Assembly (NCBI GenBank): GCA_009778385.1
Contig: WRJX01000099.1
Coordinates: forward strand, 1 to 55,201
Length of the DNA: 55,201 nt
Origin: Candidatus Bathycorpusculum sp.
Lineage (GTDB): Archaea > Thermoproteota > Bathyarchaeia > Bathyarchaeales > Bathycorpusculaceae
Direction: 5' to 3'
Shown here: positions 1-55,201 of the stretch, piece after piece
How positions within the stretch are numbered: position 1 is the stretch's first letter
How the letters are laid out: each line of letters starts with the position of its first letter
Position numbers and translations under genes: made by a program
The notes under the pieces: model-generated
The model's database searches: none
Seen by the model: the letters and a program-made list of their open reading frames with translations, nothing else
What the model was told of the DNA's origin: nothing

Positions 1-11
1 GGGGGGGGGGG
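1..11. other. Homopolymer G run at contig start
   Basis: Eleven consecutive G residues open the window and are followed at once by AT-rich sequence. Nothing else in the window has such a run. It most likely reflects poly-G read tails or an assembly edge and not genomic DNA, so the first few bases should not be trusted. Confidence 0.7.
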
Positions 12-128
12 AATAAAACACTGTCTTTTCCAAAAAAGACACTTAAAAACATAAACGCTAAAATAATTAACCCAAAACAGGCAGGTTTAACATAACAGTT
101 TTAAGCTTAATTCGTCCAAAATTCTACG

Positions 129-626
129 ATGAAGACAACACATATAATACGCATAATGCAGCAAACAAGTGAAAATGCAAATAAAGCCTTTCACCAAGGC
201 AACTATCAAGGGGCAGTTGAATGCTACAATAAAGCATTGCATCTGTGCAGTTTACTTCCAAAAGATGTAAAGTTTGACCGAGTTAGATTTGAGGCCACTA
301 TCCATTCAGGTTTATCTGCTGCATTAGGACGACAGGGTAAACACATGGAAAGTTTTGCCGCCGCTAACAAGGCGTTGGTTTTCTTTGACCAAATAAGCGA
401 ACTAGATGCTGTGGAAACGGGCAGATACTTGATGGCACAGGTAAATCAAGGTACAGCTTTAGCCACTTTGGGATGTTTAGAGGCAGCTTTAGAAGCGTTA
501 TATAGGGCAAAGGAAGTTTTTAACCATAAAGGTTTAGACCCCACTAAGAATAAGCAATGGCTAGAAATGGTGGACGGCAATATTGCAGCAATTAACACTC
601 AAATCAAAAAACTTCAAGAAAGTTAG
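129..626 (+). CDS. TPR-repeat protein
   Basis: The 165-residue product is entirely alpha-helical in character. Its repeats fit the tetratricopeptide pattern: an N-terminal unit with 'NANKAFHQGNYQGAVECYNK' spacing (residues about 16-36), a second unit around residues 58-90 and a third around 103-132 ('LGCLEAALEALYRAKEVF'). TPR arrays bind other proteins; no catalytic residues are visible. A second in-frame ATG ten codons in is an alternative start. It lies 49 bp before the lipoate ligase gene on the same strand, so the two may be cotranscribed, although no functional link is known. The partner is unknown. Confidence 0.75.
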   Translation: MKTTHIIRIMQQTSENANKAFHQGNYQGAVECYNKALHLCSLLPKDVKFDRVRFEATIHSGLSAALGRQGKHMESFAAANKALVFFDQISELDAVETGRYLMAQVNQGTALATLGCLEAALEALYRAKEVFNHKGLDPTKNKQWLEMVDGNIAAINTQIKKLQES

Positions 627-675
627 TTACGCTTTTAACGTTGAACTTTATGGTATTATTTTGAAGTGATATTTA

Positions 676-1464
676 ATGGATACTTGGCGTTTTTTACCTT
701 TGGAGAGTCGTAGTACGGCTTGGAACATGGCTGTTGATGAGGCAATTCTGCAAGCGCGCATCGCCGAAAAAGTACCTAACACACTACGGCTTTATCGTTG
801 GAGCCCCTCTGCGGTAAGCATCGGTAGAAACCAAACCATCGAGGACCAGGTTTATCTTCAAACTGCAGAGCAACTAGGCGTAGACGTGATACGGCGTTGC
901 AGCGGCGGAGGAACGGTTTATCATGACTGCGAAGGTGAAGTCACATATAGCGTGGTCGCCAAAACTACAGACATAGGCAACACAAGTGATGTAACTAGTG
1001 TCTACTTTAAAATTTATGAGGCAATAACAGATGCTCTGCGGCTTTTAGGTGTTCCAGCGGACTTTAGCAGTGGAGATGCAAAAAATTGCCCAAATCTAAC
1101 TGTTGAGGGCAAAAAAATTTCAGGAAGCAGCCAAATCCTTTCCCGCGGCTACGTCCTACAGCATGGCACACTTCTACAAAGCGTCAACTTGGATAAAATG
1201 TTTAGACTACTTAAACTAAAAGAGGTCTCATGCACACAAGCCGCCGACATTGGGCGACAAAAAATAACCAGTATAACAGACGTATTAGGACACAAAATCA
1301 GCCCAGATACCGTTGCCAACGCATTAAAACAAGGGTTTAAAGCAATTTTAAAAATTCAACTCCAAGAAACTCCACTAACCCCCTTTGAAGAAGAGTTAGC
1401 CGATAGGTTATATAGAGAAAAGTATTCAATTAAAGAGTGGACTTTAGGCGATAAGCCTGCTTAA
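676..1464 (+). CDS. lplA: Lipoate-protein ligase A family protein (catalytic domain only)
   Basis: The 262-residue protein belongs to the BPL/LplA/LipB fold. Visible signatures are 'NMAVDEAIL' near residue 17, the nucleotide/lipoyl-binding 'RRCSGGGTVYHD' around residues 74-85, and 'EGKKISGSSQ' with the lysine expected to contact lipoyl-AMP. Known archaeal LplA proteins have this length and lack the C-terminal accessory domain of the longer bacterial enzyme. They need a separate LplB partner, and no lplB is adjacent here. The enzyme would attach lipoate to acyltransferase or GcvH-type domains. An octanoyltransferase (LipM-like) role cannot be excluded from sequence alone. Confidence 0.85.
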   Translation: MDTWRFLPLESRSTAWNMAVDEAILQARIAEKVPNTLRLYRWSPSAVSIGRNQTIEDQVYLQTAEQLGVDVIRRCSGGGTVYHDCEGEVTYSVVAKTTDIGNTSDVTSVYFKIYEAITDALRLLGVPADFSSGDAKNCPNLTVEGKKISGSSQILSRGYVLQHGTLLQSVNLDKMFRLLKLKEVSCTQAADIGRQKITSITDVLGHKISPDTVANALKQGFKAILKIQLQETPLTPFEEELADRLYREKYSIKEWTLGDKPA

Positions 1465-1477
1465 CTTACACGGTTGT

Positions 1478-2902
1478 TTACTCTTTATCTTTATGCCACT
1501 TTACACCCTGTGCGGTGTCCTCAACTATAATGCCTAATACTTTAAGTTGGGCGCGAATCAGGTCGGCTTCTTTCCAGTTTTTGGCTTTGCGTGCAGCTTC
1601 GCGCTTTTGCACAAGAGCATCTATGTCACTTGGGAGGGGTTCTTCAACTTCCACTTTACCTATTACACCAAGCACTGAGTCAAACTGCATTAAGACGCCG
1701 CCAATCTCGTTAGCTTCCTCCTTACTTACCAAATCCGCATCAAGGAGGTTGTTAATTTCTCGCACAAAATCAAAGAGTGCTGCAAGAGCTATACTGGTGT
1801 TTAAGTCATCGTTTAGGGCGTCATCAAAACAGTGTTTTACATGTTGAATGTGTATGGCTACTTTACCGTTGCTGTTTTTCCCTTCGGTATCGTGGAGTCG
1901 GCGTGCAAAGTTTTTGAGGCGATCGATTGCACTTTTAGCTGAATTTAAGCCTTCAAACGTGAAATTGAACTGCTGACGATAATGAGTAGACAAAAGTAAG
2001 TAGCGTATAACAATTGGGTCATAACCTTTCTCAAGTAAATCGCGTAAGGTGTAAAAGTTGCCAAACCGTTTGCTCATTTTTTTGCCTTCAACCTGCAAGT
2101 GCTCATTGTGCATCCAGTAACGCACGAAAACCTTGCCGGTTGCAGCCTCACTTTGTGCGATTTCATTTTCATGATGAGGAAACATATTATCGATCCCACC
2201 GCAGTGGATGTCAAAGGTTTCTCCCAAATACTTCATACTCATCGCACTGCACTCTATATGCCATCCGGGGCGGCCTTTGCCTAGCTCAGTTTCCCAGTAA
2301 GCATCACCATCCTCTGGTGTGTAGGCTTTCCAGAGAGCGAAATCTTGAACATCCTCTTTAGCATACTCGTCCTGACTTACCCTCGCACCTTCCTTAAGTT
2401 CGCCAATTTTTATGTGAGAAAGTTTACCGTAACTGGGAAATTTAGATACAGCATAATAAATTGAACCATCCTCTCCACGGTAAGCAATACCCTTTGCCTG
2501 CAGGGTTTTTATGATAGAAACCATTTCAGGCACATGGTCAGTTGCACGTGGATAAACATCAGCAGGTTCAATGTTAAGCTTAGCAATATCCTCAAAGAAA
2601 GCCTTAGCATAAAAATCTGTATACTGCCTAAGGGGCAAACCTTTTGCTTGACTACCCTTAATGGTTTTATCATCCACATCGGTAAGATTCATGATGTGAA
2701 CTACTTTAAAGCCACAATACCGCAACCAACGCTTTAACAAATCCTCAAACAAAAACGCACGAAAATTACCAATGTGAGCGTAATCATAAACGGTTGGACC
2801 ACATGTGTACATTTTCACTTCACCCTGCTTAATTGGGGCAAAGACATCTTTTTGACGTGTCAAGGTATTGAAGATACAGAAAGGAAATTGGTTTGAGGTC
2901 AC
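1478..2902 (-). CDS. cysS: Cysteinyl-tRNA synthetase
   Basis: The 474-residue class I aminoacyl-tRNA synthetase charges tRNA-Cys. The zinc/active-site start '[19 protein letters not shown]' contains the HIGH-type HIGN motif near residue 42. '[17 protein letters not shown]' lies mid-protein, and '[12 protein letters not shown]' supplies the KMSKS-type loop. The length is normal for bacterial/archaeal CysS. It is convergent with the lipoate ligase gene, only 13 bp apart, and stands alone in its orientation. Having CysS means this lineage need not use the SepRS/SepCysS route found in many methanogens. Confidence 0.97.
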
Positions 2903-3111
2903 TTTCTCAGCTCAGATAAGGTTGAGCAACTTTATTATTTAAGCATTAACTTTAACTTTTAAAATGATTAGCAGTTATATTTCAAGTCAAGGTTAACTTC
3001 TATAATTTACCTTATCAGTTTCCAAGGCAATTCATGATTATTTCATGCTTAGGATAATAGTAATAGTAATAGTGTTTTTTCAGCCTCTTCTTATCAGTCA
3101 GCTAGAATTAG

Positions 3112-3822
3112 TTAGTCTTTTTTCATGGCTAACGTTTTTTGTTCTTTAGATAGTTTCTCTATTGCATATCGCAAGGCCGTTCGTGGCATAACTGTCTTAT
3201 TCTTTATAACATATGTCAGCACTTCGGAGGGGTATTTTTCTGTTGCAGCTTTTAGTAGCCAGCCATAGCCTTTCTGCACCAAATCATCAGAGTCAGTTAA
3301 GAGTAGGTCGCTTATTTTAAAGGCCTCCTGCAAGAATAGGCCCTTTCTTGCGGGAATAATCAATGTTACTGCTGCTGCGCGTTTGAACCAGCGGTTATTG
3401 GATTTTGCCCAAACCAAAAGTGTTCCTACACATTCGGGAAACTTTATCATAAAGTCGCCCACGGTGTGGTTGCAGAAACTGTCGCATTTAGCCCAGTTAT
3501 CAATGTAGCAGTCAATCCAGCGCTCAAACACGTCTAGGTCTTCTTGCTGGAATTGGTCAGCAATTTTGGGTAGCCAATTTGCAGCAATAAAAGCCTCCTC
3601 CATAACACCGGAGCAGAAAAGTTCTTCACAAAGTGCAAAAATATCGCTCTTGGATAAATTTTTGATTTGCAGCCAAGTTTTATGGCTGATTTTTCCTACT
3701 ACAGCACTTTTAACACCATAGCAGGTTATGGTTTCTTTGAAGAAACGTTTGGCACCATCTTTGGTTTGCGTGTCTGCATTAGCTTTTAATTCTTCACGAA
3801 TTTGTGCTATAATTTGGCTCAT
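3112..3822 (-). CDS. AlkD-like DNA alkylation repair protein (HEAT-like)
   Basis: About 236 residues of HEAT-like helical repeats typical of the DNA alkylation repair (AlkD/AlkC) family. Recognisable blocks are 'WAKCDSFCNHTVGDF' (residues about 112-126), 'RWFKRAAAVTLI' and 'DLVQKGYGWLLKAA' followed by 'RTALRYAIEKL'. In AlkD such tryptophan and aspartate positions line the lesion-binding groove. Family members excise or handle 3-methyl and 7-methyl purines without base flipping. I chose the ATG at 3822 (MSQII) over an upstream TTG. The exact substrate is not readable from sequence. Confidence 0.88.
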   Translation of the reverse strand: MSQIIAQIREELKANADTQTKDGAKRFFKETITCYGVKSAVVGKISHKTWLQIKNLSKSDIFALCEELFCSGVMEEAFIAANWLPKIADQFQQEDLDVFERWIDCYIDNWAKCDSFCNHTVGDFMIKFPECVGTLLVWAKSNNRWFKRAAAVTLIIPARKGLFLQEAFKISDLLLTDSDDLVQKGYGWLLKAATEKYPSEVLTYVIKNKTVMPRTALRYAIEKLSKEQKTLAMKKD

Positions 3823-3890
3823 AAACAAGAACGCGTAAGCTTGGATAAAATTGTTTTCTTTATAACTTTAAATTGAGAAGAAAAGGGTGT

Positions 3891-4184
3891 TTAGTAGTCT
3901 TCCATTTGGTAGAGGTCTAAATCTATGTTTAGGACCTTTGTGGCTGTGTTGCAGCTTTCTAGGTTGTAGAGCTGGCTTGTGGCTTTTTGTAGTTGAGTTT
4001 TTGTTATCATTTTGGTTTTCACGACACGTTTTTTAGGTGTAACAGCAACTTCCTCAGAGTTGAGGTGGACACACCTTGGTACACAAAGGTGTAAGGTGTT
4101 GTCTACAAGTTGTGGGGCAACCTCTATTTTTGCGTCGAGGTTTTCATCTATGGGGCATTTTAGTAATTCTTCTTGTTTAGTCAA
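3891..4184 (-). CDS. Unknown 97-aa protein translationally coupled to an RHH regulator
   Basis: I do not recognise this protein. It is soluble, has three cysteines in the first 38 residues ('LLKCPID', 'LHLCVPRCVHL'), a basic middle ('PKKRVVKTKMITK') and an acidic tail ending 'LDLDLYQMEDY'-like. The TTG start at 4184 lies inside the last codons of the ribbon-helix-helix gene and has a strong ribosome-binding site (GGAGGAG) 8 nt upstream, which decides the start. The 8-bp overlap makes cotranslation with the regulator nearly certain. It could be a partner or effector of that regulator. Similarity to a toxin family is not evident. Confidence 0.6.
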   Translation of the reverse strand: MTKQEELLKCPIDENLDAKIEVAPQLVDNTLHLCVPRCVHLNSEEVAVTPKKRVVKTKMITKTQLQKATSQLYNLESCNTATKVLNIDLDLYQMEDY

Positions 4185-4332
4185 CGCCGTTTCTCCTCCA
4201 AACTTCAGCGCTGATTAAATCGCGGATGGCAACTCGGATTGCTTCTGCACGGTTGGGGTAGAACCGTTCATCCACAAGCTGGTCTAAAGCTTTAATATAA
4301 GTTTCAGGTAAGTATAGAGTTATAAGTTTCAT
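4177..4332 (-). CDS. Ribbon-helix-helix (CopG/CdrS-like) transcriptional regulator
   Basis: This 51-residue protein is a minimal ribbon-helix-helix domain: beta strand 'MKLITLYLPETYIKALDQL', then 'YPNRAEAIRVAIRDLI', the helix pair of the DNA-binding dimer. It closely resembles the short archaeal RHH proteins found beside ftsZ (CdrS type), but no ftsZ is nearby. I chose the ATG at 4332 because it begins the fold and has GGGAG upstream; a longer form from 4359 is possible. It is first in a two-gene unit with the unknown 97-aa gene. An inverted repeat in its upstream region suggests autoregulation. Confidence 0.88.
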   Translation of the reverse strand: MKLITLYLPETYIKALDQLVDERFYPNRAEAIRVAIRDLISAEVWRRNGVD

Positions 4333-4360
4333 GTTATCTCGCTCCCACAATGTGAACATA

Positions 4361-4428
4361 AACCAACTATATTTTGTGGTATATACTTCTGCATATTATG
4401 TGTTAAATATGTACATAACATGTTGGTT
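4361..4428. promoter_or_regulatory. Inverted repeat flanking the promoter region of the RHH gene
   Basis: AACCAAC at 4361-4367 and its exact complement GTTGGTT at 4422-4428 bracket 54 bp of very AT-rich DNA that also contains the palindromes ATGTACAT-like 'TGTACATA' and 'AACATGTT'. The block sits between the divergent RHH and methylthiotransferase genes, where an operator for the RHH protein would be expected. The binding assignment is inference. Confidence 0.4.
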
Positions 4429-4549
4429 CTACTCCTTATAAAGTAAAATAAACAAAAAAACAAGTACATGTCAAAAACAACGATACACAACCCTCAAGTT
4501 TTTATTACTTAATGAACCATTCTACAACACTAACCTAACGTGACAACAC

Positions 4550-5827
4550 ATGAAAATAGCCATCAAAACATACGGCTGCACAGCAAACACAGCAGACACA
4601 GAAACCATAACAGCAATCCTAACAAACCACGGACACCAAATCACAAAAGACACCGAAGCAGACATCATCATTTTCAACACCTGCGCCGTAAAAGGACCAA
4701 CAGAAAACCGCATAATAAACGCCATAAAACAAACCCCAAAAACAAAAAAAATCATAATAATAGGGTGCCTACCAAAAATCAACCTAAAACGCCTCAACCA
4801 TGAAACACAACCCGACGGCATAGCAGGGCCATCAATAGGAAAAAACATAATAGAACTAGTAAACCAGGTAGCAAACGGCCAAAAAATTACAAACCTACAA
4901 ACCCAAGAAAAACCCCAGCTAACCCTACCTAAAATCAACACAAACCCAATAATAAGCATCCTACCAATCAACCTCGGCTGCCTAGGCTCATGCTCCTACT
5001 GCGCCGTCGTATTTGCCCGAGGAAAACTACAAAGCTACAACATACCCGAAATAATCCAACGCATAAAAACCGACCAAACCACCGGCGTTCACGAATTTTG
5101 GATAACATCACAAGACACCGCAGCCTACGGACGAGAAATAGGAAAAACCCTAGCAGAACTCCTCCACACAATAGGAAAAATAGAAGGCAACTTCAAAGTC
5201 AGAGTCGGCATGATGACACCTAACATGATAACAGACATGCAAACAGAACTCATAGAGGCATACAAAAACCCAAAAATCTTCAAATTCCTACATTTCCCCG
5301 TCCAAAGCGGCGATGACCAAGTGCTTAAAAAAATGCGCAGATTCTACACAACAAATGAATACAAAAAATCAGTTACAGCATTTAGAAAGGCACTTCCAGA
5401 TTTGACACTAGCAACAGACATCATCGTAGGTTTTCCAGGAGAGACAACACAGGCATTTGAGAACACACTTCAACTACTCAAAGAAATTAAACCGGACGTT
5501 ACTAACGTGTCCAAATTCTTTGCCCGACCCAAAACATTAGCAGCAGAAATCAAAGAAGACAAAGTACCCCCCGAAGAAATTAAACAAAGAAGCACCATAG
5601 CAGCGACGTTAGTTAAGCAGTTATCGTTTGAAAAAAACAAACAATGGAAAAACTGGAGCGGTGAGATTCTCATTGACGAACCAGGTAAAATGAAAGGCTC
5701 ATGGGTTGGTCGTAACTTTGCCTACAAACCTATTGTTATAAAAAGCACTCAGAATTTGCTAGGTAAAACATTGCAAGTACAGGTTATTAAGGCAACAGAA
5801 ACTTATCTTATAGGAGAAACTAAATAA
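4550..5827 (+). CDS. tRNA methylthiotransferase (archaeal MiaB/MtaB family, radical SAM)
   Basis: The 425-residue enzyme has the MTTase layout. An N-terminal UPF0004 domain has cluster cysteines in 'KTYGCTANT', 'FNTCAVKG' and 'IIGCLPK'. A radical SAM core carries 'GCLGSCSYCAV' (CxxxCxxC, residues about 143-151), and a C-terminal TRAM-like stretch follows from about residue 360. Archaeal members of this group convert t6A to ms2t6A at tRNA position 37. It is monocistronic here. The first roughly 800 bp of the coding strand is strikingly rich in A and C, whereas the last 450 bp has ordinary composition. Confidence 0.93.
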   Translation: MKIAIKTYGCTANTADTETITAILTNHGHQITKDTEADIIIFNTCAVKGPTENRIINAIKQTPKTKKIIIIGCLPKINLKRLNHETQPDGIAGPSIGKNIIELVNQVANGQKITNLQTQEKPQLTLPKINTNPIISILPINLGCLGSCSYCAVVFARGKLQSYNIPEIIQRIKTDQTTGVHEFWITSQDTAAYGREIGKTLAELLHTIGKIEGNFKVRVGMMTPNMITDMQTELIEAYKNPKIFKFLHFPVQSGDDQVLKKMRRFYTTNEYKKSVTAFRKALPDLTLATDIIVGFPGETTQAFENTLQLLKEIKPDVTNVSKFFARPKTLAAEIKEDKVPPEEIKQRSTIAATLVKQLSFEKNKQWKNWSGEILIDEPGKMKGSWVGRNFAYKPIVIKSTQNLLGKTLQVQVIKATETYLIGETK

Positions 5828-5969
5828 CATTTAGAAACCAACGATTTATGGGAGCTTTCGTATTCCAAGAATCCTCAACCAGCCCTGAGGCTAAAACAGA
5901 ACTAAAAACCGTTGTGAATGTTCCACTTATGAAAAAGAAAAGCAACATAGAGACTAAAAATTTATTCAT
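5820..5969 (-). pseudogene. Truncated copy of the 5' end of the neighbouring Kelch gene
   Basis: The 49-codon frame starts MNKFLVSMLLFFFISGTF and continues with 'ASGLVEDSWNTK', nearly matching the first 40 residues of the Kelch gene that starts at 7185 (MNKFVFFMLLFFFIAGTF, 'ASGLVEDSWNTK'). Similarity then stops and the frame ends in unrelated sequence overlapping the methylthiotransferase stop. Its ATG overlaps the last codons of the decayed Kelch gene. It therefore looks like the stump of a second, tandem Kelch gene deleted after its signal peptide. Whether the stump is translated is unknown. Confidence 0.75.
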
Positions 5970-7185
5970 ACTTATCCCTCTTGCTTCTTTTTCTGCCTCT
6001 TAAATAGAAAAATAATGCTGTTGTAACAACAACATCTGCAGTTAGAACTATTGTAACCGTAACAGGTTCAGTTAAAAAGGCTTAGAAGTAGAAGGTTCAG
6101 AAGATAAAGGCGTAGAACTGTAGCCAATTGGTACATATTGTTCATTTACAGCAGTAGGCACAAAGGGTTGAGAAGGGTAGTGTATGTATATTAATTCACC
6201 ATTAGGTCCTGTTGGTGTAGGTCGTTTTTCGGGTACATTTTCCCAGCTTAGATCAAGAATTCCACCGATTATGTATAAAACGTCATCAACAATAGCCATA
6301 CCAAAATGTGTTCTAGCTGTAGGCATAACTTCAGCAGAGGCCCAAGTATCCCCTACAGGATCATAAACTCGATTAGTAGGCAAAGCATCAAAAATGCTGG
6401 CAGTCATGATTCCTAAAACATAGACTCTTTTAGGAGCATAAACACCAGTTGTCGCCCCGGCCCCACCAGAACACAGCAAAAACTCAGACTCAGCACCCTC
6501 ACTCCATACATCAGTTTTTGGATCATAAATCATAACGTACGTATGATATAGATCTCTTGCAGGGACATCTTGTGGAAGATAAGTGACTATTATTTTGTTA
6601 TCCACCACGGCTGAATGTTGAGGTAATAAGAGGTTGAGGCATACGGGTTTTAGTTATCCATGAATCAGTAGCAGGATTATACATAAATAAATCATAACTA
6701 GTTAAGACAAAAATTTTCCCATCTACAACGTGTGCTTTTAAAAAGGAATCGTTAAACGGCATAGCAGTTTTAGCGCTCCAACTATCTGTAGCTATATCAT
6801 AAACCTCATTTGTTCCACATAATCCATTAGGTCCTGCTCCACCTATGCAGTAAATTTTACCTTGATAGGCAGCTATGGCAAAACTAGCCCTAGGTGCAAG
6901 CATAGGTTCCAAAGTAACCCAAGTATCAGTCACAGGATCATAACACTCATTAGTACCAACCCCAAAATTTGTATAACCATCATATAACACAGGGGCATAC
7001 CCACCAATAGCGTAAATTTTGCCATCAACAGCAACAACCCCCAAATCATACCTCGCCTGATTCATGGAAGTTTTTGTATTCCAAGAATCCTCAACCAGCC
7101 CTGATGCTGAAACGGGATTAAATGATATTGCGAATGTCCCGGCTATGAAAAAGAAAAGTAACATGAAAAAAACAAATTTATTCAC
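5962..7185 (-). pseudogene. Kelch-repeat surface protein, frameshifted twice
   Basis: Reading from 7185, a signal peptide (MNKFVFFMLLFFFIAGTF) is followed by Kelch repeats such as 'VVAVDGKIYAIGGYAP', 'IAAYQGKIYCIGGAGPNG' and 'AHVVDGKIFVLTSY' until a stop at 6598. The propeller continues in another frame from about 6630 ('SAVVDNKIIVTYLP', 'MAIVDDVLYIIGGIL') to 6072. A third frame from about 6085 to 5962 encodes the expected membrane anchor (TEPVTVTIVLTADVVVTTAL) and basic tail 'RGRKRSKRDK'. One base must be skipped near 6625 and a -1 change made in an A5 run near 6076. Intact, it would be an exported, C-terminally anchored beta-propeller. True decay and sequencing error both remain possible. 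Confidence 0.8.
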
Positions 7186-7524
7186 AGACCATCATAGTTG
7201 TCTATTTTATTTTTCATTTATAAGAGTTTTGAAATTTTAACTAAAGCACAGAATTATAATATAATTGCAGATCATGCCATAGAAGGTTTTATGGAAAAGT
7301 CCGAAGTTTTTTCAGCTTGCAAACTGCCAAAACACAGTTACAATATACGCAATATTGCAACTATATACCAGTTAATGTCAAACACCAATTCACCCTGCAA
7401 TCAACATTTCAACGAATTTCCACACCCCACTGCCCCATAGTTAATCCTTTTTCCAAGAATTAGGTATAATACGCTATTCTTGTCAGTTTCATGAGTTCAT
7501 GACTGTTTTTTCTGCAAGCCTTAA

Positions 7525-7785
7525 ACTCAAAACATCCTCATAAGGAGGTTTTTAGTTGGAGTTAGGGCTGATGCAAGAAAAGTTCGCTTTGTACATCACA
7601 GAGTACATGGCAACGCTGACTTGCCCGACTCTGATAAGAACTGGGCCATTGAATCAACAAACCCAACACTTTCTAATCTTATCACAATTGCTCTCATAGC
7701 AGTTGTACTTATGACAATCGTAACAGTTGCAATAACAATAACCTTAACAGTCAAACGAATACAAGTTTTTCCAAAAAAAAAATAA
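7525..7785 (+). pseudogene. Orphan C-terminal membrane anchor of a surface protein
   Basis: An open frame without any ATG, GTG or TTG runs from 7525 to a stop at 7783-7785. It encodes a polar stretch ('DLPDSDKNWAIESTNP') followed by one strong transmembrane segment (NLITIALIAVVLMTIVTVAI) and the tail 'VKRIQVFPKKK'. That arrangement is the usual end of the exported proteins in this window. With no head domain it is best read as a remnant. An AAGGAGGT motif upstream precedes a TTG in a different frame. An ATG-started frame at 7198-7440 nearby (80 aa) shows no features and I do not support it. Confidence 0.6.
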
Positions 7786-7794
7786 AAAAGAAAA
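7773..7794 (-). terminator. T-rich terminator of the PQQ-propeller gene
   Basis: On the minus strand the sequence after the 7818 stop is an almost unbroken T tract (A10 and A6/A4 runs on the plus strand). Such T-rich tracts are sufficient for intrinsic termination by archaeal RNA polymerase. Confidence 0.55.
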
Positions 7795-7817
7795 GGTTTG
7801 GTGTAGATTTGTGTTGT

Positions 7818-10400
7818 TTACTTCTTTCTGATGATCAAGAGGCCAACAATAAGTACTACAGCAATTATAGCTACTGTTGCGACGGTGAGAGCGTATAGCA
7901 TTGTGTTGTTTGAGTTGTCGTCATTTGTTGTGTTTGGTCCTTCAGCAACGCTTAGGTATGTGGTTGCAAATGAACTGCCATATGATTCATCACCTATGAA
8001 AGTTGCTGTAATAGTGTATCGTCCTGCCATTTCTGGAGTCCATTCATCATAGCCAAAAGTGCCGCTGTAACCGTCGGATGTAATTGTAGCAATGTGAATA
8101 CTAGTGCCGTCTGGAGCAACTGCGTCTAATGACACTGGAACACCAACCAACGTCGCATTACCGTAGATGCCGCCGACTGGTGCCTGTAGATGTATCTGTT
8201 CCATTAGTGCAGCCATAGACTCTTTAGAAACACATGCAGCACCACGCTGAGCAGGAGACAAATCAAGAACAGCCCCCGTCAAAAGCGCCTTCTGACCTAA
8301 CGCCAAAGGCAACTGGGGAGCTGAAACTGTAGTTTCACTTAAGCCTATACCAAAAGTGTACATAACACCATCTTCACCAGCTAATGTCGCGTATCCATCT
8401 GCTACAACCAATGCTCCACGTCTAAGAAAGATCATACCATTCATTCCTATGGACCATATTTCTTCACCTGTAAAAGCATCGATACACACCGTTGGTTGTC
8501 CCCTATAGAAAGGTGTATCTGGTGTGTGTTCCTGACTGTATGCATATAGTTTTCCATCCACGCACAATGAACCTATGACGAATGGATAAACTGTTTGCCC
8601 GTCTCTACCGGTATATGGAGTTTCAAATGGTGGCGCTTCTTTTTCGAATTTCCAGTTGATGTTGCCTGTAGCCCAGTCGATTGCATAGATACCTGTTTGA
8701 GCAGACCAGAACAATTGACCATAAGCTGATGTAGTAGAATAGGCACCCCAACCAGGTTCATCCCACGGATAATCTAATGTTTTAGTTCGCCACACTTCGG
8801 CACCGGTCTTCAGATCAAATGCTACACATGATCCCTTAGCAGAGATTACAGCTAGTTTTCCATGATCTGCAAGATTAGCTGAATTACTAAATATTGGTTC
8901 ATCGATAGTTTTATTCCAAAGAGACACACCAGTAATCAAATTATAAGCCGTTAAAGTCATTCCAGTGTATATACCACCCTGCGATATGCCCGTTACTGTA
9001 CAACCTATACCTACATTCCAATCAATTAGGTTAGCTGTAGGTAAAGCACTTCGAGCATATGTTGTGTTACTTATAACACGATCAGCGAAGTTAGATGAAG
9101 TACCAAGTGTGGTCCAGTTGATTAGACGATATCTTTCTGCACCAGCGTCAGCACCAAGGTCCTGTATACCCAACACATAGCCATTCATGTAATAAGTTCC
9201 GCCGCTACCAGTCATTGGGGCAATCGAAAAGTTATACATTAGAAGTCCACTGTTTGGATTGTATTTTAGTAAGTATCCACCACTTATCGACATTATCACT
9301 GGACTATATGGTTTTACCACAGCTCCCTTAACTTCAGCATTTCCAGCGGTGTATTCAATAAGGTTAGGCGTTGTTTCTCCAGGATACAGGGGTCTTTCCC
9401 AGTATACTTCACCAGTCTGCATATCATAGCATTCCCAGTATGTCTGCATACTTGGACCATTGGTAGCAGGTTTTGTAACACCATGATAAACTCTTCCCAT
9501 CAAAACAAGGGATGTCGCCAACGGTTGCCAGTCAGCCGTAACTGAAGCATGTGAATCAAGACTACTCATATACACACTAGATGCACCACCAAAGTCACCG
9601 CCCATAAGGCCGGCCATTTGATATGTACGTTTCCAGACGACGTGTGCAGATGTGGGCCCTGAAACCCATGGAACAAAGCCGTATGCAGAATTATAGGTTG
9701 GATTGGTGTTAGGATAGTAATAGTCCCACATTGACGTTACATCGCTTAGACCATCTCCCCACCAAGGATAGCTTCCTAGAATCGGCCACCATTCACGATT
9801 CACTTCACTTACGGGTCTTGTCCAATAACCTGTAGGTAGAAGTGATCCAGGCCAACTAGGAACTGTATCACTTTGTACATGTATAGTTACCATTCTTGCA
9901 GTCGCCGGCTTAATTGTAACACCATCAGCATAAACGGTACCACCAGTAGTAGCAGTAGTTAATTCACCATCAATGTATCGTCCAGGAGCAAAATATTCAC
10001 CAGGATAATCAAACGTTATCGTCCAATCACCCACTTGATCAAAGACCCACGGACACCAATTAGTACCATCAGCAGGATAAGAATCCAGTTTAAATGTCGT
10101 TGATTTACCATTAGGATCTGTCACCGTTATTGTATAGTCATGGAATTGTCGATTAGCACCAGGCGCGGGTGTCATCCAAAAATTAATCAGAATCTCTTGT
10201 CCTACACCTACTGTAGAAGGTCTAGCACTAAGAAAAGCTTTTACATCCACAGTAAAGTCTTGTTGTGCGTTACTTGGCGTACTTACTGTTAGCATTGCTA
10301 CAGTAGAAGTCAGCAAAATAACTGCAATTAATAAAGAAAATGTTTTTTGTTTTACTAATTTTTTATCAAACAGTTTCTCATTTCCTCCAAATTTAAACAT
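7818..10400 (-). CDS. Exported PQQ-type beta-propeller surface protein with C-terminal anchor
   Basis: The 860-residue protein has a hydrophobic signal segment (residues about 19-43, ending 'TPSNAQQ') and an N-terminal Ig-like region ('VGVGQEILINFWMTPAPG'). PQQ-like propeller blades follow ('LITGVSLWNKTIDEP', 'LKTGAEVWRTKTLD', 'WATGNINWKFEKE', 'AFTGEEIWSIGMNG'), then a further Ig-like domain and a terminal transmembrane helix with 'LIIRKK'. It would face outward, anchored in the membrane. PQQ-like blades here are structural, so no quinoprotein activity is implied. Similar large proteins are common in uncultured Thermoproteota. It stands alone, with its promoter in the 10401-10741 gap. The ligand is unknown. 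Confidence 0.85.
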   Translation of the reverse strand: MFKFGGNEKLFDKKLVKQKTFSLLIAVILLTSTVAMLTVSTPSNAQQDFTVDVKAFLSARPSTVGVGQEILINFWMTPAPGANRQFHDYTITVTDPNGKSTTFKLDSYPADGTNWCPWVFDQVGDWTITFDYPGEYFAPGRYIDGELTTATTGGTVYADGVTIKPATARMVTIHVQSDTVPSWPGSLLPTGYWTRPVSEVNREWWPILGSYPWWGDGLSDVTSMWDYYYPNTNPTYNSAYGFVPWVSGPTSAHVVWKRTYQMAGLMGGDFGGASSVYMSSLDSHASVTADWQPLATSLVLMGRVYHGVTKPATNGPSMQTYWECYDMQTGEVYWERPLYPGETTPNLIEYTAGNAEVKGAVVKPYSPVIMSISGGYLLKYNPNSGLLMYNFSIAPMTGSGGTYYMNGYVLGIQDLGADAGAERYRLINWTTLGTSSNFADRVISNTTYARSALPTANLIDWNVGIGCTVTGISQGGIYTGMTLTAYNLITGVSLWNKTIDEPIFSNSANLADHGKLAVISAKGSCVAFDLKTGAEVWRTKTLDYPWDEPGWGAYSTTSAYGQLFWSAQTGIYAIDWATGNINWKFEKEAPPFETPYTGRDGQTVYPFVIGSLCVDGKLYAYSQEHTPDTPFYRGQPTVCIDAFTGEEIWSIGMNGMIFLRRGALVVADGYATLAGEDGVMYTFGIGLSETTVSAPQLPLALGQKALLTGAVLDLSPAQRGAACVSKESMAALMEQIHLQAPVGGIYGNATLVGVPVSLDAVAPDGTSIHIATITSDGYSGTFGYDEWTPEMAGRYTITATFIGDESYGSSFATTYLSVAEGPNTTNDDNSNNTMLYALTVATVAIIAVVLIVGLLIIRKK

Positions 10401-10741
10401 AATTTCAGAAAGTAATTGATTATTTAAAGGTTGTTAGCGGTTGCTTGCTAGCTAAGATTTCACAGTCAATATTTTAAAAAAAATACAAATTGATGTACAG
10501 ATGTTGAGTTTGGAAATAAAATAAGCACCCTAATTAAGTGAATTGACTGGTTCACCGACCGAACAACAATATCGGAAATAACTTTCAGACCAAAACTACA
10601 AATGGCATAGCGCAGCAAGCATATCCTACACAAGGGTTACCGGTGATTACACACACGGAAATTCGAATGTACATTCACACATTTAATATGTTACTGTAAA
10701 TTTTGATTTCAAGCAGTAAAAAGGGTGTTAAGTTTGGAAAT
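10401..10741. other. Intergenic region between the propeller gene and hdrA
   Basis: 341 bp without a convincing gene. It must hold the promoter of the minus-strand propeller gene. A plus-strand open frame of 50 codons ending near 10698 lacks a start codon and recognisable features. I see no tRNA, repeat or hairpin of note. Confidence 0.5.
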
Positions 10742-13162
10742 TTATGGTTTTACTTTTAGCATCCGTTCTAGTTCAGGTTTGAGTTTTTCTGTTTCTTCTT
10801 TAATTTGGGTTCCCAGCGCTTTTCTTTGTTGATCAATTTCTTTTATTAGCTCAGCGTAATGAATGCCTTCAGCAGCAGAAACGTACTCAACACGGAACCG
10901 TTCCGGACTCATGCCCAACTCTGTCAGTCTGCTTTTGAGATTATCAGTTCTTGCTTTCATTCTATGGTTTCCGTTAATGTAGTGACAGTCATAAGGCAAG
11001 TGGCATGCTCCAATCATAACCATACCTGCTCCAAGCCGTAATGCTTCAAGTATGAATTCTTTTGATACTCTACCACTACACATTACACGGATAACACGCA
11101 CACTTGCAGGATACTCACATCTACTAGTTCCCGCCAAGTCGGCACCTGCATAACTACACCAATTACAAAGAAAAGCCAAAATTTTTTCTTCCGGCTTATC
11201 TTGTAATGCAGCATGAATTTGCGCCATTATTTGAGCATCTGTAAAATGCATCTGCGTAATAGCATGAAAGGGACATTCAACAACACATATACCGCAACCA
11301 TGACAGCTGGCAGCAATTATCTTTGCCGGGTTGCCTTTTTCATGCTTTATTGCACTATAGGGGCATTTATCAACACATTTGCCACAGCTTTTGCATTTGG
11401 ATTTATCAATCACGGAGATAATGGGTTCAATTTTCCATTTTGATTTAGAAATAACTGCAGATGCTCTTGACGCTGCTCCACTGCCTTGTGAGGCACTGTA
11501 TGGAATGTCTTTTAGGCCTACGCATGCTCCAGCGTAAAAAATGCCGTCAGTTGGTGCATCTAACGGCTTTAACTTAGGATGCGCCTCCATGAAGAAGCCA
11601 TCTTGGCCTCGTGAGACATTAAGTATACGAGCTAAGTCATCTGAGCCCTTTTTAGGAACAGAAGCAGTTGCCAGAACTACCATATCAGCTTCAATCTCTA
11701 TGGGGTTGCCAAGCAGTGAATCTTCAGAGTGAACAATTAAATTGTGGTTTTTGAGGTCTTCGTCTATTCGACTTACTCTTCCACGAATAAAGTTTACGCC
11801 TCTTTCTCTTGCGCGATCATAAAACTCTTCATAACCCTTACCGGAACTACGTATGTCCATGTAAAAAACATAGACTTCCACATCTTGTTGGTACTTCTCC
11901 TTAAGCTGCACCACATGCTTTAGGGTATACATACAGCAGTAATTACTACAGTAAGGATACTTGTTTTTGTCTCGGCTACCGACACATAGGATAAAGGCTA
12001 TTTTGTGGGGTTTTTGACCGTCAGATTGACGAATAACCTTACCGCCTGTTGGTCCAGCAGCTAGAATTAGACGCTCAAATTCCATACTAGTAATTACATT
12101 GGGATATTTGCCGTAACCTAAAAGCGGCATATCATAGGGCTCATAAATGTCATATCCTGTAGACACTATAATTGCGCCAACGTCTATTTCAACGTCTTCG
12201 GGCTTTTGATCAAAATCAATAGCTTGACGCTCACCACACTTTTCAGTACATTTGTAACATTCAATACAGTAATCTCTGTTAATTGCGTAAACTAAAGGAA
12301 CGGCCTGATCAAAAGGCACTGATATGGCTTTGCGGGTACCAAGATTTAGATCCCACTCATTGGGATACTCAATGGGGCAAACATCTTTACATTCTCCGCA
12401 GCCTGTGCATTTCTCAGCAATGACGTAACGAGGGTTTTTGCGGATTTTTACTTTAAAGTTTCCAACGTAACCGTCAACTTTAACTAAATCACTGTGGGCA
12501 AAAATCGTAATATTCGGATGCCTTGCGCAGTCCACCATTTTTGGTCCCTCAATGCAAATACTGCAATCAAGGGTTGGAAAAGTTTTATCAAGCGCCGCCA
12601 TGTATCCGCCTATACTTTGAGAATTTTCCAGCAGGTACACCTTAAAATTCTGTTCAGCTAAATCTAAGGCTGCACTTATACCTGCAATTCCACCGCCTAT
12701 GATTAAAGCTTTGTTTGTTACAGGCACCTCAAGAGTTTGCAGGGGCTGCATTAAACGTACTTTTGCTACGGCCATGTTTACAGCATCTTTTGCACGCTCT
12801 GTTGCCTCTTGGGGGCTATTTTGATGACACCAAGAAGAGAATTCACGAATGTTTGCCATTTCATAAAGAAAACTGTTAAGACCCGCTTCAGCAACGGTAC
12901 GTCGGAAAGTAGGTTCATGCATTCTTGGTGAGCAGGCTGCTATAACTATACGGTTTAAGTTGTTCTGTTTTATTGCTTTTCGAATTTCTTCTTGACCAGG
13001 ATCTGAACAGGTGTAACGATTTTCTTTAACAAAAACCACATCAGGAAGAGTTTTAGCGTATTCAGCAACTGCATGAACATCTACAGTGCCAGCTATGTTT
13101 AAACCACAATGGCAAACAAAAACGCCTACACGCAGTTCCTCTAAAGCTTCTTGATCGCTCAT
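10742..13162 (-). CDS. hdrA: HdrA-MvhD fusion: FAD/[4Fe-4S] heterodisulfide reductase subunit A with hydrogenase delta subunit
   Basis: The 806-residue protein has the HdrA N-terminal cysteine region ('VGVFVCHCG', 'RYTCSDPG'), an FAD-binding Rossmann motif 'IIGGGIAGISAAL' (residues about 154-166), an insert 'CTGCGECKDVCP' with 'CIECYKCTEKC', and two more clusters 'CKSCGKCVDKCP' and 'CHGCGICVVECP'. The last ~110 residues form an MvhD-type domain ('FLCNWCSYAGAD', 'GACHLPYDCHY'). HdrA is the flavin-based electron-bifurcating subunit, and fused MvhD would feed it electrons. HdrB, HdrC and hydrogenase MvhA/G are not in the window. Its ATG overlaps the polyferredoxin stop by 4 bp, so the two are cotranslated. 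MvhD positions are cysteine with no in-frame selenocysteine codon. Confidence 0.95.
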   Translation of the reverse strand: MSDQEALEELRVGVFVCHCGLNIAGTVDVHAVAEYAKTLPDVVFVKENRYTCSDPGQEEIRKAIKQNNLNRIVIAACSPRMHEPTFRRTVAEAGLNSFLYEMANIREFSSWCHQNSPQEATERAKDAVNMAVAKVRLMQPLQTLEVPVTNKALIIGGGIAGISAALDLAEQNFKVYLLENSQSIGGYMAALDKTFPTLDCSICIEGPKMVDCARHPNITIFAHSDLVKVDGYVGNFKVKIRKNPRYVIAEKCTGCGECKDVCPIEYPNEWDLNLGTRKAISVPFDQAVPLVYAINRDYCIECYKCTEKCGERQAIDFDQKPEDVEIDVGAIIVSTGYDIYEPYDMPLLGYGKYPNVITSMEFERLILAAGPTGGKVIRQSDGQKPHKIAFILCVGSRDKNKYPYCSNYCCMYTLKHVVQLKEKYQQDVEVYVFYMDIRSSGKGYEEFYDRARERGVNFIRGRVSRIDEDLKNHNLIVHSEDSLLGNPIEIEADMVVLATASVPKKGSDDLARILNVSRGQDGFFMEAHPKLKPLDAPTDGIFYAGACVGLKDIPYSASQGSGAASRASAVISKSKWKIEPIISVIDKSKCKSCGKCVDKCPYSAIKHEKGNPAKIIAASCHGCGICVVECPFHAITQMHFTDAQIMAQIHAALQDKPEEKILAFLCNWCSYAGADLAGTSRCEYPASVRVIRVMCSGRVSKEFILEALRLGAGMVMIGACHLPYDCHYINGNHRMKARTDNLKSRLTELGMSPERFRVEYVSAAEGIHYAELIKEIDQQRKALGTQIKEETEKLKPELERMLKVKP

Positions 13163-14088
13163 CTGTTTACTTCATCCCGCAATCGTTTAATCACTATATC
13201 TCGCTTCTTTAAAGAAGCAACCGCTTTAAGCACTTTTACCTCATCCGCTTTACTTGTAAGCCGCTCCAACGCCCTATTCCATGCACCTGAACGAACATGC
13301 TCATGTGCAACTTTAACACGTCTAACTGTTAACGCCTCCTCTACTGGACAAACTATTTTGCAGGCCCCACAATAGGTACAGTAAGACTTAACAATGTCAA
13401 CCTTTCCATCTACATTAACCACCATAACACCAGATATGGGACAAACATCTACGCAATAATGACAACCAGAGAGACATTTATCAGGATCTATAGTTATGTT
13501 ACCTTCAAAAATTTTTGTAACCTTTAAAGTCTTTGGGGGACATCTGTCTTCACATATTTTACATGTTGGACAGTAATCCTTTTGGATGTCTACGTTGACT
13601 TTAATACGCCGTTTTTCTGTTGGAGAAAGCTCATTAATATTTTTTATCGGTTTTCCGTCAAACCCTATTTTAGATACTTTAATCAGTTTCAGGGGACAGG
13701 CTGCTTCACATTCAGAACAGTCTTTGGGACATTCTTTAGCGTCTAAAGTAATTATTCGGTTAATTTTTGGATAACTTTCTTTTGCTATAAGAGCCAAGTT
13801 ATGGACGCCATTTACGGTTACTTTAATTGCTCCATAAGGACAGGTTACATCACATATGCCGCAAAAATTACATTTAGCTAAGTCTATATCGACCTTTAGT
13901 TTTGACACTTTTTCGTCAGTTTTTTGCTTTTCAACGCTAACAGCCTCTTTGGGACAAGCTAAACAGCAAATTTGGCAGCCAACACAACGTTGTTTATCAA
14001 GTGTTAACTTGTAATTTTTTACCTGTAAAGCCCATTCTAACGTTAAAGCATTAGGCAAGTCTTGCTTTGAACTTTTGTATGGCATCAT
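13159..14088 (-). CDS. Polyferredoxin with six [4Fe-4S] motifs
   Basis: In 309 residues there are six CxxC/CxxxC-xxC-xxxCP motifs, at about residues 35-45, 73-83, 120-131, 173-183, 205-216 and 237-247. For example 'CVGCQICCLACP', 'CNFCGICDVTCP', 'CPTCKICEDRCP' and 'CTYCGACKIVCP'. This is enough for six clusters arranged as three two-cluster modules, plus a basic C-terminal helix. There is no signal peptide, so it is a cytoplasmic electron wire. It is the first gene of a two-gene unit with hdrA-mvhD and probably shuttles electrons to or from that protein. A TATA-like stretch (TTTATATC, near 14165 on the plus strand) lies at suitable distance upstream. Confidence 0.92.
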   Translation of the reverse strand: MMPYKSSKQDLPNALTLEWALQVKNYKLTLDKQRCVGCQICCLACPKEAVSVEKQKTDEKVSKLKVDIDLAKCNFCGICDVTCPYGAIKVTVNGVHNLALIAKESYPKINRIITLDAKECPKDCSECEAACPLKLIKVSKIGFDGKPIKNINELSPTEKRRIKVNVDIQKDYCPTCKICEDRCPPKTLKVTKIFEGNITIDPDKCLSGCHYCVDVCPISGVMVVNVDGKVDIVKSYCTYCGACKIVCPVEEALTVRRVKVAHEHVRSGAWNRALERLTSKADEVKVLKAVASLKKRDIVIKRLRDEVNR

Positions 14089-14506
14089 TTTACCCCCAAA
14101 GAATCTTGACTTCTTTTAAGCCCAACAGTTCTATGACGTTTTATTGGATAGACTTTTGATATAAATATTGCCTGATAAAAACACAAGCTCAAACATGAAA
14201 CTTCAAACAAAAAAACATTTTAAAAAGGATTAAAGAAATAAAACAAAAAATATTAGTAATATAATCATATTCAACAATGTCACTTCGCTTAAACATCCAA
14301 CAGACATATCACAAAACCCACGTTTACCATTTTAAATCAACCAGTTTCAATTCAACTTACACCACATCCACACTCAACTTTGATAGAATCAACTCCCCAG
14401 ATACAGTTGCACTAAGGCTTTATAAAAGACATATCAACAGAATAAACACGTTAACAGAAGCGTCTGCAGATGACAATTGATAGTTGATGATGCCGATGCT
14501 AAGCAG
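14089..14506. other. Intergenic region upstream of the polyferredoxin gene
   Basis: About 420 bp. The side next to 14088 holds the polyferredoxin promoter. The plus strand from 14277 to 14480 is open for 67 codons but is A/C-rich, Thr/Ser/His/Asn-rich and without domain signature or ribosome-binding site. I treat it as a chance frame. Nothing else stands out. Confidence 0.5.
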
Positions 14507-15070
14507 TTAAACTTCCGCAATGGCAATGTAGCATTTTAAGTTGGAATCATCTACAAACTCAAGCAATCTCATATGGGCAACCTCAAACAGATCCAAAAAC
14601 GCGGTTAATTCAAAAGCTTTCTTCAACCCTGTAACCACAAGTTTACCACCTGCTCTAGTTTGCCGTTTAAACTCAAGCAGCGACTTCTTTTGATCAGGCA
14701 TATTCTGAAGCATCGTAAAAGAAAAAACAACATCAAAAACGACGTTTTTAAAGGGCAAATGATCAGCATCTGCCTGAACGATATGCACATTACAGAGTGA
14801 TTTAGCATGAGCTTTAGCTTTAAGCAACAATTTATGAGAAATGTCAATACCTACAACCGATTGAACTTTACACGCCACATGAGAAAAGAAGAGCCCACTA
14901 CCACAACCAACATCTAAAACGACATCATTAAAGGACGATTCTAATACGCTTTTGACTGCCTTATACTTCGCCGCCTGCTCTTGAGCATATTGCTCATCAT
15001 AACTCTCTGAGGTAATATTATAACGGCTTGCTACCGAACGTTTTTTACTCCAACTACTCAAATGGTTCAC
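14507..15070 (-). CDS. Class I SAM-dependent methyltransferase (Methyltransf_11 type)
   Basis: The 187-residue protein shows motif I 'VVLDVGCGSGLFFSH' near residue 51, the acidic end of strand 2 in 'VVGIDISHKLL', 'VQADADHLPFKN' (motif III region) and 'VFSFTMLQNMPD' (post-II), followed by 'TRAGGKLVVTGLK'. These identify a SAM-binding Rossmann methyltransferase of the ubiE/Methyltransf_11 type. The substrate cannot be told. The start reads MNHLSSWSKKRSVASRYN. It is monocistronic and divergent from nothing recognisable; the 15071-15294 interval before it has no supported gene. Confidence 0.85.
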   Translation of the reverse strand: MNHLSSWSKKRSVASRYNITSESYDEQYAQEQAAKYKAVKSVLESSFNDVVLDVGCGSGLFFSHVACKVQSVVGIDISHKLLLKAKAHAKSLCNVHIVQADADHLPFKNVVFDVVFSFTMLQNMPDQKKSLLEFKRQTRAGGKLVVTGLKKAFELTAFLDLFEVAHMRLLEFVDDSNLKCYIAIAEV

Positions 15071-15294
15071 TAAACAAATTTTGCAACATATGGACTTAAC
15101 TGTTTTGGAAGATAACTTGCTTTCTTTACCACTTCAAACTAGCTATCATTTCCCAAAATTACTTCCGCAACGAAGACTTGTTATTGGTTTCAGGTTATTC
15201 ACTAGGCCATATTTTGCAATTAGTCTCAACTTAAATTCCGTGTTAGAGATCAAAAAAGAATAATTTAGGGAAATTAAGGTAAGTGCTGTAAATA

Positions 15295-15960
15295 TTAGAA
15301 TTGCTTTCTGTTAAATGATATGACAGCTACCGCAAGCAATAGGAGCGTTACTATACCTGATAATCCAATGGTAAAAACAGCCGCATCTGCTACCTCAAGC
15401 ATGTTTGGAATCAACGGAATTACCGACAGACTATTTCCACCATAAATAACTAAAATTGCTCCCACAATAATTGACGGTGAAACAAGACCTATAAGCACAC
15501 CTGCCGAGCAAGACACCGCAATCATCGATAGACTTATCGCCAAAGATTCCCCTGCACTACTGAGCACAGCATGGGAAATCGTCCCTGTCGTCACCCAATC
15601 AGAAACCATACCAAAAGATATGGCTATAAGCGAAGCCACTGCAACACATGAATAGACCGCAAGAAACTTTGCTAACATAATCTCATACCGCTTTACGGGT
15701 CGAATCAAAAACAACTCATAGACATGTCGACTTTTTTCATTAATTATAGAAACCGAGAGCATAACAGCTGAAAGCGTTCCGCCAATACTGGAAACTATCA
15801 AAGCAGAGAGCCATGTGAAAGGAATCGTTTGATCAGTACTCGTGTTTTGTAGAAAATGAAATATGATCACCAAAACTGGTAAACCAATCCATAAGAAAGC
15901 CATGATTTTAGATTTAAAAAACCCTCTTAATTCGTCTTTATAGAGGTTGAATAAATTCAT
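15295..15960 (-). CDS. ABC-2 type transporter permease
   Basis: This 221-residue protein has about six transmembrane segments: near residues 18-35, 48-70, 98-120, 128-160, 160-180 and 190-215. The cytoplasmic 'INEKSRHVYELFLIRPVKRYEIML' region is typical of ABC-2/NatB-like permeases. Its ATG overlaps the stop of the upstream ATPase gene by 4 bp, so the pair is translated together. It would act in the membrane as an export or efflux channel. Substrate unknown. Confidence 0.88.
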   Translation of the reverse strand: MNLFNLYKDELRGFFKSKIMAFLWIGLPVLVIIFHFLQNTSTDQTIPFTWLSALIVSSIGGTLSAVMLSVSIINEKSRHVYELFLIRPVKRYEIMLAKFLAVYSCVAVASLIAISFGMVSDWVTTGTISHAVLSSAGESLAISLSMIAVSCSAGVLIGLVSPSIIVGAILVIYGGNSLSVIPLIPNMLEVADAAVFTIGLSGIVTLLLLAVAVISFNRKQF

Positions 15961-16913
15961 TGAGCCTGACCTCCTTGAATATAATTTATATAAATTTCAT
16001 CAATAGATGGCGACAACAGTGATATGCCCCTAATGTTCATGCCTAAGTCTATTATGACTTTACCAATACGGTTTATAGCATCGTCAGGGTCAACTTCAGA
16101 CTGAAGGGTAAGGATAATTTTACCAGGATTCGTTTGTTCAATTGATTGGACACCTTTTATTTTGCCTAATTCTTGCCATCGGTTGCTTGGGGTTGATAGC
16201 AGCACTTCAACGGTTTTAGGGGCAGAAAGGCCTTGTTTTAATTGGTTTAGAGAACCAAATTGTAAAAGTTTTCCATGATTTAGAATCCCGATTACGTCTG
16301 CTACGTCTTGTACATCACTTAAGATGTGGGATGAAAAAAGAATTGTTGTGCCTTTGTTGGAAAGTTTTTTGACAATTTCTTTGAACGTTTGACGACTTAA
16401 TGGATCTAGTCCGTTTAAAGGCTCATCTAATATCAAAAGTTTTGGACCGTGAAGTAATGCTTGAGCTAGCCCCACTTTTTGTGTCATTCCACCTGATAGT
16501 TTTGAAATTTTTTTGTCACAGACTGTAGTTAGATCTAATAAGTCAAGAACTTCTGGAACTCGTTTTTCAACTTCTTGATCATCGAGACCTGAGAGTTTTC
16601 CAAATATTTTCAACGAGTCTTTAACTGTTCGCCATTCTTGAAATGCTACATTCTGTGGAAGATAACCCAGTAATTTGTGAATTTCATTTCTTTGATTAGG
16701 CATTTTGTGGCTGCCGATTTTGACTTCTCCATGAAAATCGCTTATTAGTCCCACGAGAATTTTCATGGTAGTTGTCTTTCCTGCACCATTTGGACCAATG
16801 TAGCCAAACACCTCGCCTTCTTTTATATCAAGCGAGACATTGTGTAAAGCATACAAATCATGGTATTTTTTAGTCACGTTTTGCATACTCACAAAAACAT
16901 TGCCACTCTTCAT
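15957..16913 (-). CDS. ABC transporter ATP-binding protein (export type)
   Basis: The ATPase has Walker A 'GYIGPNGAGKTTT', signature 'LSGGMTQKVGLAQAL', Walker B 'LLILDEPLNGLDP' and switch 'ILFSSHILSD'. After the nucleotide-binding domain comes the ~90-residue C-terminal extension common in DrrA/CcmA/NatA-type exporters. I chose the ATG at 16913 (MKSGNVFVSMQNV); an in-frame start at 16946 would add 11 residues. It is coupled to the permease at 15295-15960 by a 4-bp overlap. No substrate hint is available from neighbours. Confidence 0.92.
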   Translation of the reverse strand: MKSGNVFVSMQNVTKKYHDLYALHNVSLDIKEGEVFGYIGPNGAGKTTTMKILVGLISDFHGEVKIGSHKMPNQRNEIHKLLGYLPQNVAFQEWRTVKDSLKIFGKLSGLDDQEVEKRVPEVLDLLDLTTVCDKKISKLSGGMTQKVGLAQALLHGPKLLILDEPLNGLDPLSRQTFKEIVKKLSNKGTTILFSSHILSDVQDVADVIGILNHGKLLQFGSLNQLKQGLSAPKTVEVLLSTPSNRWQELGKIKGVQSIEQTNPGKIILTLQSEVDPDDAINRIGKVIIDLGMNIRGISLLSPSIDEIYINYIQGGQAQ

Positions 16914-17086
16914 CGATACCCCACTCTTACGGTTTTTAAATACCAAGCAGGCATTTTTAAGTTTTCGCTTATTGAAGTTAATTTATCATATCCCAAAATT
17001 ATTTCGCTATTTCCAATTAAGGGAAGATTGAGAGGTAAAGTGCGCTAGTTAAAAATACCAAAGTAGAGCCTAAGACCCAATATTTT

Positions 17087-17293
17087 TTACCTACGCCAAC
17101 TGATTATTACCTTCAGGTTTTTTGCGGATTTTGTAGTAAGCACCAGTTTTATCAATCCCGCACAAAAACTGTCCATATCAACCTTTTCACCATCATTGCT
17201 GGAAAGATCAATTTCTTTTTCCACATTACCCTGAGACATTTTCAAAACCAGACTGCCAGATTCACAATTTCCTTTAACATAAAAAGCAGACAA
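17087..17293 (-). pseudogene. Orphan C-terminal domain remnant (68 aa, TTG start or none)
   Basis: The frame encodes 'YVKGNCESGSLVLKMSQG', 'EKVDMDSFCAGLIKLVLT' and 'SAKNLKVIISW', a beta-rich pattern that looks like the end of a larger exported beta-sandwich protein. No signal peptide or upstream domain is present in frame; a TGA stop lies five codons before the TTG. The rest of the 16914-17589 interval has no supported gene. I read it as a relic or an undetected fragment. Confidence 0.4.
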
Positions 17294-17589
17294 ATCCTCG
17301 GTTGCTCAATTTGACTGTGTTCGTTAACGTCGCGTATGCCGCTGCTATGTAGTTCACAGTCCACTGACGGTTCCAGTACCAGTCTGACCAAGGCAATGTT
17401 ATGTGGAGATGAATTATGATTTAATATTTTCGGCAATTATGAATGAATAATGAAGATCGAATACAAAATATGGCGACAAATAATCTGCTCAGCAAGTTAT
17501 CACACCAGTCATCTACTCATTGGTAAAAACGAAATTTTTTCAAAAATTTTTATGTACCGGTCGCTTGTCTACTACAGGCGAACATTATA

Positions 17590-18384
17590 ATGCAGCAATT
17601 AAACACTAAACTCTCAACACTTGTAGAGCCTGTACTTGAAGAAGCAAAGATTTTAATTGAAAAAGCATTTGTTCAAAGAAGAACCTTAATCATTACAGGC
17701 AACTGTAAAGTTGACTACATAGGAAGAGCAAGCTCAAAACTGGAGTTAGGTGAACGCCTGTTAATCATCAAATCAGATGGCAGTCTGCTTGTTCATCGCC
17801 CAACCGGTTATGAACCTGTTAACTGGCAACCCTCAGGCAGCGCTTTTCATGCACAAATAAAAGAAGACATGCTCGAAGTTCATGCAGTTCGCCAAAAACC
17901 CAAAGAAAACGTCAAAGTCCAATTCACAAAAATCTACACAGCCACATCCATAACGCTACTTGATGCAGGTGACTTCATTCTTAACGCCAGTGAAGAAGAC
18001 ATGCACAGAGCGATCCTACTTAGGCCCGAATTAATTGAGGAGGGCTTTAAACCAATTAGTTGGGAGAAAAAAGTTGACCCCGGATTTGTTGATGTCTATG
18101 GCATGGACAAAACAGGCAGACTAGTTGTAATTGAGGTTAAACGTAAAACTGCAACCAAAGAGGCAGTAACACAACTCGCCAAATACATTAAAGCTATAAA
18201 ACTAAAAGCTGACAGACAAATCCGAGGAGTCCTAGTTGCACCTAACCTAGGCAAAGATGTACAAGCGACACTGGCAACTATGGGTTTAGAGTTTAAAGAG
18301 CTAGATCCTAAAAAATGCGCAGAAATTCTAAAAAAATCTGGACCAACTTCCAAGTTAGAACTATTTTTTAACGACACAACCTAA
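17590..18384 (+). CDS. nucS: Endonuclease NucS/EndoMS (mismatch-specific)
   Basis: The 264-residue enzyme has the NucS layout: an N-terminal DNA-binding half-barrel ('TLIITGNCKVDYIGRASS', 'LLVHRPTGYEPVNWQPSG') and a RecB-like nuclease domain. Catalytic residues are visible as D168 in 'GFVDVYG' and E182/K184 in 'LVVIEVKRKTA', with the spacing of the Pyrococcus enzyme. The C-terminus 'SKLELFF' is a degenerate PCNA-interacting motif lacking the usual Gln. Archaeal EndoMS cuts both strands at mismatches. It is monocistronic, and its 3' end overlaps a convergent small gene by 17 bp. Confidence 0.96.
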   Translation: MQQLNTKLSTLVEPVLEEAKILIEKAFVQRRTLIITGNCKVDYIGRASSKLELGERLLIIKSDGSLLVHRPTGYEPVNWQPSGSAFHAQIKEDMLEVHAVRQKPKENVKVQFTKIYTATSITLLDAGDFILNASEEDMHRAILLRPELIEEGFKPISWEKKVDPGFVDVYGMDKTGRLVVIEVKRKTATKEAVTQLAKYIKAIKLKADRQIRGVLVAPNLGKDVQATLATMGLEFKELDPKKCAEILKKSGPTSKLELFFNDTT

Positions 18385-18589
18385 CTTGGTTGATGCTGTT
18401 TGTTATCTCTAAATCAGAGAGTGACACTGGCAGTAAAAGAATAGATACTGCACTTGAAAAAAATTCGTTTTTACCATGATACATAGTTAGTACAAATTGC
18501 TTACCACACTCTCTGCACTTATAGCGTTGCTCACCCTTAACAAAACCCGACTTGTAAACACTTTTACGCCCACACGTCGTACAAAACAT
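18368..18589 (-). CDS. Zinc-ribbon protein, IS1/InsA-like fragment
   Basis: From the ATG at 18589 the product begins 'MFCTTCGRKSVYKSGF' followed by 'GEQRYKCRECGKQFV', a four-cysteine zinc ribbon with the C-x2-C...QRYKCxxCG pattern found at the N-terminus of IS1-type transposase proteins. The remaining ~40 residues are hydrophobic, unlike a transposase catalytic domain, and run into the end of nucS on the opposite strand. It is probably a transposase remnant, possibly a small free-standing zinc-ribbon protein. Confidence 0.55.
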   Translation of the reverse strand: MFCTTCGRKSVYKSGFVKGEQRYKCRECGKQFVLTMYHGKNEFFSSAVSILLLPVSLSDLEITNSINQVRLCR

Positions 18590-18728
18590 GATAAAAACCA
18601 ACTCCTTACAACATACCACAACATAAAACACATCACTTAGGTAACACCACCTTTTTTGATTTGTTAACCCAAAGACTATTAAGAGAACACAAAAAACAGC
18701 AAATACTATACATGCATTAAAACGAAGG

Positions 18729-19724
18729 TTATTTGCGTTTTTTAAAGTATACCAGTAAACTGGTGCTCACAATAACCATAGACACTACAACGGTGGCTAT
18801 TATTGCTGTTAGAAAAGATTTCGGCGCATCTCCAACTGGAGATGTTGTTGGAGCAGGAGTTGATTCAGAATTAATCTCAGGAGCTCCAGCACCCTTTATA
18901 GGATTCACTGAAGGGTTATAATCAACAAAGGAGCAATCAAACGCACCGGTTTTCTCATAAGTGTATGGCGTATCCCAAATACCTGTACAATCTATCTCTT
19001 TAGCATCAGGATACAATATTCTATAATTACTCCAATAATTCCCATCAACATTAAGCCTACCATACATAGCAAGAAACACCATACAATTAATGAAATCATT
19101 TTCAGTTGCAACATTCTCCATAGAATAATCTACAAATATTGCCGGTTTACCATCAATGAAAACATTATATTTAATTACATTTCCTTTATTATCACCGCCT
19201 TCTCTGATGTCTATTCCACCTCCTTCAAAGACATTATTGGTGAAACTGTTACCAGTAGAGGAAGCAAATATGTAACTATTGTCACAAAAGTACACATTCT
19301 TCACCACTATATCGCCATAAGCAAACGGAATAGTAGCAGTAGAATCTTTTTTCAGATTTATACCGTTTCCATTTCCTTTAATTGCGTATCCATCACCATC
19401 GATTGTTATACCATCCTTTTCAACTTTTATGGTACCAAAAATATTCCCTGTAAAAGTGTAAGTGTCCCCTTCTCGCTGAATCAGATCAGTCCCCTTAACA
19501 CTTCCATCAGAGGCAATAGTTATAATGGAACCTGTCTGAGCATCCACCAAACCAGTAGAAAAGCTCACGATCACCACTGAACATAATAACAGCACCAAAC
19601 AAAACAAAGCCACACCCATTTTCTTAATACAGCCAACCCTCAACTTAACCAAATTAAAATTTAACCCAGGATACAAAGAACTGTTTAACGCCAAACGGAT
19701 AACAGGCATCACTTTATCCAACAC
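18729..19724 (-). CDS. Exported NosD-like right-handed beta-helix protein, C-terminally anchored
   Basis: 331 residues. An N-terminal hydrophobic segment (about 36-58, 'VALFCLVLLLCSVVIVSFST') precedes a parallel beta-helix: 'GTIKVEKDGITIDGDGYAIK', 'NSFTNNVFEGGGIDI', 'NVIKYNVFIDG', 'NVATENDFINCMVF', 'NVDGNYWSNY'. A Ser/Thr/Pro linker leads to the membrane anchor 'FLTAIIATVVVSMVIVSTSL' and tail 'YFKKRK'. The NYW/GNYWSNY motif is typical of periplasmic copper-binding NosD-like repeats in archaeal surface proteins. The first 35 residues are unusually long before the signal; a start at MGVALFC (residue 36) is equally likely. It is a surface protein of unknown ligand. Confidence 0.8.
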   Translation of the reverse strand: MLDKVMPVIRLALNSSLYPGLNFNLVKLRVGCIKKMGVALFCLVLLLCSVVIVSFSTGLVDAQTGSIITIASDGSVKGTDLIQREGDTYTFTGNIFGTIKVEKDGITIDGDGYAIKGNGNGINLKKDSTATIPFAYGDIVVKNVYFCDNSYIFASSTGNSFTNNVFEGGGIDIREGGDNKGNVIKYNVFIDGKPAIFVDYSMENVATENDFINCMVFLAMYGRLNVDGNYWSNYRILYPDAKEIDCTGIWDTPYTYEKTGAFDCSFVDYNPSVNPIKGAGAPEINSESTPAPTTSPVGDAPKSFLTAIIATVVVSMVIVSTSLLVYFKKRK

Positions 19725-19856
19725 ACTCCAAGAACGCTAACACTAACAGTCATAAATACTCTCCGCAAAACATAAACTATGAAAAAATACGCCATAAGCA
19801 TCACAATGAAAAAATGGTCACATCAGCTGTTTACGTTTAACAAAAAAATAATGATG

Positions 19857-19946
19857 TTACCGATGTCCTTTCTTGACCACTAACCCAGTTGCTAATACTG
19901 CAACTATTACCGCTATAACAGCCACACCTACATAGAGCCTCTTGCA
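19857..19946 (-). pseudogene. Orphan transmembrane anchor remnant
   Basis: Between stop codons the frame reads 'LYVGVAVIAVIVAVLATGL' followed by 'VVKKGHR'. This is one transmembrane helix with a basic tail, the standard C-terminal end of the exported proteins nearby, with no head domain and no start codon. It lies in the 19725-20192 interval, which otherwise shows only the promoter of the coiled-coil gene (GTTATAAT near 20171). Confidence 0.55.
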
Positions 19947-20192
19947 CTAACTCTTAATTTAACACGACTAAACGATACATATATTCCTTACTACATAAGC
20001 TCACCATAGAACAAAAAACCAAAAAAACAGAAACAGCAAAAAGGTCTAAATCTTAGCTGACAATAAGGTTTTGTGAAAATTGTCCAAAACACTTTAGATC
20101 AATAGGGGTTTAGAAGGTTTTTTGACTTAATTAAAGAGCATCGGAGGGCAAATTTTAAAAAATTAGGGGAGTTATAATTTGTTTGAAAAGTT

Positions 20193-21821
20193 ATGCCAGT
20201 CCCTGAGCAAATTGTTCTGCCTTTTGCCGTCAAATCGGAGAGTCGAAAAGAGCCATTTAGTAGTGAAGCTGAAGCAGCGGCAATTTTTACTCTTTCTGAG
20301 CTGGAACGTAAAAACAGTGGGTTAAATAGTAAACAAGAAAAAAGTGCTTATGTCCTAAAAGTTGGGTATCCGCTTTGGCTTATTGTTAGAGATTGCTCTA
20401 CTTACGTTTTTGATGGCTTGAACAGAACTAGTCACAGTTGGATGTATTATGAGGCACAGCAGACAGAGTTCATGATTGAAGATTTTGAAACTAACTTTAG
20501 AATTCGTGAGAAGTACGTCAAGTTTTTAGTTAGTTATCAGGATAGTTTCCAGCAGACGCTAAACAGTAAAGAGTTGTCTTGCGAGGGTTTAATTGCTGAT
20601 AGCACATTTCTTGGTGAATTGAATAGTTACCGTAAAGAAGCAACTAGAGCTTATGGTCAATCAATAGGTTTGCTTTTGCCCGCTTTGAAAGAAACAGAAG
20701 CAATGGCGATTGTTAGTCAGATTGAATCATTGCAATTGATATTTAGGGAAAAAACAGAAAAACTCAAAGAGTTGACAGGGTTGATTTCTAAGACCACAAA
20801 GGGATATGTTGAGGGGTTTAATTTTGAGTCTAAAGCGGTTACTGAAGAGGCGGAAGCTAAAATTAAAGCTCAAAAAGAAATAATTAATCCCAAAGTTGAA
20901 AAATTATCTAAGGAATACAAAAAGCAGGTTGAGCGTTTAGAGAAAAGCATAAGCAAAGAGAAGGAGCTAGTTGAGAAACAAAAGAGCCGTATAGGAAAAA
21001 CCCTTAAAGAAAAAGAGGTAAACATTATGCGTTATAGTAAGCAGGTAAAAGTTCATGCACAGAAGGGTAATAAACGCTCTGAGTCTAGTTTAAAGAAAAA
21101 AATTAAGAAGGAAAAACAAGAGTTAGATGAGCTTCAAAAGCAGTATAAAAAAGTTGAAAAACAGCTTGAGGCTTTAGCAGAACAGAAAGCAAGTGAAGCT
21201 ACCAAGTTAAAGCGTGAGTTTGACGAAAAAGTGCAAGTTGAACGTCAACCAATTGTAGCATTGGAGGTTTTGCGCGATGAGAGGAAAGAGTTTTTCAAAC
21301 AGGAAAGTCTTAAACTTGAAGAGGTAACTCAGCCCGTATTAGAGGAACTAGATAAACTTGTTGTTCAACGAGAAAAACTTTTAACAGGTATGGAGCAGTT
21401 AAGTGTTGAATCTATTCCTGAACTAAAAAATAATGCAGTAATGTATGTTCCATTTTACATAGCAGCCTATGATAGATCAGATTTAGACGCTAAACGTTAT
21501 TTTGTTTTTTCACCTGCCTTAGTATCTAGTTTAGGTTTTTCATCTAAACTTAAAGGAGCATTGGGAATGGCAAAAATCAAGGACCTACTCAATGAACGCT
21601 TTAAGGCAGTCTCATCTCTGGGTGAAAAACTGCGTTTAGAAGCTGCTTCAAACTCAGAGCTTAAAACACAAATAGAAACGTTAGCACAAAAAAACAGCAT
21701 CTTATATATGAAAACACCTCTTAAAGACGGATTATGCCTACTAAAAGAGGAAGGCTGGCTCTCAGAATCAGATTATCAAGCGGTCTTGACAGCATTTAAC
21801 GCCAATGAGCTTACTTTTTAA
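20193..21821 (+). CDS. Large coiled-coil protein of unknown function
   Basis: 542 residues. A globular N-terminal part of ~100 residues contains 'YPLWLIVRDCSTYVFDGL'. A long charged coiled coil spans about residues 190-420 (strings such as 'EKSISKEKELVEKQKSRIGK', 'KKIKKEKQELDELQKQYKKV'). A C-terminal globular part of ~120 residues contains 'MYVPFYIAAYDRSDLDAKRYFVFSPAL'. No transmembrane helix or nucleotide-binding motif is visible, so it is not an SMC protein. The overall plan suggests a scaffold or DNA/membrane organiser. I do not recognise the family by name. Confidence 0.75.
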   Translation: MPVPEQIVLPFAVKSESRKEPFSSEAEAAAIFTLSELERKNSGLNSKQEKSAYVLKVGYPLWLIVRDCSTYVFDGLNRTSHSWMYYEAQQTEFMIEDFETNFRIREKYVKFLVSYQDSFQQTLNSKELSCEGLIADSTFLGELNSYRKEATRAYGQSIGLLLPALKETEAMAIVSQIESLQLIFREKTEKLKELTGLISKTTKGYVEGFNFESKAVTEEAEAKIKAQKEIINPKVEKLSKEYKKQVERLEKSISKEKELVEKQKSRIGKTLKEKEVNIMRYSKQVKVHAQKGNKRSESSLKKKIKKEKQELDELQKQYKKVEKQLEALAEQKASEATKLKREFDEKVQVERQPIVALEVLRDERKEFFKQESLKLEEVTQPVLEELDKLVVQREKLLTGMEQLSVESIPELKNNAVMYVPFYIAAYDRSDLDAKRYFVFSPALVSSLGFSSKLKGALGMAKIKDLLNERFKAVSSLGEKLRLEAASNSELKTQIETLAQKNSILYMKTPLKDGLCLLKEEGWLSESDYQAVLTAFNANELTF

Positions 21822-21898
21822 GAGTTGTTTTCAAAAAAACTTATGTATAAAGCTCGTTTCCATTAGTTACAGTTAAGCAATAATTTTGGTGCTAATCA

Positions 21899-22597
21899 GT
21901 GGCCGAAAACGATCAATACAGCTTAAAAGTAACAGGGTTAAATGTAACACTTCAAAATCAAATCATACTTAGTAATCTAAGTTTTAATGTTAAAAAAGGT
22001 GCAACTTTGGCAATTTTAGGACCTAACGGCGCAGGAAAATCCGTGTTACTACGCACACTGCTTAACCGTTTACCATACACGGGCAAAGTTGAATGGATAG
22101 AAAAAACGCGCATTGGTTATGTGCCGCAAAATGTTTCAGTCTCAGACATGCCCATGACAGTTAAAGAATTTCTCTCCATGGGAAAAGACACAGATGTAAT
22201 AGAATTACTAAAACTTGTAAGGATAACAGATGAGAACATTTTAAACAAACGCTTAGGAGTAATTTCCGGCGGTCAATTACGCAGAATTCTAATCGCATGG
22301 GCACTAAACGATAACCCTAACGTGCTGCTTTTAGATGAACCTACCACGGGTGTTGATATAGACGGTGAAGAGCCCATATACCGTATGCTTAACGAGTTAA
22401 AAAAAGCAAGAGAAATGACAATTTTCCTTATAACCCATGACATACACATAGTACAAAAATACACAGACACCCTATTAGCAATCAATAAATGCATCACTTT
22501 TTACGGCCCTTCCACTGAAATCGCCAAGTCAACAACACAGAAGTTAATCTATGGCGAACCCGTATGTGTTAAAACAATCAAAGGAGAACAGGATTAA
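21899..22597 (+). CDS. Metal (Zn/Mn-type) ABC transporter ATP-binding protein
   Basis: The 232-residue ATPase starts at GTG 21899. It carries Walker A 'AILGPNGAGKSVL', Q-loop 'VPQNVS', signature 'ISGGQLRRILIAWAL', Walker B 'VLLLDEPTTGVDIDGEE' and 'FLITHDIHIV'. The sequence is of the ZnuC/MntB type, and the downstream permease confirms the family. The two genes overlap by up to 47 bp. No periplasmic-type metal-binding protein gene is adjacent, so the system either borrows one encoded elsewhere or is incomplete here. Confidence 0.9.
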   Translation: MAENDQYSLKVTGLNVTLQNQIILSNLSFNVKKGATLAILGPNGAGKSVLLRTLLNRLPYTGKVEWIEKTRIGYVPQNVSVSDMPMTVKEFLSMGKDTDVIELLKLVRITDENILNKRLGVISGGQLRRILIAWALNDNPNVLLLDEPTTGVDIDGEEPIYRMLNELKKAREMTIFLITHDIHIVQKYTDTLLAINKCITFYGPSTEIAKSTTQKLIYGEPVCVKTIKGEQD

Positions 22598-23399
22598 CAT
22601 CATAGACTTAACAATCATCTACAGCTTGGTAGTTGCAGTTTTTGTCGGGATAGCCGCTGGCTACCTTGGGTCTCTTATGGTTTTAGAAAAGATGGCCCTT
22701 GTAGGTGATGCTCTCTCACACGTTGCCCTACCAGGCTTAGCTATAGGAATAACACTTAACTTCAATCCTTACATTGGCGCCTTTGCATTTCTATTTATAT
22801 CAGCAGTTATAATCTGGCATATCCAACGCACAACAAAAATCAGCTTCGAAGCACTAGTAGGTGCAATGTTCACCCTTGCCTTAGCAATAGGAATATTACT
22901 CTATGGAGATGATTTAGATGCACTTGAGGCCGCTTTATTTGGCGACATCTCACAAGTATCACTAATCGGAGCCACTGCGGCAATAGCCATATCAATTACC
23001 GCCATTCTGTTAACCAAGCTGATTTATAATCGACTAGTTTTAGCAATGATTTCCGAAGACCTCGCCGTATCAAAAGGTATCAAGGTTGCCCAAACAAACC
23101 TGCTGTACTTGTGTCTAGTTTCAGTAGTTGTAGCAGTAGGCATACAGATCGTTGGGACACTGCTTGTGGGTTTTCTGGTAATTGTACCAGCTATAGCTGC
23201 AAAAATTATTAGCGCAAACATGGCAAAATACGCAGTCTTAAGCTCAATTTTCGGCGCAGTAGCAGCATTCTTCGGTGTGCTGCTATGGAGCACTTTTGGT
23301 TTTAACTTACCGTTTCCTGGTCCCATAGTGGTTTTTGTAGGAATAATTATCTTTGTAATAAGTCTAGTTATTAATTGGATATACAAATTAACAACATAG
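22551..23399 (+). CDS. Metal (Zn/Mn-type) ABC transporter permease
   Basis: An ABC-3 family permease with about eight hydrophobic helices. 'EKMALVGDALSHVALPGLAIG' is the family's conserved cytoplasmic region, followed by 'VGAMFTLALAIGILLY', 'GIQIVGTLLVGFLVIVPAIAAK' and 'LPFPGPIVVFVGIIIFVISLV'. It follows the ATPase gene in an overlapping arrangement. The ATG at 22551 lies 47 bp inside the ATPase gene. A GTG at 22566 is an alternative, and an AGGAG at 22580-22584 sits just ahead of 'ATTAACATC', where no standard start codon exists. Start uncertain; family assignment firm. Confidence 0.88.
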   Translation: MANPYVLKQSKENRINIIDLTIIYSLVVAVFVGIAAGYLGSLMVLEKMALVGDALSHVALPGLAIGITLNFNPYIGAFAFLFISAVIIWHIQRTTKISFEALVGAMFTLALAIGILLYGDDLDALEAALFGDISQVSLIGATAAIAISITAILLTKLIYNRLVLAMISEDLAVSKGIKVAQTNLLYLCLVSVVVAVGIQIVGTLLVGFLVIVPAIAAKIISANMAKYAVLSSIFGAVAAFFGVLLWSTFGFNLPFPGPIVVFVGIIIFVISLVINWIYKLTT

Positions 23400-23409
23400 A
23401 GGCATACAA

Positions 23410-23826
23410 ATGAAAAAGTACAGCGGTAAAACTGCAACAGCAATTATCCCCTATCCTCAAGATAAAATTTTACTTATCAAACGCGACACTTTACCATTTA
23501 AAGGATATTGGGCACTACCAGGTGGCAGAAAGGAACTAGGTGAAACCGATGAGCAAACCTGTATCCGAGAGGTCAAAGAAGAAACGGACCTTGACGTAGA
23601 AATTATCCACAAAATCGGAGACTATCATGAACATGGATTTAGGGAAGGAATTGATTATGATTATTATCCTGCATGTTTTGTGGTAAAAGTTGTCGGCGGT
23701 CAAACCGTAAAACAAGACAGCGAAGTTCAAGAAATCAGATCTTTCAACCTCAATGAACTGCCCAACCCACTTGCATTTGAACATGACCAAATGATAAACG
23801 ACTACAAAAAAACGTTAAAACCATAA
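23410..23826 (+). CDS. Nudix hydrolase
   Basis: The 138-residue protein contains a complete Nudix box starting at 'GGRKELGETDEQTCIREV' followed by 'KEETDLDV', matching GX5EX7REUXEEXGU except that Asp follows EET. 'KILLIKRDTLPFKGYWALPG' before it is typical of ADP-ribose/NADH or nucleotide-sugar pyrophosphatases of this superfamily. It starts 10 bp after the permease stop, so it is probably in the same transcript. Substrate not deducible. Confidence 0.9.
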   Translation: MKKYSGKTATAIIPYPQDKILLIKRDTLPFKGYWALPGGRKELGETDEQTCIREVKEETDLDVEIIHKIGDYHEHGFREGIDYDYYPACFVVKVVGGQTVKQDSEVQEIRSFNLNELPNPLAFEHDQMINDYKKTLKP

Positions 23827-23866
23827 AATTTTTTAACTTAAATTTTCTATTTGATACCAAAATTTA

Positions 23867-23875
23867 CTTTATAAG
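23867..23875 (+). promoter_or_regulatory. TATA box of the stand-alone RAM-domain gene
   Basis: CTTTATAAG sits 52-60 bp before the ATG at 23927. This places the expected start of transcription near 23896 and leaves a leader with an AGGAG ribosome-binding site at 23915-23919. Confidence 0.55.
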
Positions 23876-23926
23876 GTAAAAATCTTTAATTACCATACAG
23901 CATATACGTGTAAAAGGAGAACAATA

Positions 23927-24160
23927 ATGCCAAGAGCCTATGTCTTGCTTAACGTGGAATCTGGCGCCGAAGAGCCAGTCCTAAAACAACTACGAGAAAT
24001 CAACATTGTCGAAGAAGCCTATGTTTCCTATGGCGTCTACGACTTAATCGTAAAAGTCCACTCTAACACAATGGATGAAATGAAAGAAGCCATATCTCAC
24101 AAAATCCGCAACATCAAACAAGTCAGATCCACATTAACCTTAATCATGGTTGAAGAATAA
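23927..24160 (+). CDS. Stand-alone Lrp/AsnC ligand-binding (RAM) domain protein
   Basis: 77 residues forming one alpha/beta RAM domain: 'AYVLLNVESGAEEPVLKQLR', 'VEEAYVSYGVYDLIVKVHS', 'IRNIKQVRSTLTLIMVEE'. There is no helix-turn-helix. Such single-domain proteins bind amino acids and can form octamers alone or with full Lrp proteins. It has its own TATA box and ribosome-binding site and ends in a strong hairpin. A separate AsnC-type protein gene lies 230 bp downstream in opposite orientation. Confidence 0.93.
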   Translation: MPRAYVLLNVESGAEEPVLKQLREINIVEEAYVSYGVYDLIVKVHSNTMDEMKEAISHKIRNIKQVRSTLTLIMVEE

Positions 24161-24190
24161 ACAAACCCACTGTTTTTTGGGTTTATTCTT
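24153..24190 (+). terminator. Hairpin terminator overlapping the RAM gene stop codon
   Basis: AAGAATAAA (24153-24161) pairs with TTTATTCTT (24182-24190), and CCCA with TGGG inside it, giving a 13-bp stem with one small bulge and a T-rich loop. The stop codon TAA lies within the 5' arm. It is well placed to end the transcript. Confidence 0.55.
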
Positions 24191-24241
24191 CTCCACGTAA
24201 ATTTTAAAGCAGATGCTCACAATATTAGTTATTGATGAGTT

Positions 24242-24325
24242 ATGACCGCAGATGCTGAAAGAGTAAAAAAACCAAAGCTTCCTAAAAAGGTTTTAAAGAA
24301 AGCTTTGAAAAAGAAGAAATTTTGA
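24242..24325 (+). CDS. Very small basic peptide (27 aa)
   Basis: The ATG-initiated frame MTADAERVKKPKLPKKVLKK continues with 'ALKKKKF'. It is lysine-rich, lacks cysteine and hydrophobic segments, and resembles a nucleic-acid-binding tail. No ribosome-binding site is obvious. Coding status is uncertain; it is listed because the composition is strongly non-random. Confidence 0.3.
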   Translation: MTADAERVKKPKLPKKVLKKALKKKKF

Positions 24326-24387
24326 TTAAGTAATGAAAATAAAAAAAATATTTTTAGGTTTAATAGCTGTTGCTATTGAACCCTTTT

Positions 24388-24921
24388 TCACTTTGAGTTA
24401 GCCAAGTATTTAAGATGGAACGGCTTAACAACTAGTCCTGATTTTAAGTCTGAATGGAACGTTTGGCTTTCAACTACCCAGTCAGCAAGTTCAGAGTCAT
24501 GAGAACGTATAAATTCTGAAAAGCCTGGATAATTCTCGTGAAGTGAAAGGCACACTGCATCCCAGCCCATACCTCGTCCATCTAAAAACAAGATAACATT
24601 TGGCTGCTTAAGATACCATTCCTTAAGTTTTTTAAGTGTATCTTCTTTTTCTTGACCTGTTTTCTGCTTTAGTTTGCTTTTAAGGAATGTGAAGGCTGCA
24701 ATCTCAAAACCGATTTGTCCAAACTTCGGAATGACAGTGTAACCCTCGATGAAGTTTTCTTCGAGCATCGCTCGTCTTCTTGTCACGGTGGGTTGAGATA
24801 CGCCTAAAGCTTTGGCAAGTTGTCTGTCACTTCTATGTGAGTCTCTCATTAACTCAAAGAGAAGCTTGTAGTCTATTGGTTTAAGGTCTTTCATAGGAAT
24901 CAACTTATTGCTCTTATGCAT
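24388..24921 (-). CDS. Lrp/AsnC-type winged-helix regulator
   Basis: 177 residues. An N-terminal AsnC-type helix-turn-helix ('DYKLLFELMRDSHRSDRQLA', 'LGVSQPTVTRRRAMLEE') is followed by 'IEGYTVIPKFGQIGFEIAAF'. The C-terminal part is longer than and not clearly equal to a RAM domain ('ILFLDGRGMGWDAVCLSLHE'). It is probably a DNA-binding regulator of the divergent M20 peptidase. If transcription begins from the shared TATA box at 24933-24940, the ATG at 24921 would be upstream of the transcript and the real start would be MKDLKPIDYK at 24894. Confidence 0.85.
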   Translation of the reverse strand: MHKSNKLIPMKDLKPIDYKLLFELMRDSHRSDRQLAKALGVSQPTVTRRRAMLEENFIEGYTVIPKFGQIGFEIAAFTFLKSKLKQKTGQEKEDTLKKLKEWYLKQPNVILFLDGRGMGWDAVCLSLHENYPGFSEFIRSHDSELADWVVESQTFHSDLKSGLVVKPFHLKYLANSK

Positions 24922-24932
24922 TTTTTGCCATG

Positions 24933-24940
24933 CTATATAA
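24933..24940. promoter_or_regulatory. TATA box between divergent AsnC-type and M20 genes
   Basis: CTATATAA is the only TATA-like element in the 25-bp gap and is nearly symmetric. On the plus strand it predicts transcription from about 24962. That excludes the TTG at 24947 and favours the ATG at 24995 for the peptidase. On the minus strand it could serve the regulator gene. Confidence 0.5.
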
Positions 24941-24994
24941 ACATCGTTGTTTTATTTTGAAGAAAACGACACTGTTTTAAGGGAAATAACAACA

Positions 24995-26407
24995 ATGCTT
25001 ATGAGTACTACCCCATTAAGTTCAATCAAGGAAGCCACAGCCAATATGCCTATCCAATTAACACCTCAGATATGCAGTGAAGCTTGCGAGCTACTGCAAA
25101 AACTTATACAAATAAACACAACTAACCCACCCGGCAATGAAACACTTGCAGCCCAGTTCTTAGAGCAAGAATTAAACAAAGATGACATTGAATGCGAAAT
25201 TATGGAGCCAAAACCATCAAGAGGCAGTCTAATTACACGCTTAAAAGGCACAAAAAAAGGCCCAAGTTTACTTTTGCTCTCTCATCTTGACGTTGTTACT
25301 GCCAACCCAACTGAATGGAGCGTACCTCCGTTTAGCGGCATGGTAAAAGACGGTTTTATCTACGGAAGAGGTGCACTGGACATGAAAAGCATGACCACTA
25401 TAGAAGTCATGACCCTAAAGCTGCTTAAACGCCAAGGTATTAAACTAAAAGGTGATGTGTTGTTAGCGGCTACAGCTGATGAGGAGAAAGGGGGCCTTGA
25501 TGGCGTTGACTGGCTTCTTAAACATCATCGCGAAAAATTAATGGCAGACTATGTGCTTAACGAGGGCGGTGGTGCTTCAATTCCAACTAAAAACGGCAAC
25601 ATTTTTACAATAAACACCGCTGAAAAAGGCGTAATATGGTTCAAACTTAAAGCTCAGGGCAAACCGGGACATGGTTCCATGCCAAACACTGCAGTTAATG
25701 CTATTAATTCAATCAGTCGGGTCATAGAAAAGTTTTGCAACTACAAACCTGAAATCAGCTATAGTTCAACCGTAAAGACTTACCTAAAAATGATTATTGA
25801 AAAAAGTCCCGAACTTAAAAGGTCATTTGAAGAGTTATTGGAGCATCCGGAGAGAAGCATGCAGATTCTTGATGATTTAGCTGCTCGGGGTGAACCTCTT
25901 GCCGAAGAAATTCGTCCAAGAATTCAGTTAACTCTAACTCCAACTATGGTGTCAGGAGGCGTAAAGATCAATATTGTTCCCAGCGAGTGTGAGGTAACGT
26001 TTGATTGCAGGATTTTGCCAGGACAGACTGTTGACAGCACATTGGTGCTGTTTAGGGGGTTGTTAACTGAAGCTGGACTTGATGAGTTGCAAACCGAGCT
26101 TTTGCAGGTTCATAACGGTACTGAATCGCCGATGCAAACACCTCTTTACCAAACTATAATCGAGGTTCTCCATGAATTTGAGCCTAATTGTATTGTAACC
26201 CCTACTTTGATGTGTGGTGGCACCGATTCAAAATTCTATCGCGAACTTGGCAGCATTTGCTATGGTTTTCACCCAATGCATACTGAGTCGCCAGTGAACG
26301 GTAAATACATCAAACGTGAACATGGTATAGATGAACGCATATCAATTGACAACTTGGTGTTTGGTACCAGCGTCATGTATGAAACGGTAAAAAGATTCAT
26401 GACCTAA
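24995..26407 (+). CDS. M20-family metallopeptidase/deacylase (ArgE/DapE/ACY1-like)
   Basis: The enzyme has the metal ligand and base motifs of M20: 'LLLLSHLDVVTANPTEW' (His/Asp), 'YGRGALDMKSM' (bridging Asp), 'AATADEEKGGLDG' (Glu-Glu) and a dimerisation insert with 'GKPGHGSMPN', ending with 'CGGTDSKFYRELG' and 'HTESPVNGKYIKREHG'. Members hydrolyse N-acyl amino acids or dipeptides in the cytoplasm. I start it at ATG 24995 on the promoter argument; ATG 25001 or 25046 also fit. It is divergent from the AsnC-type regulator, which may sense its product. Confidence 0.9.
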   Translation: MLMSTTPLSSIKEATANMPIQLTPQICSEACELLQKLIQINTTNPPGNETLAAQFLEQELNKDDIECEIMEPKPSRGSLITRLKGTKKGPSLLLLSHLDVVTANPTEWSVPPFSGMVKDGFIYGRGALDMKSMTTIEVMTLKLLKRQGIKLKGDVLLAATADEEKGGLDGVDWLLKHHREKLMADYVLNEGGGASIPTKNGNIFTINTAEKGVIWFKLKAQGKPGHGSMPNTAVNAINSISRVIEKFCNYKPEISYSSTVKTYLKMIIEKSPELKRSFEELLEHPERSMQILDDLAARGEPLAEEIRPRIQLTLTPTMVSGGVKINIVPSECEVTFDCRILPGQTVDSTLVLFRGLLTEAGLDELQTELLQVHNGTESPMQTPLYQTIIEVLHEFEPNCIVTPTLMCGGTDSKFYRELGSICYGFHPMHTESPVNGKYIKREHGIDERISIDNLVFGTSVMYETVKRFMT

Positions 26408-26577
26408 CATTTTCCCACAATTTGTTGTTTAACATATTCAATTAACTTGAAGGGTAATAACATACAAAATGATTTATCAAACATCAACCAGGATGATAAG
26501 AGTTATAAGGTTTTGTTTTTTTAGAAAAACTTAAAAGTACTCTTGTTATTATTTATAAAGTTGGTAAGAGATAAGCG
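26408..26577. other. Intergenic stretch after the M20 gene
   Basis: 170 bp of AT-rich DNA with no frame worth calling. A TATA box (TTTATAAA, 26552-26559) at its right end starts the ncRNA candidate described next. Confidence 0.45.
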
Positions 26578-26715
26578 GCTGCCGTTGAAGAAAGGGCGGC
26601 TTGATAATTCAGCATAACTGGTTCAATTTTAAACCACTTGAGCTTTTATCTTGCTAAGTCTGCTAGGACTGCCCCTTTATTGACGGCAATTGTTGTCTTA
26701 TTCTCTTATTACACA
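26578..26715 (+). ncRNA. Candidate structured RNA of unknown class
   Basis: A TATA box at 26552-26559 predicts a transcript starting near 26580. Local hairpins follow: GCTGCC (26578-26583) with GGCGGC (26595-26600), TGGTT with AACCA, and AGTC with GACT. TGCCGTT near the 5' end can alternatively pair with GACGGCA (26692-26698), closing the whole segment. No protein frame fits: the 80-codon TTG-started frame at 26748-26990 looks like noise and overlaps the ATPase gene. No known archaeal RNA consensus (tRNA, C/D box, RNase P, SRP) is recognised. Confidence 0.25.
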
Positions 26716-26943
26716 ATTAAGCTTTTTGCTATCAACTGCTTTTTTTCTTGTTAGTAATTGAAGGAAATCAGTTGTCTTATTTTTGTAAGATCAGTAAAAA
26801 ATTCACAGTTTGCAGACATAATGGTATTTGGATTGCTTGTCAGTTAATTGCAAGATTAAAAAAACTCCTTTGTGGTCTTTGTGTTCTTCTGTTTAGTTTC
26901 TACAATGTTAAAGCAGTGTCATATTCAAATGACCGTGACTTGG

Positions 26944-29643
26944 TTAGGTGTTTTGTGATGTTGAGGTTTTGTTGTTGGGTGATTTTGTAGAGTAAAAGGT
27001 GTTGTTTCTTTGTGTTGTAGTCTGTTTGTTTTGTTGGTGGATTTTCTGTATCAATTTTACTATTTCATACCATAACACTGATGCTGCTGCTAAGCCTAAA
27101 ACAGTTAAAATTTGTATTGCTGACAGGGGGGCAAGTTTTAGGAATTCATTTAGAGGGGTGTATAAAATAAGGAATAGTCCTAACAGGGTAAAGATGTTTA
27201 CGGCCCACATGATTTTGTCTTTAGATAAACGTTTGATTGAAGTGATGATATTATCTCTGTCGGAGCTGTTGACTTGAACTAAAAACAAATTGGCAAGCAT
27301 TATAATGGCAAGTCCCATAGATCGTGCCACCGATGCATTATCTGGGTTTTGTGATAATGTGAAATAGTAAATACCGAATGATACTGCAAATATTGCTATA
27401 CCCTGTATGACGCTTTTAGTTAATGTTTTTGCGTTTAGTAATTTTTCTTTTGGGTTTCGTGGCCTGCGTTCCATGATGTTTGTTTCTGCGGGTTGTCGCT
27501 CTAAAACAATAGAACATGTTGGGTCGATAATTAATTCAAGCAAGACGACGTGTAGTGGAAGTAGCATTAAACTTGCAGAGTATATACCTAACAATGGAGC
27601 AAGTAAGGAGATTAGTGCTATGGGTATGTGAATGGTAAAAACATATCCTACTGCTTTGCGGATATTATCGTAAATTCGGCGTCCGTCACTTACTGTATCT
27701 ACTATGGTAGAGAAATTATCGTTCATAAGAATTAGGTCTGCGGCTTCACGGGATACTTCGCTTCCACGTTTGCCCATGGCTATGCCTATGTCAGCGTATT
27801 TTAATGCTGGTGCATCGTTCACACCATCGCCAGTCATTGCGACTATTTCGCCGTTGTCTTTAAACGCTTTGACGATGCGCATTTTATGTTCGGGTATGAC
27901 ACGGGAGAATATGCTGACGGTTTTGACGCTTTCGCGTAATTCATTGTCAGTCATTTTTTCAAGCATATCGCCTGTGATTATGTTGTCATAATTTGTCATA
28001 CCGATTTGTTTTGCAATGGCTGCAGCGGTTATACCGCTATCGCCTGTAATCATAACAACTCGGATGCCAGCTTTATTGCAAATAGCTATGTCGTTTTTAA
28101 CTGATTCCCTAGGGGGATCGACAAGCCCAATTAATCCACAGAATGTTAAAGAACAGTCTGTGATGTTTTTAGGTATGTCGGACTCGCTATTTAGGTTAGT
28201 TGTTGCTACAGCAATAACTCGCAGACCTTGTTTACTCATTTCACGCATTTTGTTTTCAATTAATGCTCGCTCATTATCGGTTAGTTGACAAATGGTTAGT
28301 ATACGTTCTGGAGAGCCTTTTGCGGCTATGATTATTTCGCCGTCGTGATGCCAGATGTGGCCCATCATTTTTAGCTCATCTGTAAAGGCATATTCAGTAA
28401 TTAGTTTGCCACCAAAAAGGTGTTTTTTGTTAATACCTAGCTTTTCACAGTAGTCAAGCATGGCCTTCTCCATGGGATCATAGGCGTTGGTTTCGCAGGC
28501 AAGCCCCATCATTTCAGAAAGATGTTCCTTATCACCATCCGTTGCCCAAATTTCTTGCACAGTCATTTGGTTCATCGTGATAGTTCCAGTTTTATCCACA
28601 CATAACACTGATACTGCGCCAAGGGTTTCAACAGACGGCAGTTTACGCACCAATGATTTTTTCTTTGCTAATCGCCATGCACCCATTGAAAGAAACACCG
28701 TTAAAATGACAGGAAACTCTTCAGGTATCATAGCCATAGCCAACGTGATACCAGAGAGTATGCTTTCAATAAGCCTATCTTGAAATATGTGATCAGGAAT
28801 GTTAAACCAAGTTACCACGCTCACTAACGCAAATAAAACAGCCGCAATACCAGCACTTAATTTAACAATACTACCCGTTTGTTTTTGAAGAGGAGTACTT
28901 TCCTCTGGAGCCTCAGCTACGTTGACTCCGATTTTACCGTACTCGGTAGCTTTGCCAATTTTATCGACACATACAATTGCTGAGCCTTGTATTACAAGCG
29001 TTCCAGCATAACAGTAATCCTTACGCCAATAACTATCATCACGCGATTTGTCTAAAGTTTCTGTCGAAACTTTCCAAACTCCTTCAGCCTCACCAGTTAA
29101 TGAGGATTCATCAACACGTAAATCGTTACAACTTATTACAAAACCATCAGCGGGAATTTTTACACCCTCATAGATCATCATGACATCGCCGGGAACAAGG
29201 TCGATACTTGCAATCTGGATTTCTTTTCTGTCACGTATGACTTTGATATAAGGGGCGGATAGGTCTTTTAGAGCATTTAAGGTTTTGTCAGTTTTCCATT
29301 CTTGGACAATGTCAATACTAATTATGACAATGACAAAAATGAGCATTATCGCTCCATCACGTGGCTCACCAAGAATAAAGTATATTATGGCAGCGATGAT
29401 TAATAGCAAAAACATTGGCTCACATAGAGTATGCAATGCCTTTTTTGCAAAGCTATCCTTTTTCTGTGGAGAAAGCTCATTTTTCCCATACTTTAACTGG
29501 AGGGCCTTAACTTCATTAGCAGTTAAACCACCAGATTCAAGCTTACAGTTTGTCATGCTGACTACCGACATGATTTGCCTTAGACATTTAGGATAGTTCT
29601 TGACGTTGAGTTGCATGCAATATATTCCGACGGATAAAAACAC
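26944..29643 (-). CDS. P-type cation-translocating ATPase (P2, Ca2+-type)
   Basis: An ~870-899-residue P-type pump. 'DESSLTGEAEGV' is the actuator motif (about 178-189), 'AMIPEEFPVILTV' lies in M4 and 'VLCVDKTGTITMNQ' carries the phosphorylated Asp (D350). 'AAKGSPERIL' is in the N domain and 'TGDGVNDAPALK' at the hinge, with about ten membrane helices. The PEEFP variant groups with prokaryotic Ca2+/cation P2 pumps; the ion is inferred. The GTG at 29643 is probably too early. ATG at 29571 or 29556 (MTNCKLESGGLTANEV) fits the family better. The last ~30 residues are a Thr/Asn/Gln-rich tail unlike the rest. Confidence 0.92.
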   Translation of the reverse strand: MFLSVGIYCMQLNVKNYPKCLRQIMSVVSMTNCKLESGGLTANEVKALQLKYGKNELSPQKKDSFAKKALHTLCEPMFLLLIIAAIIYFILGEPRDGAIMLIFVIVIISIDIVQEWKTDKTLNALKDLSAPYIKVIRDRKEIQIASIDLVPGDVMMIYEGVKIPADGFVISCNDLRVDESSLTGEAEGVWKVSTETLDKSRDDSYWRKDYCYAGTLVIQGSAIVCVDKIGKATEYGKIGVNVAEAPEESTPLQKQTGSIVKLSAGIAAVLFALVSVVTWFNIPDHIFQDRLIESILSGITLAMAMIPEEFPVILTVFLSMGAWRLAKKKSLVRKLPSVETLGAVSVLCVDKTGTITMNQMTVQEIWATDGDKEHLSEMMGLACETNAYDPMEKAMLDYCEKLGINKKHLFGGKLITEYAFTDELKMMGHIWHHDGEIIIAAKGSPERILTICQLTDNERALIENKMREMSKQGLRVIAVATTNLNSESDIPKNITDCSLTFCGLIGLVDPPRESVKNDIAICNKAGIRVVMITGDSGITAAAIAKQIGMTNYDNIITGDMLEKMTDNELRESVKTVSIFSRVIPEHKMRIVKAFKDNGEIVAMTGDGVNDAPALKYADIGIAMGKRGSEVSREAADLILMNDNFSTIVDTVSDGRRIYDNIRKAVGYVFTIHIPIALISLLAPLLGIYSASLMLLPLHVVLLELIIDPTCSIVLERQPAETNIMERRPRNPKEKLLNAKTLTKSVIQGIAIFAVSFGIYYFTLSQNPDNASVARSMGLAIIMLANLFLVQVNSSDRDNIITSIKRLSKDKIMWAVNIFTLLGLFLILYTPLNEFLKLAPLSAIQILTVLGLAAASVLWYEIVKLIQKIHQQNKQTTTQRNNTFYSTKSPNNKTSTSQNT

Positions 29644-29684
29644 ATCTGTATAAGGATAGAAATAACAACGAGGTCGGCATCAAA

Positions 29685-29819
29685 ATGGAGATTATAAGGG
29701 CAAATTTGCAGGCTCCATCATCAGTAGCAGCGTTTTATACTATTATAACAAATACGTCAGAACTTGCCAACACAAACAATGCAAATGCTTTTTCATTGTT
29801 GACATTACACAATGCATAG
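29685..29819 (+). CDS. Possible 44-aa protein
   Basis: An ATG frame (MEIIRANLQAPSSVAAFYTI, ending 'FSLLTLHNA') follows a TATA-like TGTATAAGG at 29648-29656. There is no domain match and no ribosome-binding site. It is the only frame of interest in the 300-bp gap between the P-type ATPase and L14e genes, and may be chance. Confidence 0.2.
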   Translation: MEIIRANLQAPSSVAAFYTIITNTSELANTNNANAFSLLTLHNA

Positions 29820-29898
29820 TCCATGAAAGGGTACACTGTTATAGCTGTTTAAAAGTGAGGGTAATTTGTAGCTTGTTTAGTTACAGAGCTATGTCAAA

Positions 29899-29907
29899 CT
29901 TAAATAG
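29899..29907 (+). promoter_or_regulatory. Promoter of the L14e-Cbf5 operon
   Basis: CTTAAATAG lies 38-46 bp before the GTG start at 29945, predicting transcription from about 29928. A GGAGG ribosome-binding site at 29932-29936 then decides the GTG start. Confidence 0.55.
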
Positions 29908-29944
29908 CCTACCTTGTTATTGAGTTAGATTGGAGGCTAAATAA

Positions 29945-30208
29945 GTGCCTGCTATAGAAGTCGGAAGAATATGCGTTAAACAAGTCGGTAGAGAACAAGA
30001 CAAAAAATGCGTTATCATTGACATGATGGATAAAAGTTTCATTCTTGTAACTGGACCAAAGAAACTCAGTGGAATCAAAAGACGAAGAGTTAACTTAAAT
30101 CATGTTTCACCTCTTGAAGACAAAGTTGAAGTTAAACGTGGTGCCTCAGATGAGGAAGTAACTCAAGCCTTGGAAGCCGCTGGCAAAACAGAGTTAATGA
30201 AAGCTTAA
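29945..30208 (+). CDS. rpl14e: 50S ribosomal protein L14e
   Basis: The 87-residue protein starts at GTG and begins 'PAIEVGRICVKQVGREQDKK', the SH3-like KOW fold of archaeal/eukaryotic L14e, with 'SFILVTGPKKLSGIKRRRVN' and 'NHVSPLEDKVEVKRGAS'. It is a component of the archaeal large ribosomal subunit with no bacterial counterpart. It leads an operon with cbf5, the classical archaeal arrangement, although the cmk and L34e genes often found with it are absent here. Confidence 0.98.
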   Translation: MPAIEVGRICVKQVGREQDKKCVIIDMMDKSFILVTGPKKLSGIKRRRVNLNHVSPLEDKVEVKRGASDEEVTQALEAAGKTELMKA

Positions 30209-30280
30209 TTTTGAATCCAAACTTTAATTACCTCAATTACATCTTTTTCTTTCAACTCAAGAAGGAGAGCACTATTACTA

Positions 30281-31300
30281 ATGCCAAAAACCAGTCCTCC
30301 ATGGGAAACTAGACGTGACGTCTTGACAAAAACAGAGGATAGAACTAACCCCAAGTTTGGTCATAAGCCCTCTGAGCGTCCAGCAGAAGAGTACATAAAA
30401 TATGGCGTAATCAACCTTGACAAGCCAGCTGGACCAACAAGTCATGAAGTTGCCGCATGGACAAAGAAAATTTTAAAATTGGCCTCCATTGGCCATGGAG
30501 GAACTTTAGATCCTCAAGTGACTGGAGTGTTACCTGTCACCTTAGAGGAATCTACGAAAATTGTGCAGGCCCTTCTTTACACAGGTAAAGAATACATTTG
30601 TGTTATGAAACTTCACGGTAATGTAGAGGAAAATCGTGTTTGTCAGGTTTTAGCTGAATTCGAGGATTTGATTTATCAGCGCCCACCTCTGCGATCTTCA
30701 GTTAAACGCCAAATCCGTACAAGACGCATTTACTATAACGAGTTTATCGAAATGGATGGACGCAATGTACTTTTTAAAGTAGGCTGTGAAGGTGGAACAT
30801 ATATTCGTAAACTTTGCTATGACATTGGCGAAATTTTAGGGGTTGGTGCACACATGCAGGAGCTTAGACGCTCACGTGCAGGGCCCTTTACAGAAAATAG
30901 CCCAACATTTGTGAATTTACATGATATAGCTTACTGGTTTGGCGAATACCAAACAAAGAAGGATCCACAAATTTTACACAAGTTTATCCAACCAATGGAA
31001 TCAGCACTTGAGTTAATTCCAAAAATCACGGTACGAGACTCAGCCGTCGATGCATTATGCCATGGTGCGAGCCTTACAGCGCCAGGCGTTGTAACAGTTG
31101 AGACAGGAATTCAAAAAGACACCTTAACGGCAGTTATGACCCTTAAAGGCGAAGTTATCACGCTTTCAAAAGCTGTTGAACCTACAGAGCAAATTTTAGA
31201 CCTTGAACACGGTATTGTCGCAAAACCAGAACGGGTGTTAATGCCAAGAGGCACTTACCCGAAAGTTTGGAAAACCGGTAACGACAATGACAAAGAATAA
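30281..31300 (+). CDS. cbf5: tRNA/rRNA pseudouridine synthase Cbf5 (H/ACA RNP catalytic subunit)
   Basis: The 339-residue protein has the TruB-type catalytic motif 'GHGGTLDPQVTGVLPV' with nucleophile D77, 'YICVMKLHG', the thumb-loop region and 'GTYIRKLCYDIGE'. A C-terminal PUA domain follows (about 255-330: 'DALCHGASLTAPGV', 'HGIVAKPERVLMP'). With Nop10, Gar1 and L7Ae it isomerises uridines guided by H/ACA RNAs, and it also makes Psi55 in tRNA. It is second in the L14e operon and overlaps the next gene by 14 bp. Confidence 0.98.
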   Translation: MPKTSPPWETRRDVLTKTEDRTNPKFGHKPSERPAEEYIKYGVINLDKPAGPTSHEVAAWTKKILKLASIGHGGTLDPQVTGVLPVTLEESTKIVQALLYTGKEYICVMKLHGNVEENRVCQVLAEFEDLIYQRPPLRSSVKRQIRTRRIYYNEFIEMDGRNVLFKVGCEGGTYIRKLCYDIGEILGVGAHMQELRRSRAGPFTENSPTFVNLHDIAYWFGEYQTKKDPQILHKFIQPMESALELIPKITVRDSAVDALCHGASLTAPGVVTVETGIQKDTLTAVMTLKGEVITLSKAVEPTEQILDLEHGIVAKPERVLMPRGTYPKVWKTGNDNDKE

Positions 31301-31931
31301 AACAACACATGCCAACGACCACTATTTTTCCTCTACTCCAAAATCTGAAACCAACTATGGCCTAATACGAGCTAAATTTTGGGGTAAAAATTTTGAATTC
31401 CTAACAGCTTCAAGTGTTTTCTCTAAAAAACACATTGACACCGGGACACAATTACTTATTGAATCTATGATTCTTCCTCAATCCGGCTTGGTACTAGACA
31501 TCGGCTGTGGATATGGCGCAGTTGGCATTGCCGCTGCAGGGTTTAATTCTAAATTACAGATCTACATGACAGACGTTAATACACGAGCGGTTAGTTTAAC
31601 AAAAAAGAATATTGAACGTAATAGAATTGCTAATGCCCAGGTGCTATGTGGCCACTTATATGAACCTGTAGAAGACTTAAAATTTGATTGCATACTATCT
31701 AATCCACCGGTAAGCGCAGGCATGGAAACGGTAAAAGCAATCATTACAGAAGCACCAAAAATCATGCACCCGGGAGGTGCTTTTGAGATGGTTATTCGTT
31801 CCAAAATTGGCGTAAAGCTGTTTCCAGCTTTATTTGAGGAAACTTTTGGTAACTGCACAATTATAGCAAGAGAAAGCGGGTTTAGAGTACTACTAGGTAG
31901 ATACCCCAACGTGGACAATAGCGCAGTGTAG
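31287..31931 (+). CDS. RsmC-like class I SAM methyltransferase
   Basis: 214 residues of the MTS/small-domain methyltransferase family. An N-terminal 'HYFSSTPKSETNYGLIRAKF' block is followed by motif I 'LVLDIGCGYGAVGIAAA', 'IYMTDVNTRAVSLTKKNI' and catalytic 'CILSNPPVSAG'. The NPP motif marks base N-methyltransferases acting on rRNA or tRNA. Its start overlaps cbf5 by 14 bp, so it shares the ribosome-biogenesis operon and most likely modifies rRNA. The precise base is unknown. Confidence 0.9.
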   Translation: MTKNKTTHANDHYFSSTPKSETNYGLIRAKFWGKNFEFLTASSVFSKKHIDTGTQLLIESMILPQSGLVLDIGCGYGAVGIAAAGFNSKLQIYMTDVNTRAVSLTKKNIERNRIANAQVLCGHLYEPVEDLKFDCILSNPPVSAGMETVKAIITEAPKIMHPGGAFEMVIRSKIGVKLFPALFEETFGNCTIIARESGFRVLLGRYPNVDNSAV

Positions 31932-32061
31932 TTGATATTTTGGTGTTGCATAATTAAGTTATTAGGAAAAGAAAAACAAATTATTTGATGACCGTAAGTG
32001 AACTTTGCCACCTATTTTAGCTCAAGTAACCACATTGAAAAAAGGTAAGTGTTGGTTACCT

Positions 32062-32715
32062 TTAGGTTTCTGTTTTATTTGCGGTTGTGCCTGTTGGCAT
32101 TCCTGGGGGCAAGTCTGGGAAACTTGCGCCGATTTTTTGTTCTGCAACTACAGCGGCTTCAGAGAGGATTTTTGCGGCATCTTCATTAACTGTGTTAAAG
32201 TTAAGAGACATTCCACTGTTTGTTCCTGCTTCTAGCATTAAACCGCTTAGCATGTTACCGATTTCACCAAGTTCATTTTCTGCTGCTGGCAAGATACCGC
32301 CTAACCCAGAGTTTACGCTACGGAGTACACCAATACAGGGACCAAGCATAGCTACCACATCTCCTAGTTCACTTGCAGTTTTTATTCTCAAGTTTATTTG
32401 ATCAAGTGCAAGTCGGGCGTTCATTATGATTTTTGACATTTTACGCATTTCGGCCAATTCAGTTGCGTAAATATTTGCATGGGCCATGTCATGTTGTTGG
32501 TAGGCGTCTACAAGTTTTGTAAATAAAGCCCGGTCTTTTTGTATAAACCGTTCGCTTGTTTGATCTAAACGGCTGATTTGCACGTCAAGTTTTCTGGTTG
32601 CCATGTCCAGTCTTGGCTTTAAGGGTTGCTGGGGTTTAATTGTCTGGTTAATTGAATTTATAAATGAATTATCATCACTTTTCTGGTCCCATTTTTTTGC
32701 GAAATGTTCAGACAT
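32062..32715 (-). CDS. CdvB/Snf7-like ESCRT-III family protein
   Basis: 217 residues, mostly long helices, containing 'MATRKLDVQISRLDQTSERF', 'HANIYATELAEMRKMSKIIM' and 'NLRIKTASELGDVV' (the alpha1-alpha3 core), then 'ILPAAENELGEIGNMLSGLM'. This is typical of Snf7/CdvB paralogues in TACK archaea, which polymerise on membranes in cell division or vesicle budding. Signature 'SMSLNFN..NEDAAKILSEA' ends the helical part, and a Pro/Gly-rich tail follows. cdvA and cdvC are not adjacent. Confidence 0.85.
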   Translation of the reverse strand: MSEHFAKKWDQKSDDNSFINSINQTIKPQQPLKPRLDMATRKLDVQISRLDQTSERFIQKDRALFTKLVDAYQQHDMAHANIYATELAEMRKMSKIIMNARLALDQINLRIKTASELGDVVAMLGPCIGVLRSVNSGLGGILPAAENELGEIGNMLSGLMLEAGTNSGMSLNFNTVNEDAAKILSEAAVVAEQKIGASFPDLPPGMPTGTTANKTET

Positions 32716-32818
32716 CGTTAACTTCCTCTATAATAATTTTAATGCCTCAGGAGAGATACTTAACGCTTGCTAACATGCAGATATATACATCAAAAAGCTT
32801 GAACGATTTCCGGCATAT

Positions 32819-33574
32819 TTGAAAGGAAAACCTGCCAGCCCTAATGGAGAACAAGAAATAAATTACATACAACGTAATACTTCTACAAGGTGTAGAGCAA
32901 TAGACGATTTCCCGTCCATAACATTTAAAATTGGAACAGGACAAACTAAAAACGACCGCCTCTGGCTTACAAAGAAAAAAGAATACTACGAAAAAATTTG
33001 GAAAAACAGCGGTCCAAAAATTTTACGAAAAATAGAAGACATATGCGGGGACACCTTCACAAGCACCTCTAAAGAAAAAGGCATCCTTGTGTTACTCTAC
33101 AAAAAAACAGCCCAAACCCGCTATGGCAACCTAAAAGAAGACAACCCCTTAGAAATCAGCCTCTACATATCAAAAACAGACAACACCAATACAACAAAAG
33201 AAACACTAATTCGCATGCTAGTCCACTCATTTATCTGGCAACAATATGAATTTCATTTCCGCGACCGCATACAAACTCTTTTCGAAGACATACTAGCAGA
33301 CGAATATGTAACTTCAATAGTTACTTTCACGGTATTAGGACGAAAACTTGGACGCACAAACTGCACCAAAGCATTAAACCAAGCTATTGAAGAAACCGTT
33401 TACCGACTAACACAAAAACAAACACAAAACAAACTCGTAGATCTACTGTACTGCTTCTCTCAAGAAGAAAAAACAAAAAACAAAAAAAGACAAGACATAC
33501 TAGAACACCGAGAAGAACTTGTACTAAAACTATTAACTTTTCTACCAAAAAACATCAACCTAGAATTAGAATAA
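32819..33574 (+). CDS. Hypothetical 251-aa protein
   Basis: I do not recognise this protein. It is soluble, alpha/beta, Lys/Thr/Asn-rich. A central segment 'TLIRMLVHSFIWQQYEFHFR' followed by 'RIQTLFEDILADEYVTSIV' has the helical look of a metalloprotease zone but lacks HExxH. The frame starts at TTG 32819. A TATA box (ATATATAC, about 32781-32788) predicts a transcript starting 5-10 nt before it, so a near-leaderless mRNA is plausible. The coding strand is strongly A/C-rich and poor in G. Confidence 0.6.
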   Translation: MKGKPASPNGEQEINYIQRNTSTRCRAIDDFPSITFKIGTGQTKNDRLWLTKKKEYYEKIWKNSGPKILRKIEDICGDTFTSTSKEKGILVLLYKKTAQTRYGNLKEDNPLEISLYISKTDNTNTTKETLIRMLVHSFIWQQYEFHFRDRIQTLFEDILADEYVTSIVTFTVLGRKLGRTNCTKALNQAIEETVYRLTQKQTQNKLVDLLYCFSQEEKTKNKKRQDILEHREELVLKLLTFLPKNINLELE

Positions 33575-33657
33575 TTACTAAACACAAAAATAATTTTCAA
33601 CACCACAAGTAAGATACAAAGCATTAACTCACAAAAACGGTAAAACCAACACACAGT

Positions 33658-34749
33658 TTAACCATCAACATATATGTTCAATTTTTCCTCTACACGACCC
33701 ACTCTCTTTTGTAAATAAAAAAGCATGACTACCACAACAACACCCACCACTACAACCACAACACCCACACAAATAACCACAATATCCCACGCACCAAAAC
33801 CAGCACCAGTAAATGTTCCACCATTACCCATAGATGATTCACCACCAGACAATCCACCATCATCAGATGGTCCACCACTATTATTACCACCAAATGATCC
33901 GTTATTGCCGTTAGAGGATCCACCACCATTGCCATTAGAAGACCCACCGCTATTCCCGTCGTCGGGATATACATTTTTACCATTTACAGCTGTGTTACCA
34001 GAAATCATACCACCATGCCAATTAAATGTGCCACGGTTACACACACCACCACCAAAAGTAGCAGCTGTGTTATTAGAAATCTCACCACCAGACATACTAA
34101 ATGTGCCAATGTTGTACACACCACCACCAAAACTAGTGTCATGAGTGCTAAAGGCAGGATAAGCTGTGTTGTTAGAAATCTTACCGCCATGCATCTCAAA
34201 AATACCAGCGTTGTACACACCACCACCATTACCACCATATATCTGACCATTAGAAGCCAATTGGGTTACAACTATGTTATCAGAAATTTCTCCACCATAC
34301 ATAATAAGGGTACCATCAGAAGAAACATATACACCCCTACCGGAATTACTTTTATGTGTTACAATTATACCATCCAATATCAACACTCCACTACCTTCAA
34401 CAGTTAGAGTATCTACACCAGAGGCACCGATTAACTTGTAAAATTTGAACAAACTACTTGTTAAGGTAATATCTTTGTTAGCAGGTATGATTAGTGTTTC
34501 TGTAATGGTGATATCGTTATTAAGTTTGATAATTGTGGGGCCTGTAGCACTGTTGAGAGCGTTTTTAAGTTCTGTCTCGTTGTTAACTATTTTATCAGGG
34601 ACTCCTAACACAAAAGAAGACATACCAGTAAATGTAGAAGTAAAACCAGAACATGCTAATGCTATTACAAATAGTAAAGAAACAAAAAACAAAACCCGTC
34701 TACTATAAAAACGGTGGAAATTAAACTTGACCCTAACATTCATATCCAT
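33658..34749 (-). CDS. Exported beta-helix adhesin-like protein with GGxxN repeats and membrane anchor
   Basis: 363 residues. A signal segment (about 15-38) is followed by 'NNETELKNALNSATGPTIIK', the start of a right-handed beta-helix, and then imperfect repeats of about 28 residues: 'GGGVYNAGIFEMHGGKISNN', 'GGGVYNIGTFSMSGGEISNN', 'GGGVCNRGTFNWHGGMISGN'. A ~70-residue Gly/Ser/Asn linker leads to a very hydrophobic anchor (V/I-rich, 'VVICVGVVVVVVGVVVVVML') and an intracellular tail 'QKRVGRVEEKLNIYVDG'. It is a surface adhesin-like protein related in design to methanogen and gut adhesins. Its ligand is unknown. Confidence 0.82.
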   Translation of the reverse strand: MDMNVRVKFNFHRFYSRRVLFFVSLLFVIALACSGFTSTFTGMSSFVLGVPDKIVNNETELKNALNSATGPTIIKLNNDITITETLIIPANKDITLTSSLFKFYKLIGASGVDTLTVEGSGVLILDGIIVTHKSNSGRGVYVSSDGTLIMYGGEISDNIVVTQLASNGQIYGGNGGGVYNAGIFEMHGGKISNNTAYPAFSTHDTSFGGGVYNIGTFSMSGGEISNNTAATFGGGVCNRGTFNWHGGMISGNTAVNGKNVYPDDGNSGGSSNGNGGGSSNGNNGSFGGNNSGGPSDDGGLSGGESSMGNGGTFTGAGFGAWDIVVICVGVVVVVVGVVVVVMLFYLQKRVGRVEEKLNIYVDG

Positions 34750-34959
34750 ACAAATAATCTCTTATAATTGTATCTTCAAATTTAATAGACGATAAACGCC
34801 ATTTATATGTATTATTTCAAAACCCAAACATACAACAAAAAATAACAAAAAGCATAAAACACCAACAAATCAAAACCAAATACCCAAACAACATTTGAAA
34901 TCCATTTTTGTAACTATGCAGTCATTAATGGGACAATTTGAGATTTAAATCGATATGCG

Positions 34960-35151
34960 TTATGCTCTGTTGTGCCTCACAGTAAGGAATACACCCATGC
35001 AAACCATTAGTACCTCAAGAAGGACTACTCCTATTATGACCCAATGCGGTATGTCCGAATTCGTATAGAAGTTAACAACAATACTAATAGCGGTAATGAT
35101 TATCACTAAGGTAAATAGAAGACGAGCAACTAAGGGTACAGATTTTTTCAT
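34960..35151 (-). CDS. Small two-helix membrane protein
   Basis: From ATG 35151 the 63-residue product MKKSVPLVARLLFTLVIIIT has two transmembrane helices (about 8-29 and 38-57) and a short basic end 'TVRHNRA'. An in-frame start at 35220 would add a non-hydrophobic leader and is less likely. No family recognised. It lies between the adhesin and thioredoxin genes on the same strand. Confidence 0.55.
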   Translation of the reverse strand: MKKSVPLVARLLFTLVIIITAISIVVNFYTNSDIPHWVIIGVVLLEVLMVCMGVFLTVRHNRA

Positions 35152-35267
35152 AGTAAAGCCTTTTTTGTAATGGAACGTAATTCTTATTAATATTTTGACA
35201 CTATTTGATGCTCTATCCAATAGTGATTATATTTTCTATAGTTGTTATTTTGTAGTCTTTGGGTTTA

Positions 35268-35600
35268 TTATTGGGAGTTTACGGTTTTTATCCATTCAGT
35301 GAACTGGTTTTCAGTTATACCTACACCAGAACCAGCATCGAGACGACTCTTAATTGTACCAGCTTCAAAAAACATCAAAGTAGGCACTGCATCAACGTTG
35401 TATTCATCCCAAAGAGGACTGTCATAATCATCCATGTTAATACGCATTACCAAATCGACATTACAGCTAGTGACATGTGTATCGAAAAATTTTGCAAATC
35501 TTTGACAGAAAGGACATCGTGAAGAAGAAAATAAAGCTAAAACACGCTTAGCCTGATTAACTTGTTTAGTTAATTCAACTTTGGTATTTACTTCTAACAT
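35268..35600 (-). CDS. Thioredoxin-like protein (CPFC)
   Basis: 110 residues of thioredoxin fold with active site C29-P-F-C32 in 'FSSSRCPFCQRF', 'RINMDDYDSPLWDEYNVD' and the cis-proline loop 'AVPTLMFFEAG'. The CPFC dipeptide is closer to glutaredoxin-like/archaeal thioredoxins than to CGPC. It is cytoplasmic, without signal peptide. It would reduce protein disulfides; its reductase is not in the window. Confidence 0.9.
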   Translation of the reverse strand: MLEVNTKVELTKQVNQAKRVLALFSSSRCPFCQRFAKFFDTHVTSCNVDLVMRINMDDYDSPLWDEYNVDAVPTLMFFEAGTIKSRLDAGSGVGITENQFTEWIKTVNSQ

Positions 35601-35743
35601 AATTTATCCAGTTACACAAATAAAAAAAGTCTTTTATAGCTATTGGCTTTATGCCAAAAATAAGTAGTCAACAAAAAATATAACGCTTAGCGGAAACTAG
35701 GCACCAATAACCTAAATACATCAAACTCGTTAAAAATCAGTAA

Positions 35744-36460
35744 ATGACGCCCAAACCTTACAGACGGGGTTACCCTGTTGCAGTGCTTATGGGAGTAGAA
35801 CAATCTCAGGCGGCAATATGGAAGATTTATAGTCAAGTTGCTAAACCCGATGCTAACATTCATCTCGAAGGTCCACGATCTGACAGCAAGGCCCTCTACA
35901 GCTTCCATGAAGCTATCATAAACACTCTTCGTCCAATTTTAAAAGAGGGGGTAAAAAGTATTATAGTAGCTGCACCTCAAAAAACCAGTTACAGTCAAGA
36001 GTTCTTAAACCATGTAAAGGGGCATCATCAATGCCTTTTCCAAGGCGCTAATAAAGCAACATTTAAGCAAATTGTAGGCTCGGCAGTTACTCATGCTCAA
36101 GTTAGCAGCATTACAAGCTCAAATGAGTTTAAGCAGTCTATAAGCGATAGCACCTTTGAAGAAGCAGAAAATCTCCGAGAACTCATAGAAAAACGTCTCA
36201 ACGCACCTGAGAGTCTTGTAATGTTTTCACTTGAAGAAGCAGAAGACGCCATATATAGTCATGAAACGTCAGGAAAGCCTCAACCTGAATATTTACTTCT
36301 AACAGACAATTACCTTGCAGGTGATAAAAGAAAAGCTCGCCTAAATAGGCTCATGCAAATTGCACAAAACAAAAAAATAAAAACCCGCATTGTAAATAAA
36401 GAATCCACAGCCGGAGCACGACTAAACCAACTCGGCGGCATAGTCTGTCTACTAAAATAG
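35744..36460 (+). CDS. Pelota/eRF1-related protein lacking domain 1
   Basis: 238 residues matching domains 2 and 3 of the Pelota/eRF1 family. 'YPVAVLMGVEQSQAAIWKI' is the domain 2 start, and 'VKSIIVAAPQKTSYSQEFLN' corresponds to the Pelota 'vvIASPGF' strand-helix. The end, 'YLLLTDNYLAGDKRKARLNR' then 'ARLNQLGGIVCLLK', matches the eRF1_3 finish ('GeqL..lgGIaaiLR'). No GGQ is present and the N-terminal decoding domain is missing. It may be a baeRF-type factor acting on stalled ribosomes or a ribosome-independent paralogue. It is convergent with the HisA-like gene, overlapping by 9 bp. Confidence 0.7.
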   Translation: MTPKPYRRGYPVAVLMGVEQSQAAIWKIYSQVAKPDANIHLEGPRSDSKALYSFHEAIINTLRPILKEGVKSIIVAAPQKTSYSQEFLNHVKGHHQCLFQGANKATFKQIVGSAVTHAQVSSITSSNEFKQSISDSTFEEAENLRELIEKRLNAPESLVMFSLEEAEDAIYSHETSGKPQPEYLLLTDNYLAGDKRKARLNRLMQIAQNKKIKTRIVNKESTAGARLNQLGGIVCLLK

Positions 36461-37177
36461 GCCCACTCTTATCAAATCTTTAACACCAACTTGCCCTGAA
36501 TGCAGAGCTGAAGCGAGCAAAACCCCTAAAACACCTAACCTTTTAAGCTCCAACAAATCATCAACACCCCGCACACCTCCACCAACATAAACGCCCTCAC
36601 CTAACACTGCTAAAGCCTTCTTTAGTAAATCTACATTCACACCCTCATCACTACCAACTCGAGACAAATCCAACAAAATAAACTCAGACACACCCATACC
36701 CCTAAACGCTTCAAGAAACTCAAATACGTCAGTTAAACCAAAGTTAGGTTGAGTTAAGACTTTACCATCTTTTATGTCAAGGCTAACAATTATTTGATTT
36801 ACTCCCACTTGCTGAAGAGCGTCTTTTATGAAATCGGTACTTTGAAGAGTTTCAGTTCCTATGATAATTTTTGAAACACCACATTTTTGAAGCTTTTTTA
36901 CTGTTTGAACATCAGTTACACCTGCGTCAACCATAAGACTAATGCCCATATGAGAAATGCAACTATAGAGATCAAAGTTAGGTGTTTTTCCCAATATCGC
37001 ATCAAGATCAGCTATATAGAGTTCAGAAAAACCCTGTGACCGGAAAGCAAAAACTACCTCAACAGGATCAACAGAAGATGTAAGAACACTTTTTAACGGT
37101 TGATACTCTTTTCGGTTACCCCTAACTGCATGTACCACAACACTATTTAAAACGTCAATTACGGGGATAATTTTCAA
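36452..37177 (-). CDS. HisA/HisF-related TIM-barrel protein beside methanofuran genes
   Basis: A (beta/alpha)8 barrel of the HisA family: 'KIIPVIDVLNSVVVHAVRGN', 'LYIADLDAILG', 'LMVDAGVTDVQTVKKLQ', 'IIVSLDIKDGKVLTQPNFG', 'FILLDLSRVGSDEG', 'VYVGGGVRGVDDL'. It keeps the two phosphate-binding halves but lacks a histidine-operon context. Homologues labelled HisA-like occur in methanogens, where their function is unassigned. It is divergent from mfnB across an 80-100 bp gap, so a cofactor-biosynthesis role is plausible. I use TTG 37177 (MKIIPV); TTG 37198 would lie upstream of the predicted transcript start. Confidence 0.8.
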   Translation of the reverse strand: MKIIPVIDVLNSVVVHAVRGNRKEYQPLKSVLTSSVDPVEVVFAFRSQGFSELYIADLDAILGKTPNFDLYSCISHMGISLMVDAGVTDVQTVKKLQKCGVSKIIIGTETLQSTDFIKDALQQVGVNQIIVSLDIKDGKVLTQPNFGLTDVFEFLEAFRGMGVSEFILLDLSRVGSDEGVNVDLLKKALAVLGEGVYVGGGVRGVDDLLELKRLGVLGVLLASALHSGQVGVKDLIRVGLF

Positions 37178-37207
37178 GCTTACGGCCTCAAGGGACAAAT
37201 AAGCAGG

Positions 37208-37218
37208 ATATATAAAAA
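37208..37218. promoter_or_regulatory. Symmetric TATA box between HisA-like gene and mfnB
   Basis: GATATATAAAA is the only promoter-like element in the divergent gap. Plus-strand transcription would start near 37238, before the mfnB GTG at 37279. Minus-strand use would start near 37186, just before the TTG at 37177. Confidence 0.5.
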
Positions 37219-37278
37219 AGGTACAGGTGTTATCGTAAAACTTAAAGCCGCAAAAAACGGGTTGTCTATAGACCCAAA

Positions 37279-37992
37279 GTGAAGTTATTAATCAGCCCCC
37301 AAAACTCAAAAGAAGCCATAGAAGCCATTGCAGGCGGCGCCGATATTATTGATGTGAAAAATCCTAAAGAAGGACCATTGGGCGCCAATTTTCCGTGGGT
37401 TATTAAAGAAATAAAGCAATTCATCCCGGACAGTGTTGAGTTGAGTTGTACGTTGGGTGAAGCGCCAAATTTGCCAGGTTCTATGTCTCTGGCAGCTTAC
37501 GGTGCGGCTTCACTGGGAGTTAATTATGTTAAAGTTGGGCTTAGCGGAGTGCAAATGGTTCAAAAAGCTGTAAACTTACTGGAAGCTGTTGTTCAGGCAA
37601 CAAAGATGTGTAGCTCCAAAAGTAAAGTAGTTGCAGCAGGTTACGGTGACTACCTTAGAGCTAACTCAATTGAACCACAACTTGTTGTACAGGCCGCGTT
37701 TGTTGCAAAAGCAGATTTAGTAATGCTTGACACAGCAGTAAAGGATGGAAAAAACCTCTTTGACTTCCAATCATTTCAACAGCTTGAGGCATTTATTGAT
37801 ACTGCTCACAAACACAGTTTAGGTGCTGCATTAGCTGGTTCACTTCAGGCTAAGGATTTATCTATCATTAAAGGTTTAGGTGTAGATTTTGTTGGGTTAC
37901 GCGGTGCAGCCTGCCAAAATAACAACCGTGACACTGGATACATCACCCGTGAACGGGTAAAAGAACTCGTAGAAATTATCAGACAAGTCTAA
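37279..37992 (+). CDS. mfnB: (5-formylfuran-3-yl)methyl phosphate synthase
   Basis: The 237-residue TIM-barrel enzyme (formerly DUF556) condenses two glyceraldehyde-3-phosphate molecules to the furan of methanofuran. The Schiff-base lysine K27 is seen in 'IIDVKNPKEGPLGA', and D151/K155 in 'LVMLDTAVKDGK' match the residues reported for the Methanocaldococcus enzyme. 'VGLRGAACQNNNRDTGYI' closes the barrel. The GTG start follows a TATA box at 37208-37218. It is first of four consecutive methanofuran genes on the plus strand. Confidence 0.96.
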   Translation: MKLLISPQNSKEAIEAIAGGADIIDVKNPKEGPLGANFPWVIKEIKQFIPDSVELSCTLGEAPNLPGSMSLAAYGAASLGVNYVKVGLSGVQMVQKAVNLLEAVVQATKMCSSKSKVVAAGYGDYLRANSIEPQLVVQAAFVAKADLVMLDTAVKDGKNLFDFQSFQQLEAFIDTAHKHSLGAALAGSLQAKDLSIIKGLGVDFVGLRGAACQNNNRDTGYITRERVKELVEIIRQV

Positions 37993-38165
37993 GAAAGAAA
38001 ACTAAACGTGTACACTGAGACTTTAAAACGAAGCGTTGTATATTAGTGCAAAAGAGCCTTAAAAGAATCATACAGGGTTCTCTGCGCACGGGTACAAAAT
38101 AGCCATAATTAAGAAAACACACATGCGTTGCAGGCAGGGAAAAAGGTTTAATTTTTATTTGCTTA

Positions 38166-39395
38166 ATGTTGTTTGGGATTTATTTGGATATTTTAATTTA
38201 TGAGCATGCATGTGGTGGAGGTTTTGCTGAGGGAGCGGTTTCGCCGGGAATCTTGGCAGAAGGTTTTGGTATGTTGCGTTTGTGTGTGGCTAATTTGAAG
38301 GCTGCGGGTCATAGGGTATCGGTTGTTCTTGATGAGGGGTTATCACGATTTAATCCACCAATTGAGGCGGATTGTGTTATTCCAATTTTCAATTTTAATG
38401 ATGCTCAACAGGCTATCCTTAAAGCCTGTACAGATATAGATGCTGCCTATGTAATTGCTCCTGAAACAGGTGGAACCCTGCACGCATTAGTTGAGCTCAT
38501 AGAACAAAACGGAGTACCCACGTTTAATAGCCGATCAAATGCCATACGAACGGTTTCAAATAAAGCCAATCTCTACAAGGTACTAAAGGCTAACAAGCTA
38601 AAAACGCCTAAAACAATCCAGGTAAATGTTGCTCAATACACTAAAGAGGCAATCATAAACGAGTTTGATTTTCCAGTGGTCTTTAAACCCATTGATGGTG
38701 TAGGCTGTAGTGGCTTAAGTATCGTAGAAGAGGCATCACAGATTGAAAAAGCAATTGAGAAAATTGATGCAGAACTTGCCAGTGAAACTTTTATGGTGCA
38801 AGAATATTTAAAAGGTGAAACTGTAAGCGTTAGTCTACTCTGCACAGGCACCAAAACTTTGCCAGTTAGTCTTAACAAACAAAATATTACACTCTTAGCA
38901 CCAAATGAAACTTCAGCATATATTGGTGGTGCTATGCCATTTGGACATAAAATGAAACAAGAAGCATTTGAACTAGCTGAAGCTGTGATCAGTTGCTTTT
39001 CAGGGCTAAAGGGCTATGTTGGAGTTGACATGATTCTAACTGATACAGGCCCCGTAGTGGTTGACGTTAATCCCAGATTAACTACATCCTTTATTGGACT
39101 TAGTCGTATTACAGACTTCAATTTTGCAGATGCAATAACTAACGCCACCCTTAAAAACAGTTTACCTACCAAGACAACTCTTTCGGGTTACGCCTGCTTT
39201 TCTAAAATTGAAATGCCTAAAGCTAATCTTGATGTTTTAGATAATCTGTATGAAATTCCCGAGTTGGTTTCTCCGCCGTTTCCTGTTCAAGACAGCCAGA
39301 CAGGCTGCGCTTTGATTTCTGTTGAGAGTAACTCTTGGGATGAAGCTTATCGTTTACTAGAAGAAGCTAAAAAGCATGTCTTAGACATAATGTAA
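38166..39395 (+). CDS. mfnD: Tyramine--L-glutamate ligase (ATP-grasp)
   Basis: The 409-residue ATP-grasp ligase begins 'LDILIYEHACGGGFAEG', the characteristic MfnD N-terminus. 'NKANLYKVLKANKLKTPKTI', 'FPVVFKPIDGVGCSGLSIV' and 'GYVGVDMILTDTGPVVVDVN' with 'NPRLTTSF' form the ATP/Mg site. It joins tyramine to glutamate in the methanofuran side chain. The ATG at 38166 gives six extra residues compared with a TTG at 38184. It follows mfnB after a 173-bp gap that contains no other gene, and mfnF starts 4 bp after its stop. Confidence 0.93.
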   Translation: MLFGIYLDILIYEHACGGGFAEGAVSPGILAEGFGMLRLCVANLKAAGHRVSVVLDEGLSRFNPPIEADCVIPIFNFNDAQQAILKACTDIDAAYVIAPETGGTLHALVELIEQNGVPTFNSRSNAIRTVSNKANLYKVLKANKLKTPKTIQVNVAQYTKEAIINEFDFPVVFKPIDGVGCSGLSIVEEASQIEKAIEKIDAELASETFMVQEYLKGETVSVSLLCTGTKTLPVSLNKQNITLLAPNETSAYIGGAMPFGHKMKQEAFELAEAVISCFSGLKGYVGVDMILTDTGPVVVDVNPRLTTSFIGLSRITDFNFADAITNATLKNSLPTKTTLSGYACFSKIEMPKANLDVLDNLYEIPELVSPPFPVQDSQTGCALISVESNSWDEAYRLLEEAKKHVLDIM

Positions 39396-39399
39396 AGCG

Positions 39400-40473
39400 G
39401 TGTACGTAGTCTTGGTTAACGTGTTGGGGTTAGATATTGGAGGCGCTAACACTAAAGCAGCTTATGTCCAAACCCAAAAAGGCACAATAAAAGATGTTCA
39501 AATTGCAGTTGAATATTTTCCAGTTTGGAAGAAGCCGCAAAAACTTGGGCAGATACTGCAAAAACTCAAAACGGTTTTCGGGGACAAGTTTGATGCGGTT
39601 GGCGTGACCATGACCGCAGAGCTTTCCGATGCTTATCAAACTAAACGTGAAGGCGTAAAACACATTTTAGGCTACGTCAAAGAAGCATTTCCTAACATGC
39701 CAATTTACGTTTTAAACACAGATACATGTTTAGAATCACCTGAGACGGCATTGGAGGCACCGTTTAGGGTTGCTGCAGCGAATTGGGCTGCAACAGGCTG
39801 GCTTGTTTCACAGTATTTTGAGAACTGCGTTGTTATAGATGTTGGTAGCACCAGCACTAGCATTATTCCTGTAATCAACGGTAAATTAGCAGCGCAAGGT
39901 AAAACAGATCTTGACAAACTCATTTGTGGCGAACTTGTCTACACCGGCAGTTTGCGCACAAATTTAGCAGCTATAGTTCAAACAGTTCCAGTTAAAGGCA
40001 CAGTTTCTATGGTTTCCTCAGAACTGTTTGCCCTAAGCGGCGATGTTCACCTTATACTTGGTAACATTAGCAGCAGGCAATATATCAGTGAAACCGCTGA
40101 TGGCAAAGGCACAACTCACAAAGAAGCCCTCACGCGTCTTGCTCGACTTATATGTGCAGACACAGAAATGTTAACTGAAAAAGAATTAACCACAATAGCC
40201 CAACACATTTATGAAAAACAAATCCAACAAATCGTAGTAAGCTTAGATCAAGTCTACAAACGTGCCAAAAAAACAGCCTCAACTAAAGTACCTATTTTAG
40301 TTGCAGGATTGGGAAAAGATTTCCTGGCCCATAAAGCCGCAGAACAGGTTAAGGCAGATGTTATAATGGATTTAGGCGAACTGCTACCAAATAAAGTGTC
40401 GCTAGCGGTTCCCGCAACAGGAGTTGCATTAATGACTGCAAAACAAGTTGAGGAAAAAAACCATGACACTTAA
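39400..40473 (+). CDS. mfnF: Methanofuran biosynthesis protein MfnF (hydantoinase/ASKHA-type)
   Basis: 357 residues of the family annotated as H4MPT-linked C1-transfer pathway protein. It has 'VLGLDIGGANTKAAYVQT', 'AVGVTMTAELSDAYQTKREG', 'AAANWAATGWLVSQYF', 'CVVIDVGSTSTSIIPV' and 'LVYTGSLRTNL'. MfnF couples the aminomethylfuran to the tyramine-glutamate moiety, forming the ether link of methanofuran. Frame starts are GTG 39400 or the nearer GTG 39421 (MLGLDIGG); the latter fits the fold. Its 3' end overlaps mfnE by 11 bp. Confidence 0.92.
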   Translation: MYVVLVNVLGLDIGGANTKAAYVQTQKGTIKDVQIAVEYFPVWKKPQKLGQILQKLKTVFGDKFDAVGVTMTAELSDAYQTKREGVKHILGYVKEAFPNMPIYVLNTDTCLESPETALEAPFRVAAANWAATGWLVSQYFENCVVIDVGSTSTSIIPVINGKLAAQGKTDLDKLICGELVYTGSLRTNLAAIVQTVPVKGTVSMVSSELFALSGDVHLILGNISSRQYISETADGKGTTHKEALTRLARLICADTEMLTEKELTTIAQHIYEKQIQQIVVSLDQVYKRAKKTASTKVPILVAGLGKDFLAHKAAEQVKADVIMDLGELLPNKVSLAVPATGVALMTAKQVEEKNHDT

Positions 40474-41131
40474 TATTGTAAAGATTGGCGGTAGCCTATC
40501 TCAAAATCCCAAAGCGTTAAAGGCGTTATGCCAAAAATTAAGTCTTCTTTCGGGTAAACATCAAATTGTAGTGGTTCCAGGCGGTGGCGAATTTGCTGAT
40601 TGCGTTCGAGATATAGATAAACGGTTTTCCCTATCAGAGACAGCGGCACATCGTATGGCAATTTTAGGAATGGATCAGTTTGGTTTGCTGCTTGCAGATT
40701 TAACGCCTAACTGTCAAGTTGTAAACAGTTTAGAAGAAGCAAAAAACGCCAGTGTGGGCATGTTAGTTGTGCTTCTACCTTCAAAGTTTATGTTTTTAGA
40801 TGAAGAGTTACCAAATTCTTGGGAGGTAACCTCAGATTCAATTGCCGCATATATTGCAGAAAAACTTTGTGCTAAAAAACTGCTGTTGATTAAAGATGTT
40901 GACGGCATTTTCGAAGATAACCCAAAAAAAAATACACACACCAAACTACTTGAACACCTAACTACAAAAGAACTTTCTGAGAGGAAAAACAAAACCTGCA
41001 CAGATTATTACCTGCCAAAACAACTTGAAACACTTAAAATAGACTGTCAGATTGTTAACGGTCTTTATCCAGACCGAATTGAAGCAGCATTAAACAATCA
41101 GAAGACCACGAGCACCATAATTTCAGTATGA
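40463..41131 (+). CDS. mfnE: [5-(aminomethyl)furan-3-yl]methyl phosphate kinase
   Basis: 222 residues of the amino-acid-kinase fold. 'NIVKIGGSLSQNPKALKAL', 'HQIVVVPGGGEFADCVRDID', 'WEVTSDSIAAYIAEKL' and 'LLLIKDVDGIFEDN' are typical of MfnE, which adds a second phosphate to aminomethylfuran phosphate to activate it for MfnF. I start it at ATG 40463; an upstream TTG at 40448 would add five residues. It is last of the mfn run. mfnA (tyrosine decarboxylase) and mfnC (aminotransferase) are not in the window. Confidence 0.93.
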   Translation: MTLNIVKIGGSLSQNPKALKALCQKLSLLSGKHQIVVVPGGGEFADCVRDIDKRFSLSETAAHRMAILGMDQFGLLLADLTPNCQVVNSLEEAKNASVGMLVVLLPSKFMFLDEELPNSWEVTSDSIAAYIAEKLCAKKLLLIKDVDGIFEDNPKKNTHTKLLEHLTTKELSERKNKTCTDYYLPKQLETLKIDCQIVNGLYPDRIEAALNNQKTTSTIISV

Positions 41132-41349
41132 CTTTTTGTTTTGGAAGGTACTTTGTTTAACAGACAACATAATTGCTGTCAATATGAGATAATATGTATC
41201 AAGAGCAAACTACAAAAACAAAAAACAATCATCTAGTAACTAAGCAGAGACAAAGAAACAAGCCACCAAACAAGACACATTCACTGTAAACCTTTAAATT
41301 CTGCAGAAAGCAGAGAAAAGGTAAGTTAGCCAAATAAGTTGGCACTTGT

Positions 41350-41465
41350 GCCGGGGTCTCCTAGCCAGGCAGGGAGCAAGCCTGGAGATTCACCTATTAA
41401 AAGGTGTACCTGTAAGCTTGTGGCCTCTCGGGGCCACGGGGGTTCAAATCCCCCTCCCGGCGCCA
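41350..41465 (+). tRNA. tRNA-Ser(GGA) with 27-nt intron
   Basis: The acceptor stem GCCGGGG/TCCCGGC, D stem TCCT/GGGA, anticodon stem CAAGC/GCTTG, a long class II variable arm (TGGCC/GGCCA) and T arm GGGGG-TTCAAAT-CCCCC all pair. G73 and an encoded CCA follow. Anticodon GGA with G73 and the long arm means serine. A 27-nt intron (41388-41414) splits positions 37/38. It folds into a bulge-helix-bulge with 3-nt bulges AGA and UAA and a 4-pair central helix CUGG/CCUG (one U-U). Splicing leaves 89 nt. A TATA-like TTTAAA lies at 41293-41298. Confidence 0.95.
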
Positions 41466-41684
41466 TATTACCATTTAAAAACGTTCTGAACACAGCATCA
41501 ACTTGACATTAACTTATCTGCGTGACCGCTATCCTGTGGTTAAAAAACAGTAGATCAAACTTAAAAAGTCGTTTAAATGATTTTTTTGATTTATTCAAAA
41601 AATACTTTTTATAACATTCCTGTATGTTGTCATGTCATAAGGGTATTGTAGGATTGATATTGATGTTTTTACAGAGAGGAGTGT

Positions 41685-42554
41685 ATGGTGTTGCATTTTG
41701 CTGATTATAAGACCATTCTCTCTAATCAGAACGGTATGAATCTTTATCGTGGATGTACGCATGGTTGTATCTACTGCGATAGCCGGAGTGTGTGTTACCA
41801 GATGAATCATGATTTTGAGGATATTGAGGTTAAACGTGATGCACCTCTGATTTTAGAATCACAGTTACGCCGGAAAAGAAAGCCCTGCATGATTGGCACA
41901 GGTGCAATGTGTGATTCCTATATTTCTCTTGAAAACGAGTTGCAAATTACTCGCCAATGTCTTTTACTGATTGAAAAATACGGCTTTGGATTGGCAATAC
42001 AAACTAAATCTGCCCGTATTTTGCGTGACATAGACATATTGAAGAGGATTAATGCAAAAACCAAATGTGTGGTGCAAGTTACTTTAACCACTTATGATGA
42101 GGATTTGTGTCGGAAAATTGAGCCAAACGTGTCCTCAACATTGGAACGTTTTCAGGTATTGGAAGCTATGCGGGAAGCGAAAATCCCCACAGTTGTATGG
42201 ATTAGCCCCATCCTGCCGTTTATTAACGATACAGAAGAAAATCTGTGCGGATTACTGGATTACTGCATAAAGGCAAAGGTTAGGGGTATTCTCTGTTTTG
42301 GTTTCGGCGTAACCCTGCGAGAGGGTAATCGAGAACATTTTTATGCTAAACTAGATGAACAGTTTCCGAGTTTAAAACAGAAATATATCCAACAATTCGG
42401 TAACGCGTACATATGTAACAGTCCAAACAACAACCAACTGATGGATATTTTTCAATCAAAATGTCAGCGGCAGGGGATTTTGTATAAAACAAATGATATA
42501 TTTACCTACTTGCGAAAGTTTGAATCTAAAGAGCGGCAAATACCTCTGTTTTAG
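41685..42554 (+). CDS. SPL-type radical SAM protein
   Basis: 289 residues. The radical SAM motif 'MNLYRGCTHGCIYCDSRSV' (CxxxCxxC with Tyr), 'PCMIGTGAMCDSYISLENEL', 'GFGLAIQTKSARILRDIDIL' and 'ISPILPFINDTEENLCGLLD' mark the spore-photoproduct-lyase-like/Rv2578c-like family of unknown substrate. The sequence reads more like bacterial (Clostridia) homologues than the second SPL-type protein in this window, which suggests transfer but is not proven. It is monocistronic, next to the tRNA-Ser gene, a frequent integration site. Confidence 0.88.
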   Translation: MVLHFADYKTILSNQNGMNLYRGCTHGCIYCDSRSVCYQMNHDFEDIEVKRDAPLILESQLRRKRKPCMIGTGAMCDSYISLENELQITRQCLLLIEKYGFGLAIQTKSARILRDIDILKRINAKTKCVVQVTLTTYDEDLCRKIEPNVSSTLERFQVLEAMREAKIPTVVWISPILPFINDTEENLCGLLDYCIKAKVRGILCFGFGVTLREGNREHFYAKLDEQFPSLKQKYIQQFGNAYICNSPNNNQLMDIFQSKCQRQGILYKTNDIFTYLRKFESKERQIPLF

Positions 42555-42576
42555 AAATAAACAAGAAAAAATAAAC

Positions 42577-43014
42577 TTAAACAGAGTCTTGGCGGGTTTC
42601 TAAGATTTCAAACCCCGTCTTTAGATCTTTTTCGCGTCTAGCAGAGCTGCCGGTTAACTCAAACAGGACTACTTCTCCGATGAACCAAACTTTGACGCCT
42701 GCTCGCATGCATCCTGTAACGGCATCACCGTTTCGTCCAAAACTGCCATGCATGTGAAGTTTAGGTTTACCTTGAGGATCACAGAAAATTGTGCCTACAC
42801 CACAGCCCTCATGCACACCTTTAAGCAGTGCAGTCACGGGTTCAACTGGCAATGCATTACCGTCTTTTGGTCCGACCACAAGTTTACTTTGGTCTTCTGC
42901 ACCACCTAAAAACAGGCACACAGCACTTTTTATGTTATTTTTTTCAGCAAACCCCTCCAAAGTTTCATGCACAATTTCGCCAGTTTGCAATTTTAGAATA
43001 AATATTCGACTCAT
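42577..43014 (-). CDS. PPC (DUF296) domain protein
   Basis: The ~145-residue PPC domain runs from 'SRIFILKLQTGEIVHETLEG' through 'SAVCLFLGGAEDQSKLVVGP' and 'PKLHMHGSFGRNG' to 'VWFIGEVVLFELTGSSARRE'. The LHMHGSFGR block is the hallmark of the family, whose trimers bind metal through His residues. Plant relatives carry AT-hooks but this one has none. Start at ATG 43014; a TTG-type upstream extension of seven residues is possible. Function unassigned. Confidence 0.88.
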   Translation of the reverse strand: MSRIFILKLQTGEIVHETLEGFAEKNNIKSAVCLFLGGAEDQSKLVVGPKDGNALPVEPVTALLKGVHEGCGVGTIFCDPQGKPKLHMHGSFGRNGDAVTGCMRAGVKVWFIGEVVLFELTGSSARREKDLKTGFEILETRQDSV

Positions 43015-43157
43015 CGAAGCTTGCGAGTAATCCAAACTTTTTAACTCCTTACAATCCAGAACTGTTAAAAATAGTGGACAGATATAAAAGAATTATATCA
43101 TGTCACATACGTTTACGACTTTAAGAATGAAAAAAATAAGTTGGGAATTGGTTTAGT

Positions 43158-43760
43158 TTAGATTTGTTTTCCGCAGTGTGCGCAGAATGTGGCTTCGGAT
43201 GCAACGGGTGTACCGCAGTTTGGACAGAAATTAGATTTAAAGTTAGTTGTTTGTTGTGCATTTGGTGGTGGGGTGTAACCGTATGATGGAGGCGGTGCTG
43301 ACGCTCCTGTTGCTCCACTTGGGGCTACTTTTAGTGTGAAGAAGCCGATTGCAGCTATTATGAAGCCGATCCAGATCAAAATTATGCCAACAACGATTAT
43401 CGAGAGTATTGCGCCGATCCAAATTAGTATTCCTGCAGTGTGGAATAAGTGTTCACCTGAACGTTCTGATAATGCATATAGCGCATTTCTGAAGTATCTT
43501 GCCGCTAACAATTCAAAGATGAAACCCACTATAATTAGAGGTATTCCGATTAAAACGAACAAGAAGATTGCGCCAACAACGCTAAGGATTAAGCCAATTA
43601 TGAAAAAGATTGTGGCTGTTACTAAACCGTCGTAAATGCGTCTATCATTGTAGTATTCAGATAGGCCTTTCATGCCTACGAGGACAAGAATTATGCCAAT
43701 TAGAGATCCAAATAGTATTGAGCCGACTCCAGCTAAAATTTTACTTGTTTCAACAGTCAT
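43158..43760 (-). CDS. Membrane protein with C-terminal zinc ribbon
   Basis: 200 residues with four to five transmembrane helices: about 8-28 ('GVGSILFGSLIGIILVLVGM'), 48-75, 75-92 and 107-145. A Pro/Ala-rich linker ('GASAPPPSYGYTPPPNAQQ') leads to a terminal zinc ribbon 'FCPNCGTPVASEATFCAHCG'. The DUF996-like helical part plus zinc ribbon is common in uncultured archaea. The ribbon would be cytoplasmic. No enzymatic motif. Confidence 0.78.
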   Translation of the reverse strand: MTVETSKILAGVGSILFGSLIGIILVLVGMKGLSEYYNDRRIYDGLVTATIFFIIGLILSVVGAIFLFVLIGIPLIIVGFIFELLAARYFRNALYALSERSGEHLFHTAGILIWIGAILSIIVVGIILIWIGFIIAAIGFFTLKVAPSGATGASAPPPSYGYTPPPNAQQTTNFKSNFCPNCGTPVASEATFCAHCGKQI

Positions 43761-44125
43761 TTTAATTTACCACGCGAAGTATATATCATGAGTCAAAATA
43801 AAAGCTTTTACGTATATAATATAAATTGTCATGTAAATTTTAGCAGGTATACTTGGACTATGTGTTTGTTTCTGTTCGCGTGATTTTTACAAGTCCATTG
43901 TTTGAGCTTGTTCTATCCCACTTATTAATTCGTTTTTGTTTAGACTGATTATTACTGCCTACCCATATGCACTATATGTCTGTGCTGTTCATAGATAAAG
44001 GACACTCATCACAAAGAAACACAAAGCAAGTTCAAGCCCACTTGCAACGGTTAGACAAAACTTCAACGGATAAAAATTACTGCATTTCTCATAAACTAAA
44101 AGTTTGTTTGAAAATTTCTATCAAT
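43761..44125. other. Intergenic region
   Basis: 365 bp between the zinc-ribbon membrane protein (promoter side) and the sulfite-oxidase-like gene (3' side). A plus-strand frame at 43967-44197 has no recognisable feature and runs antisense into the neighbouring gene, so I do not call it. Confidence 0.45.
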
Positions 44126-44728
44126 TTAACGTCTAAAACGGTCGTCTTTCCATACATCAGCGCTGTCACTGTAGCCGCGTTGTTCCCAAAACCCTAACTC
44201 TTTGTTACGCGTAAATGTTAGGCGTTCAATCCATAGGGCGCTTTTGTAAGCATATTTATGTGGAGCAATTAGTCGCAATGGAAAGCCGTAACCTTCCTCA
44301 AGTGCTTCTCCATTGAGCTTGTAAGCTAAAAGTACATCTGCAGGTGCGAGCTCTTCTCGGTAAAGAGATGTTGTATAGTTATCGGCACAAGTAAAAGTTA
44401 CAGCTTGAGCAACAGCACGTGGTTTGACTATATGTTCTATTTCTTTTATGTGCACACCCTCCCAGTCACAATCCAGAACGCTCCAGCCTTCAACACAATG
44501 AAAGTCACTTATGGACAATGTTTTAGGCAGGGTTAAAAATTCTGTCCAGTTAAAGGTAAGGGGTTTCTCTACTTCACCGTCTATGATTAGACGGTAGGTG
44601 TCTAGGCTGATTTTTGGGTTTTCAGAGGTGATACCGGGATGGTCAATGCCCCAACGAAGAAGCTTTTTTATGGGTTTCTGATTTGGAGGTAAATTTCGCT
44701 CTTGTTTAGAAGCCACATTAAAAACCAT
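44126..44728 (-). CDS. Sulfite-oxidase-like molybdopterin oxidoreductase, minimal
   Basis: 200 residues of the Oxidored_molyb fold. 'YRLIIDGEVEKPLTFNWTEF' starts the domain, 'ISDFHCVEGWSVLDCDWEGV' carries the cysteine that ligates molybdenum, and 'PHKYAYKSALWIERLTFT' and 'FWEQRGYSDSADVWKDDRF' follow. There is no Tat signal peptide and no cytochrome b5 or dimerisation domain, so this is a short cytoplasmic YedY/SuoX relative. Natural substrate unknown. Cofactor genes are not nearby. Confidence 0.88.
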   Translation of the reverse strand: MVFNVASKQERNLPPNQKPIKKLLRWGIDHPGITSENPKISLDTYRLIIDGEVEKPLTFNWTEFLTLPKTLSISDFHCVEGWSVLDCDWEGVHIKEIEHIVKPRAVAQAVTFTCADNYTTSLYREELAPADVLLAYKLNGEALEEGYGFPLRLIAPHKYAYKSALWIERLTFTRNKELGFWEQRGYSDSADVWKDDRFRR

Positions 44729-44879
44729 TTATTATTTAATCCTAAATAAATAAGAATGTTTCTAAAATAGCCCGTTTGCTATTTACACTTGATAGTTATT
44801 ATCCCTAATAGAAATTATATAGGCATATTTTGAAGTGTACCACCTAAAAATGAGAACCTTTCGTTATATTTATACTTGT

Positions 44880-45980
44880 TTATCCAAAGAAAGAGCTTAA
44901 CTGTTTTTGTTGGGGTTGCTCTTTGCTAAAACCTGAAACTCTAACGCCTACACGTCGAATTTCCAAGTAAGACTCAGCAAGATATTTTTCAAAAAGCAAT
45001 CGGACATTTCGTTTGATAGATTCCTTATCTTTCATAGGCTGCTCAAGGGTTATCGAACGGCTTTTACTTGATAAGTCTACATTAACTACATAGATAGAAA
45101 TTGTTTTGAAGCTATAGCCTTTCTCGGTTACTTCTTTGTAAACGGTTTCCATTAATTCGTCAGTTTTCTGTAAAATAAACTCTAAATCATGCGTGTCCTG
45201 TTTTAAGGTGCCAATTTTGCTTATTGATTCAGCCTCACCCTGCTCAGCAACAAGCTCATTATCAACTGCATTTGCAGCATTATGAAAATATAAGCCTAAT
45301 GCTTTACCAAACACTTCAAGAAGCCGCTGCACATCAAATCTAGCAAGATCCTCAACAGTTTTAATACCCATTTGTTCCATACGTGCAGAAGTTTTTTTGC
45401 CTACACCAAGCAATCGATCAACAGGTAAGGGTGCAAGAAACCCAACAGCCTCCTCAGGCTTAACAATAGTTAACCCGTCAGGTTTTTTGCTATCGCAAGC
45501 AATTTTAGCGACAAGCTTGTTTGGCCCAACACCTATCGATAAAGAAATGCCAACCTGAGCTTTAATAGCCTGCTTAATTTTTTGGGCATAAATAAGTGCT
45601 CTCTCAAAACTGCCCTCCACCTGCGAGGTAACGTCTAAGTAAGCCTCATCTATGCTAACCTGCTCAAGGCTACCTGCGTAATCACTAAAAATTTGCATAA
45701 TACGGTCACTAATTTGTTTGTAATATTCATGATCTACAGGAAAAAACACGGCATCAGTACCTTCGAGTTGGCGCTTAGCCATAAACAAAGGCAATCCTGA
45801 CTTTACACCATACCTACGAGCCACATAATTACTAGTGGACACAGCACCACTTTCCTCAGTACGTCCAGAATAAACTCCAACTACCACGGGTTTATCTTTA
45901 ATTGTGGGGTTTCGCAGTTCCTCACACTGGGCAAAAAAGTAGTCAAAATCAGCAAGCATTACCACACGACTCTGAACCAT
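44880..45980 (-). CDS. dinB: Y-family DNA polymerase IV (Dpo4/DinB)
   Basis: 366 residues: catalytic 'MLADFDYFFAQCEELRNP' (first Asp pair), 'YVARRYGVKSGLPLFMAKRQ', 'VSIDEAYLDVTSQ' (second Asp-Glu), a helix-hairpin-helix region 'LLGVGKKTSARMEQMGIKTV', and a little-finger domain. It ends in a canonical PCNA-interacting peptide 'QKQLSSFFG'. It carries out translesion synthesis. Its start is 4 bp after the stop of the upstream SPL-type radical SAM gene, so they are one transcript. Confidence 0.97.
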   Translation of the reverse strand: MVQSRVVMLADFDYFFAQCEELRNPTIKDKPVVVGVYSGRTEESGAVSTSNYVARRYGVKSGLPLFMAKRQLEGTDAVFFPVDHEYYKQISDRIMQIFSDYAGSLEQVSIDEAYLDVTSQVEGSFERALIYAQKIKQAIKAQVGISLSIGVGPNKLVAKIACDSKKPDGLTIVKPEEAVGFLAPLPVDRLLGVGKKTSARMEQMGIKTVEDLARFDVQRLLEVFGKALGLYFHNAANAVDNELVAEQGEAESISKIGTLKQDTHDLEFILQKTDELMETVYKEVTEKGYSFKTISIYVVNVDLSSKSRSITLEQPMKDKESIKRNVRLLFEKYLAESYLEIRRVGVRVSGFSKEQPQQKQLSSFFG

Positions 45981-45983
45981 ACT

Positions 45984-46850
45984 TTACACTCCTCCAGCTT
46001 TAGGTAGCAACCATGATCCATCACATGGAGCTGTGTTTAAGCGTTCTAAGCCTTCACGGCAACAACCAAACTTTAACCCTTCAACATCAGCAAGATCCCG
46101 CACACCGCTCAAAATCTTCAGTCGCATATCCCTAGGCAACAGAATACTTCCACCAATGCGCTCGCCTTCCTTGAAGTAGAGGGGTTCAAGTTTTTCTGCA
46201 ACATCTTTCAATGAGGTGGAGAGTCGTTTCCAGTTGTCAGGTTTTACTTTATAGGTTGAACTGGTTATGTGTTTAACCCCTATGCCCGCAAGGGTTTTGA
46301 TTAACTTTTGCGGTTGATCGTTAACAAATGGGATTATTGGGTCTATGCGTACTGAGACAGGTATGCCTTGGTGTATTAGGTCTTCTGCGGCGCTTAAGCG
46401 TTGGCTTGGTGTGGGCGCGTTTGGTTCAAGTGTTTTGGCGAGATGGTCATCGTCGGTGGTTATGGTGAAGGCTACAGTTGAGCGAGTTTGCTTTAGTAGA
46501 TCATCGTCTCGGGCTACAAGGTTGCTTTTGGTGATGATTTGGATGTGACAGTTACTTTCTATGAGGATTTCAAGGCATCGTCTAGTTAGGCCTGTGTATT
46601 GTTCAGTTTTGGGGTAGGGGTCAGAACTGTTTGAAAGTGAAATTGTTTCACCTTTAAGTTTAGGGGCTTCATGGCGTAATCGTTCGAGTAGTTCTTTTTT
46701 GGGTTTACACTCGTTGAATCCCGTGATGTAGCTTGAGGCATAGCAGTAAATGCATTTATGGTCGCAGCCAGTGTATGGGTTAAACGTTAGTTTTGGTGGA
46801 CAGGTGCATAGGCCGCTTTGCCAAGGATCAAAATTTGAAATCAAAGGCAC
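45984..46850 (-). CDS. SPL-type radical SAM protein, operon partner of dinB
   Basis: 288 residues with the cluster motif 'NPYTGCDHKCIYCYASSYI', then 'ETISLSNSSDPYPKTEQYTG', 'HIQIITKSNLVARDDDLL', 'AFTITTDDDHLAKTLEPNAP' and 'VSVRIDPIIPFVNDQP'. This is the spore-photoproduct-lyase superfamily (COG1533), whose archaeal members have no assigned reaction. The C-terminus 'CREGLERLNTAPCDGSWLL' holds extra cysteines that could bind a second cluster. Coupling with the translesion polymerase suggests a DNA-damage role, which is inference. The start is TTG/ATG near 46850 (MPLISNFDPW). Confidence 0.9.
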   Translation of the reverse strand: MPLISNFDPWQSGLCTCPPKLTFNPYTGCDHKCIYCYASSYITGFNECKPKKELLERLRHEAPKLKGETISLSNSSDPYPKTEQYTGLTRRCLEILIESNCHIQIITKSNLVARDDDLLKQTRSTVAFTITTDDDHLAKTLEPNAPTPSQRLSAAEDLIHQGIPVSVRIDPIIPFVNDQPQKLIKTLAGIGVKHITSSTYKVKPDNWKRLSTSLKDVAEKLEPLYFKEGERIGGSILLPRDMRLKILSGVRDLADVEGLKFGCCREGLERLNTAPCDGSWLLPKAGGV

Positions 46851-47161
46851 ACATTTTCACTGTTAACTTATTATTTTTAGGTAAACAAAAACTATTCGCC
46901 ACCAAAACAGGCAGTCAAGTTGATTAAATGTTATCAATTAAGTCAGCAGTAAACCGGTATTTAATTCAAATTTATATAGATTTGATAGTTAACGTTTTAA
47001 ATGTTTAGGAATGTAAAATGGGCAATGTTGATAAATTCAGGCTAATTTTTACTAACCATTCGCTTTAAATGCTTAAAGATAAGAAAAAACATGGTTCCAC
47101 CCTTGTTTTTAACATAAAAACGTTTTTAAATTAAAACTGCAATGACTAAACTTGACATTAA
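46851..47161. other. Divergent intergenic region between the SPL gene and pdaD
   Basis: 311 bp of AT-rich DNA. The pdaD side has a TATA-like TTTTTAAATTA near 47123-47133. The stretch 46980-47060 has several TTAAAT/TTATATA elements. No gene or RNA is recognised. Confidence 0.4.
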
Positions 47162-47728
47162 ATGATACCAAAATACTTCTTCCTAACAAAAGGAGTTGGC
47201 AAACACAAAGAACAACTCCAATCATTCGAGCTAGCCCTACGAGACGCAGGCATTCAAATGTGCAACCTAGTCGCAGTATCAAGCATTGTTCCACCAGGAT
47301 GCGAGTTGCTACCCAAAGAAAAAGGCCTAAAAATGATTCACCCAGGAGAAATCACATTTGTAGTTATCGCCCGCAATGCAACCAATGAACCACACCGCCA
47401 AGTCGCATCATCAGTAGGCGTTGCCATCCCCTCAGGCAAAGATCAATACGGATACCTAAGCGAACACCACAGCTTCGGCCAAACCGATGAAGTAGCAGGT
47501 GACTATGCAGAAGACCTTGCAGCAACTATGCTTGCAACAACAATGGGCATTCAATTTGATCCAGAAACCGCTTGGGATGAACGTAAAAAAATCTTCAAAA
47601 CAACTGGCTTAATCATCAAAACATCAAACAGCACCCAGTCAGCCCAAGGCGACAAAAACGGACTCTGGACAACAACCGTCTCAGCAGCAGTCTTTGTCCC
47701 CCCTGAAAACAGCAAACCATCAGAATAA
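47162..47728 (+). CDS. pdaD: Pyruvoyl-dependent arginine decarboxylase
   Basis: The 188-residue proenzyme has '[19 protein letters not shown]' and self-cleavage site '[12 protein letters not shown]' (Ser40-Ser41, where Ser41 becomes the pyruvoyl group), then '[20 protein letters not shown]', '[20 protein letters not shown]' and 'AWDERKKIF'. It decarboxylates arginine to agmatine for polyamine synthesis and tRNA-Ile2 agmatidine. The coding strand is A/C-rich. A perfect 8-bp hairpin follows the stop. Confidence 0.97.
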
Positions 47729-47738
47729 AAAGCATAAT

Positions 47739-47759
47739 AAGCAAGTTGCTCACTTGCTT
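47739..47759 (+). terminator. Hairpin terminator of pdaD
   Basis: AAGCAAGT and ACTTGCTT form a perfect 8-bp stem with loop TGCTC, 11 bp after the pdaD stop, followed by T-rich sequence. Confidence 0.6.
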
Positions 47760-47835
47760 CTCAACTTTTAAAATTTATTATTTTTATTTGTTGCATTTAC
47801 AAGGATGTAATAATTTATAGGCATCTTAGGTTTTA

Positions 47836-48675
47836 TCATTGTGGGTGGTTTTTTAGGATTTTTAGGAGCACTTCTTTTCCTTCTTCTATGTTGAGAGGAA
47901 TTTTGTTTATTAATCCTTGATTTTTAAATTCTGTAAACAGGTTTACAATAGCTGGCTGCTCTAAGCCCGACTGCTCTAACATGTTTTTATTTAGTAGCAC
48001 TTCACAGGTTTTGCCTTCACCGAGTTTTAAGCCGTGACTAATTACAACTATACGATCCACTAATTCAGGTATAGCCTCAACATCGTGAGTGGAGATAATA
48101 ACAGTTGTACCCGCCTTGCTAAGCTCGTTTAGGGTATCAATTAAGCCACGTCGTGAAACTAAATCAAGGTTTGCCGTGGGCTCATCTAGAATTAACAACT
48201 CTGGCTTTAAAACAAGAGCAGTTGCCAGAGACACTTTCTTTTTTTCGCCAAAACTTAGTCGATGCGGTGGGCGGTGTTTAAGATGGGGGATACCAAGTTT
48301 CTCAAGTACATAGCCACTTTGTGCTTTGATATATTCATCTGGGAGACTTAGGTTTTTGGGGCCATATTCTATATCTTCTATTACGCTTGGTGTGAAGAGT
48401 TGATCATCAGGGTCTTGGAAGACAACCCCAATACGACTACGGACCATTTGGAAATTCTTTGAGGTTGTTTTTTCACCAAAAACTCTGATTTCCCCTGAGT
48501 TTGGCATTAGAAGTCCTGCTATGAGTAGAATTAGGGTGGATTTGCCTGAGCCATTTGGACCAAGTAATGCCACACGTTCACCCTGCGCCACTTCAAAAGA
48601 CACATCTTTTAGAGCGGCAATGCCTGCAGGATAGCTAAACTTTACATCACTTATGGAAACAATGGAGTTTACCAT
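47836..48675 (-). CDS. cbiO: Cobalt/nickel ECF transporter ATPase
   Basis: About 279 residues from ATG 48675 (MVNSIVSISDVKFSYPAG), with GAGG as ribosome-binding site. Walker A 'VALLGPNGSGKSTLI', Q-loop 'GVVFQDPDDQLFTPS', ECF-type signature 'LSFGEKKKVSLATAL', Walker B 'LLILDEPTANLDLVSRR' and 'VIISTHDVEAIPELV' are present. The DPDDQLF loop is typical of CbiO/EcfA. It powers uptake through CbiM and CbiQ encoded upstream in the same operon. An earlier ATG (48714) would overlap cbiQ. Confidence 0.94.
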   Translation of the reverse strand: MVNSIVSISDVKFSYPAGIAALKDVSFEVAQGERVALLGPNGSGKSTLILLIAGLLMPNSGEIRVFGEKTTSKNFQMVRSRIGVVFQDPDDQLFTPSVIEDIEYGPKNLSLPDEYIKAQSGYVLEKLGIPHLKHRPPHRLSFGEKKKVSLATALVLKPELLILDEPTANLDLVSRRGLIDTLNELSKAGTTVIISTHDVEAIPELVDRIVVISHGLKLGEGKTCEVLLNKNMLEQSGLEQPAIVNLFTEFKNQGLINKIPLNIEEGKEVLLKILKNHPQ

Positions 48676-48685
48676 ATTAAGGCCT

Positions 48686-49498
48686 CTATAACAGCGCAAG
48701 ATATGTAAACGCAATTATTATTGATGCCGTAAATAGGACATCTTTTACATAGAGCGGAGGTATTGCAGGTTTGTTGTTTTTGCTAATTTCAAACCCTCTT
48801 GCTTTCATAGCTAAGTAAACCCGCTCAGAACGCTCGTATGTGCGGATGAAGAGAGATGAAAGGATATTACCTAGATCTTTTAGGGATTGGAGATTTAGAG
48901 TACGTTTGTTTTTGTATGTTCGGGCTTCTTTTGCAATAAGGATGCTCTGCGCTTCGCGTATAGAGACAAAAAAATATCGATACGTTAAGCCGAAGAGCTG
49001 GATAATTAAGTGCGGAACCCTAAGAGTTGAGAGGAGTTTTAAAGTTTTATCAAACCCTGTTGAAAACATTAAAAGACTAAGTGTGACCACGCAAAACCAG
49101 ATACGCATTGTAAACACCAAAAACCTCGTTACCCCTTCAAGGGTTATCATCAAGTATACGCCGCCTATGTTTGCTGTCCATAGGGGATTTCCTGTAGTTA
49201 AAAATAAAGTTGGTATGGAAATTAAAGCCATAAACAGAGGAACAAACGCGGTTCGAGTGAAGAGTTGCTTTAGAGGGATACGGGATACCACTGCAAAAAC
49301 TACTGAAATTAGGCAAACTATCAACAAATATGAAAGTTTAGTAATAAATAGAGCTGAGATAATCATAGCCGCTATAGCAATTAACTTAGCTATGGGATTT
49401 ATGGCCTGCATTAAGCCTTTTTTACCACTTAAATCTTCAATGTAAACTAGGGTTTCAGCGCCTTCCATAATATCTCTTAATGATGTGGGAACCCTCAC
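48686..49498 (-). CDS. cbiQ: Energy-coupling factor transmembrane protein CbiQ
   Basis: 270 residues with about six transmembrane helices and the coupling motifs 'FVSIREAQSILIAKEARTYK' and 'FIRTYERSERVYLAMKARGF', the two Ala-Arg-Gly/AxR-type cytoplasmic helices of EcfT/CbiQ. The GTG start at 49498 overlaps the TGA of the upstream PDGLE frame (GTGA). This strongly supports both that start and translation of the PDGLE frame. Confidence 0.93.
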   Translation of the reverse strand: MRVPTSLRDIMEGAETLVYIEDLSGKKGLMQAINPIAKLIAIAAMIISALFITKLSYLLIVCLISVVFAVVSRIPLKQLFTRTAFVPLFMALISIPTLFLTTGNPLWTANIGGVYLMITLEGVTRFLVFTMRIWFCVVTLSLLMFSTGFDKTLKLLSTLRVPHLIIQLFGLTYRYFFVSIREAQSILIAKEARTYKNKRTLNLQSLKDLGNILSSLFIRTYERSERVYLAMKARGFEISKNNKPAIPPLYVKDVLFTASIIIAFTYLALL

Positions 49499-49788
49499 TT
49501 ACTCGCACCTTTTTTACTTAACAGTTTAGCAACACCAAATGCTGCTACAAACAATAGAAAAGTAGAGGCTATACCAACTATTAGGGCGCCCCATTTACTT
49601 TCGGAGCCTATGATGTTATAATCTGGAAAGGGCGGGTCATAAATCGGCTGCTCCTCTAGCCCCAATTCTTCTGCCTTTAAATCAAGTGTTTCCAGCGCAT
49701 ATGAAAAGCAAAAAACGCCCAGTATGACAAAGATAAAGGCAACAATTAAACCTACTAATACCGAGTTGTGGTTTAATTTTTTATTCTT
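49495..49788 (-). CDS. PDGLE/CbiN-like subunit, open frame with no standard start codon
   Basis: A 97-codon frame between cbiM and cbiQ. It begins with helix 1 'VLVGLIVAFIFVILGVFCFS', then an extracytoplasmic loop ('KAEELGLEEQPIYDPPFPDY') and helix 2 'ALIVGIASTFLLFVAAFGVA', tail 'KLLSKKGASK'. This is the PDGLE/CbiN-like layout seen after or fused to CbiM. No ATG, GTG or TTG occurs before helix 1, but a +1 shift at the cbiM stop (GAA TAA AAA) would fuse it to CbiM. It overlaps cbiQ by 4 bp. It is either a recoded fusion, a non-standard start, or a sequence error. Confidence 0.75.
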   Translation of the reverse strand, partial: KNKKLNHNSVLVGLIVAFIFVILGVFCFSYALETLDLKAEELGLEEQPIYDPPFPDYNIIGSESKWGALIVGIASTFLLFVAAFGVAKLLSKKGASK

Positions 49789-50488
49789 TGACGTCGGACG
49801 TCTCCTCGCTTTTTGCTTTGTTCTTAAACAGAGAGAGTTTGCCCAATATTGGACTCTTCTCTAACACGTCTGGACGTAACTTGAGAAGGGTCATGATTAA
49901 GAGTACTGTAACGATGCCCTCGGCGGCTCCAATTATAGAGTGATTTAGGGCCATGGCAGGCACTGCAACACTAAGTCCATACCATGGTGATAGGGGGGAT
50001 AGACCAACTTCTATACCTGCCGCTATGGCTGCCAATAGGTCACCAAAGAAAGCAGAAACAAAAATAATTACATATAAGCCACTGCCTACTTTGGGTTTAA
50101 ACAGTCTGTTTAGAACTATGAAAAGAATACAAGGGATGAACACACCAATTATACCTAGGTTTAGGACGTTAGCGCCTAGTACTATTAGTCCACCGTCTCC
50201 GAATAGAAGTGCCTGTAGTACTAGAATTATGGTTATGGAAATTAAACCTGCAAATGGTCCCAAAATGAGTCCGATGACTGCTCCGCCGAGGAGATGTGCA
50301 GTTGTTGGACCCAGTAGGGGGAAATTCATCATCATTGCAGCGAAGAAGAGAGCGGTGAGCAGACCCATCATGGGAACTTGCTGTTCAGTTAGTTTAACTT
50401 TTTTAAAAGAGATTACCCAGAACACAATTGTTATTATAAAGGCAATGATTGCAATTGTTGGCGGGATAAGCCCGTCTGGTAAGTGCAT
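49781..50488 (-). CDS. cbiM: Cobalt/nickel ECF transporter S component CbiM
   Basis: 235 residues. The N-terminus 'MHLPDGLIPPTIAIIAF' contains the HxPDG metal-binding start (His2), and 'MGLLTALFFAAMMMNFPLLG' and 'TTAHLLGGAVIGLILGPFAG' are conserved CbiM helices, with seven transmembrane segments. The hydrophilic C-terminal tail 'LFKNKAKSEETSDVKE' ends exactly where the PDGLE frame takes over in the +1 frame. First gene of cbiM-(PDGLE)-cbiQ-cbiO. Cobalt versus nickel cannot be decided; no B12 genes are adjacent. Upstream there is a direct repeat around the TATA box. Confidence 0.95.
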   Translation of the reverse strand: MHLPDGLIPPTIAIIAFIITIVFWVISFKKVKLTEQQVPMMGLLTALFFAAMMMNFPLLGPTTAHLLGGAVIGLILGPFAGLISITIILVLQALLFGDGGLIVLGANVLNLGIIGVFIPCILFIVLNRLFKPKVGSGLYVIIFVSAFFGDLLAAIAAGIEVGLSPLSPWYGLSVAVPAMALNHSIIGAAEGIVTVLLIMTLLKLRPDVLEKSPILGKLSLFKNKAKSEETSDVKE

Positions 50489-50526
50489 ATTTTCAATTCT
50501 CCAACAGTAGTACGATTATTAAAAAA

Positions 50527-50551
50527 AGTATTACCAAATATAAGTGTTACC
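50527..50551 (-). promoter_or_regulatory. cbiM promoter with direct repeat flanking the TATA element
   Basis: On the minus strand GGTAACACT and GGTAATACT (8 of 9 identical, 16 bp apart) flank TATATTT. The TATA-like centre is about 50 bp before the cbiM ATG. A repeat on both sides of the TATA box is a typical place for an archaeal repressor. The pattern does not match the known NikR palindrome. Confidence 0.45.
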
Positions 50552-50660
50552 GCCAACTAAATCAGTAATAACAACGAATATTAAACGCACAAAACGTCAA
50601 TAAAAAACTTCAAAAAAATTAATTGTAATAGATTAGATTGGCATCCGGTAGAAAGAAGTG

Positions 50661-51191
50661 TTATTTGAAGTGTAAATTGAAGCGTTGCATTGCAGCTGTG
50701 ACCATCTGTTTTGCTTCCTCAGCGTCTCGCCAGCCTTTAACTTTAGTCCACTTATGAGGTTCCAAACGTTTGTATGTTGAGAAAAATTCTTGAATCTGAT
50801 TCAACTGATGCTGTGGCACATCGGTGATGTCACTGTAATCTTTAAAGCGCACATCGCTAACAAGGACAGAGAGGATTTTTTCATCAGGACCATGCTCATC
50901 TTCGATATGTAAGACACCGATTACACGAACGCGGGCAATTGCACCAACCTCCAAGGGATCATACGTTAAGGTCATAATGTCTAAGGGATCATTGTCCTCT
51001 GACCAGGTCTGCGGAACAAAACCGTAATCTACAGGGAAAAAGACTGCAGAGGGAATAATACGGTCAAGCACGAATGCTTCCCAATCGGATTTGTACTCAT
51101 ATTTATCACGTGAACCACTTAAAACTTCAATAACCATGTTAAGATCAGTTGGTGGATTATCACCGGCAGGAATTTGCTTCCAAAGATTCAT
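50661..51191 (-). CDS. ppa: Inorganic pyrophosphatase (family I)
   Basis: 176 residues with the family I signature 'VDYGFVPQTWSEDNDPLDIM' (D-x-D-P-x-D metal site), 'IPAGDNPPTDLNMVIEVLSG', 'GAIARVRVIGVLHIEDEHGP' and 'DEKILSV'. Soluble, hexameric in archaea; hydrolyses pyrophosphate to drive biosynthesis. Length is standard. Monocistronic. Confidence 0.97.
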   Translation of the reverse strand: MNLWKQIPAGDNPPTDLNMVIEVLSGSRDKYEYKSDWEAFVLDRIIPSAVFFPVDYGFVPQTWSEDNDPLDIMTLTYDPLEVGAIARVRVIGVLHIEDEHGPDEKILSVLVSDVRFKDYSDITDVPQHQLNQIQEFFSTYKRLEPHKWTKVKGWRDAEEAKQMVTAAMQRFNLHFK

Positions 51192-51254
51192 AACACATAA
51201 CCATAACTTTTCAGTTTATCAAACATAAAAATTTACCGCGCAGCCACCTAACAC

Positions 51255-51719
51255 CTATTTTAATTCCTGCTCCATTACTAACGCCAAAAGCCGCCAAACC
51301 TCCAAATCCGCCCTACAGAGCACATCAGAAAGCCGTGACCGCTCATCAGATGTCAAGCTGTCTTTTCCATGCTCAACATGCAGAGCCTCATAATTAAGAC
51401 GACAACCACATGTTTCCACCAAAATTTCATAGCAAAACTGAGAATGCTTATTTGGACCGGCTATGTGTGTTGAAACCCAACTTAACCTATCAGGATAAAG
51501 ATGAACAAGCTTCTGCTTTTCAACCACACCACCACTTGGAGCGTAAAAAACATCCTTCAAAAGCACTACATCATCTGATACTTGAACAACTTGACGCTCA
51601 GCATTACTATATCCCAAAAGTTTTAGATCTTGCGTTGAGAAATCTGTGCACCACAAATAAGCCTGCTTGGGTAAAACAGCAAAACTGTGACTAAACCGGT
51701 AATGAATAGTAACGGGCAT
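51255..51719 (-). CDS. SRPBCC-like (START fold) hypothetical protein
   Basis: 154 residues from ATG 51719 (MPVTIHYRFSHSFAVLPKQA). The pattern 'AYLWCTDFSTQDLKLLG', 'VVLLKDVFYAPSGGVVEKQK' and 'LVHLYPDRLSWVSTHIAGPN', ending in the helix 'RLSDVLCRADLEVWRLLAL', fits the polyketide-cyclase/START helix-grip fold. Such proteins bind small hydrophobic ligands. It lies between ppa and nreA on the same strand, 20 bp after nreA's stop codon. Ligand unknown. Confidence 0.65.
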   Translation of the reverse strand: MPVTIHYRFSHSFAVLPKQAYLWCTDFSTQDLKLLGYSNAERQVVQVSDDVVLLKDVFYAPSGGVVEKQKLVHLYPDRLSWVSTHIAGPNKHSQFCYEILVETCGCRLNYEALHVEHGKDSLTSDERSRLSDVLCRADLEVWRLLALVMEQELK

Positions 51720-51756
51720 AACTGTCATTAATAGCACTGATATTTAGTAATTTTGT

Positions 51757-53094
51757 CTAACCGAAAAAGTCAGACATCTTTTTCTGATAAAGTGCCCGCT
51801 TCAAAAGTTCACTCTGCCTTACCCACCTACCCAATGGAATCTCGAATCGAGTGCTTATATGCTGAAGAGCTTCAGGCAATGTTTTAAATTGGAAAGGTTC
51901 TTGTCGCATCGCATTTCGCACGTTCTCTCGAACTTGCCAGACACCAATCGGCATAATATATCCAGGACGCGCTTCACGAAGCACGATCACAGTTGCCTGC
52001 CGACGCTCCTTAATCAGCAATTCACAAGTCGCCAACCGCGCTGAGTAATAGCAGCCACCAATTGCAGCATAAGTCGTACGTCCACTGTTACCTTCCCAAT
52101 CTGAAAATATGGCAACATTTTTGCCAGCCGGATTCCAAACAGTTCCCGGATACCATGCTTCCATTGATTCGTAACTGTACTGACCGGGAATCATTAAAAT
52201 TTCAAACACATTATCAAGATAAACTGACTCATAAACTCGATATTCGTTTATTTCTGGGAAAGTTTTTACTTGTTCACGAAGATTTTTTGATATGATATCA
52301 TCAACAGCAGTTATGCTCCAACGTGTGGGAACTAAACGGCGATTCTTTTCAATACCAAATGCTCCGACACTAAACGCTTTCTGAATTTTAGTAACTATAA
52401 CTCCACGGTCATAAAGCTCTAATACCGCGTTAGTTGATTTGAGATCAGTATCATAGTAAGCTTTCTCGATACGCTGCTCATAACGAGCGTCACCAACACG
52501 CATATCCCGAATGGGCGCTGAAGGACCAAACGGTTGCACATCATCATCTAAAAAAATTGAACCACGCGGTTTCTTAGTCAGATTTAGCTCCATGTCCACG
52601 CTGTTATCTGCCAAGGCTAATTCACGGGTAGCATCAAGGATTTTTCCAGATTTAAGGACATTAGTTACGTTAACCCGGTGCTTTCCCCGCACAAGCATGG
52701 AACGAAAACCCACAATTTCATCAATTGACTTGCCAAACCATTGTTCAGGTAAATCGTAAATACTTGTATCTTCACTTACAGGTGGCACGAGAGGACCAGC
52801 ATAAACGTTTGGGTAACCGATTCTACCGATAAACACACTTGGCGGAGACATACCGGCTATGTCTTGATTTGACATTAAGGGGATGCTTTTGTTAAAGTAT
52901 TGTACTTTAACCATTATTGGGCAACGAGTTTTTCCACAGAGACTTCGTGCACCCTTACAAATAACACATAAGCTATCTTGGCTGGCACGAGCCACAATTT
53001 GACTGTCATCACCAACGTTTGTGTGTTTTAGAATATCCTTTAACCAATTATCAGTTGGTCGCACATTTTGCGGGGGTTTGACAGAGAAAGACAT
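51757..53094 (-). CDS. nreA: DNA repair protein NreA
   Basis: 445 residues of the archaeal Nre family. An N-terminal zinc finger 'SLCVICKGARSLCGKTRCPI', then 'PPSVFIGRIGYPNVYAGPLV', 'GFRSMLVRGKHRVNV', 'PRGSIFLDDDVQPFGPSAPI', 'FEILMIPGQYSYESMEAWYP' and 'AAIGGCYYSARLA'. The terminal 'QKKMSDFFG' is a canonical PCNA-binding peptide. Nre proteins protect archaea from DNA interstrand or alkylation damage. It is the last housekeeping gene before the small-ORF cluster; the 53095-53368 interval holds no supported gene. Confidence 0.97.
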   Translation of the reverse strand: MSFSVKPPQNVRPTDNWLKDILKHTNVGDDSQIVARASQDSLCVICKGARSLCGKTRCPIMVKVQYFNKSIPLMSNQDIAGMSPPSVFIGRIGYPNVYAGPLVPPVSEDTSIYDLPEQWFGKSIDEIVGFRSMLVRGKHRVNVTNVLKSGKILDATRELALADNSVDMELNLTKKPRGSIFLDDDVQPFGPSAPIRDMRVGDARYEQRIEKAYYDTDLKSTNAVLELYDRGVIVTKIQKAFSVGAFGIEKNRRLVPTRWSITAVDDIISKNLREQVKTFPEINEYRVYESVYLDNVFEILMIPGQYSYESMEAWYPGTVWNPAGKNVAIFSDWEGNSGRTTYAAIGGCYYSARLATCELLIKERRQATVIVLREARPGYIMPIGVWQVRENVRNAMRQEPFQFKTLPEALQHISTRFEIPLGRWVRQSELLKRALYQKKMSDFFG

Positions 53095-53368
53095 CTATAT
53101 TGATGAAGACTAAAAGTGGTTGATATGTTTTCTGCAAATAAACCCCTAAAAACAGTAACAACCATAGAAACAAACAATGAAAGGTATGAATTTAAAACTG
53201 TCAATTAAACGCCTAGTTTTCACGTTTACAATTTCCAGAAAGGTGTACTTCCACACTTTTAAAAATATGATTTTAGAATGTTAAAGTTCAAAACATAAAA
53301 AATTTGGTTGAGTTTTAATTATTTTTTTTTAGAACCAGTGCGCCGCAGGCGTTTTTGGGGGTATCCCT

Positions 53369-53533
53369 CTAATTTTTAAAGTCTTTAACTTCGCCACAAT
53401 CACAGCAATAAAGAGTATCAACAAAAAAACAATCAGGGTCGTTGTGGTCTTGTGAACTAAAAACCCGTTCCCACCTTTCTTTTGTACTACCACATTTATG
53501 ACAAGGCTTAGTTTCTGTTTTGTTAGTTGACAT
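53369..53533 (-). CDS. Small zinc-ribbon protein (54 aa) of the right-end cluster
   Basis: MSTNKTETKPCHKCGSTKER continues to 'VDTLYCCDCGEVKDFKN'. Two CxxC knuckles (CHKC and CCDC) about 32 residues apart make a zinc ribbon. No wider similarity is recognised. It is the last gene of the minus-strand small-ORF cluster. A compact hairpin (CGCC-GCA-GGCG, about 53342-53352) lies just beyond its stop. Confidence 0.6.
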   Translation of the reverse strand: MSTNKTETKPCHKCGSTKERWERVFSSQDHNDPDCFFVDTLYCCDCGEVKDFKN

Positions 53534-53564
53534 GAAAAAAGAGTGTGTGTTGGTTGTTAAAAAG

Positions 53565-53888
53565 TTATAGGTTTTCGTCTTGGTAACTATAACATGTGAT
53601 GCTTACAGCTTGTTTTTCTTCTAAAATTTTAACGGTAGTACAGTATTTACATTTGTGAATATGCACAATTTTACCCACATAATTAATGTCTAAATCAACA
53701 TCATCAAGGTCAACAACTATGTTTTTAAAATTCACGTTAAAAACAGCTTTACCATTACTAATTTTAAATCCCTGAACTATTCCAATTTCATCATGTGAAA
53801 AAACATTAGTTTGACTTGCATAACATAAAGAAACACAAAAGACAGCAAATATAATAAGCATAATTAGCTTCACATGTTTCTCGTTCAT
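53565..53888 (-). CDS. Small exported or membrane-tethered protein (107 aa)
   Basis: From ATG 53888 (MNEKHVKLIMLIIFAVFCVS) a signal peptide or anchor spans residues 7-23, followed by a small beta domain ('GIVQGFKISNGKAVFNVNF', 'VDLDDVDLDINYVGKIVHIH') with 'KCKYC'. The start has an AAGGTGA ribosome-binding site and overlaps the upstream gene's stop as ATGA, which decides it over an ATG at 53921. No family recognised. It may be a secreted or surface OB-like domain. Confidence 0.65.
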   Translation of the reverse strand: MNEKHVKLIMLIIFAVFCVSLCYASQTNVFSHDEIGIVQGFKISNGKAVFNVNFKNIVVDLDDVDLDINYVGKIVHIHKCKYCTTVKILEEKQAVSITCYSYQDENL

Positions 53889-54013
53889 GTTTTCACCTTC
53901 TTTTTTACAGGCAGGTAACAATCACAAGCAACAGAATCATGGTTAGCACTACGCAAACAAACACACATACCAGCAAAATAGTACAAGCAATCAAAACAAA
54001 CACTATATCTCAT
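53885..54013 (-). CDS. Cysteine-rich 42-aa protein
   Basis: MRYSVCFDCLYYFAGMCVCL then 'RSANHDSVACDCYLPVKKK'. Six cysteines arranged CxxC...CxC...CxC could bind zinc. Its ATG lies inside the end of the preceding gene (11-bp overlap) and its TGA overlaps the next ATG (ATGA). That arrangement is the main evidence that it is real. Confidence 0.6.
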   Translation of the reverse strand: MRYSVCFDCLYYFAGMCVCLRSANHDSVACDCYLPVKKKVKT

Positions 54014-54158
54014 CTTTTACCACTTCACCTAATTTTTCAACATCACACGTCTTTACGTAAAACTTATGCTCACACGTACTGCAACAAAAACATGTAAGAC
54101 CAAGCACATACGCAAACAAACGAGTAACTTTAGAGCGACCACAAAAAGGACACCGCAT
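54003..54158 (-). CDS. Small zinc-finger protein (51 aa)
   Basis: MRCPFCGRSKVTRLFAYVLG continues 'LTCFCCSTCEHKFYVKTCD'. CPFC and the cysteine-rich 'CFCCSTC' form a likely zinc ribbon, followed by an acidic helical tail. It starts 3 bp after the previous stop. Possibly a DNA- or protein-binding ribbon; no name can be given. Confidence 0.6.
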   Translation of the reverse strand: MRCPFCGRSKVTRLFAYVLGLTCFCCSTCEHKFYVKTCDVEKLGEVVKDEI

Positions 54159-54161
54159 GTT

Positions 54162-54317
54162 CTAAAACTCCCTTACAATTTTTTCAACAGCCTTAAAAGT
54201 AGGATGGTCGGACGGCACATTTGTTACATAAGTAAACACATGTCTACCTTTCACATCATCACTTAACTCACACTTGTTAGTTGCTTCATGCACTATAATA
54301 GTAACAAGATAATTCAT
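54162..54317 (-). CDS. Hypothetical 51-aa protein
   Basis: MNYLVTIIVHEATNKCELSD continues 'GRHVFTYVTNVPSDHPTFKA' and ends 'KIVREF'. A mixed alpha/beta small domain, no cysteine pair. An AGGTGAT ribosome-binding site precedes the ATG. Packed between neighbours on the same strand (2-bp gap upstream). Confidence 0.55.
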   Translation of the reverse strand: MNYLVTIIVHEATNKCELSDDVKGRHVFTYVTNVPSDHPTFKAVEKIVREF

Positions 54318-54319
54318 GT

Positions 54320-54481
54320 TTAATCACCTCGCTCTAAAAGTTTAATCCTACGTTCAAGGTCTTCAAGCCGTCTCTCAGTCTTCCGCATCCACTCCGCCAT
54401 AGGTTCAAAGTCATGCCTATGCCAAACAACAAACAAAACAAAAAGAAAAGTGGCAATGCTAAACACTAAATGCCAATCCAT
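54320..54481 (-). CDS. Single-pass membrane protein with coiled coil (53 aa)
   Basis: One transmembrane helix (WHLVFSIATFLFVLFVVW) is followed by a charged coiled coil ('EWMRKTERRLEDLERRIKLL'). Its ATG overlaps the stop of the preceding gene (TAATG). The small anchor plus heptad helix resembles a phage spanin- or holin-like accessory design, but no specific match can be claimed. Confidence 0.6.
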   Translation of the reverse strand: MDWHLVFSIATFLFVLFVVWHRHDFEPMAEWMRKTERRLEDLERRIKLLERGD

Positions 54482-54699
54482 TAAGGTGAAACCTCACCTT
54501 TTTTGAGCTCTTCAATAATTACTTTCAACGCTTCAAGTTGTACAGTGCCCTCAGCGTAACCATGAATAAACTTTACCCTGTCAAGCCAATACTGCAAAGT
54601 AGCCACCCATTCTCGGTTTTTTAGTTCACGCTGACCACCACTATACTCAAAGGGACAAAGAGCTTCCGTGTGACAAACACCACAAAAACAATAACTCAT
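54481..54699 (-). CDS. Cysteine-containing 72-aa protein
   Basis: MSYCFCGVCHTEALCPFEYS has a CxCxxC knuckle, then a helical part 'NREWVATLQYWLDRVKFIHG' and 'EALKVIIEELKKGE'. A GAGGTG ribosome-binding site precedes it, and it overlaps the previous stop as ATGA. No family recognised. Confidence 0.6.
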   Translation of the reverse strand: MSYCFCGVCHTEALCPFEYSGGQRELKNREWVATLQYWLDRVKFIHGYAEGTVQLEALKVIIEELKKGEVSP

Positions 54700-54899
54700 T
54701 GTTTGTACACCTCAAAATCCGTTTTACCATCAGGGTTACGGCACTCAACCAAACAATCAGACCCAAACTCGCCAACATTAACCAACTTAGGGCAACTAAC
54801 ACCATATTTTTCCGCTACACAAATAAAAGCAGTAAACGGCACATTCACCTTATACCGCTCAACACAACGCCCATCATAACAACGCAAACGACCAGTCAC
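54696..54899 (-). CDS. Cysteine-containing 67-aa protein, GTG start
   Basis: The GTG start at 54899 directly follows the previous stop (TAAGTG), and the ribosome-binding site is inside the previous gene's last codons. 'RLRCYDGRCVERYKVNVPF', 'AEKYGVSCPKLVN', 'GSDCLVECRNPDG' contain five cysteines and short beta strands. Function unknown. Confidence 0.6.
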   Translation of the reverse strand: MTGRLRCYDGRCVERYKVNVPFTAFICVAEKYGVSCPKLVNVGEFGSDCLVECRNPDGKTDFEVYKQ

Positions 54900-55100
54900 T
54901 TAAGCACCGCTCCTGTTTTTTAGACTACAAAGTAATTTTGTTACAAGGATATGGGCATCAGAAAGCATTGTTTGCTCAGCCTCTGTTAAACATTGGTTAT
55001 TGTTAGCAAATACCGTGATAAGTGCCACGTTAGCTTTTAAAACGGAATCAACAATTTGGTTATGTTTATGAATTCGCATTTTCTCTGCTTCAAACGACAT
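54900..55100 (-). CDS. Helical 66-aa protein
   Basis: MSFEAEKMRIHKHNQIVDSV continues 'LKANVALITVFANNNQCLTE', two or three helices, ending 'CSLKNRSGA'. GGAGTGGAG upstream is its ribosome-binding site. The last six residues are the same as in the next gene upstream, and the encoding DNA holds the ribosome-binding site of the following gene. Confidence 0.6.
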   Translation of the reverse strand: MSFEAEKMRIHKHNQIVDSVLKANVALITVFANNNQCLTEAEQTMLSDAHILVTKLLCSLKNRSGA

Positions 55101-55102
55101 GT

Positions 55103-55201
55103 TTAAGCTCCACTCCTGTTTTTCATGCTGGAGACAACAAACTTTAACGCATCATGAGCCTTAACAAGCGAACAAACCTCTTTCGCGGTAAAATAAGAAT
55201 A
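55103..55201 (-). CDS. Partial small gene running off the window
   Basis: Only the last 32 residues are in the window: 'YFTAKEVCSLVKAHDALKFV' then 'VSSMKNRSGA'. 'AHDALKFVVSSMKNRSGA' aligns with the end of the downstream gene ('AHILVTKLLCSLKNRSGA'), suggesting tandem paralogues. The 5' end is missing. Confidence 0.5.
   Translation of the reverse strand, partial: YSYFTAKEVCSLVKAHDALKFVVSSMKNRSGA

Follow-up and report, generated by a model that had tools for sequence, protein, structure and literature searches.

An orphan, probably mobile run of minute genes beside nreA in a Bathycorpusculum-like archaeon

What kind of DNA packs ten tiny genes head to tail directly beside an ordinary host gene? 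The window in which this question arises is a stretch of 55,201 bp, the entire contig C99 of a 2.18 Mb genome in 105 contigs. Because the window is the complete contig, the cluster (53369-55201, minus strand), which reaches the contig end, runs off the end of the assembly. Judged by the protein sequence of NreA, which is 84-91% identical to its counterparts in Candidatus Bathycorpusculum genomes (class Bathyarchaeia, several from termite-gut studies), the host is a bathyarchaeon close to that genus. The initial annotation took the cluster to be accessory, probably mobile DNA abutting host genes and, beyond that, the strongest candidate here for an undescribed system. The first of these ideas finds support; the second is not borne out so far.

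Layout and coding character of the cluster

Ten consecutive minus-strand frames had been counted. They are indeed consecutive, although only nine are complete (42-107 aa) and the tenth is open at the contig edge. In the order of reading, the complete genes g9 to g1 have 66, 67, 72, 53, 51, 51, 42, 107 and 54 codons, with a median gene of 54 aa. The features are as follows.

g10, 55103..55201, minus: ORF truncated by the contig end, with its last 32 codons visible; its tail, ...KNRSGA, is common to g9
g9, 54900..55100, minus: 66 aa, ATG start, GGAG site, 2 bp after g10; no family match
g8, 54696..54899, minus: 67 aa, GTG start (TAAGTG junction), six cysteines (CxxxxC, CxxxC)
g7, 54481..54699, minus: 72 aa, overlapping g8 at an ATGA; CxCGxC in the N-terminal part, C-terminal half helical
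g6, 54320..54481, minus: 53 aa, TAATG junction; N-terminal hydrophobic helix and charged, heptad-like C-terminal segment, by inspection
g5, 54162..54317, minus: 51 aa, GAGGTGA site
g4, 54003..54158, minus: 51 aa, zinc-ribbon-like (CPFC...CSTC)
g3, 53885..54013, minus: 42 aa, CxxC, CxC and CxC; overlaps g4 by 11 nt
g2, 53565..53888, minus: 107 aa, beginning with a signal or anchor helix that is followed by a beta-rich domain with one CxxC
spacer, 53534..53564, minus: TATA-like CTTTTTAA about 30 nt before g1
g1, 53369..53533, minus: 54 aa, CxxC and CCxC
shared end sequence, 53247..53392, minus: GGGATACCC, a short hairpin, AAAACTCAACCAA and a T-run, ending in AGTGTGGAAGT
host/insert junction interval, 53186..53247, no strand: between the shared end sequence and the DNA upstream of nreA that is kept in relatives
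nreA, the host flank, 51757..53094, minus

The junctions from g10 to g1 measure 2, 0 (TAAGTG), -4 (ATGA), -1 (TAATG), 2, 3, -11, -4 (ATGA) and 31 bp. All the overlapping and near-touching types described at the outset (ATGA, TAATG, TAAGTG and 2-3 bp) are thus present, together with the 11-nt overlap and the 31-bp gap. Ribosome-binding sites had been noted for most genes, and Shine-Dalgarno-like (SD) motifs do precede eight of the nine complete ones, g1 being the exception. Cysteine-rich genes are present as claimed, although closely spaced cysteine pairs occur in six proteins (g1, g2, g3, g4, g7 and g8) and not in seven; g1, g3, g4 and g8 have at least six cysteines each. On inspection the sequences are also compatible with the signal or anchor helix described for one protein (g2) and with the transmembrane helix and coiled coil of another (g6). 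Judged by their alignment (41% identity over 29 aa, E=2e-5, BLASTP), g9 and g10 are tandem paralogues. Elsewhere in the window, two 1-kb stretches have a strongly negative GC skew (19001-20000, -0.39; 33001-34000, -0.40).

Could such a chain arise by chance? A detector that links ATG/GTG ORFs of 35-130 codons on one strand, across gaps of -20 to +12 and with an SD-like motif required, joins eight small ORFs in the cluster. In dinucleotide shuffles (1,000 at each of two SD thresholds) the longest chains are 2 and 3, and dropping the SD requirement raises the longest chain in 1,000 shuffles only to 4. Elsewhere in this genome, over about 1.2 Mb, no chain exceeds 3 (a ribosomal-protein operon), and 1.23 Mb from other archaea likewise gives 3 at most. 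Among viruses the same detector finds chains of 6 and 5 in SSV1 and of only 2 in the rod-shaped SIRV2. The minigene chain is far beyond chance.

Codon use supports the proposed reading frames. Under a codon model trained on the long genes of the window, the score summed over the nine frames is +50.3, whereas it is negative in each of the five other frames. Support is weakest for g3 (-0.6) and g4, both of which have an atypical, cysteine-rich composition. One competing ORF of 54 aa (53329-53493) overlaps g1 and was dropped, because the g1 frame has a homologue and the better codon score.

The proteins themselves have next to no relatives. With the nine joined as a query against up to 257 Bathyarchaeia genomes, there is one clear match beyond the genome itself, to g1, and no homologue of g2-g10 was found in the 257 genomes of the class, same-genus relatives included. 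Searches of INPHARED and PLSDB (tblastn) left the cluster proteins without a match, and five IMG/VR queries, sensitive to close relatives only, found none. Nothing convincing, and nothing above a curated cut-off, was obtained for them from Pfam, PHROGs, NCBIfam or PADLOC; Rfam gave no match of weight.

The one hint of a family concerns g4. It scores 20.9 bits (E=3.4e-4) against the Lar restriction-alleviation model TIGR03655, below the cut-off of 39.6, and 12.3 bits (E=0.2) against Lar_restr_allev (PF14354), below the cut-off of 28.6. Another weak match is to a DpnI zinc ribbon (E=0.0056). By score, then, g4 falls short of membership in the Lar family, and generic zinc ribbons score similarly weakly. 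Its weak matches in other genomes were dismissed as homologues; they are unrelated zinc ribbons within longer proteins. Single-sequence AlphaFold models of g2 (a helix at 3-25, then strands, pLDDT 54) and g8 (uninformative, pLDDT 39) were too uncertain for a fold search and were set aside.

The insertion site and the end module

If the genes are real, how did they come to lie next to nreA? In three close relatives (G007, G027 and G030) the order is S10 - tRNA-Asp(GTC) - nreA, with 209-288 bp between the tRNA gene and nreA. Here S10 and tRNA-Asp end a different contig, C53, whose last bases, 185 bp from the tRNA, belong to unrelated sequence; hence the minigenes sit in an insertion. On the nreA side the similarity to relatives ends at ~53182-53186. 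The two contigs thus end on corresponding sides of a single site, the pattern that an insertion would give. Comparison of these genomes indicates that the cluster is present here and missing at the same site in close relatives. The site is also variable in the genus, since four other relatives have no tRNA there, and in G020 a decayed tyrosine recombinase lies ~3.6 kb from nreA. The terminal 85 bp of C53 (L109, positions 1-85), which should border this insertion at its other end, hold a truncated frame, ...IWNEPTNNNPATIQEYFEVQQQVINAIRA, resembling part of a glycoside hydrolase (NEP motif). No exact word longer than 12 nt is common to the cluster and the end of C53; the far boundary of the insertion is beyond the contig.

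The edge of the cluster nearest to nreA differs from the rest. g1 lies 31 bp from g2, lacks an SD motif and appears to have a leaderless promoter of its own; a leaderless transcript is suggested by the TATA-like element ~30 nt upstream. The match in G007 (contig C112; 64% over 25 aa, E=5e-8) covers the 5' half of g1, and the leader that precedes it (L033) resembles that of g1: when the 50-nt leaders are aligned, 2 of 2000 shuffles do as well. At L033 (2206-2690) the g1 homologue is apparently interrupted, with a transposase-like gene, which we take to be ISAzo13-like, directly downstream.

In G009 it is the 3' half of g1 that survives, decayed and in two copies. The 146 bp at 53247-53392 of the window (the end of g1 and the DNA downstream) are 70-82% identical to two ~260-bp repeats in G009. 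With a covariance model of this stretch (R1), 61 genomes yield no more than five strong copies, every one of them within this genus: one here (G000), two in G009 and one each in G030 and G031. Their surroundings are unrelated, and include an IS1-like transposase fragment with uvrC, and sbcCD/helicase genes; in G030 the module follows a recombinase-like ORF and in G031 it lies near an IS and hicA. Similarity among L031, L032 and the window stops at AGTGTGGAAGT. Thus, the g1/end module occurs at unrelated sites. From its sequence the stretch is a probable terminator or element end, and we think that it forms, together with g1, the terminal module of a dispersed element, although it could be just a shared terminator region. 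A MITE or IS end was considered and rejected; L031/L032, inspected by eye, showed neither inverted repeats nor a target duplication.

These comparisons support the accessory, probably mobile character first proposed. The proteins are absent from all the relatives searched save for the half-length g1 match, the S10/tRNA-Asp/nreA order is broken exactly here, and further copies of the end sequence lie in other genomes of the genus. The contrary pattern, with the same small genes at the same place in all relatives, was sought and not seen.

Where, then, is the rest of the element? No integrase or other recombinase was found in the visible ~2 kb before the contig ends within the cluster, and no capsid, terminase, packaging ATPase or replication gene, nor any PHROG match of weight, is there either. 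At the nreA side, the only visible boundary, neither an att repeat nor the 3' end of a tRNA was seen, and the window has no tRNA. Most other contigs were examined, either in full or through their terminal parts, by tblastn, by blastn and with the chain detector. This covered nearly all contig ends, the exceptions being those of C104 and C105 and the tails of C101 and C103, and no remainder was recognised. Elsewhere in the genome there are eight tyrosine-recombinase places, several beside tRNAs, none of them linked to the cluster.

One candidate integrase came from another genome. At L089 (G030, contig C119, 1213-2630) a recombinase-like ORF split by a frameshift is followed by the shared end sequence. 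It was rejected as the integrase of the element: neither Pfam nor PHROGs recognises it, it has no match in the present genome, and the related ORFs of other genomes belong to larger elements of replication type.

The host has integrative elements of its own. Tyrosine recombinases on C41 (L112), C89 (L117) and C97 (L114), 57-70% identical to the C41 copy, belong to a family with at least six places in this genome; they lie immediately beside tRNA-Leu or tRNA-Thr in C97 and C89, and with TFB-like and ParB-like genes in C41 and C89. These loci are an integrative element family of this host. Two further loci, L118 (C88, 6167-10701) and L090 (G027, contig C81, 3062-9089), have related gene sets: a replication-protein-like gene of ~860-885 aa, recombinase-type genes and a 76-92 aa partner. 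Both look like integrated plasmids or viruses, the C88 copy lying beside tRNA-Leu(TAG).

What the cluster may be

The explanation we favour, and consider probable, is that the cluster is an accessory operon, early or anti-defence-like, belonging to a mobile element that has integrated, or to what is left of one. It would be the host-proximal end of a provirus, integrative plasmid or remnant inserted between tRNA-Asp(GTC) and nreA of this termite-gut-type bathyarchaeon. Genes g10 to g2 would form one polycistronic, translationally coupled operon with its promoter beyond the contig end, and g1 would stand on its own, probably leaderless, with a terminator behind it that closes the element. The tiny zinc-ribbon, membrane and secreted proteins, some of which may bind zinc, might tune host processes or counter host defence, much as proposed for the SSV T6 operon. 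What leads to this view is the combination of an eight-link SD chain with in-frame codon use and no homologues of g2-g10 in the genomes and databases searched, a host gene order broken at a site that is variable in relatives, and a g1/end module found in other contexts in G007, G009, G030 and G031. The accessory or anti-defence part draws on the cysteine-pair, membrane and signal-helix proteins and the T6 precedent. The tandem paralogues g9/g10 and the Lar-like hint in g4 also count in favour of the explanation as a whole. Against it we count the absence of a linked hallmark gene, of an att/tRNA end and of a recognised remainder, the sub-cut-off Lar likeness of g4, and the chance that the end sequence is a shared terminator and nothing else.

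Must the DNA be mobile at all? A lineage-specific host island of fast-evolving small genes for secreted or membrane proteins, defence or cell-cell conflict, not self-moving, would account for the signal-like helix of g2, the membrane anchor of g6 and a visible 2 kb without a mobile gene; ~31% of the content of archaeal dark matter islands is secreted or membrane and 15% defence (PMC4158269). However, a median of 54 aa and overlapping coupling are extreme, the genes are missing from all same-genus relatives, the end module is dispersed in other genomes and PADLOC gives no convincing match. We regard the island as unlikely, while keeping it in view. There is less to be said for a decayed fragment left by deletion, its operon no longer functional. 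Signs of decay are seen in related places (the g1/end copies in G009, the broken recombinase near the same site in G020, the apparent truncated glycoside-hydrolase fragment that ends C53), whereas here nine complete frames are intact, with coding-like codon use, SD motifs and no frameshift, and this makes the idea improbable. A misjoin of a virus or plasmid contig end to the nreA contig, in assembly or binning, would explain why the cluster lies at a metagenome contig end and why no continuation was found on other contigs. But a second contig of this genome, the one with S10 and tRNA-Asp, has its own break at the corresponding point, and the g1/end module is integrated in other genomes of the genus; an artefact is accordingly very improbable.

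What if the accessory operon is the first glimpse of something larger? It might be the early operon of a new family of temperate viruses that infect termite-gut Bathyarchaeia and have the g1/end module in common, with new classes of zinc-ribbon anti-defence proteins. This reading is rather unlikely. As the accessory operon of a virus or integrative element, the cluster would offer a handle on the mobile DNA of termite-gut Bathycorpusculum-type archaea, and its nine proteins, candidates for host takeover or anti-defence, would be of a size suited to expression and screening. Its g1/end module could also be used as a probe for complete members in long-read termite-gut metagenomes.

Comparison with known systems

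The claim of an undescribed system is not borne out by comparison: no hallmark gene is linked to the cluster, and such packing is known both from archaeal viruses (SSV1) and from dark matter islands (PMC4158269). The closest architecture is that of SSV1 (Fuselloviridae), a temperate, integrating virus whose T6 early operon and T5 small-gene region are runs of genes for 45-132 aa proteins on one strand with ATGA-type overlaps. The cluster has the same polycistronic arrangement of overlapping small genes on one strand, with a chain of 8 against 6 in SSV1, and fits nine genes into 1.8 kb. The likeness is one of architecture only; no sequence similarity was found, and the SSV hallmarks (VP1, ATPase, D-335 integrase) are not visible here. 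The T6 operon of SSV fuselloviruses carries predicted anti-defence genes, including known anti-CRISPRs (PMC11065993).

Other systems are further removed. Viruses of the same host class, some of which integrate, have been described (Fuxiviridae, Kunpengviridae, Huangdiviridae and Chiyouviridae; PMC10848311). The visible cluster has no MCP, terminase, portal or VP gene, and the five IMG/VR queries brought up no relative. Because no hallmark gene is linked and no continuation was found, it is filed under no virus family. Lar-type proteins (TIGR03655) share the CPFCG...CxxC zinc-ribbon layout with g4, but at a score below the cut-off. The tyrosine-recombinase elements beside tRNA genes that are common in this host (C41, C88, C89 and C97) carry TFB-like, ParB-like or large replication-type genes, and none has a minigene chain.

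The category into which the cluster does fit is that of the archaeal dark matter islands (Makarova et al., 2014; PMC4158269). These comprise at least five uncharacterised genes of narrow spread, encoding short proteins, some of them secreted or membrane-bound. Going by the homology searches, the cluster too holds at least five uncharacterised or virus-related genes with a very narrow spread, since g1 alone of its nine complete genes has a relative in 257 genomes of the class. Its genes are much shorter (the island median is 119-131 codons; PMC4158269) and their coupling is unusually tight. The cluster is real, orphan and probably mobile. As long as the remainder of the element is out of sight it counts as ordinary in kind, a member of a known category with unusually small and tightly packed genes.
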